Of a DNA stretch of 39,195 nucleotides, positions 1 to 39,195 are shown piece after piece. The notes beneath the pieces are model-generated. The model searched no databases. It was not told the DNA's origin and worked only from the letters and a program-made list of their open reading frames with translations. Origin of the DNA: Planctomycetaceae bacterium. Its GTDB lineage: Bacteria; Planctomycetota; Planctomycetia; Pirellulales; Thermoguttaceae. The DNA lies in assembly GCA_031267635.1 (NCBI GenBank), contig JAIRYX010000340.1, positions 1 through 39,195 of the forward strand. The letters are read 5' to 3'. The position numbers and the translations under genes were made by a program. Positions within the stretch are counted from its first letter, which is position 1. Each line of letters begins with the position of its first letter.

Positions 1-4
1 TATT

Positions 5-574
5 ATGGGAATACGTTTTTATTGTCCGAATGGTCACAAGTTGAACGTCAAGTCGCATTTAGCGGGAAGACGCGGGATTTGTCCGTATTGCGGGACAAAG
101 TTATTGATTCCGCTCAAGAGTACGCGACCGAGTACCAAAGAGGAAAATGCAAAAAAACAGGGAATTCCAGCAAATAGCGGCGGAAATCTGAATGCGTTTC
201 CCGTCTTTTTTGACGATCAAGAGCACAACGTTAAAAACGCAACTCCTGAATTGCAAAACATTGATTTTGTTGCAATCGACGGCAACGAAAACGATAGTCA
301 GAACGCTAAAGCTGCCGCGAATCAATCGGAAATTGCAAAATCTATGTTCGAGGCGGCGCTAGATGATCCAAACGCGGTTTGGTATGTGCAATTTCCCGAC
401 GGACAACGTTTCGGACCGGCAACGTCGCCAATCATCAAGACATGGATTGCCGAAAAACGTATCAGTCCGAGTATGCTTGTTTGGCGTGAGGGCTGGAAAG
501 ATTGGGCGGAAGCAGGAATCACGTTTCCCGAAGTGAATCAAATGTTCGCTCCGAAAAGTCCGCCGGAAAAATAA
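5..574 (+). CDS. Zinc-ribbon plus GYF_2-like domain protein
   Basis: ORF begins MGIRFYCPNGHKLNVKSHLAGRRGICPYCGTK (two CxxC-type pairs); C-terminal WYVQFPDGQRFGPATSPIIKTWIAEKRISPSMLVWREGWKDW resembles a GYF_2 domain. Confidence 0.75.
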   Translation: MGIRFYCPNGHKLNVKSHLAGRRGICPYCGTKLLIPLKSTRPSTKEENAKKQGIPANSGGNLNAFPVFFDDQEHNVKNATPELQNIDFVAIDGNENDSQNAKAAANQSEIAKSMFEAALDDPNAVWYVQFPDGQRFGPATSPIIKTWIAEKRISPSMLVWREGWKDWAEAGITFPEVNQMFAPKSPPEK

Positions 575-644
575 ACGGTTCAACGCTTTCGCCCACTCTT
601 CCTTTGTTTCGACCGCCGCTGATGTTTCAATCACCGTTGCTGTT

Positions 645-893
645 TCAACCGCCGCCGACCAGCGTAACGATTTCGAGCGAATCGCCGTTTTCGAGCGTTG
701 TTTCGGCGTATTGGCGAAACGGAACGATCATCAAATTACGTTCCACCGCCACCGGTTTTCCTTTTAGCTCCATTGTTTCAAGCAATTGTAACACCGTGAT
801 TGACGCGTCAACTTGTCGTTTTTCACCATTAATTGTCAATTGAATTGACGAAAATTCTGTCTTGTCTTGATCAGTCATTGAATTTAGGGGCAT
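645..893 (-). CDS. thiS: Sulfur carrier protein ThiS (start placed at an internal Met of the 645..983 ORF)
   Basis: IQLTINGEKRQVDASITVLQLLETMELKGKPVAVERNLMIVPFRQYAETTLENGDSLEIVTLVGGG: ubiquitin-like carrier with VERN motif and C-terminal GG. Confidence 0.85.
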   Translation of the reverse strand: MPLNSMTDQDKTEFSSIQLTINGEKRQVDASITVLQLLETMELKGKPVAVERNLMIVPFRQYAETTLENGDSLEIVTLVGGG

Positions 894-1045
894 CGTTTCA
901 TTTTTCTGTAACAAACGCTTTATTTCTTTGCGAATTGAGCGGTTACCAAATGATTTATAAAAATAAAATTCATTCAAAAACAAATGAGCGTATTTTCTTT
1001 CTCAATACGCCCATTGTTGGTTATCGGCTTTACGCGGTGTTGTTC

Positions 1046-4000
1046 TTATTCTTCCGCAATAACGCGGAAACCGACGATATAAACCTTTTGAAACGGTTCA
1101 TAGTAATAGCGTGTCGAAGAGCCGGTCGCTTTCGGACGTTCCATCCAACTGCCGCCGCGAGCGATTTTTCGCTCTTTAAGCGAACCGTTGTTGCGTCCAT
1201 CGTTGTCTTTGTACGGATACGGTTTCGCGTCGGAACGTGTCCATTCGCCGTTGTTACCGATCATATCGTATAATCCCCAAGCGTTGGGAGCGCATTGCGC
1301 AACATAATCCACCGTAAAATGATTGTCAACAAATCGGTCGTCGCGTAACGGGAAGACGCTTTTTTCATTGTACGGGTTTCTCACATGAATCGTCGCACCG
1401 TTTTCCCATTGCGAATAAAGATACCGGCGCGACGCGTCGGCAAGATTCGCGTACTTTGAGAAATCAGCATTAACGTCCCCGAAATAAAATTGAGTATCGC
1501 TCCCGCTTCGCGCCGCCCATTCCCATTGAGCTTCGGTCGGCAGTTGAATTTTCAAACCGGTTTTTTGACCGAGCCAATCACAAAATTGATTCGCTTCAAT
1601 CCACGAAACACGTCCGACCGGCTGTTCGGGATGGTTCGCAATATAACCCGGCGTGACATGATCTTTGCCGTGTTCGCTGTGATAACGTGTATCGTGCTTC
1701 GGATCAAATAACTCATATTGCGCGTTCGTTACTTCAGTCGCGCCGATCCAGAACGGCTTTTCAATTTTGACAACCGCACGCGGATGTTCGTCGGGGAAAC
1801 CGTTTTGGTTGCCCATCACAAATTCGCCTGCCGGAATGTGCCGTAATTTCAGCGTGATTCCTTTACCGAGTTCCACCGTTTTTTCAACCGCGCCGAGTTG
1901 CTTTTGCAATTCCGCCGCAACTTCGGGAGAGAACGGGAAATTCTTTGCCGTCAATTTGTCCGGTTCCGGTTTGATATATTTTTCCGGTTTCACAAATTCC
2001 ACTGGTTTTTGTTGTATGGTAACTAACGCTTCGTCATACTCGTTTTCGGGATTATCGTCGATGTTCGCATACAGCTTCGACAATTCGATTCGGCGTTTTT
2101 CCTGATTCTTGTTTTGCCATTTGCCGCGCCACGGCGCGTTCAAATCAATCCAGCAATAAATCCGGTCCCACGCTTCGGCGTCAAGTTCGACGTTATAATG
2201 TCCGCGTTCCAATAGTTGCACTAACTCGCTGGTCGAGGCGTGATATTCATACGGCTCTAAAACGTCCATATCGGTTTCCGGTCCCGGACGATTGATAAAG
2301 GGATGAATGTTGTCGTATGCTTTTCGAGCGTCGGCAAACGACGGACGCGGAACAGGTTTCTCCGAACCGTCGTGACATTCGATACAATATTTCTTTACGA
2401 CCGGCTCGTACACTTCCGCCTGAAACGCCACCGGACGGACTTCGCCATACCAAGGCGTAATCGGTTTCGGCGATTTGACCGCCGCCGTTGCATAAGACGC
2501 GGGAGTGACGTTCGTTTGATTTTCATGGCATCCGACACACGCAACATTCTCGCCGGGCATTCCGACAAACCACGAGCGGAACAACTGAACGGCGCGTCCT
2601 TTTTCGTCCAACGGCTGAATCGAAACAGGCGTGTTTGCCGGAATGACAAACGACGCGCTGCCGTCCGGCTCGACATTCACTGTTCCTAAAATCCGTTTAA
2701 TGTCCCAACTGCTTTCCACGCCGACCGATTCATGTCCGCCGCTTCCCCAATAGCCGAAATGATAAGAGAAAACGCGAAGTTGTTTCACTGTTCCGCGCGG
2801 CACGCCTTTTAATCCGACACCTTCATAAATGTCGGTCACAAACACATTCGCCGTTTTGGAGTTGAGATCAATCCGGTCTGCTAAAACCGGCGGTTTCGCG
2901 GGTGGAACGGCGGGAAGCGGCTCAAAAAATCCTTTTCCTTTTTCAAGATAAATCGGAGTCAGATTGTCGAAACGATCCACAAGATAAACGCCGTAAGTTC
3001 CGCCGTCGCCGGAAATATTGAGATTGCAAATAAAATAATTTTTGTTAAGCGGAAAAGGATAAACGAAATTGTATTTCATTCCTTCGCCTTGCGTATCTCG
3101 AACATTCCCCACGACGTCTTTGCCGTATCCCGGAATTTCCTGCACGAAACCGGTAACTTCGGCAGGATAAACTTCGGTTGGAATGTCAATGAAGCCGCGT
3201 TCTTGTCCCCATAATTTCGATTCGGGACGATAACGGAACGGATACTTGTGTCCGAGCGACGGATCAATAATACAAAGCCGTCCGGTTTCCGAACGCCCGT
3301 GATGTCCGCCGACGATTCCGACAATTTCTGAACTGTCGGGAACAGGGCGGGCATGTTTGAACGCGGTCGGAAAGTAGGAACCGCTTCCATATAATTCCAT
3401 TTGATTCGTTCCATCAGGATTCATCGTGAACAAAATGCGGCTGAAATAGTGCATAATGTCCGAGTATTCCCATCGCAAATACATCACACGACCATTAGGA
3501 AGCATCGTCGGATGCCAATCGCTGTCTTGCTCAAACGTCAACTGACGCACCTGTTTCGTTTTCGTATTGACGCGATAAAGCAACGCCATCGGACGTCCGC
3601 CGTTTTCACAGGGAAGTCCTTGCATACACGCGGTCGAATCGGTGATAATATCGTCGCCGTCGGGAAGATAACAAGCATCAAAGAAATCCACATCCGGCTG
3701 ATCGTCCGGCGTTAATTGTTTGAAACCGGTACCGTCGAGGTTGACTTCATAAATTCCCCACCGGTTATTTCCGTTCGGAGCGTTGCTGACGGACGAGAAC
3801 AATACTTTTTTCGCGTCCCAGTACAAATCAATGTCGCGGATAGGTCGTCCGTTTTCCGGCTTAAAAACCGGCTGAAATTTCGCCTCGCCGCGTAAATCCG
3901 AAAGCACTCCCAACTCGTGATCCCAACCGTCGCGCCGCATATCGTCGTGAACATGTGCGTTAAGTCCCGGAGCCGCCAAATGCGATGCGCGGACGACAAC

Positions 4001-4396
4001 CAATTTGTCAAAATCAAGCAACGGATTTGCCAACAACGCTTTTCGACGAAACGCGGCAAATTCGTCCTGTAACGCTTTGTCGTCCGGTTTTTCAGCGAGA
4101 CGTTTTTCAAATTCGTCCAATTTTTTGAGATTTTCCTGACCGTCAGGATATTGTTCTCCGAACGTCACAATCATGTCGTTCAACGCACGACGTACCGATT
4201 CAATCGTGTTGATCGGACGGTCATTATTGTTGTAATTGCGATTTTGTCCGATTTTCGTAACAGGGTGAAGCGGATCGGTTTCCAGTGTCGCCCCTTTTTG
4301 GGGGGCAACGTCCGCCGCCAAAACGATCCCGCTGTAATTCCAGCAAAGCGACAGCAAAAGAAACGCCCCAACTTTTTTGTTGAGAAAGATACTCAC
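1046..4396 (-). CDS. Multidomain secreted protein: hydrazine-synthase-alpha-like propeller, two CxxCH haem-binding motifs, C-terminal FGE-sulfatase/SUMF1-like domain
   Basis: Signal peptide; TolB/HZS-alpha-like repeats (WGIYEVNLDGTGFKQLT, SRILFTMNPDGTNQMELYGSGSYFPT); VACVGCH and KYCIECH; C-terminal GEFVMGNQNGFPDEHPRAVV...LPTEAQWEWAAR...ARGGSW...VGFRVIAEE. Confidence 0.85.
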   Translation of the reverse strand: MSIFLNKKVGAFLLLSLCWNYSGIVLAADVAPQKGATLETDPLHPVTKIGQNRNYNNNDRPINTIESVRRALNDMIVTFGEQYPDGQENLKKLDEFEKRLAEKPDDKALQDEFAAFRRKALLANPLLDFDKLVVVRASHLAAPGLNAHVHDDMRRDGWDHELGVLSDLRGEAKFQPVFKPENGRPIRDIDLYWDAKKVLFSSVSNAPNGNNRWGIYEVNLDGTGFKQLTPDDQPDVDFFDACYLPDGDDIITDSTACMQGLPCENGGRPMALLYRVNTKTKQVRQLTFEQDSDWHPTMLPNGRVMYLRWEYSDIMHYFSRILFTMNPDGTNQMELYGSGSYFPTAFKHARPVPDSSEIVGIVGGHHGRSETGRLCIIDPSLGHKYPFRYRPESKLWGQERGFIDIPTEVYPAEVTGFVQEIPGYGKDVVGNVRDTQGEGMKYNFVYPFPLNKNYFICNLNISGDGGTYGVYLVDRFDNLTPIYLEKGKGFFEPLPAVPPAKPPVLADRIDLNSKTANVFVTDIYEGVGLKGVPRGTVKQLRVFSYHFGYWGSGGHESVGVESSWDIKRILGTVNVEPDGSASFVIPANTPVSIQPLDEKGRAVQLFRSWFVGMPGENVACVGCHENQTNVTPASYATAAVKSPKPITPWYGEVRPVAFQAEVYEPVVKKYCIECHDGSEKPVPRPSFADARKAYDNIHPFINRPGPETDMDVLEPYEYHASTSELVQLLERGHYNVELDAEAWDRIYCWIDLNAPWRGKWQNKNQEKRRIELSKLYANIDDNPENEYDEALVTIQQKPVEFVKPEKYIKPEPDKLTAKNFPFSPEVAAELQKQLGAVEKTVELGKGITLKLRHIPAGEFVMGNQNGFPDEHPRAVVKIEKPFWIGATEVTNAQYELFDPKHDTRYHSEHGKDHVTPGYIANHPEQPVGRVSWIEANQFCDWLGQKTGLKIQLPTEAQWEWAARSGSDTQFYFGDVNADFSKYANLADASRRYLYSQWENGATIHVRNPYNEKSVFPLRDDRFVDNHFTVDYVAQCAPNAWGLYDMIGNNGEWTRSDAKPYPYKDNDGRNNGSLKERKIARGGSWMERPKATGSSTRYYYEPFQKVYIVGFRVIAEE

Positions 4397-4617
4397 GTTT
4401 TACCTCCAAGTGATTGAAAGGAGAATTGTTTTAGGTGTCAAATGGTTTTTCCAATACATCCCATTATAGACTAAATTTGACAAAAAAATATACCATATTT
4501 CACTTCTCCCACTTGAAATTGCGTCTTTCCCGATTGTGTTGACCGTTCACGCCCCCAAAGCCCCTCATGTCCTAATACCTGCTTGCGCATACATTTTTTG
4601 CATACCTTCCTCCTCTA

Positions 4618-4680
4618 GTACAAAAGTCACGCAATTTCACTTGACATTTTTCAACGTAAAATACCTAAATTTGACATTAG
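4618..4680 (-). repeat. Dispersed repeat family T (copy 1, reverse orientation)
   Basis: Reverse complement of the segment near 26407..26468 (TTTACGTTGAAAAATGTCAAGTGAAAT...GTGACTTTGTAC); partial copy near 29321. Confidence 0.7.
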
Positions 4681-4767
4681 GGAACTTCTAAAAACCCCTC
4701 CCTAATATCAACAAGTCCTTATTTTTCAATGGTAGAATTTGTTGAAAGTGGTTTTTTAGAAGTTCTC
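4681..4767. repeat. Imperfect inverted repeat with GAACTTCTAAAAA / TTTTTAGAAGTTC arms
   Basis: Arms gaacttctaaaaacc and ggttttttagaagttc read directly; the TTTTTAGAAGTTC motif recurs near 29000 and 31685. Confidence 0.6.
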
Positions 4768-4912
4768 AACTGTATTTTCAAAAACACCATATCGTAAAAT
4801 ACGACGCTTACGAAAACGGCAGACAAGAACAAAATTCCTATCTGCCGTGTAATTATTTGTGAAATTCTTTTCACGCTTCCGGTTTTACCATCATTTTTCC
4901 GATTTTCCAGTT

Positions 4913-5938
4913 TTATCTGAAATGGTCTTCGGAAGGAGTGTTGCCGGAGATGGTGACGGAAAATGTTAAACGACGTCCGCTTTTCATTTGTTCGGAAATC
5001 CAATCGCCGACATTTTTGTCGCCGATGCTGTTTTTCAGCATCTCCGCAACATCTTTTTGAACGTTTTCCGGCAAGTCGGAAAATTGCGACACCGACCACG
5101 TTTGTCCATTTTTCCTCACGGTCAATGTTCCACTGCCATTGCCTTCGGCGCCTGGCTCAATGGAAATTTGCATCGTTGTTGTGTTGGACGCATTAGGACT
5201 AGCTCGGAATATGTCTTTTCTATCACGAAATTTTTTTATGTTACCATCCGGCGTTGCAAGTTGCGGCATCTGTTTTTGCATTTGCTCAATCATTTGCCGA
5301 AATTCTTCCGGGATATTGCTGGTAGTGTTACCGTTCTTTTCAAACGGACCAAACTGCTCGATAATCACGCCGGGATGAACCGAATTAAACGAGCGTTGTT
5401 GTTGCTGTGGCAAGCTGGACGATTTTGCGTTATCGGGACGCTTTGCCGGCGTGAGTTTCAATTCTTCCGGTTTACTTTTGCGGATAATCGCAAGCGTCAA
5501 TTCTTTGTCTTTGGTTTCTTCGACTTTTTTCACAATGTCGCCGACATTGTTTACCGGCGTGTCGTTGACTTTGAGAATCACATCGTATTGTTTTACACCC
5601 GCTTTGTCTGCCGGACTATCGGGAGCAACCCATTCGACGAGAACGCCTTCGTTTTCTTCAAGCCCCAAATGCGCCTGAAGCGGCGGCTGAATTTCACCGC
5701 CCTGAACGCCGATCCAATACTCAGAAACTTTCACTGGCGCACCAAACGGCAACACCGGGTTTTTGTGCGGAGTAGCTTGATCCTCTTTTTGCGGCGTATC
5801 CGGCGTTTGTTGTTCAACTGCCGGCGGTTCTTTGAGCGTGGTGACTTTGTCGCCATCGGCAAGCGCCATGCCGGATAATCCGGTCGCGGCTACCAAGCCC
5901 AAACTCAATAACATTTGACAAACATGTTTTCTTTGCAT
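4913..5938 (-). CDS. Secreted PDZ-domain protein
   Basis: Signal peptide; PPLQAHLGLEENEGVLVEWVAPDSPADKAGVKQYDVILKVNDTPVNNVGDIVKKVEETKDKELTLAIIR is a PDZ domain; no trypsin-like domain seen. Confidence 0.85.
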   Translation of the reverse strand: MQRKHVCQMLLSLGLVAATGLSGMALADGDKVTTLKEPPAVEQQTPDTPQKEDQATPHKNPVLPFGAPVKVSEYWIGVQGGEIQPPLQAHLGLEENEGVLVEWVAPDSPADKAGVKQYDVILKVNDTPVNNVGDIVKKVEETKDKELTLAIIRKSKPEELKLTPAKRPDNAKSSSLPQQQQRSFNSVHPGVIIEQFGPFEKNGNTTSNIPEEFRQMIEQMQKQMPQLATPDGNIKKFRDRKDIFRASPNASNTTTMQISIEPGAEGNGSGTLTVRKNGQTWSVSQFSDLPENVQKDVAEMLKNSIGDKNVGDWISEQMKSGRRLTFSVTISGNTPSEDHFR

Positions 5939-6047
5939 TTTTCAACTCCTTAAATTAAGTTGGATTGTTTTAATAACTTTTCAACTGCTGACGCTTCGTA
6001 TCTCTGGTTGTTTCGTGAACATTGCGTGTATCGCAGCTAACAAATCT

Positions 6048-6824
6048 TTACAACACACCATCGCCGCCATTGTATTTGACAATAATTTGGTCAACCGGAA
6101 TGACGGCATGACGGTTGTTTCCGACCGGCACGACAAGATTATGCCGGTTTACATCCACGTCGCCGCCGCGTTGAATAATACGCTGTAATTCGCGGTTGGA
6201 AATGGGCGGCGGTGAATTGAGGTATCGTCCTGCATCAATGTCGCTGGAACGATAACACGGAATTTGTGCCGCTTGCCATGAATCGTCCATCGACAACGTG
6301 ACATATTCCGGGTTTGGCATTTTTTGCGGCGTCACATTGGCGAATACCGGATTGATCGGATTCGCAAAATATGCCGGTTCATATTCGTTGTTAGGAAACA
6401 CCGCGTTGTTTTCATGGTTTTCTTGCGGCGTATTTTGAACGAATTCGCCTGTTTCCAACGGCGAAGTTTGTGAGTTTTTCCATTGATAAACGAACCATCC
6501 GCCCAAAATAAACGCCGCCAGCGATACGCAAACCGCTGTCGCCAACGTTTGCAACCAATGCCGTTTATTTTTTGATTGAGCCGTGTTATTCGATCGCGGC
6601 GGCATTGTTGAGTTAATCGGCGAAACCGTTTTTTGGCGAGCCGTTGTCCGTAATGCTTGCGAGAAAAGCTGGGCTTCCAAGAAGGTAACGGCACATTTTT
6701 TCCAACCGTCGGGAAGTTGATCTAATATGGTCAGAAGATTTTTGCGATCTTCTTCCGGCAATTCGCCGTCCACCAGCAAATCAAGCTGCTGTTGCAAAAA
6801 ATACGAGTTGTTTTCAACTGCCAT
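6048..6824 (-). CDS. Membrane-anchored putative anti-sigma factor
   Basis: Directly downstream of an ECF sigma gene; N-terminal LLVDGELPEEDRKNLLTILDQLPDGWKKCAVTFLEAQ, single TM helix LATAVCVSLAAFILGGWFVYQW, extracytoplasmic tail. Confidence 0.65.
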   Translation of the reverse strand: MAVENNSYFLQQQLDLLVDGELPEEDRKNLLTILDQLPDGWKKCAVTFLEAQLFSQALRTTARQKTVSPINSTMPPRSNNTAQSKNKRHWLQTLATAVCVSLAAFILGGWFVYQWKNSQTSPLETGEFVQNTPQENHENNAVFPNNEYEPAYFANPINPVFANVTPQKMPNPEYVTLSMDDSWQAAQIPCYRSSDIDAGRYLNSPPPISNRELQRIIQRGGDVDVNRHNLVVPVGNNRHAVIPVDQIIVKYNGGDGVL

Positions 6825-6918
6825 GATCATTTTCTCACGACGATAAAATTTTATTTGTTTTTTTATCCACGAAATATTTTTAAAACATAAGTTCGATGAA
6901 TTTTACAAAATGATACCG

Positions 6919-7500
6919 TTAGATTTTTTCTAATATTTCGCGGAGACGTTGACGGGCGCGAAACAAACGCGACTGCACCGACGAAATCGTTACGCCGAGC
7001 GTTTCCGCCATTTCTTGATAACTCCAACCGTGAATATATTTCAGCAACAGCGCTTCGCGGTCGTCTTGGGACAGCGTGGTCATTGCCTGACGCACTTGTT
7101 CGTGACGTTCTTCCGCCAGCAAAAGTTCCAACGGGTTTTGTTCTGCCCGATGATACGAAACGGGCAGAACATGTTCCGTGTAACGCTCGACTAACTTTCG
7201 CCGCCGTCCCATCGTCCGGCGATACAACAACGATTGCCGCACCGCCAACTGATAAAGCCACGCTCCGATTCGCGTTACATCCTGCAACGGCGATTGCTGT
7301 TTAACTGCCGCTAATGAAACATTTTGCCAGATCTCATCAATCGCCGCATATTCTCCCGCTTGCGCGGCGATAACGCTTCGCAACCACGATTCGTTTTCAC
7401 GAAGTGCGAGTTCCCAATCAACTGCAACATTATTTCCTGGCGGCAATGTTTTTGATTTTTCTGTAATGTCTTGTCTTATTTCAACTTGCGGAACAGACAT
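6919..7500 (-). CDS. ECF-type sigma-70 family RNA polymerase sigma factor
   Basis: Region 2-like (WQNVSLAAVKQ...RIGAWLYQLAVRQSLLYRR) and region 4 HTH (LSQDDREALLLKYIHGWSYQEMAETLGVTISSVQSRLFRARQRLREIL). Confidence 0.9.
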   Translation of the reverse strand: MSVPQVEIRQDITEKSKTLPPGNNVAVDWELALRENESWLRSVIAAQAGEYAAIDEIWQNVSLAAVKQQSPLQDVTRIGAWLYQLAVRQSLLYRRTMGRRRKLVERYTEHVLPVSYHRAEQNPLELLLAEERHEQVRQAMTTLSQDDREALLLKYIHGWSYQEMAETLGVTISSVQSRLFRARQRLREILEKI

Positions 7501-7697
7501 TGACTTTGTTTCACGTAGTAAATTGAATTTTGTTTCTTAAAAATATTTTCCTGCCGATTCCTGTTTTCCGTCGGCTAAAACATGTCATTTATTTTACGTT
7601 TAAGTAACCGGAAACATTGAAATGTTTTGAAAAAACAGAAAAATTCTAGTAGAATTTTCAGAACATTACGAAGTAACGTAAATTTTATAGGTTTTGC

Positions 7698-7714
7698 TTG
7701 GCACGGTTCTTGCA
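7698..7714 (+). promoter_or_regulatory. Putative sigma-54 (-24/-12) promoter, reading rightward
   Basis: TTGGCACGGTTCTTGCA matches TGGCACG-N4-TTGC; upstream lie palindromes AAAATTCTAGTAGAATTTT and TTACGAAGTAACGTAA. Confidence 0.65.
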
Positions 7715-7798
7715 CAAAATATCTTTGTTTTCAACAAGATTAGTAACATTTCAATCGCTCAAACCACATACATCCGTACTGGGTAGTTACAGTCAATT

Positions 7799-7856
7799 TT
7801 CTGCTTATTTCACATTTTGGGGAGGGATTGATTTATAAAATACTGTAACGATTCAA
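7799..7856 (+). repeat. Dispersed repeat family S (copy 1)
   Basis: TTCTGCTTATTTCACATTTTGGGGAGGGATTGATTTATAAAATACTGTAACGATTCA; near-identical at 33791..33848 and inverted at 30024..30083. Confidence 0.8.
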
Positions 7857-8153
7857 GTGTCCAAACCCAATAAATCCGCACGACAACTGCGCGACTTCGT
7901 ACTACAGTCAATGTTGCCTAAAAATATTACTTGCCGCCCTTATTTATCAAATTTCCCTTAGTAGCCAACAAAGCCCCCAAACGCGCCCTTAATTCCCTAG
8001 TTCCCTTATTTTTTAGATGATAGATTGTTATCAAAAAAAATTGAACGAAACATAAGGGAATAAGGGCTGAAATAGCGACATTTTCCGGTAAAATTGACGG
8101 GAGTTACCCAGTTGCCTTGTGCGGGTTTATTGGGTTTGAACGACTGAATAGTT
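7846..8153. repeat. MITE-like palindromic element (copy R1)
   Basis: Ends TAACGATTCAAGTGTCCAAACCCAATAAATCCGCAC and GTGCGGGTTTATTGGGTTTGAACGACTGAATAGTT are inverted repeats; carries TTGCCGCCCTTATTTATCAAATTTCCCTTAGTAGCC. Confidence 0.75.
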
Positions 8154-8216
8154 CTAGGATTTGTAATTATTCAATCGCCCAGCCAAATATACTACAACGA
8201 CTTTCAATTTATGTTT

Positions 8217-8290
8217 TCTCACAAAGGCACGGAGGCACACAAAATTTATTTTTTAGAATCCCTCGACGTCCTTGGCGTCTTTGTGAGACA
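8217..8290. repeat. Hairpin repeat
   Basis: TCTCACAAAGGCACGGAGG...CCTTGGCGTCTTTGTGAGA inverted repeat. Confidence 0.65.
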
Positions 8291-8310
8291 CAAATTTTAA
8301 AATGTGATGA

Positions 8311-8344
8311 GTATAAATCCGCACAAGGCAACTGAATCGTTACC
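8311..8344. repeat. Fragment of MITE-like terminus
   Basis: TATAAATCCGCACAAGGCAACTGAATCGTTACC resembles the terminal module of the R family. Confidence 0.5.
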
Positions 8345-8400
8345 AACATTGTATAAATCAATTATTTTCCAAAAAATTTCCCTAAATTCCAACATTTCTA

Positions 8401-8429
8401 TTGACGATCTCAATTTGTCTGCACATAAT
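8401..8429 (+). promoter_or_regulatory. Sigma-70-type promoter of DUF1559 copy 1
   Basis: TTGACG-N17-CATAAT; same boxes and spacing upstream of copy 2. Confidence 0.7.
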
Positions 8430-8461
8430 AAGCAGTAAGAATAGCTTACTCGAATGGCGAA

Positions 8462-8472
8462 ATCACTGTGAT
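8462..8472. promoter_or_regulatory. Putative operator palindrome ATCAC-T-GTGAT
   Basis: Perfect inverted repeat 33 nt past the -10; counterpart at 13326..13336 with a different central base. Confidence 0.5.
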
Positions 8473-8517
8473 TTTTGTCAGTCCATTTCAAAAAACTAAA
8501 ATTAAGGAATTTCAGCG

Positions 8518-8598
8518 ATGAAAAAGCTAAACAAACTGTTTGATTTTATTGAATTGCACCAAAATATATCGGGGTGGGGGGGTACGCAAAATGGCTAA
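8518..8598 (+). CDS. Short leader ORF ending through the G-rich tract (candidate 5' part of the DUF1559 gene, joined by a -1 shift)
   Basis: AAGGAA ribosome-binding-like site then [29 protein letters not shown]; related to [24 protein letters not shown] at 13381. Confidence 0.55.
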
Positions 8599-9860
8599 CA
8601 TGCTATATTTTACGTGCGATTTCCCTCTTTTTTGCCCGTGTTATTGCGTGCATTTCTGCCCGTTTGGGAAAACTGTCTTTTGTTCGACGAGCGTTTACTC
8701 TTGTCGAACTTCTCGTCGTGATTGCAATCATCGGGATTTTGATTGCGCTTCTGCTGCCCGCAGTTCAAGCCGCGCGGGAAGCGGCTCGAAGAATGCAGTG
8801 TAGCAACAATGTCAAGCAACATGCGTTGGCAGTTCACACTTATCACGACGCCTACAACGCTGTTCCCGGTTTCGGTTGGGGAATGAACCAAAATTACTCG
8901 GCGCATGTCGGATTGTTGCCGTTTGTGGAGCAGCAAGCACGTTACCAACTCATTGAATCGGTGAAAGGAGATCATAATGGTCACAGTGCCGTTGTTAATC
9001 CTGTACGAAGTAACCCCTATTCGGACTTTGACGCTTGGAAGGATCCGATCAGCGTTCATTGTTGTCCGTCCGACGGCAATACCAGAAGCGGCGCAAATAA
9101 TTATACGGCAACCAACTACTGTTTCTCATTTGGCGATTTTGAAAACGAAATGTATGGACATTGTTATTCTGCAACTGGCAGAGAGCCGAATAACACACGG
9201 ACGTTTTTCCAACAAACGCGAAGCGGCGCATGGCAGGCGCCAACTTATGCGATTCCTTTATCATTGTCTTTTGCTGCGGCATCCGACGGACTGAGTCATT
9301 CAATTCTCATTAGCGAACGTGTCAGTAAACCTAATGCTTATCAGAACGGCGGTTCGGCGACTCAATTCAATTCCATCAAGGGAGGAATTCTTGGCGGAGA
9401 AACGGCAAGTTGGTCCAATCCGCAAACATGCATGACCTATAAAGATACCGGAAACACATACAAAACAACAGCGCCGGGAACGCCGCTTGCCGGTCAGGGA
9501 ACGTATTTTGGTTATTACGGTCATTGTTTTGCAAGATTCAATACGATTTTGCCGCCGAATAGCCCAAGTTGTGCCTATGCCGGAGGAACAGGATTACACA
9601 CCGATGCATCCTATTTACCGCCGACAAGTTATCATACAGGCGGTGTAACCGCTGGTTTCGCGGACGGTTCGGTAACGTTCATTTCCGACACGATTCAAGT
9701 GACATTTGGTTCAACAGTTCCGTCTGGAAACTACGGTGGTCAATTATGGTCAGGCAACACAATGAAAAAAGCAGATTATGCGTATTCCGGTTTATCGGCG
9801 TTTGGGCTTTGGGGTGCGATTGGTTCAATCAACGGCGGCGAATCTGCATCTATGCCATGA
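8574..9860 (+). CDS. DUF1559 family protein with type IV pilin-like N-terminal methylation motif
   Basis: [46 protein letters not shown]-terminal [23 protein letters not shown]. The only early start in this frame is a GTG inside the G tract. Confidence 0.9.
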
Positions 9861-10001
9861 TGTGATGTGCCTTCAGGAACTTTGGGACACAAGGGACTTT
9901 CAGGACGTCGCAAGCGGCATGTCCCAAGAGTCTCCAATGTCCTAATTGTTCCTTTTTCCGAAAGTCTCGCGGTATTCCATTTTTAGAAAGATAATATCAA
10001 T

Positions 10002-10457
10002 ATGACTAAAAAAATGTTATTCAACAACACTGTTATGTTACTATTGCTCTCGCTATGCGGTTTGGGATGCAATCACGAAAGCCAGCTTTATGGACTTGTG
10101 CCGGTCGAGGGAATCGTCTATTATGATGGGAAACCGCTTGACGGTGCGGTTGTAAATTTTATTCCGAATCATCCTGACCAACGTTCCGCAGTCGGAACAA
10201 CAGATGCGACAGGAAAATTCGTATTGATGACGTTAAATCCGAATGACGGCGCGGCGCCGGGCGAATATCAAGTGACGGTTTCCAAAATGTCCGGCACAGG
10301 TTGGGAAGTATCCATGACGGAACAACAGTCGGCAAAGTCGAAAGACGATATAAAACCGCTGCTTCCCGTGAAGTATTCCATTCCCGCAAAATCCGGTCTG
10401 ACCGCAATTGTTCCCGTTCAAGGCGTGAAAGATTTAAAGTTCGAGTTAAAAAAATAA
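10002..10457 (+). CDS. Lipoprotein with transthyretin/carboxypeptidase-regulatory-like fold
   Basis: Lipobox-like LLLSLCGLGC; VEGIVYYDGKPLDGAVVNFIPN...GTTDATGKFVL...GEYQVTVSK. Confidence 0.8.
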   Translation: MTKKMLFNNTVMLLLLSLCGLGCNHESQLYGLVPVEGIVYYDGKPLDGAVVNFIPNHPDQRSAVGTTDATGKFVLMTLNPNDGAAPGEYQVTVSKMSGTGWEVSMTEQQSAKSKDDIKPLLPVKYSIPAKSGLTAIVPVQGVKDLKFELKK

Positions 10458-10544
10458 TAAAAAGAAAAGCAAAAGATAAAATATTGGACGTCCGTCCGTG
10501 TTACTTTTGCAATTTTTATGAGGAAAGAGCAAAAAGGAAATCCC

Positions 10545-11864
10545 ATGAAAAAACAGTCGATGGTTATTTTATTTGTGTTGTTTGCGGTTTGGCAGAATCC
10601 GGTAATATTATTGGGACAAACGTCCGGCTTGCCGCGTTTTGCGGTTCTTTCGGATACGCATTTTGAGAATCGGCGCGGCGAGGGGGCGAAGGTCAAAGTC
10701 CCCAACGCTCTGAAAAATCTGATGAATCAAAAAACAACAGTGGACGCGGTTTTTGTTGTCGGCGATTTGACGGATCACGGAAATCAAAACGAATACGATC
10801 AATTGGTTGCGACGTTTGGCGATAAACGTTTCATTCCTGAACATGTTGCCGTTTATTTGATGATGGGATTCAATCACGATAAATCTTCGTCAAGTGCAAC
10901 AGATGCGGTGAAAAATATCTTGGGTTCCACAGCAACAAACGCACAAAAAAACTTTTTGGAAAAAGTTCAAAAGCCGCTTCATCAATACGTGGAAATCAAA
11001 GGTTATCCGTTCATCACATTGAGCGAAGGCGGCAATCGTCCGAGTCCGTACAACGATGAAGTGAAAAAATTTTTGGAAGAGAAACTTGCCGACGCCGCGC
11101 AAAAATATCCCGATAAACCGATTTTCGTTTTTACGCATGTTCCGCCGTTGAATACGTGTTACGGTTCATGGAAACACGAAGGTTGGGGAACGGACGTTTT
11201 TACGCCGATATTGAATCGTTATCCGCAGGCGATTGTGTTTTCGGGACATTCGCATTTTCCGATTGGCGACCCGCGTTCCATTCATCAGGAAAAATTCACT
11301 TCGGTCAACGACGGCAGCACAACTTACAGCGAAGTCGAGCCGAACATTCTCAACATCGGAATTCATCCTGAAAATTACGACAAAGTGACTGAAGGTTTGA
11401 TTGTCAACGTTTTGGAAAACGGCAATGTAGAAATTGAGCGATGGGACACTTACCGTAACGAGGAAATTTTGCCGCGATGGACGATTGACGCTCCGCACGA
11501 CGGAAGTCAATTTCATTATACCAACAGCCGTAATGGGGTTACTTCGCCGGTTTTTGCCGAAGAAATCCAACCGACAGTGAGCGACGTCACGGAAAATTCC
11601 TGCACGGTAACATTCCCGCAGGCAACCGACAATGAAATTGTTCACCGGTATCTTGTCGAAATTCTGGACGGCGGGAAGGTGCTTTTTTCGTTTCGTAAAT
11701 TTTCGCAATTTTATTTGAATAGCGAAATGCCGGAAGAATTGCGCGTAACGTTTACCGATTTACCGCACAACAAAACGCTCTCCGCCCGCGTTACGGCGAT
11801 AGATTCTTACAACAACTCTTCAAAACCGATTCAAAGCAACGTATTCCAGACAAGCACAAAATGA
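10545..11864 (+). CDS. Secreted metallophosphoesterase with C-terminal fibronectin-type-III-like region
   Basis: LSDTHFENRRGEG, VVGDLTDHGNQNEY, VFTHVPPL, VFSGHSHFPIGDP motifs; start moved to ATG with AAAGGAAA upstream. Confidence 0.85.
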   Translation: MKKQSMVILFVLFAVWQNPVILLGQTSGLPRFAVLSDTHFENRRGEGAKVKVPNALKNLMNQKTTVDAVFVVGDLTDHGNQNEYDQLVATFGDKRFIPEHVAVYLMMGFNHDKSSSSATDAVKNILGSTATNAQKNFLEKVQKPLHQYVEIKGYPFITLSEGGNRPSPYNDEVKKFLEEKLADAAQKYPDKPIFVFTHVPPLNTCYGSWKHEGWGTDVFTPILNRYPQAIVFSGHSHFPIGDPRSIHQEKFTSVNDGSTTYSEVEPNILNIGIHPENYDKVTEGLIVNVLENGNVEIERWDTYRNEEILPRWTIDAPHDGSQFHYTNSRNGVTSPVFAEEIQPTVSDVTENSCTVTFPQATDNEIVHRYLVEILDGGKVLFSFRKFSQFYLNSEMPEELRVTFTDLPHNKTLSARVTAIDSYNNSSKPIQSNVFQTSTK

Positions 11865-11942
11865 AAGGAATTATACAACGGAATTTCCTTTTTATACAGA
11901 CAAGGGTTTATGCAATAAGTCTATTGGCTTATTGTTTTTATG

Positions 11943-12798
11943 TCAATTTTTTGTTTTGGATTTATTGGCTACATTTTTTAGTTTTGTTTTGGTGTTTGGT
12001 TTTGATTTGATTTTTGCAGGGAGGATTTCAAGGATTGGGATGTTGGCAAGCGTCAGGAGTTGTTCGATTTCTTTGCGAGGCTTGGGAACATAAAGAGCCG
12101 GAATATTGCCGTCGAGTTGAACTTCAACAGTGCCTAGCGTTTCCAATAATTCAATTCCCTCCTCAGTCATGTCCAAAGTGTTCCAATATTCCCGCAATTT
12201 TTGTATTAACAAGTACGATTGCATCACGACGAAAACATATCCGCGCGTTCGATTTTTCTTTCGCACATAAAGTAGGTCGTAATTCCAATTGACCGGTCTT
12301 GCAAGTCCGAAACGTTTCTTCGACCATTGCCAAGTCCTTGTATCGCGCATGAACGGACTCCTTGTCAAGCTCGTCAACGTTCAAACTCGTCGTCAAACAA
12401 TAGCAACCATCAAGTTTTGAAATCTCCTGCAACTTCTCTTGATCCGTAACAACACGAATCGTTCGTAACTTCTCATTGGTCTCCAATTGATTCCAACTTT
12501 GAAGATTCATCCGCCGTAATTTGTCGTTACAATAGCTCAACGCCGCCGATAATTTTGCACGCAGATGTTCGTTCAAATAAAGATTGCGCTCTGAAATAAT
12601 TTTATTAAGTTTCAACATCTTTGATTGACGGTTTTTGTTGATTTCGTCGGCGCGTATCGGGTTGTGTTTCACAATATATCGTTTGCCGTTATACTTCTTG
12701 CACTTGAAATTTCGGTTTTCACTGGCGTCGTTATACCGTAAACTCCAGTTTAATCTCCATTCGTAAAATCGAAAACTCAAGTGCAATGAGTATATCAA
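11943..12798 (-). pseudogene. Frameshifted IS1634-like transposase remnant (C-terminal part)
   Basis: KLDGCYCLTTSLNVDELDKESVHARYKDLAMVEETFRTCKTGQLELRP in one frame, continuing as VRKKNRTRGYVFVVMQSYLLIQKLREYW in another. Confidence 0.75.
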
Positions 12799-13265
12799 GA
12801 ATCATCTCGCTCAATTCTGTTCGCCCCAACCGGTGATGTTGAGAATTGTCGTTTTGATAATTTTTTTACCTTCGCGACAGGATTGACGCAAAAAATATTG
12901 CGTGTGGACAATACCTTTTTATCGACACGGACTGACTTTTCAACGTACATCGGATTTTCTGTTGTTGGAATGGAGGCATGTTGTTCGGACAAGAAATTCC
13001 AGACGGGAACATCCCCATCCGAAACAAATCAAATCGCCGCAATAAGTTAACATAACACACAGGGTACATTAAACAACAATAAAATCATAAAGTTCAGAAA
13101 ATACACAATAAAAATTAAAATGATTATTATTTACTGGGTACACTTTTCGTGAAACTACTCTATTTCAAGCACAAAACGAAATTTCTATCAGAATAAAAGG
13201 GAACTTCCGTTAAAAAATATTTTGAAACTTTTTAAGAAAATTTCCTCAAATTCCAACAATTCCTA

Positions 13266-13294
13266 TTGACGGACTCAATTTATTTGTACATAAT
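13266..13294 (+). promoter_or_regulatory. Sigma-70-type promoter of DUF1559 copy 2
   Basis: TTGACG-N17-CATAAT, as at 8401..8429. Confidence 0.7.
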
Positions 13295-13325
13295 AATATT
13301 CATAAAATAATCTGAACGACTAAAG

Positions 13326-13336
13326 ATCACAGTGAT
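13326..13336. promoter_or_regulatory. Putative operator palindrome ATCAC-A-GTGAT
   Basis: Perfect inverted repeat 32 nt past the -10; counterpart at 8462..8472. Confidence 0.5.
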
Positions 13337-13380
13337 TTTTGCCGTTCAATTTCAGAAGACTAAAATTAGGGGGTTCAGCG

Positions 13381-13455
13381 ATGAACAAAAAGTGCAACAA
13401 AGTGTTTGATTTTCTTGAATTGTGTAAAACTGTATCGGGGGGGGGGGGTACATAA
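13381..13455 (+). CDS. Short leader ORF ending through a G12 tract (candidate 5' part of DUF1559 copy 2, joined by a -1 shift)
   Basis: ATG AAC AAA ... TCG GGG GGG GGG GGT ACA TAA; same register relative to DUF1559 as copy 1. Confidence 0.55.
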
Positions 13456-13481
13456 AATGGCTAATAAGCCATTTTTTACGT

Positions 13482-14591
13482 GTGACTTCCCTCTTTTTTG
13501 CCCGTATTATTGCGAGCATTTCTGTCCGATTTTGGGAAAAATCTTGTGTTCGTCGGGCGTTTACGCTGGTCGAACTTTTGGTGGTGATTGCGATCATCGG
13601 GATTTTGATTGCGCTTTTGTTGCCCGCGGTTCAAGCAGCGCGCGAAGCGGCTCGAAGAATGCAGTGTTCCAACAACATGAAACAGTGGACACTCGCGCTT
13701 CACAATTTTCACGACGCGAATAACCGCTTTCCGGCAGCACAGCAAAGACTTATAGCAACCCAGTCACGAAACAGATTTTCTGCAACTTGCGCTCTTCTTC
13801 CTTATATGGAAGAGACGGCTCGCTTTGAGGTGTTGCAAACTGTACCCAGTCCTTGGCAACCCGGTCATGCCATTCTGGGCGAGTGGGTGTCTGCTATCCT
13901 CTGTCCATCGGATACAAACCGAACCCAAACAACATTAAGTGATGGCAGAGTGCTCACTCACGGTAATATCGTCGTAAGTTACGGTGATGGCGCTCATACA
14001 TTACCTACAGATCAAACCGGCAAATCAGCGGGAGATATTTCGTCGCGCGGTTTATTTTATTGGTACACAACGAAGTCATTTCAAGACGTTGTCGATGGTA
14101 CAAGTAATACCATTGTTATCAGTGAATCGGTTTCGCCCGAAACAAACGACACGAACAAAATCAGAGGCGGAATCGCTCAAGTTGGCTTGGATGAGGGTGG
14201 TTGGTGGTGGAATCCCGCTCTTTGTAAAGGAATACAAAATGGCAGTACATTTACCGGAACTATTTATACTGTCGAAAAACGCTGCAGTCGTTTTGCAGAC
14301 GGACTTACCTTATATACGGGTTTCAATTCGATTATGCCGCCCAATAGTCCAACATGTGCATTGGATTCAAGTTTAGAAAATTCGTCCGGGCTTTATCCGC
14401 CGACAAGTTATCATTCCGGCGGCGTAAATTGCGGCAGGGTTGACGGTTCTGTTACTTTTGTAACAGACACAGTTGATACAAACGGATTGCCAAGACATCA
14501 ACAAGGAAACTATTTGAAAGGACAACCTTCACCTTTCGGCGTATGGGGCGCAATGGGAACGCCCAGCGGAGGAGAATCAAAGAGTTTATAA
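13482..14591 (+). CDS. DUF1559 family protein (copy 2)
   Basis: [68 protein letters not shown]. The frame is open back through the G12 tract but has no ATG. Confidence 0.9.
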
Positions 14592-14840
14592 ACCGTATAA
14601 CAATTAACCTTTTTTAACAGACGTACTTTAAATTTCTGTATACTCCTTCCACTTGGAAATTCGGTTTCCATCAAAAAAGAGACATGAGGAACAAAAGGGA
14701 CTTTTGGGACGTGATGAACGATCAACACTGTCTTAAAAGTCGAAATTTCAAGTGTGAGGAATATAATACGTATTGTTTGCCCAACTGGTTTTTACGTTTT
14801 ACGGGTTTTTAAAGTACGCTCTGTCTAGGATATTTTATTT

Positions 14841-15326
14841 ATGAGAAAAATAATTTCCATTACATTACTTGTTTTTATTACATCAATGATCGGTTGTCGA
14901 GACAAATCACGTCCGGGAGATTTACCGGCGTTGTATCCTTGTACAATCACGATTACGCAAGAGGGTAAATTACTAGAGGGAGCGGCTGTAACATTTGAGC
15001 CGATTGATTCCAGCAGCGTAAAATATCGGGCTACGGCAATTACAGGCGTTGATGGCTCTGCAACAATGAATACCTATGGTTTTTCAGGGGTACCAATCGG
15101 AAAATACAAAGTTGTGATTGCAAAAATTATTCAGGATGACATTGAGTATAAACTGAATGAATCGACAGGCAAAAATGAACCGGTGAGTTACAAAAGATAT
15201 CGTACAGTTGAGCCACAATTTTCTTCAGCAGAGACAACACCTCACGAAATTGAAATTACCGGAAAAGAAAAAAAAGCAGAGCATATTTTCGACGTCGGAA
15301 AAGCAATGAAGACGTTAATTCCATGA
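14841..15326 (+). CDS. Lipoprotein with transthyretin-like fold, paralogous in position to 10002..10457
   Basis: LLVFITSMIGC lipobox-like; YPCTITITQEGKLLEGAAVTFEPID...GVPIGKYKVVIAKI. Confidence 0.75.
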   Translation: MRKIISITLLVFITSMIGCRDKSRPGDLPALYPCTITITQEGKLLEGAAVTFEPIDSSSVKYRATAITGVDGSATMNTYGFSGVPIGKYKVVIAKIIQDDIEYKLNESTGKNEPVSYKRYRTVEPQFSSAETTPHEIEITGKEKKAEHIFDVGKAMKTLIP

Positions 15327-15334
15327 GAAAGAAA

Positions 15335-15420
15335 AGAGAGACGATTGGGACTTGAGAAACTTCTGGGACAGAGTGAAACTGGGACAGGGATGAAAAGTGT
15401 CTCCAAGTCCCAGTTGTCTC
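15335..15420. terminator. Inverted repeat between convergent genes (possible bidirectional terminator)
   Basis: AGAGACGATTGGGACTTG ... CAAGTCCCAGTTGTCTCT arms, 2 mismatches in 18. Confidence 0.5.
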
Positions 15421-15440
15421 TTGTCCTTGAACAAACTTTT

Positions 15441-18400
15441 TTACCCGCGTTTTTGCCAGTTGCTGCCGTTAGTCCGATAACTTTTATTCCCGTTATTATT
15501 ATGGAACGCGCGTTTTGGTGCGGCAATGAGTTTGTAGGACGATTCGCCGAGAAGTTCTGTAACACGGCGGCGCAGTTCCGCATTCAGCGTTATGCCGCTT
15601 TTACATTTCATTAACGCCAAACGTCCGTCATTGAATCGGATATTCAATTCAAAATCGCTGGCGCCGGGGTAACCGCGAACAATTTCATATAATTTCCGTA
15701 GCGTTTCCTCGCCATGCGATTCGCTGATGACAATCGTTACGCCGCGAGTCAACATTGTTTGCGCTTCTTCTAACGTCAATAAACGTTCCACCACTACATT
15801 CGCGTCGGAATCCGTTTGGCTTCGACTCTTGTCGATCTTCCCAGCCGCAATGACAACAGAATCGCTTTTGACTAAATGCGAATACAACGCATACTGCTCG
15901 GGCCAAATGATACCGCGAATCATTCCGTCCATATCTTCAAAATCGAACATCGCGTATTGGTTCGGCTTGTCCGGTTTCGGATTTTTTGTTGTCGCTAATT
16001 TGATGCTGTTAACCATTCCTGCTAATATAACTTCCGTACGGTCGGGCAGCGTCAGAGCTTCCTCGGTGGAATGCGACCGAAGCGACTTAAATTGCTCGCT
16101 GTATTGTTTGAGCGGATGAGTACTCAAATAAAATCCAAGCACTTCCTTTTCATACATTGATTTTTCTTTGTCCGGCCACTCGTCCACTTCGGGCAAACCG
16201 GTTATGGCTGCGGCGGTTTCCGGTTGCATATTCGCGTTTTCCTCTGCGTTCATTTCTTCAAACAAAGAACGTTGACCAATTGCGCGGTCGTTGGAAACTG
16301 TAATCGCCGAAAAGTACGCTTTATCTAAAATTTGCATCAGTTGCGCACGTTTGTATCCTAACGAATCAAACGCGCCCGCCTTGATGAGAATTTCAACCGT
16401 GGAACGTATGCAAACAGTATTGGGAACTCGCTCGCAAAAATCGAACAACGACCGAAACGGTCCGCCGTTTTTCCGCGCGGCAACAATCGCGTTGGCGGCA
16501 TATTCATTGCAGCCCTTGATAGCGATTAAACTAAAATGAATTTTGCCGTCTTTGACAAAATACAATTGATGCGAAGCGTTCACGTCCGGCGGAACAACTT
16601 CAATTCCCATACGTTGGCAATCTTCGAGATGCTCCACTGTCGAATCTTTTTTTGTAAAATTTCGATTGGAAATATCGCCGCATAACAGCGACGCCATAAA
16701 TTCCACCGGATAATGCGCTTTAAGATACGCCGTCATATACGCAATCAGGGCATAAGCGGTCGAGTGGCTTTTGTTAAAACCGTAACCGGCGAATTTTTGG
16801 ATCAGTTCAAAAAGATGCTCTCCTTCTTCTTTGGAAAGACCGTTTTTCTGAACGCCTTCAATGAAATCGCCTTTCGCTTTCGCAATCACCGCTTCTTTCT
16901 TTTTGCTGATTGCTTTGATACACGTGTAAGCGGCGGCAAGCGGCACGCCGCCCAAACGGTTCATAATCCGCATAATTTGCTCTTGGTAAACCATCACGCC
17001 GTGCGTTTCTTCAAGCACCTCTTTCATAATCGGATGTGGATATTCTGCTTGCTTACGTCCGTGCTTGACGTCGATGTATTGATCAACCATGCCGCCTTCA
17101 AGCGGTCCCGGACGATAAAGAGCTAACGTCGCGATGACGTCGCGGAAACTATCCGGCTTCATTCGCTGCAACAATTCGCGGATACCGCCGCCTTCCAACT
17201 GAAAAACGCCTTTCGTTTCGCCGCGACATAACAAAGCGTAAGTTTCAGAGTCGTTAAGCGGATAACGGTACGGATCAATTCGTTCTCCGGTGGTTTGTTC
17301 GATAATGTCAATTGCCTGCGACAAAATCGAAAGGTTGCGCAATCCGAGAAAATCCATCTTGAGAAGCCCGGCTTTTTCGACTTCCGCCATTGCCCATTGC
17401 GTTACAATTTCATCTTTATTTTGTACGCTTTGAATTGGCAGAAAATCGGTCAACGGACGGTCGGAAATCACAACCGCGCAAGCGTGCGTCCCTGACGATC
17501 GCGCTAATCCTTCGCAACCTTTGGCAAAATCAAGCAACTCATGCGCTTCCGTGTTTGAATCATAGAGTTTTTGCAATTCATCGTTTTGTTCAAACGCTTT
17601 TTTGAGCGTCATTTTCGGAGCTTCAGGCACAAGTTTCGTCACTTCATTGACAAACGAAAGCGGCATACCGAGCGCGCGTCCCACGTCTTTAATCGCCATC
17701 TTTGCCGCCATTGTGCCGAATGTGCCAATTTGAGCAACGTTGTCGTGTCCGTATTTTTCTTTGACGTAATCAAGAATTTCACCGCGGCGCTGTTGATCAA
17801 AGTCAATATCAATATCGGGCGCTTCGAGACGGTTTTCATCGAGAAAACGCTCAAAGAGAAGGTCAAATTCCAACGGACAAACGTGACTCAAATTCAGCGC
17901 GTAACAAACCAACGCTCCGACGCCGCTACCGCGTGCCGTCCGATGAATCCCGCGTTCTTCGGCAATCCGAACAAAGTCCCAAACGATAAGAAAATAATTC
18001 GGAAAACCGAGTTTTTGAATCACAGATAGTTCACGGTTGAGACGTGCCATCACTTCTTCGGAAAGTTCGCCGTTTGGCATTCGCTTTTCGTTTCCGGCGT
18101 AACGGTGTTTTAAGCCGATAAGACAAAGTTCCCGTAAATAGTCGTCGGAAGAATTTCCTCCCGGCGGAACAAATGTCGGAAAAAAGCGTTTTCCGAGTTC
18201 CAGGGACAACTCACACGAATCGGCAATGGTTTGAGAACGTTCTATCGCTTCGCGTTGATCGGGCAACGCTTGCAGCATTTGTTCGCCGCTCCGCAGAAAA
18301 AGCTGATCGGTTTCCATTTTCATGCGGTTTACGTCGGTTCGGTATTTTCCGGTACTGAGACAGAGCAAAATGTCTTGGATTTCCGCGTCTTCCCGTTTGA

Positions 18401-19046
18401 CATAATGCACATCGTTGGTCGCAACGAGCGGAATACCGATCTCTTGAGCAACTTTCAGCGTGCCGTTAAGAACAAGCCGTTGGATTTCAAGACCTGCGTC
18501 TTGGATTTCTAAAAAATATCGGTCGCCAAACAAATCACGATACCATTCAGCGACCTGTTTCGCACGAGCAAAGTTATCCGCCGTGCCGTTAACCACGGCG
18601 CGGGCAAACTCGCTTCCCGCGCAACCGCTCAAACAAATAAGACCTTTATTATGTTGCCGCAATGATTCTTTGTCGATTCGCGGACGATAATAATATCCTT
18701 CGGTAAACGCCAGCGACGCTAATTGCAGCAAATTATGATAACCGTCAATGTCTTTCGCAAGGAGCGTCAAGTGGAACGAAGCGTCTTTTACCGAAGTTGC
18801 CCCGCTTTTTTCGTGACGGCTTCCCGGCGCGATATACGCCTCATAACCGATAATCGCTTTTATGCCGGCGTCTTTCGCTTTTTGATAAAACTCCAGCGCA
18901 CCATACATATTGCCATGATCCGTCAACGCAATCGCGTTCATTTCGAGTTCCTTCGCTCGACCGATGAGAGCGTCCAACTTCCCCGCGCCATCGAGCAATG
19001 AATAATGGCTGTGACAATGTAAATGAACAAATGGAATAGGCGGCAT
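15441..19046 (-). CDS. dnaE: DNA polymerase III subunit alpha
   Basis: PHP domain FVHLHCHSHYSLLDGAGKLDALI; PDIDIDFDQQRRGEILDYVKEKYG; full-length C-terminal OB-type region. Confidence 0.97.
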   Translation of the reverse strand: MPPIPFVHLHCHSHYSLLDGAGKLDALIGRAKELEMNAIALTDHGNMYGALEFYQKAKDAGIKAIIGYEAYIAPGSRHEKSGATSVKDASFHLTLLAKDIDGYHNLLQLASLAFTEGYYYRPRIDKESLRQHNKGLICLSGCAGSEFARAVVNGTADNFARAKQVAEWYRDLFGDRYFLEIQDAGLEIQRLVLNGTLKVAQEIGIPLVATNDVHYVKREDAEIQDILLCLSTGKYRTDVNRMKMETDQLFLRSGEQMLQALPDQREAIERSQTIADSCELSLELGKRFFPTFVPPGGNSSDDYLRELCLIGLKHRYAGNEKRMPNGELSEEVMARLNRELSVIQKLGFPNYFLIVWDFVRIAEERGIHRTARGSGVGALVCYALNLSHVCPLEFDLLFERFLDENRLEAPDIDIDFDQQRRGEILDYVKEKYGHDNVAQIGTFGTMAAKMAIKDVGRALGMPLSFVNEVTKLVPEAPKMTLKKAFEQNDELQKLYDSNTEAHELLDFAKGCEGLARSSGTHACAVVISDRPLTDFLPIQSVQNKDEIVTQWAMAEVEKAGLLKMDFLGLRNLSILSQAIDIIEQTTGERIDPYRYPLNDSETYALLCRGETKGVFQLEGGGIRELLQRMKPDSFRDVIATLALYRPGPLEGGMVDQYIDVKHGRKQAEYPHPIMKEVLEETHGVMVYQEQIMRIMNRLGGVPLAAAYTCIKAISKKKEAVIAKAKGDFIEGVQKNGLSKEEGEHLFELIQKFAGYGFNKSHSTAYALIAYMTAYLKAHYPVEFMASLLCGDISNRNFTKKDSTVEHLEDCQRMGIEVVPPDVNASHQLYFVKDGKIHFSLIAIKGCNEYAANAIVAARKNGGPFRSLFDFCERVPNTVCIRSTVEILIKAGAFDSLGYKRAQLMQILDKAYFSAITVSNDRAIGQRSLFEEMNAEENANMQPETAAAITGLPEVDEWPDKEKSMYEKEVLGFYLSTHPLKQYSEQFKSLRSHSTEEALTLPDRTEVILAGMVNSIKLATTKNPKPDKPNQYAMFDFEDMDGMIRGIIWPEQYALYSHLVKSDSVVIAAGKIDKSRSQTDSDANVVVERLLTLEEAQTMLTRGVTIVISESHGEETLRKLYEIVRGYPGASDFELNIRFNDGRLALMKCKSGITLNAELRRRVTELLGESSYKLIAAPKRAFHNNNGNKSYRTNGSNWQKRG

Positions 19047-19202
19047 GATATTAAGATCAAAATTAAAAGGTAAAAATTAGAAACGGAAGAGACTTTTCAC
19101 TTGCCCGATTATCTCATATTTCAAACATCACGCAACCAGTCATCAAAATTTTTCTTGTTGTTTGACGACCGTTTTTCATACATTCCGCCGTAAAAAAGCA
19201 CC

Positions 19203-19280
19203 GCTTATTCGTTGCTGAACTCCTAAGTATTCATGGAGTTTATCGACGACATAAAAGTACAATTTTCCGCCGTGAGAAGT
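19203..19280. repeat. Direct repeat, copy 1
   Basis: GCTTATTCGTTGCTGAACTCCTAAGTATTCATGGAGTTTATCGACGACATAAAAG...CGCCGTGAGA matches 19951..20030. Confidence 0.7.
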
Positions 19281-19694
19281 AGCGTTGCCCAACAATCGAC
19301 TCAATACTCCTCCCCGGCGCTAAACAAAAATCAAAAGAATTATTGAAAATCTGGTAAATTAGGGACTAAATTCAATTTGTCTGTAAATTTTACCTAATCC
19401 CTTAAAGCTCCTTGCGTCTCAAATATTCCTTTTAATTATAGGTATAATAGGAATTTTAGAAAATTAGGGGATAGGACGAGTTTTCTGAAAAAGAAGGAAA
19501 AAAGCCAAAAAAAGAAGAGGAAATACCAGACAAAGAAGGAGAAAAACTCTCTAAAGAAGCATAATAACCTGAAAAGTTTATCTAAAGATCCAAAAGCAAA
19601 ATTTTATTTATTTTTCTTGCCTCTTGAACCCCCTAAAGTCCCAATTATTCCAAATATCTCTTTGAGAACATTTTTTTTCCCTTTGAGAGCCATT

Positions 19695-19763
19695 TCGGGG
19701 ATTCCCGATGATTTATCGGGGATTCCCGATGACTTATCGGGGACTCCCGATGGCTTATCGGGA
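19695..19763. repeat. 21-bp tandem repeat (3 full units plus partial), each unit containing short palindromes
   Basis: TCGGGGATTCCCGATGATTTA / TCGGGGATTCCCGATGACTTA / TCGGGGACTCCCGATGGCTTA / TCGGGA. Confidence 0.9.
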
Positions 19764-19950
19764 GCAACGCAAATGTCGTCCAAATGAATATATGGAATAT
19801 GCGTAATTTTAGACAACTAGAAAAAATTTACGGATAAATAGAATTTACGACCCGAATTATCAGAAATTCAATCATCTTTCTTGTCAATGGACACAAGAGA
19901 ATCCGTAAAATCTATGAATAAGATCAATCTACATTCCACGGTAGGAAATT

Positions 19951-20030
19951 GCCGTTTATTCGTTGCTGAACTCCTAATGATTCATCGAGTTTATAGATGA
20001 CATAAAAGCGCAATGCCTCGCCGTGAGATG
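19951..20030. repeat. Direct repeat, copy 2
   Basis: GTTTATTCGTTGCTGAACTCCTAATGATTCATCGAGTTTATAGATGACATAAAAG...CGCCGTGAGA. Confidence 0.7.
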
Positions 20031-20234
20031 GATCGTGACTCAGCGCATCAATTGACATAGAAACCTTATTGCGAGATAATTTCAGGAAGTCAGGAAGAAA
20101 TGTCCTCCCAATTTCACAATTCAAAACTCAAAAGAGAACAACGATGTTCACAAACTTTCGCAAATATGTCTTACTAATTTTATGAATTCTGCCTCGTGCT
20201 GTGTCAATCCTACAATCAATATTTCAGAACGATG

Positions 20235-21548
20235 ATGAATCAAACAACACATTCTTACGGCTATTGGCGGTTTCGCATTTTATATTCGACAATGCTTGGA
20301 TATATTTTCTTTTATTTTATCCGTAAAAATATTTCGATGGCAATGCCGATGATTGAAGAGAGTCTCGGTATCAGTAAAATCCAGCTCGGCTTATTTCTGA
20401 CGCTTCACGGTATTCTGTACGGCGTTTCCCGATTCTTCAACGGCGTTATCGCCGACCGTCTTAATCCGCGATGGTTCATGGGGATTGGGTTATTGTTTTG
20501 TGCGATTGCCAATTTCGGATTCGGCATGAGCAGCGCGGTTTGGACGATGGGGATGTTTTGGCTGATGAACGGCTGGTTTCAAGGGATGGGATTTCCTCCG
20601 TGCGCGAAAAGTTTAACGCATTGGTTTGCCGCCGAAGAACGCGGGGTTAAGTTTTCGATTTGGAACACATCGCATTCTCTCGGCGCAGGGCTTGTATTTC
20701 TTCTCAACGCCGCGATTTTATTGTACGTTCATAATTGGCGTTTTTGCTTTTTTATTCCGGGCTCGTTAGGAGTTTTGGGCGCGTTCATTCTCTTTAACCG
20801 GCTGTGCGATACGCCTGAATCTATGGGGCTGGAGCCGGTCGAAAAGTATTACGCGGAGAAACGCAACCGTGCCGTCGAAACCGTATCGCCGGAAAACGTT
20901 TCGGCAAACGCCAATGAAAGCTTGAGAGCAACATTATACAAGTATGTTTTTTCAAATCCGGCGATTTGGGTGGTCAGTTTAGCGAATTTCTTCGTTTATA
21001 TTGTCCGTTTTTCGATTCTGGATTGGGCGCCGACCTTTCTGAAAGAGATCAAACATATCGACATAACATCCGCCGGCGTTGTCAGCAGTTGTTATGAACT
21101 GATCGGCGTTTGCGGAATGTTATGCAGCGGTCTTTTGATGGATCGCGTCTTTCACGGACGCGGCTCGAAAGTATGTTTTCTTTATATGCTTGGCTGCACT
21201 GTGACGATGGCGTTTTTTTGGTGGGCAAATTCTTCATCAATTGTCGCGAACGCTTTATTCCTTTCCGTACTGGGATTTTTCAGTTACGGTCCGCAATGTT
21301 TAATCGGCGTCATTGTCGCCAACGTTGCAACGAAAAAAGCGGCGGCGGCGGCAAACGGACTCACCGGTATCTGGGGATATATGAGCGTCGTTGTTACCGG
21401 TTGGGGAATCGGTTGGGTCGCGGAGTATTACGACTGGAACGTTGTTTTTCTTTGTTTGATCGGAGCGTCGTTCCTTGCAATGATTTTGTTCCTTTTTTCA
21501 TGGAACGCTATCGCACCGGAACAAATAGAGAAAAAAGATCCGGCATAA
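20235..21548 (+). CDS. MFS transporter, organophosphate:phosphate antiporter (GlpT/UhpT/UhpC)-like
   Basis: YFIRKNISMAMPMIEESLGISKIQLGLFLTLHGILYGVSRFFNGVIADRLNPRWFMGIGLL; GWFQGMGFPPCAKSLTHWFAAEERG; 12-TM pattern. Confidence 0.85.
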   Translation: MNQTTHSYGYWRFRILYSTMLGYIFFYFIRKNISMAMPMIEESLGISKIQLGLFLTLHGILYGVSRFFNGVIADRLNPRWFMGIGLLFCAIANFGFGMSSAVWTMGMFWLMNGWFQGMGFPPCAKSLTHWFAAEERGVKFSIWNTSHSLGAGLVFLLNAAILLYVHNWRFCFFIPGSLGVLGAFILFNRLCDTPESMGLEPVEKYYAEKRNRAVETVSPENVSANANESLRATLYKYVFSNPAIWVVSLANFFVYIVRFSILDWAPTFLKEIKHIDITSAGVVSSCYELIGVCGMLCSGLLMDRVFHGRGSKVCFLYMLGCTVTMAFFWWANSSSIVANALFLSVLGFFSYGPQCLIGVIVANVATKKAAAAANGLTGIWGYMSVVVTGWGIGWVAEYYDWNVVFLCLIGASFLAMILFLFSWNAIAPEQIEKKDPA

Positions 21549-21746
21549 TGAAATTCAATAGAAATCAATCGTTCCGGTCGTTTGTTGAAAGACATTGAGC
21601 TGGGACTTTTATGGTCTCGTCTCAAATTTTTCTCCTCTATTTCAAGGAAAATCAATTCTGGTATAATCACCGAAATAAAATTTATTCAAATTCTTCTCTA
21701 TGTTTTTCCTGTTTCATTCCTTTCTTGACAAGAGCAAAGGCGTAAT

Positions 21747-22805
21747 ATGAAAAAATTTGTCAAAGGCAACGAAGCGGTTGTTATCGGCGCGCTGGTTGCC
21801 GGATGCGACGCTTATTTTGGTTATCCGATTACTCCGGCGAGCGAAATTGCGCATTCGGCGGCGGAGTATTTTTTGAAACTGGGAAAAATTTTTATTCAGG
21901 CAGAATGTGAAACGGCTTCGATCAATATGATTTTCGGAGCGTCGGCAAGCGGTTTACGGGTGCTGACCGCGTCAAGCGGACCCGGTATCAGTCTCAAACA
22001 GGAAGGCGTGTCGTTTATCGCCGGATGCGAATTGCCGATTGTCATCGCCGATGTTATGCGCGCCGGTCCCGGACTCGGCAATATCGGACCCGAACAAGGC
22101 GATTACAATCAAGTCGTCAAAGGCGGCGGACATGGTAATTACCACGTGATTGTCCTTGCCCCAAACAGCGTTCACGAAATGTATCACATGACGATTCAGG
22201 CGTTTGAACTTGCGGACAAATACCGGACGCCGGTGTATCTTCTTTCCGACGCGACGCTGGGGCAGATGATGGAGCCGATTGACATTGTTGAAATGCCAAC
22301 GAATACCATTACCAAAGAGTGGAAACTTGACGCAACATCGGAGACGAATAACAATTTACTGACGTCCATTTTTTTGGGCTATGACGACTTGGAAACACTG
22401 ATAATGCGTCTTGAGAATAAGTACCGCGAAATCGAGGAAAAGGAAGCGGATGCGGAAACCTATTTCACGGAAGACGCGGAACTCGTATTGACCGGTTACG
22501 GCATTGTGAGCCGCCTTTTACGGACGGTGGTCGATACGTTGCGTGCGGAAGGTCATCGTGTCGGCATGGTGCGACCGAAAACGCTTTACCCGTTTCCTAA
22601 AAAGGCGTACCATGAACACGTCAGCAACAGCGCGCGGTTTCTCGTGGTGGAATTGAGTCTCGGGCAATTTGTCCATGACGTTCAATTGGCGTTACCGTTG
22701 CGGCAGGTCGATCTTTGCTACCGTGTCGGCGGCAACGTTCCGGCAGAGCAAGAGATTTACCACAAGGCGTTGAAACTTCTGGAAGTAGGAAAGACAAGCG
22801 GTTAA
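21747..22805 (+). CDS. vorB: 2-oxoacid:ferredoxin oxidoreductase subunit, VorB/PorA-like
   Basis: GNEAVVIGALVAGCDAYFGYPITPASEIAHSAAEYF; TASSGPGISLKQEGVSFIAGCELPIVIADVMRAGPGLGNIGPEQGDYNQVVKGGGHGNY. Confidence 0.85.
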   Translation: MKKFVKGNEAVVIGALVAGCDAYFGYPITPASEIAHSAAEYFLKLGKIFIQAECETASINMIFGASASGLRVLTASSGPGISLKQEGVSFIAGCELPIVIADVMRAGPGLGNIGPEQGDYNQVVKGGGHGNYHVIVLAPNSVHEMYHMTIQAFELADKYRTPVYLLSDATLGQMMEPIDIVEMPTNTITKEWKLDATSETNNNLLTSIFLGYDDLETLIMRLENKYREIEEKEADAETYFTEDAELVLTGYGIVSRLLRTVVDTLRAEGHRVGMVRPKTLYPFPKKAYHEHVSNSARFLVVELSLGQFVHDVQLALPLRQVDLCYRVGGNVPAEQEIYHKALKLLEVGKTSG

Positions 22806-22961
22806 TTTCTCTCGGGATATTCTGAAAACCGCATGAACTTACGAATTTTATTGTTCGGAATTGTTTTGGGTTATTTTCGTGACGCGGTTGAACCAAGTCC
22901 ATCGCCAAACAAAGAAATTTTTTGAAATATTCTCGTTTTAATATGGTTACAAAATAGTTAT

Positions 22962-23160
22962 GTGGAACACGAGCAAGGATTTCACGGTTCGGTGCAGGCG
23001 TCAAATGTACGACGTCGGGCGTGGGCGTTATTGCATAACTACCGTGATTGGCGTCCGAACGCCTGCAAACTGAATGACAACGCCCGACGTCCCGCAGAAA
23101 GACGAAACAAAAAACTCTACGCCGAAAATTGGCTCGAACATCTATTCGTCTCTTCATCGC
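22962..23160 (+). pseudogene. Probable transposase C-terminal remnant
   Basis: HGSVQASNVRRRAWALLHNYRDWRPNACKLNDNARRPAERRNKKLYAENWLEHLFVSSS; isolated fragment with no recognisable 5' part. Confidence 0.4.
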
Positions 23161-23340
23161 AACTTCCAACCACCCCTCCAAAAAGTGAAATAATCAGAAC
23201 ATTTTTGAATGCTCTTGTCTTTCTCCCTTTTGTCGTTATAATACGCTCATACCTCGTGAAATTGTACAAAATGGCACCCCCCAAACAATACCGGTTTTGT
23301 ATCGATTACTTTCTGGGCAGCGTCTAATATTAATACTTTT

Positions 23341-23652
23341 ATGAAAAGAAAAAAGCGTTGGATTATTGGAATGTTAGTAGCGTGCTTGCTTTTACTTCCT
23401 TTCGTGATTTTCATAATCAGAAACGGCAGTCAGCAAGCATTACCTAATGATACTGATTATGCAGAAGGGGAACGTTACGCAAAAGAAACTTACTATAACA
23501 TTCTGCATCGGCAAGGATATTTTCAATTAGAAAAAAAAACGATTCTTCAATACTTGAACGTTTATTCATTACCAAAAAATGAAATAAATAAAAATATTCA
23601 CTATGACGATATAACGAAATTGTTTACGTCAGAATCAAACATTAAAACTTAA
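23341..23652 (+). CDS. Small single-TM hypothetical protein
   Basis: MKRKKRWIIGMLVACLLLLPFVIFIIRNG signal/TM followed by a charged soluble region. Confidence 0.5.
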   Translation: MKRKKRWIIGMLVACLLLLPFVIFIIRNGSQQALPNDTDYAEGERYAKETYYNILHRQGYFQLEKKTILQYLNVYSLPKNEINKNIHYDDITKLFTSESNIKT

Positions 23653-23828
23653 CTAAAAACGGGTAAAGTAAATGCATATTGGGAATTATGTATGCAAAAC
23701 AGTTCCCGATTTACTATTTACTCTATGGAGCTAATCTTAACGATTTTTACAAGAAACAACAAATCATTATTTTCACTTACAAATTAAGTTGGAAATAATA
23801 AAATTTTTGAAAGCGAGGTAAGCATAAC

Positions 23829-25553
23829 ATGATAAAAATTGAAATTAACGGTCATGAGCACGAAGCGCAGGAAGGTGAACTTCTTCTTCACGCGATTCGG
23901 CGGGTCGGTTTGAATGTGCCGACGCTTTGCAATATGGATGGTCTGCCGCCGAGCGGCGCGTGCCGTATGTGCGTTGTGGAAGTAGAAGGTCAACGCGGTT
24001 TGACGCCAAGTTGTGCGTTTCCGGTGTTCAACGGAATGAAAGTCAATACCAATTCCAACCGCGCGGTCGAAGCCCGCAAAGCGATTATCGAATTGTTGCT
24101 GGCGAATCATCCCGACGATTGCTTTTATTGCGAGCGTAACGGCTCGTGTCAGTTGCAGGAGCTTGCCGAATCGCACGGCGTGCGGACGCGGCGGTTCATC
24201 GGTCAAAAGAACGAACATCCGCTCGACAACTCCGGCGTTTCCATTGTCCGCGATCCCGCTAAGTGCATTTTGTGCGGAAAATGCGTGCGTGCCTGCGAAG
24301 AAATTCAAGGCGTAGCGTGTATTGATTTTATCGGACGCGGCTCTTCCGCCATCATCGGTACAGCGTTCAACGAGGGATTGAACGTTTCCAGTTGCGTCAA
24401 CTGCGGACAATGCGTTGCGGTGTGTCCGACCGGCGCACTGCTCGGCAAGAGTCACATCAAACGTGTTTTGGACGCGATTGAAGATCCGAATTTGTATGTT
24501 ACGATTCAACACGCACCGTCCGTTTCGATTTCGCTTGGCGAAGAGTGCGGCGTTCCTATCGGACAAGATGTTATGGGCGTGATGCACGCGGCAATGCGGC
24601 GGCTTGGATTCGACGCAGTGTTCGATACGAGTTTCAGCGCGGACATGACAATTATGGAAGAAGCGTCGGAACTTGTGAACCGTGTAAAAACCGGCGGCGT
24701 TCTGCCGATGTTTACGAGTTGTTCGCCCGGCTGGATTAAGTATGTCGAAACATTTTTCCCGGATTTCATTCCGAACCTTTCGACTTGCAAAAGCCCGATG
24801 CAAATGCTTGCGCCGGTTGTCAAAACGTTTTATGCGCAGCGTAAAGGACTTGATCCGAAGAATATTTTCAGCGTTGCCGCGATGCCGTGTACCGCGAAAA
24901 AATTTGAAGCTGACCGCCCCGAAATGGGACGCGATGGTTATCGTGATACCGATGCGGTTTTGACGACTCGCGAACTGGGACAATTAATTCGTATGTATGG
25001 AATCAATTTGAGCGAATTAGAACCGGAACCTGCTGATACGCCGTTTGGCGTGCGAAGTACCGCTGGAAAGATTTTCGGCGCGACCGGCGGCGTGATGGAA
25101 GCGGCGATCCGTACCGCGTATTTCTTGTTGACCGGCGGCGAGTTGCCGAATCTCAAAGTGCAGGCGGTTCGCGGCTTGGACGGCGTCAAAGAAGCGCATC
25201 TCGACGTAAACGGCTTGAATGTCGGCGTTGCGGTAGTCAACGGACTTGGGAACGCCAAACGATTATTGGAAGCGATTCGTTCCGGCGAAAAAACCGATTT
25301 GCATTTCGTCGAAGTGATGACTTGTCCGGGCGGATGCGTCGGCGGCGGCGGTCAACCCTACGGCACAACCCGCGAAAAAGTGATTGCACGGGCGCAAACG
25401 TTGTATAACATCGACGCATGCGAAACATTGCGAGTTTCGCATAAGAATCCTGAACTGAAACAGTTATACGACGAATTTCTCGGCACGCCCAACGGCGAAA
25501 AAGCTCATGAATTACTGCACACGTTCTACCACGAACGCGAAGTGCTTTTGTAG
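23829..25553 (+). CDS. [FeFe] hydrogenase, HndD/HydA-type (2Fe-2S, 4Fe-4S and H-cluster domains)
   Basis: N-terminal 2Fe-2S ferredoxin domain; CILCGKCVRAC and CVNCGQCVAVCPTGAL; H-cluster motifs FTSCSPGW, AMPCTAKKFE, VMTCPGGCVGGGGQP. Confidence 0.95.
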   Translation: MIKIEINGHEHEAQEGELLLHAIRRVGLNVPTLCNMDGLPPSGACRMCVVEVEGQRGLTPSCAFPVFNGMKVNTNSNRAVEARKAIIELLLANHPDDCFYCERNGSCQLQELAESHGVRTRRFIGQKNEHPLDNSGVSIVRDPAKCILCGKCVRACEEIQGVACIDFIGRGSSAIIGTAFNEGLNVSSCVNCGQCVAVCPTGALLGKSHIKRVLDAIEDPNLYVTIQHAPSVSISLGEECGVPIGQDVMGVMHAAMRRLGFDAVFDTSFSADMTIMEEASELVNRVKTGGVLPMFTSCSPGWIKYVETFFPDFIPNLSTCKSPMQMLAPVVKTFYAQRKGLDPKNIFSVAAMPCTAKKFEADRPEMGRDGYRDTDAVLTTRELGQLIRMYGINLSELEPEPADTPFGVRSTAGKIFGATGGVMEAAIRTAYFLLTGGELPNLKVQAVRGLDGVKEAHLDVNGLNVGVAVVNGLGNAKRLLEAIRSGEKTDLHFVEVMTCPGGCVGGGGQPYGTTREKVIARAQTLYNIDACETLRVSHKNPELKQLYDEFLGTPNGEKAHELLHTFYHEREVLL

Positions 25554-25775
25554 GATTTAAATCAGATTACAGATTCCAGACGCCAGTGTTGGTTTTTCAT
25601 ATTTTCATCTATTGGAAACTAACGCCTGTATCTGAAAGTCTGTGTTATTAAGTAAGAAAGGTGATAGGTCAGATGACGATGTTCATGTTCCATGCTTTCA
25701 TATATTGTAAACCAATGCTGGAATCCGGCATCTGCAACCTGTCGCCTCAACAATAGCCCGAAAGGACATTAAAAT

Positions 25776-26195
25776 ATGACCACGACAAAAACATTTGAAA
25801 TTCTTTTTGTTGACGATAACTCCGATTTTCGCGGAACAAACATTGACCGATTAGCCCAAGAGGGATTTACCGTTACCGCTGCCGCTGGAGCCAAAGAAGC
25901 CGGTGAATTGATTGGCACAAAAAATTTTGACCTGATCATTACCGACCTTGAAATGGAAAATCCGGACAGCGGTTTCACGCTTGCTTATCATATTAAAAAG
26001 CAGCGTCCTGACCTGCCGATTATCATTGTCAGTTCAGCAAACAGTAAATACGGTCTTGATTTTTCGATGTCGTCCGAATCAGAACGCCGCTGGATGAAAT
26101 GCGACGCTCTCCTTCCGAAACCGGTACGTTTTGAACAGTTGCTGTCCGAAACCAACCGCTTGCTCGGAATTGAAACAGTCCATTCGTATCATTGA
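25776..26195 (+). CDS. Single-domain response regulator (CheY-like receiver)
   Basis: ILFVDDNSDFRGT, DLIITDLEME phosphoacceptor, IIIVSSA, LLPKPV; no output domain. Confidence 0.85.
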   Translation: MTTTKTFEILFVDDNSDFRGTNIDRLAQEGFTVTAAAGAKEAGELIGTKNFDLIITDLEMENPDSGFTLAYHIKKQRPDLPIIIVSSANSKYGLDFSMSSESERRWMKCDALLPKPVRFEQLLSETNRLLGIETVHSYH

Positions 26196-26330
26196 AATCG
26201 TATAACCGTTCACGCTATTTTCCGATGAGTGATCGGTTGGCAGTAGTGAAGCCCCAAAATCAAAAAGGAGCAATGGTTCTTTTCGATTTTGGGGGATAAT
26301 CTTTGAAAACGCAATAGAAAACGGTGGCGT

Positions 26331-26369
26331 CAGTTGCTCAAGCTAAATAAATCCGCATTGGGCAACTGT
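26331..26369. repeat. R-family terminus fragment
   Basis: CAGTTGCTCAAGCTAAATAAATCCGCATTGGGCAACTG. Confidence 0.6.
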
Positions 26370-26406
26370 TAGTACGAATTTCCTCAATTTCCCTTTTGAT
26401 ATGAAC

Positions 26407-26468
26407 AATGTCAAATTTATAGGGATTTTACGTTGAAAAATGTCAAGTGAAATGATGTGACTTTGTAC
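26407..26468 (+). repeat. Dispersed repeat family T (copy 2)
   Basis: AATGTCAAATTTATAGGGATTTTACGTTGAAAAATGTCAAGTGAAATGATGTGACTTTGTAC. Confidence 0.7.
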
Positions 26469-26472
26469 GGCA

Positions 26473-26540
26473 TCATTACCCGAACGGCTTTACTATTTCA
26501 GCCCTTATTTATCAAGTTTCCCTTAGTAGCCAACAAAACT
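26473..26540. repeat. R-family single-arm fragment
   Basis: CATTACCCGAACGGCTTTACTATTTCAGCCCTTATTTATCAAGTTTCCCTTAGTAGCCAACAAA. Confidence 0.7.
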
Positions 26541-26566
26541 CCAAAAACGAAATAATCAGCAAAATC

Positions 26567-27199
26567 TCAAGACGCTTCAAATAATGCCTTTAACGAAATT
26601 GACGACCATGTTTCAAAACCGTTGAGATCGTCCAGGAGCGTTTCTATCGGCAGAAAACCGGACTCAATCAAATCGGTTTCGCGCGAGGTCAAATCAGGAC
26701 GTTCTAACCGAAAATGATGCACGATGCCAAGATGAACACGTCCGACTTCCGTTTCGTCATCATTAATCAGTCCGACACACTGTTGCGTGTAAGGCGACCG
26801 TAAATCGACCTCTTCTTCGAGTTCCCGTAACATGCCGCGTTGATACAAATCGTTTCCTTGCGTTTGTCCCTCCGCAAGATCAACCAACGAAATATGTCCG
26901 CCGATTCCGACGCTTCGTTTGTTATGTAATCGTTTTTCGCCCATTCCCTTGCCGCGAACATACTGAAAAACAAACATTTTGCCGTCGGTTGCGTTCGTGT
27001 AAGAAAAAATCATGTACGGAATCAACTGCTTGAAACTCGGATCGTTTTCCGCGTCCACTCGCGGACGAAACGACATATTTTCCGCCGTAATCAAGGTCGG
27101 AAAATATCGAGCAACGTCTTTATTAAACCCTTGGAAATATCCCAACGTTTGAAACAACGACGTAGGAACAACCAAAACTTTTTCATCAGATACGGACAT
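26567..27199 (-). CDS. Nudix-fold protein
   Basis: SVGIGGHISLVD...GMLRELEEEVDL resembles a Nudix box (RExxEEx). Confidence 0.7.
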   Translation of the reverse strand: MSVSDEKVLVVPTSLFQTLGYFQGFNKDVARYFPTLITAENMSFRPRVDAENDPSFKQLIPYMIFSYTNATDGKMFVFQYVRGKGMGEKRLHNKRSVGIGGHISLVDLAEGQTQGNDLYQRGMLRELEEEVDLRSPYTQQCVGLINDDETEVGRVHLGIVHHFRLERPDLTSRETDLIESGFLPIETLLDDLNGFETWSSISLKALFEAS

Positions 27200-27332
27200 A
27201 GAAAAGTAAGATTAAAAAAAGAAAGTGCGGTCAAATAGTTCAATATGAATAACAAATAAAAACTACAGGACGACAGCAAACGTCGTCCTTACAAGTTTCA
27301 CATTCTCGCATTTATCAAAATGCGATGCGAGT

Positions 27333-28730
27333 TCACTTCACCCACGCCTCAATATAACGCGCCAGTTGATGGAAATCGCTACCGACAGTGACCGGACGTT
27401 GATACGCCCGCAAAATTGAGAAGTCAATCAGGTCTTCAAATGGAGCGAACACCAATTCAAGATTACCGGTCACGGAGATCATCACCGCGTCTTTTTCCGC
27501 TTCACAAAGTGCACGGTACGCTCCAACGCCAAGCTGACTTCCAAGAATAATATCAAATGCGGTTGGAGTGTGACACCGACATTCGTAACCGAATTGCAGA
27601 CCAACCATCTTGCGCGATTTGCCGATACGTTTTTGGTACTCGTCAGCAATAAGCCGTCCAAGCCGACTGGTATATTTGAGCTGCGATACCGGAAAATGCC
27701 CAAACGAATCCGGTTTGAGCGAAACGTATTCATCGCGCGACAGACACATTTCAATTTCCGAAAGCGGAAGATATTCGGCGATTCCCTCGGAAATTGCAGC
27801 GACAAAACTTTTCTTCCCTTCGGTTTCTCGGGCAATTAATACGTCCACACAACGATCTACTAATTTTTTAATATTGATCACTTTCCGCATCAACGGCGTA
27901 CCGTCTTCGTTGCGAATCACTTCGTTTGTCGCGGGATCACGGCTTTCTTCGGTCATTTCCCATTCCGGAGGAATATCTTCAAGACCAATCACCATGCTCG
28001 CTTCGCTGGCAATCATCGCGCCGTAAGCAAGCCATGCCGCTTTGCGTCCCATCAACTGACAAATGTAACCGGTGTTTGTTGCTTCGGAGTCGGCAAGCAA
28101 GTTGCGAAGTTCCGCCGCCAGAAATTCTACCGCCGTAAAATATCCGAAAGTAAAATCAATTCCTTGATAATCGTTGTCGATAGTTTTCGGAAGATGAACG
28201 ACTTTGATTCGCGGTTCATTGGGCGGAAGTTCTTTTTGAATCAATTGAAATTTCGCGGCAGTGGTAAGCGTATCGTCGCCACCGATAGAAATCAAAGCAT
28301 CCACGCCGAGCGAGCGAAGCGCATAATAAACGTTGGTCAATGGTTCGCGTTTTTTTGCGTCTTTGAGGTCTTCGGGATGTTTAAGCGGTTTACCGGGATT
28401 CGCGCGAGCGGTTCCAATCACAATTCCGCGTGCGGAACGAAGACCTTCGCTGATATTTTTGTCAAGACGAACATAAGCCGCGTCTTCTTCGAGTTTATCC
28501 CCTTCCTTGTAGTTTTCAAGATGCGTATAACCGTTCAACATACCATAAACTTCGATGCCGGCACGAGCAAAACAAAGCGCCGCGCTGCCAATGACCGAGT
28601 TTGCCGACGGCGCAGGACCACCGGAAAATAGAATCGCGATTTTTTTGATATTTGTAGTTGTCAGTTGCGGACTGGAAAGAGGAAGCGGCATGAAATCATT
28701 CTCCCAAAAAGTAGTCAAAACAGCCGCCAT
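27333..28730 (-). CDS. Phosphofructokinase, probably diphosphate-dependent
   Basis: FSGGPAPSANSVI; ISIGGDDTLTTA (GGDD rather than GGDG); HLPKTIDNDYQGIDFTFGY; MGRKAAWLAYGA. Confidence 0.9.
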   Translation of the reverse strand: MAAVLTTFWENDFMPLPLSSPQLTTTNIKKIAILFSGGPAPSANSVIGSAALCFARAGIEVYGMLNGYTHLENYKEGDKLEEDAAYVRLDKNISEGLRSARGIVIGTARANPGKPLKHPEDLKDAKKREPLTNVYYALRSLGVDALISIGGDDTLTTAAKFQLIQKELPPNEPRIKVVHLPKTIDNDYQGIDFTFGYFTAVEFLAAELRNLLADSEATNTGYICQLMGRKAAWLAYGAMIASEASMVIGLEDIPPEWEMTEESRDPATNEVIRNEDGTPLMRKVINIKKLVDRCVDVLIARETEGKKSFVAAISEGIAEYLPLSEIEMCLSRDEYVSLKPDSFGHFPVSQLKYTSRLGRLIADEYQKRIGKSRKMVGLQFGYECRCHTPTAFDIILGSQLGVGAYRALCEAEKDAVMISVTGNLELVFAPFEDLIDFSILRAYQRPVTVGSDFHQLARYIEAWVK

Positions 28731-29017
28731 TGAGTCGGATATTTTACGCAAATTTCCGACAAAACGACTGGTTGTCGAAAGTTAAAACCAATGACAACGC
28801 CCCTACGTTGCCAAAACAATCGTTGATTATCGCATAGTTGGAAAATTTGTCAAGGAATCGGCGAAGCATCGTGTTACGAACAACAGAAAATCTATCGTTT
28901 TAGATTGCGCGGCTACAATCGTTTTTAGACAGAATGATCAACTGGACTTTTACAAAATCGCATATTGGTGTGATATGCTCTTTCTTGAAAATGATGTTTT
29001 TAGAAGTTCCCTGGTAT

Positions 29018-29290
29018 TAGTTGCTCACACCAAGTAAATCCGCACTGGGCAACTGCATCGTTACCCGAACGGTTTTATCATTGCAGCCCTTATTTATCAA
29101 GTTTCCCTTAGTAGCCAACAAAGCCCTCTAAACTCGCCCTTATGCCCTTATTTTGTAGATCATGGTAGATTGTTACCGAAACAATGGAACGAAACATAAG
29201 GGAATAAGAGGGCGCAGATTGGTGCAATTCGAGCTAATAAGGGAATTTTATAAATAAGGGCGGCAATAATAATATTTTCCGGTAAAGTTG
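29018..29290. repeat. MITE-like palindromic element (copy R4)
   Basis: TTGCAGCCCTTATTTATCAAGTTTCCCTTAGTAGCC ... GAGCTAATAAGGGAATTTTATAAATAAGGGCGGCAA arms. Confidence 0.75.
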
Positions 29291-29320
29291 ACTATAGTAT
29301 GAAGTTCCTCCATTTCCCTT

Positions 29321-29600
29321 GATATAAAAAATGCCAAGTGAAATTGCGTGACTTTGTACTACCATCACGCAACTTGGTACGTCGATGATCGGTATTAAGT
29401 TTGGAACTGGTACGAGTATCTTTCATACGATAACCTTTGACAAAAAATTTTGACAAAATGGTCGGAAACATGTTCAGGATGTGATGCAAACTGATCGGCA
29501 ATCCATCTCCGAAAAAGCGTGGGATTACCTATAATTTTGGGATACGCGTCTTGCGTAGTTGGAAGACTTACTGTACAATTCTTTGATGTTTTTTGCTTAA
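29321..29600 (-). pseudogene. Degraded transposase N-terminal fragment, frameshifted
   Basis: Minus-strand QKTSKNCTVSLPTTQDAYPKIIGNPTLFRRWIADQFASHPEHVSDHF, then out of frame SKFFVKGYRMKDTRTSSKLNTDHRRTKLRDG; related fragment near 34160. Confidence 0.5.
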
Positions 29601-29736
29601 TAGGTTTCTAAAAGATTAAGCTCCCCAAAAACGAAATAATCCGACATTTGTATAAATTTCAAAATATTCGCAAAAATTTGATGATTTCGTTTTTGGGGGA
29701 CAATATTTGAAAACGCAATAGAACGCTATGGCATCG

Positions 29737-30035
29737 GTTGCCCAAGCCAAATCAATTCACACTGGTCAACACTGGATAGTTACAGTCAATTTTACCGAAA
29801 AATATTATTATTGCCGCCCTTATTGATAAAATTCCCTTAGTAGCCCGAACTGCACCACTAATATGCGCCCTTGATTCCCTTGTTTTTCGTTCCCTTGTTT
29901 TGATAAAAATTCATGATCTAAAAAATAAGGGCGGCAATAGTAAAATCTTTCGGATAACCAGTCAATGGAGACGTCGTCCTTATTAAGATTGTTACTCAGT
30001 GCGGATTCCTTTGGCTTGGAAAACTGAATCGTTAC
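29737..30035. repeat. MITE-like palindromic element (copy R5)
   Basis: GTTGCCCAAGCCAAATCAATTCAC ... GTGCGGATTCCTTTGGCTTGGAAAACTGAATCGTTAC inverted ends; TTGCCGCCCTTATT ... AATAAGGGCGGCAA inner arms. Confidence 0.75.
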
Positions 30036-30083
30036 AGGATTGTATAAATCAATTCCCTCCTCAAAATGTGAAATAAGCGGGCA
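30024..30083 (-). repeat. Dispersed repeat family S (copy 2, inverted)
   Basis: CTGAATCGTTACAGGATTGTATAAATCAATTCCCTCCTCAAAATGTGAAATAAGCGG. Confidence 0.8.
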
Positions 30084-30437
30084 AAAATTGTGGTACAAAA
30101 ACAATATGATTGAAATTGAATAGGGCTAAGTTGCCCAAATAAAAATACAGAATAGCAAAATTTACAACGCGAAAAATACCATAGAAAGAACTTATTGCTA
30201 AACAAATTGTTGTTGGCTCGCGGTAGGCGGTTATTGGAAAGATAGGACGCCAGAGTGACCGATATTTTGCATCAGACGCTCGGCGATAATTTTTCTGATA
30301 TTTTCTCTTGAGACTTTTATCACTCAGGGGAGACGCTTGGGGAACGTCGGCAAATCCTGTCCCAAGCCGCTTTCTTGTTCCTTTTGTTATTCACACACCC
30401 TGTTATCCTTTTTATCCTTTACAAATTTAAATTTCCT

Positions 30438-31547
30438 ATGCACGGCTATTTAGTGCTTGAAGATGGACGCTTTTTTTCGGGAATCGCTTTCGGTTATGAA
30501 GGGATTCGCGAGGGAGAAATCGTTTTTAATACGTCGATGACCGGTTATCAAGAGATACTCAGCGATCCGTCTTACGCGGGGCAAATCGTGACGATGACTT
30601 ATCCTTTGATCGGCAACACCGGGATCAACCCGGAAGATTTTGAATCGTTTACTCCGCATGTTCGGGGATTTATTGTGCGCGAGCATTGCGACATTCCTTC
30701 CAACTGGCGGGCGACCGGTTCGCTGGATACGTTTCTCAAACAGCATCAGATTGTCGGTATCAGCGAAATCGACACACGGGCGGTTACGAAACATATCCGC
30801 GAAAAAGGGGCGATGAAAGCGGTCGTCGCCGCCGGAGATTGGAACATGCGGGAGCTTGTGCGTCGGGCGCAGGATTCGCCGGGATTGGTCGGGATAGATT
30901 TGGTTAACACGGTCACTTGCAAGGAACCGTATCACTGGAACGAGCCGTGTCCTTGGTTGACACAAGAACCCGAATCGGCGAAACGTTATAAAGTGGTCGC
31001 GTATGATTTCGGAATCAAGCATAATATTTTGCGGTGTTTGGCGAGCCACGGTTTTGACGTAACTGCGGTTCCGGCGAATACTCCGGCAGAGAATGTGCTT
31101 GCGCTTCATCCGGACGGCGTGTTTCTCTCGAACGGTCCCGGCGATCCGTCGGCAGTGTTGTACGCTATCGAGTCAATCCGCAAACTCATCGGGCGGATTC
31201 CGATATTCGGCATTTGCCTTGGACATCAGTTGCTGGGGTTGGCATTGGGCGGCACGACGTACAAATTGAAGTTCGGACATCGCGGCGCCAATCAACCGGT
31301 ACTGCATTTGGCGACGGAAAGAGTCGAGATTACCTCGCAAAATCACGGCTTTTGCGTGGATCAGCAATCGCTTTCGGCGGACGACATCGAGCCGACACAC
31401 GTCAATTTGAACGACCGCACGAATGAAGGGATGCGGCATAAGAAACATCCGCTTTTTTCCGTGCAATATCATCCGGAATCCAGCGCCGGTCCGCGCGATT
31501 CCGATTATCTGTTTGGGATCTTTAGAAAGATGATAGAAAACAAGTAA
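30438..31547 (+). CDS. carA: Carbamoyl-phosphate synthase small subunit
   Basis: [22 protein letters not shown]...[35 protein letters not shown]; class I GATase [32 protein letters not shown]. Confidence 0.97.
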
Positions 31548-31600
31548 ATCATCTACCTTATGCTGTATTTTTTCAAAGAATGACTATATTGTTCCTGTAA

Positions 31601-31663
31601 CCTAACGGCTTTACTATTGCAGCCCTTATTTACAACAAATGCGACCGTTGAAAAATAAGGGCT
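31601..31663. repeat. R-family fragment (R6)
   Basis: ACGGCTTTACTATTGCAGCCCTTATTTAC...AAAAATAAGGGCTT short hairpin. Confidence 0.6.
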
Positions 31664-31778
31664 TACGAATATTTTGGGGAGTTTTTTAGAAGTTCCCTAT
31701 CATATTTTACGCTTACATTATATGCTGTAAACTTTTCTTAAAAGACTCATTACAAAAGAAACAAATAAAAAGATAAAA

Positions 31779-33650
31779 ATGATTCAATTAACAAATAACG
31801 GCAAAACTCCGTCTTTCAGTGAAGCTGTTCATCATGGAATCCTTGTTTTCGACGGTCCGATGGGAACGGAGTTGTACCGTCGGCACATTTTTACGAACCG
31901 TTGTTACGACGAGCTGAATTTGAGTGAACCAAAATTAGTTAAAAATATTCATTCCGATTATTGTAATGCCGGAGCGGATGTTTTGACAACAAATACTTAC
32001 GGCGCGAACCGTCTTGTTCTTGAAAAATATGGTATTGCCGACAAAGTTGCCGCGATCAATCATGCCGGAGTTCAACTAGCTCGTGAAGCGTCGGCGGAAG
32101 CGGATCGTCAGGTGTTCATTGCCGGCTCTATCGGACAAATTTATTCCGGCATTCATTCGGAACAAGAACGAATTGGTGCGATTGTCGAACAAGCCGTTGC
32201 GTTGAAAGACGCTGGCGCGGACGTGCTTATTTTTGAGACGCAGCCGTCCCGTGCCGCGCTCGAACTTTGCATTAAGGCGATGCAAACATTGCCGGATATT
32301 CCTTATATTTTGTCTTGCGCTATTGTTCGTGGTTGCGAATCGGCGTCGGGCGAAACCGTGCAGCGGTTATTTTCGCCGTTTCATGTTGGAAAATCGCAAT
32401 TAGTCGCGGTTGGCGTTAACTGCGGCATGGGACCGGACGGCATTCTCGAAGCGGTCGAACAGGCAATCCAAGTCGCCAAACTACCGCTTATCGTGCAGCC
32501 GAATGCCGGAATGCCGAAAGAGTTTGAAGGACGTACGATTTATTATTGTTCGCCGGAATATATTGCGACATACGCAATGCGTTATATTACTCTCGGTGCG
32601 GCGGCGGTCGGCGGATGTTGCGGGACAACGCCGGAACATATCGCCGAAATTGCGAAAATGATTAAACCGCTTTCGCGTGCCAGGACGTCAGAAACCAACG
32701 TGATTCAGAATCTACAGCAAGATGTGGAAGAAAAGCCGGAATTGCAATTTTCCGAGCGTTCGCGGCTTGCGTGGAAATTGGCAAACCGGCAATGGGTGAC
32801 AACGGTGGAAATCGTGCCGCCTCGCGGGTACGATTTAGCGGCAACGATTGAAAAGGCGAAAACTTTGCATCGGCACGGGATTGACGCAATTAACTTGCCG
32901 GACGGACCGCGTGCCAGCTCGCGGATTTCATCGTTAATTACGGCGGAACGTCTGCAAAACGAGGCGCATATCGAAACGATTTTGCATGTCTGTTGCCGCG
33001 ACCGGAATTTAATCGGAATGCAGGCAGACTTGCTCGGTTGTGCGGCGGCAGGAGTGCGAAACATTCTTTTTGTCACCGGCGATCCGCCGAAATTAGGGCA
33101 TTATCCCAACGCAACCGGTGTGTTCGATACCGATTCGATTGGAATGTGCGCCGTGCAGCGACGGCTGAATCACGGCGTGGATTTGGGCGGTCAAACGTTG
33201 GAACCGCCAACTCAAGCGGTTATTGGCGTTGGACTTGACCCGACTTCTCCGGACAGAAAACGGGAAATTGACCGTTTTAAACGGAAAATTGAAGCCGGTG
33301 CAGAATTTGCCATCACGCAACCAGTGTTCGACTCGAATTTCTTGAAGTCGTTTCTTGAAGAAATCGGCAATGCGGCAGGTGGGCGTCCAATTCCGATTCT
33401 TGCGGGAATCTGGCCTCTTGCAAGTTATCGGAACGCACAATTTATGCGAAACGAAGTGCCGGGCGTCGTCATTCCCGACGCGACAATGTATCGGATGGAA
33501 GCAGTTTCGTCTCAATCGCGAGACGAACAACTTGCTGTCGGCATTGAAATTGCCCGCGAATCAATAGCGGCAATTCGCGGCGCAGTTGCCGGAATTCAAG
33601 TCAGCGCACCGTTCGGACGAATTGAAATCGCGCTGGCAGCTCTGGAATAA
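31779..33650 (+). CDS. Bifunctional homocysteine S-methyltransferase / methylenetetrahydrofolate reductase
   Basis: N-terminal DGPMGTELYRR, VGVNCGMGPDG, GGCCGTTPEHI (Hcy-methyltransferase); C-terminal TVEIVPPRGYDLAATIEKAKTL, FVTGDPPKLGHYP (MTHFR). Confidence 0.93.
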   Translation: MIQLTNNGKTPSFSEAVHHGILVFDGPMGTELYRRHIFTNRCYDELNLSEPKLVKNIHSDYCNAGADVLTTNTYGANRLVLEKYGIADKVAAINHAGVQLAREASAEADRQVFIAGSIGQIYSGIHSEQERIGAIVEQAVALKDAGADVLIFETQPSRAALELCIKAMQTLPDIPYILSCAIVRGCESASGETVQRLFSPFHVGKSQLVAVGVNCGMGPDGILEAVEQAIQVAKLPLIVQPNAGMPKEFEGRTIYYCSPEYIATYAMRYITLGAAAVGGCCGTTPEHIAEIAKMIKPLSRARTSETNVIQNLQQDVEEKPELQFSERSRLAWKLANRQWVTTVEIVPPRGYDLAATIEKAKTLHRHGIDAINLPDGPRASSRISSLITAERLQNEAHIETILHVCCRDRNLIGMQADLLGCAAAGVRNILFVTGDPPKLGHYPNATGVFDTDSIGMCAVQRRLNHGVDLGGQTLEPPTQAVIGVGLDPTSPDRKREIDRFKRKIEAGAEFAITQPVFDSNFLKSFLEEIGNAAGGRPIPILAGIWPLASYRNAQFMRNEVPGVVIPDATMYRMEAVSSQSRDEQLAVGIEIARESIAAIRGAVAGIQVSAPFGRIEIALAALE

Positions 33651-33790
33651 TAAGCCGAAAGAAATATATGCAGGGACAAGTTGAATTTGCTCCTGCATAA
33701 TTATTCTATATCGTTTTACCGCTAATTGATCGCACGCACACTGCCGACGATTGTGACTGACAAAATTGCTGGCGTTCCCTTCTTGCAATG

Positions 33791-33848
33791 TTCTGCTTAT
33801 TTCACATTTTAGGGAGGGATTGATTTCTACAATCCTGTAACGATTCAG
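33791..33848 (+). repeat. Dispersed repeat family S (copy 3)
   Basis: TTCTGCTTATTTCACATTTTAGGGAGGGATTGATTTCTACAATCCTGTAACGATTCAG. Confidence 0.8.
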
Positions 33849-33990
33849 TTTTCCAAGCCAAAGTAACCCGCACTGAGTCACTCATGTGACGCATGAGGTC
33901 TGTGTAAGTATTTTCCATTGTAATTGTCCGTATCTTTTTTTAAAAAAGACGCGTATTTTTTAAAAAATGATCCGTGTATGTTTTTAGAAG

Positions 33991-34087
33991 GTAACTATTC
34001 AGTTGCCCGAACGGCTTTATTATTGCCGCCCTTATTTATCAAGATTCCCTTAATAGCCGTGCGGATTGATTTGGCTTGGGCAACTGG
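33991..34087. repeat. Short R-family element (R7)
   Basis: GTAACTATTCAGTTGCCCGAACGG...TTGCCGCCCTTATTTATCAAG...GTGCGGATTGATTTGGCTTGGGCAACTG. Confidence 0.65.
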
Positions 34088-34149
34088 CGCCATAGTGTTC
34101 TAATTGCGTTTTCAAAAAACGAAATAATCAGGCAATTTTATCCCGAGTG

Positions 34150-34240
34150 GAATCGTCTATAGTTTTTGGATACGCGTCTTGCGTAATCGGAAGATGTACT
34201 GTACAATTTCTTGATGTTTTTTGCTTACAGGCAAAAGTCC
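34150..34240 (-). pseudogene. Short transposase-derived fragment, related to the one near 29530..29600
   Basis: Minus strand KQKTSRNCTVHLPITQDAYPKTIDDSTRDKIA versus QKTSKNCTVSLPTTQDAYPKIIGNPT. Confidence 0.45.
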
Positions 34241-34368
34241 TTGTCATAGTTAATAAGATGCTTTCAAAATACATATTATGGCATTTTTCTAAAAAAGTAA
34301 GACTTCCCCAAAGACAAAATAAGCAGAAATTTTTCATAATTTCGCATATATATTGAGGAGAAAACGAC

Positions 34369-37300
34369 GTGTTGAATCGTGTGCAAAGCATTGTGTTGAT
34401 TGGATTGACTGCATTGCTTGCAGCTTGTTTATTTAGTTATTCGAGCGCCGACCCGCCCGATTCACTGCAAATTCCAACGCCGGAAAATTATCAAAATTGG
34501 GGCGGAAAGTACGGAGCGTATCTTGCGTCGTGGCTTTTTAACGCGGTCGGATATTCCGCGTATCTTCTTTTGGCGTCGTTTATCGTATTCATTGTTTATC
34601 ATTGGTACGAAAAAAAAATGGATCAAATCTTCGTGCGTTTGATTGGATTAGTTCTCATTTTTGTCGGCACGGACGGACTTGCAAGCGTTCATTTTACTGG
34701 AAAATGGGACGGACCGATGATCGGTCCCGGCGGTTATCTCGGCGTAACGGTTCATTATTTTCTCAATGCTTATTTCGCCCCGATTGGAGTAACGATTCTT
34801 TTTTCGTGTTGTCTTCTTTCAGGACTTGTTTTGGCTTGCGATTACTCTATTATCCGTATTGGTTTGTGGCTTTTCGGATTGTATCCGTTTGGAAACGACA
34901 CGGAACCCAAGACTTTCAGACGCGAGAAAAGACTGGTTTTGAAAACCGATATATCGCGACGACCACGATCAATTTTGCCCGAAAAAAATCAGAACGCGGA
35001 AATTGATGAAATCAACGATGAAAAAGAGGAGCCAGAAGAAATCAGTCCGAAAACGATAACCATCGCGGATGAAGACACAAATGGTTACAGTAGTGGATAT
35101 GAGGAGGATGAAAATGATAACGAAGAAGACGAAAGCGAAGAGGAAGAAGACGAAATCAACGAAACACCGGAAAAGAAAACATCGGGAAACAGTTTGACGA
35201 ATCATCAAACAGTTCCTACTCCGCACGAAACTGTATTGCAATCACCGCCATATTCGCCCAAACAAACACCGACTTACGAAGATCAAGGCGACGAAGAAGA
35301 AGATGATGATGCGGCGGAAAGCGATTATGAATTGCCGTCGCTGGATTTGTTGTTGGAAGGCGAAAATCTCGACAAAGGGCAACAAGAACGAGATGCTCGG
35401 CGACAAGGGAAACTCCTCGAAGAAGCGTTTTCCAATTTTGGCGTGAATGTCAATGTTGTCAACGTTCAATGCGGTCCTGTCATTGCGCAATTTGAAATTC
35501 AATTGGAACGCGGAGTGCAATTGAAAAAAATCCATGGTCTCACGGATGATCTTGCCGTTGCGATGGGCGGTGCGGAAAGCGTTCGTATTGTCGCGCCGCT
35601 TCCCGGAAAGAATACGGTTGGCGTGGAATTACCAAATCCACAACGGCAGAAAGTACGGTTGCGTGAAGTCATTGAAAAAACGCCGGATAAAATCAAAGCG
35701 AAAATGGCGGTTCCGATTTTTTTGGGACAAGATGTTGTCGGCGAGCCATTGGTGATTGACCTTGCGAAAATGCCGCACTTACTCATTGCCGGTCAAACAG
35801 GAAGCGGAAAAAGCGTTTGTCTCAATTCAATCATCGTTTCGATTTTGATGACGCGCACGCCGGAAGAATGTCGCATGATTTTGATTGATCCGAAAATGGT
35901 CGAGTTGAGTCCGTATCAATCCATTCCGCACCTCATGCACCCTGTCGTTACCGATATGAAAAAAGCGGAAGCGATTCTCGGCTGGGTCGTGGAAAAAATG
36001 GAGCAGCGTTATCAAATTCTCGCCAACGCAAGAGTTCGGCAATTAAGCGAATACAACGCATTGACCGAAGAAGAGCTTTACAATCGCGTCAAGCCGCAAT
36101 CGGACGAAGAATGGGAAAACACGCCGCGTTCGATGCCATATTTAGTGATTGTCGCCGACGAAATGGCGGATATGATGATGACCGCCGCAAAAGAAGTGGA
36201 AGATCATATTATTCGTTTAGCGCAAAAAAGCCGCGCGGTCGGAATTCATCTCGTTTTGGCGACGCAAAAACCAACGGTCGATGTAATTACCGGATTGATC
36301 AAATCGAATTTACCGGCGCGGCTTGCGTTTCAGGTGGCGTCGCGCACGGATAGTCAAGTGATTCTCGACGCCATCGGTGCGGACAAATTGCTCGGTCACG
36401 GCGATATGCTTTTTCTCAAACCCGGCACAAGTCAATTGGTGCGAGGACAAGGCATTCTTGTCGAAAACGCGGAAATCGACGACGTCATTGAGAGCGTGGC
36501 AACCGATACGCCGGACTACGTAAAAGAACTTGTCGAACTGAAAACCGAAGGCGGAGCGTCTAGCATGTTGACTGACCCGCGCGACGAATTGTTCAATGAA
36601 GTCGTGGAATATGTACTTCGGGAAGGAAAAGGAAAAGCGAGCATTTCGTTGATTCAACGCAAGTTTAAGATTGGCTATCAACGTTCGGCGAGGATTGTCG
36701 ATTTTATGTACGACGATGGAATTGTCGGCGAGCCAAATGGGTCGCATCCCCGTGATGTGATTATGACGCTGCAACAATGGCGGTCGCGGCTTGCCGAGAT
36801 GGAACCCGTACTTACAGCTTCCAACAACGCAGCAGAAAAACAGCCGTCCGCAAGGCAGCAATCTGAAAAACAGCCGCATTCGGAACGATTTTCATCGCCG
36901 CAAACGTCGGCGGAACATCGTATCGCGGAAGATACTCAAATCCGTCGGCATCAAGGGCACGCAACAGGGCGAAGCACGCCGCCGAACATCGCACCAAATC
37001 TTGTGCCGGTTGCCGTTCCGCAAATGCCGCAAAAACCGCCAAAACCGTCACGTATTGAAGCGGGTGTTGGTCCGGTTATTCCGGTGGACGACTCCATGTT
37101 GACGGAAATTAAACCGAATACAAAGAAACCGCTCAAAAACGAAGAAGAATTTGAAATTCTCCATCTATCGCATAAAAATTTAAATCCAATAAGCAAAGCG
37201 GTAAATAATCCGTTTGGCGTTGTGCCGATTACCGACAGCGACGTTATCGACAACACCGACACGGAAGGCGACGAATGGGAATACGAATACGTTTATGAAG

Positions 37301-37509
37301 AAGTGGATGCGGACGAAGAAAACAATGACGAATATGATGGCGAGGAGGAGGATGAAGATTCCGTAGCCGACGTCAATATGCAATATCCCGACGAAGTGGA
37401 TATTAAATCCGGCGGCGATTGGGAATCGGAAGAAGATTGGGAAGAAGAAACTGATGAGGAATGGGAAAACGAGGATTGGGAGGAAGACGAATACGAGGAG
37501 GAAGATTGA
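34369..37509 (+). CDS. ftsK: DNA translocase FtsK/SpoIIIE family
   Basis: N-terminal TM region; AGQTGSGKSVCLNSII Walker A; DEMADMMM; AQKSRAVGIHLVLATQKPTVDVITG; gamma domain LFNEVVEYVLREGKGKASISLIQRKFKIGYQRSARIVDFM. Confidence 0.95.
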   Translation: MLNRVQSIVLIGLTALLAACLFSYSSADPPDSLQIPTPENYQNWGGKYGAYLASWLFNAVGYSAYLLLASFIVFIVYHWYEKKMDQIFVRLIGLVLIFVGTDGLASVHFTGKWDGPMIGPGGYLGVTVHYFLNAYFAPIGVTILFSCCLLSGLVLACDYSIIRIGLWLFGLYPFGNDTEPKTFRREKRLVLKTDISRRPRSILPEKNQNAEIDEINDEKEEPEEISPKTITIADEDTNGYSSGYEEDENDNEEDESEEEEDEINETPEKKTSGNSLTNHQTVPTPHETVLQSPPYSPKQTPTYEDQGDEEEDDDAAESDYELPSLDLLLEGENLDKGQQERDARRQGKLLEEAFSNFGVNVNVVNVQCGPVIAQFEIQLERGVQLKKIHGLTDDLAVAMGGAESVRIVAPLPGKNTVGVELPNPQRQKVRLREVIEKTPDKIKAKMAVPIFLGQDVVGEPLVIDLAKMPHLLIAGQTGSGKSVCLNSIIVSILMTRTPEECRMILIDPKMVELSPYQSIPHLMHPVVTDMKKAEAILGWVVEKMEQRYQILANARVRQLSEYNALTEEELYNRVKPQSDEEWENTPRSMPYLVIVADEMADMMMTAAKEVEDHIIRLAQKSRAVGIHLVLATQKPTVDVITGLIKSNLPARLAFQVASRTDSQVILDAIGADKLLGHGDMLFLKPGTSQLVRGQGILVENAEIDDVIESVATDTPDYVKELVELKTEGGASSMLTDPRDELFNEVVEYVLREGKGKASISLIQRKFKIGYQRSARIVDFMYDDGIVGEPNGSHPRDVIMTLQQWRSRLAEMEPVLTASNNAAEKQPSARQQSEKQPHSERFSSPQTSAEHRIAEDTQIRRHQGHATGRSTPPNIAPNLVPVAVPQMPQKPPKPSRIEAGVGPVIPVDDSMLTEIKPNTKKPLKNEEEFEILHLSHKNLNPISKAVNNPFGVVPITDSDVIDNTDTEGDEWEYEYVYEEVDADEENNDEYDGEEEDEDSVADVNMQYPDEVDIKSGGDWESEEDWEEETDEEWENEDWEEDEYEEED

Positions 37510-37696
37510 AAAACTTTAGGGAATCTTTTACTGCTTATTTTTTAGCCGCAAGTACACGAATTATTGACGAATAAAAATATCATAAGGAAACTTCCAAAAA
37601 ACTTCTCTTTTTACTGTACTATTTGTTAAGTATCGTCTTTTACGATATTGTAGTTTTGAAAACGCAGTGGTTTAGACGTTGCCATAAGAATATTTT

Positions 37697-38335
37697 CTAC
37701 TGAACGCCGATTCTTGGACAAATATCGTTGAGCAAGCAATCTTCGCAACAAGGTTTTCTTGCGGAACACGTTTCACGTCCGTGAAAAATCAGCCGATGAC
37801 TTATGCCAATCCATTCCGATTTTGGAAACAACGGCATTAAATCTCGTTCGATTTTCTCCGGCGTATTCGATTCGCTCAATCCAATCCGATGCGAAAGACG
37901 TTCCACATGTGTATCGACAACAACTCCGACTGCAATTCCGAAGCCGTTTCCCAAAACGCAGTTTGCGGTTTTTCGCCCAACACCGGGAAGTTGTATCAAT
38001 TTCTCCATATCCGCCGGAACTTCGCCATGGTATGTCTGTTCAAGAATTTCGCAAGCGGCTTTGATATTTTTCGCTTTGTTATGAAAAAATCCGGTAGTAC
38101 GAATATCATTTTCGAGTTCATTCAGATTAGCCGCCGCAAAATCCCGTGCGGAACGATATTTTTGAAACAAATCTTTGGTAACAATATTGACACGGACGTC
38201 GGTACATTGTGCCGAAAGAATTGTTGCCACAAGAATCTGTAAAGGATTTTCATAATGCAAAGCACATCGAGCTTCCGTGTATTTCTTTTTAAGCCGTCGA
38301 AGAACTTTTGCAGCATATTTTTTGTCAGTTGGCAT
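37697..38335 (-). CDS. nth: Endonuclease III
   Basis: HhH LPGVGRKTANCVLGNGFG; VDTHVERLSHRIGL; C-x6-C-x2-C-x5-C cluster CSARKPCCEDCLLNDIC. Confidence 0.96.
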   Translation of the reverse strand: MPTDKKYAAKVLRRLKKKYTEARCALHYENPLQILVATILSAQCTDVRVNIVTKDLFQKYRSARDFAAANLNELENDIRTTGFFHNKAKNIKAACEILEQTYHGEVPADMEKLIQLPGVGRKTANCVLGNGFGIAVGVVVDTHVERLSHRIGLSESNTPEKIERDLMPLFPKSEWIGISHRLIFHGRETCSARKPCCEDCLLNDICPRIGVQ

Positions 38336-38381
38336 AATTCAAAAAGCGTTGGTGAAAATGACTTTGTAAAATCTTTATGAT

Positions 38382-38779
38382 CTCATGTTACGCATGGGCT
38401 ATCGTAACTATTCAGCCGCTCCAACCCAATAAATCCGCACGGGGCGTCTGAATAATTATCCGAAAGACTTTACTATTGCAGCCCTTATTTATCAAGTTTC
38501 CCTTAGTAGCCAACAAAGCCCTCAAACGCGCGCCCTTATGCCCTGATGTTTTAGACCATGGATTGTTATCAAAACAAATGGAACGAACAATAAGGGAATA
38601 AAGACGCATGTGGGCGCGATTCGGGCTACTAAGGGAAAAGTTGATAAATAAGGGCGGCAATAATAATATGTTCCGGTAAAATTGACGGTAACTATTCCGT
38701 TGTCCGGTACGGATTTATTTGATTTGAGCGACTGAATAGTTACGTTTCCTGAATGTTAATCGCTCATGCGTAACATGAG
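38382..38779. repeat. Longest MITE-like palindromic element (R8), nested inverted repeats
   Basis: Outer CTCATGTTACGCATG / CATGCGTAACATGAG; next CGTAACTATTCAG / CTGAATAGTTACG; inner ATTGCAGCCCTTATTTATCAAGTTTCCCTTAGTAGCC / GGCTACTAAGGGAAAAGTTGATAAATAAGGGCGGCAAT. Confidence 0.85.
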
Positions 38780-38975
38780 TTATGATGTCTATTTTATCAT
38801 AGATACGCCGAGAAAAAACACCCCTGCTCTTGTATTACTGCTTGCGCAGGTGTTTCTTTATTTTTTGATGTTTGTGTTTTATGGTGGAATTTTCGGCGCT
38901 CTTGTAAGCGTGGATATTTGTTATCTCTTCGTTCGGTATGGTAAAATGCGAATAGCGTTGTTATTGCGACGGTGA
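38766..38975 (+). CDS. Small hypothetical hydrophobic protein
   Basis: MSYDVYFIIDTPRKNTPALVLLLAQVFLYFLMFVFYGGIFGALVSVDICYLFV; TM-like; start uncertain. Confidence 0.3.
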   Translation: MRNMSYDVYFIIDTPRKNTPALVLLLAQVFLYFLMFVFYGGIFGALVSVDICYLFVRYGKMRIALLLRR

Positions 38976-39178
38976 AACTTATATATCGCGTGGACGGATT
39001 TTATATTTTACTGCACAGCAAAACGCCAATCCTCGTATTGTACGAAGCCCCGAAACCCAATACAGGCAGCTTATATCCAAAAGTATTAACACAAATATTA
39101 CGCGGTGCTTTGCAAGAGTTTTTTGATAGTGGCACGTATTTTTTTGATTTTTTTTGGGTCGTCGTTCACGAGGTCTAA
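38972..39178 (+). CDS. Small hypothetical protein overlapping the preceding ORF (GTGA overlap)
   Basis: ORF only; start GTG overlaps upstream TGA; coding status unproven. Confidence 0.25.
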   Translation: MKLIYRVDGFYILLHSKTPILVLYEAPKPNTGSLYPKVLTQILRGALQEFFDSGTYFFDFFWVVVHEV

Positions 39179-39195
39179 AAAATCGATGATTCTTA

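Follow-up and report, generated by a model that had tools for sequence, protein, structure and literature searches.

The window, by which we mean the whole stretch of 39,195 nucleotides analysed here, carries near its right end a 398-bp element without a gene, 47 bp upstream of the start codon of an nth-like gene. Coordinates are collected in Table 1. An earlier note, made from the sequence alone, had described nested inverted-repeat layers at this place; they are present at the coordinates it gave, which are also the exact extent of an element that ends in CTCATGTTACGCATGAG/CTCATGCGTAACATGAG and is flanked on both sides by TTATGAT, a perfect target duplication of 7 bp. The layers are an outer pair, a middle pair and two core pairs, and each middle arm is in addition a complete hairpin by itself and an independent repeat. 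The note had seen no ORF of note inside, and we likewise found none of at least 90 amino acids with a start codon. It had also recognised the outer end as a CTCATG palindrome and listed two similar ones: the ones at 38382 and 38763 form its two ends, while that at 33881 is the left end of a different, type-B element of the same superfamily, lying inside another repeat with CTG(C/A)TTATTTC ends (33793-34131). That the layers are the ends of two unrelated transposon families was beyond what the earlier note could see.

Table 1. Features of the element and its surroundings in the window
Feature	Position	Strand	Remarks
nth-like gene	37697..38335	-	HhH-GPD endonuclease III family
Left target-site duplication	38375..38381	.	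TTATGAT
Whole compound MITE, type A	38382..38779	.	398 bp
Left terminus of IS701-like shell	38382..38398	+	CTCATGTTACGCATGGG, 1 mismatch to consensus
Left 56-bp hairpin	38404..38459	.	looks like fused ends of an IS66-family element, degenerate
Palindromic core	38460..38687	.	common to other repeats and to DNA that adjoins an IS4-type transposase gene; of unproven origin
Right 56-bp IS66-type hairpin	38688..38743	.	inverted relative to the left one
Right subterminal sequence	38744..38762	-	GTTTCCTGAATGTTAATCG; also in other CTCATG-ended elements without an IS66 block
Right shell terminus	38763..38779	-	exact CTCATGTTACGCATGAG
Right target-site duplication	38780..38786	.	TTATGAT
Outer inverted-repeat layer	38382-38402/38759-38779		21 nt, 90% complementary
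Middle inverted-repeat layer	38403-38458/38689-38744		56-nt arms, 80% complementary
Core arms	38460-38502/38634-38676		43 nt, 81% complementary
Second core pair	38497-38530/38605-38638		34 nt, 74% complementary

Elsewhere in the window, two adjacent overlapping minus-strand frames (11943-12798) look like a broken transposase gene, a similar full frame being found at L031:164-1183. A direct repeat (8521-8820 and 13387-13686, 82%) covers the starts of two genes for prepilin-like N-methylation proteins, a multigene family present on other contigs too. A 574-aa protein (23829-25553) resembles iron-only hydrogenase by its cysteine motifs (e.g. TSCSPGW), as judged by eye.

The predicted fold of the element is very strong on both strands (z = -14.7 and -15.8, with no shuffled sequence equally stable), far beyond chance. 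The element also occupies what appears to be the 5′ leader of nth, with the gene on one side and on the other a GATAAAATAG motif that recurs upstream of nth in a congener, G001. These two observations favour a long structured RNA gene, or a maintained regulatory hairpin, whose pairing is kept by selection; the earlier note had likewise offered a source of long structured RNA as one of its readings. In an alignment of 15 type-A sequences 96.9% of cells pair, and the paired columns are mostly invariant. Pairs changed on both sides number 4, compared with 2.4 in column shuffles (91 of 500 shuffles reached as many); the covariation term, at +1.81, is unfavourable. Cells paired and covariation score are slightly higher than in the shuffles (24 and 19 of 500); the notes of the tool say that relatedness of the sequences gives such values in the absence of structure. 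No Rfam family matches the element, its copies adjoin unrelated genes and bear target duplications, and the palindrome by itself accounts for the fold. Selected RNA structure thus finds no support, and we consider an RNA gene or hairpin very unlikely.

The other suggestion of the earlier note, a non-autonomous transposon, is borne out. A BLAST search with the element in its own genome (a single MAG of 4.9 Mb in 518 contigs, 86% complete, from which all loci of this genome come) returned many copies, 80-92% identical along most of the element. Eighteen copies aligned with their flanks show a sharp boundary, CTCATGTTACGCATGAG at left and CTCATGCGTAACATGAG at right. The note had named a single copy, or inconsistent ends, as grounds against a transposon; the element is multicopy and its ends are uniform. 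The 17-bp terminus occurs 185 times genome-wide (at most two mismatches), a reversed-pattern control giving 0, and many copies of 386-453 bp, often with exact 7-bp duplications, are found. The scripted analyses covered 97 contigs or contig parts. Among the nearest end pairs on 80 contigs and the window, 17 of 53 are flanked by a flush and exact duplication of 7 bp; in a control that paired the left flank of one element with the right flank of another the rate was 0.3%. These contigs were picked for carrying CTCATG-type ends, so that densities are not genome averages. The target is palindromic, TTANTAA, across 187 ends. Insertions avoid genes: 5 of 20 with a duplication fall in open frames of at least 150 aa, compared with 66% of random positions.

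Elements with differing interiors, from 90 to about 640 bp long, have in common a shorter, 13-bp end, CTCATGTTACGCA, and 7-bp duplications. Among them the window element is of type A; we call the common outer part the shell. The earlier note had proposed a search for an autonomous element with the same termini, and such IS ends, with a DDE_5 transposase, were found in the congener and in plasmids. In G001 the 13-bp end is frequent, mostly at contig breaks, and of two types: one has a non-coding leader followed by MDDRLDLYTDYLLSS..., and the other comes directly out of a reading frame ending in LEKLKFAHKLNHFALKAKIDWAASKAAWIELGKMKLA, the C-terminal coding sequence of a transposase. The central region of this transposase matches PF13546 (DDE_5). 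The best NCBIfam match of the assembled sequence, a fragment with two stops read as X, is NF049921 (transpos_IS701_2) at 198 bits (E 2e-58), under the 250-bit cut-off; a PDB search with the transposase gave no match. Matches number 18 in G001, one in G003 and two, both degenerate, in the window genome, where each of the two adjoins a CTCATG-type end (L167, L169).

Plasmid relatives (41-48% identity; two Polaromonas, one Acinetobacter and one Piscirickettsia plasmid) carry CTGATGTTACGCA, CTGACCTTACGCA or CTCATGTTACGCA/G at their ends, and their 7-bp duplications are exact (TATTTAA, TTACTAA, TTATTTA, CTCTTAA). Since these relatives show both features, ends and duplication length are common to the MITE and this transposase group. 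On a Cytophagales contig the transposase reads straight into the exact 17-bp end (GCTCATGCGTAACATGAG). Classical IS701 is listed with a duplication of 4 bp (ISTth8, PMC6352166), and this was not found in the IS group of the shell, which makes 7 bp; the group is therefore divergent and not to be equated with IS701 proper.

What assembled of the IS701-like IS in the window genome, at 86% completeness and in 518 contigs, is decayed pieces and contig-broken ends, with no intact transposase among them, and the mobiliser in this genome is for that reason a presumed one. IS left ends lie at contig breaks (L058:19479, L091:14511). Because they are almost letter for letter the end that precedes the transposase start in another planctomycete MAG, Gsp477_bin102 (L236), the autonomous IS probably exists in the window genome, unassembled.

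Two other candidates were rejected. Type E elements (CTCATGTTACGCATAGC...) had been suggested as the autonomous IS by their position at contig breaks; near-identical copies occur at L137, L139, L143, L144 and other contig ends. They have no gene, their interior is a tandem GGTTATTGGCTTCAATAATTC repeat, and their flanks do not match as duplications. An IS4-type transposase, P0001 (PF01609; NF033592 at 103 bits, under the cut-off), lies near core-like DNA; it has its own boundary, CAGCAGTTTCAAGTTAA, which differs, and the CTCATG ends do not belong to it.

The middle layer has a history of its own. Matches to the element break at its positions 22/361 far more than at the outer ends, and copies of GTAACTATTCAG... 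lie mostly outside any CTCATG shell. In 1.07 Mb there are 508 of the 12-mer ends of the middle unit (at most two mismatches), including 55 pairs spaced 50-59 bp without a directly adjoining shell terminus. A search of the window genome for IS66 (PF03050) gave seven matches, and in two of them (L198 and L199) the transposase C-terminus runs directly into AAACCAAATAA(A/G)TCC...CGACTGAATAGTTAC, the middle arm of the window element, closing with CTGAATAGTTAC. For this reason the 56-bp unit seems to be what remains of an IS66-family element after deletion of all but its two ends. Related elements with these ends include five with exactly flush 8-bp repeats (e.g. L036:4208-4298, L032:9981-10160); most solo hairpins are without a duplication. 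No 8-bp duplication is present at the junctions of the IS66 block inside the window element (GGGCTATC versus GTTTCCTG), so the block could have been captured by recombination, simple insertion not being demonstrated.

DNA that adjoins an IS4-type transposase gene is similar to the innermost core. P0001 may be related to this core; that the core is an end of this IS is unproven. Genes or pieces of IS4-type transposase (PF01609) lie at L039:2333-3628, L075:16917-17549 and L045:1-310, and the DNA downstream resembles the core.

We conclude that the element is very probably a compound, or nested, MITE. The shell, with its 17-bp termini and 7-bp duplication at TTANTAA-like sites, would be a substrate in trans for the DDE_5 transposase of an IS701-like (NF049921-type) IS with like ends, which would recognise and mobilise it. 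Within it, two 56-bp hairpins, each apparently the fused ends of an IS66-family element, stand in inverted orientation around the palindromic core. The composite would have arisen on one or more occasions, after which transposition of the outer shell would have multiplied it in one piece. Type-A copies have common junctions, CTATC|GTAAC and GTTAC|GTTTCC, with a separate 7-bp duplication around each copy; the composite has therefore moved whole, by its outer ends. As to the order of assembly, other shell elements enclose a different interior between the same subterminal sequences, which suggests that the IS66-type block took the place of that interior by capture. The element is best read as passive, non-autonomous mobile DNA.

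An alternative is a chain of independent MITE insertions at this one locus, in place of a unit that moves whole. The middle unit does occur alone, and other repeats are inserted in a nested manner elsewhere: at L082:12674-13182 a short inverted-repeat element flanked by TA sits in the left hairpin of a type-A element, and at L058:673-915 a AGACCTTTTCTCTAAC...GTTAGAGAAAAGGTCT inverted-repeat element sits in a CTCATG element. More than 12 copies, however, have the same two junctions at different loci, each inside its own 7-bp duplication, and a chain of separate insertions is accordingly highly improbable. It is more improbable still that the copies form a REP/BIME-like array of extragenic palindromes moved by a RAYT (HUH) transposase. 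Such an array would explain the high copy number, the inverted pairs of palindromic units and the extragenic bias, but not the target duplications of fixed length (7 bp with the shell and, in some solo elements, 8 bp) nor the DDE-type transposases that adjoin the same ends.

Across 60 relatives, the exact-type 17-bp end (at most one mismatch) was found 143 times in the window genome, once in one congener and otherwise not at all, and candidate places for the interior number 893 in the window genome and not more than 23 elsewhere. Among GTDB contigs, the exact 17-mer occurs in 37 stretches, mostly of Planctomycetaceae MAGs; the others are from Treponema, Spirochaetaceae, Cytophagales, Runella and further groups. 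The Treponema and Spirochaetaceae MAGs with the exact end (L207, L215, L217) are from one sample series (Ncb351), and these ends are a possible sign of IS transfer between gut bacteria. An exact 37-mer scan of the GTDB contigs, a set that may lack near relatives of the window, gave no match. In Gsp477_bin102 (L212) there is a CTCATG element of 421 bp whose core is similar and which is flanked by an exact duplication, TTATTAA.

MITEs as a kind are already known; the new part is the compound build from IS701-like and IS66 ends. The NF049921/PF13546 IS701-like elements of plasmids (such as Polaromonas naphthalenivorans pPNAP01, Acinetobacter schindleri, Piscirickettsia salmonis) are like the window element in their terminal CT(C/G)ATGTTACGCA and their 7-bp, mostly TTANTAA-like duplication; the window element differs in having no transposase, a length of 398 bp and an unrelated palindromic interior. 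With the IS66 family (PF03050) and its minimal derivatives it has in common the middle hairpin, the DNA that follows the IS66 transposase C-terminus, and some related elements have 8-bp duplications; in the window, however, the hairpin is cargo in the shell of another family, in two inverted copies and without the 8-bp junction duplication. MITEAba12 (PMC6382973) is likewise short and gene-less, with the ends and duplication length of an autonomous IS and AT-rich targets, but it is a 111-114 bp derivative of ISAba12 with 9-bp duplications, whereas the window element is compound and nearly palindromic throughout. TIMEs, the Tn3-derived miniature elements (PMC4133298), are also non-autonomous and generate mosaic mobile units, with Tn3 ends in place of IS701-like and IS66 ends. 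REP, BIME and REPIN repeats (PMC3116915, PMC2817692) are also high-copy extragenic palindromes, often in inverted pairs; the window element differs by its DDE-type ends and target duplications.

At the nth locus, the gene of G001 is 90% identical and has the GATAAAATAG motif at a similar distance upstream, without the element. BLAST gave no alignment upstream of nth, and the idea that the G001 region is the empty site by orthology is suggestive only. From its position, the insertion may possibly affect nth.

The repeat family with CTG(C/A)TTATTTC ends, seen at 33793-34131 of the window, has further members at L056:5631-6187, L066:8021-8465 and L071:6875-7066. Three copies have exact 8-bp duplications, and several members hold the same hairpin-and-core interior as the window element. 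Tentatively, one palindromic interior, of IS66 mini-ends and core, might circulate among shells of different transposon families, at least CTCATG (7-bp) and CTG(C/A)TTATTTC (8-bp), and the same cargo would then be amplified by one unrelated transposase after another. Capture, or exchange of shells, may favour long palindromes as substrates. We regard this as a conjecture, less probable than not.

The element ties an orphan palindrome, through its ends and duplication length, to a transposase group, one that makes 7-bp duplications at TTANTAA where 4 bp are listed for classical IS701. It presents a bacterial MITE in which two IS families are nested and have spread together as one composite, rather than the internal deletion of one IS. 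With this family and several more interleaved, the window genome is a good subject for the study of how palindromic repeats form and of the reasons for which assemblies of such genomes break.
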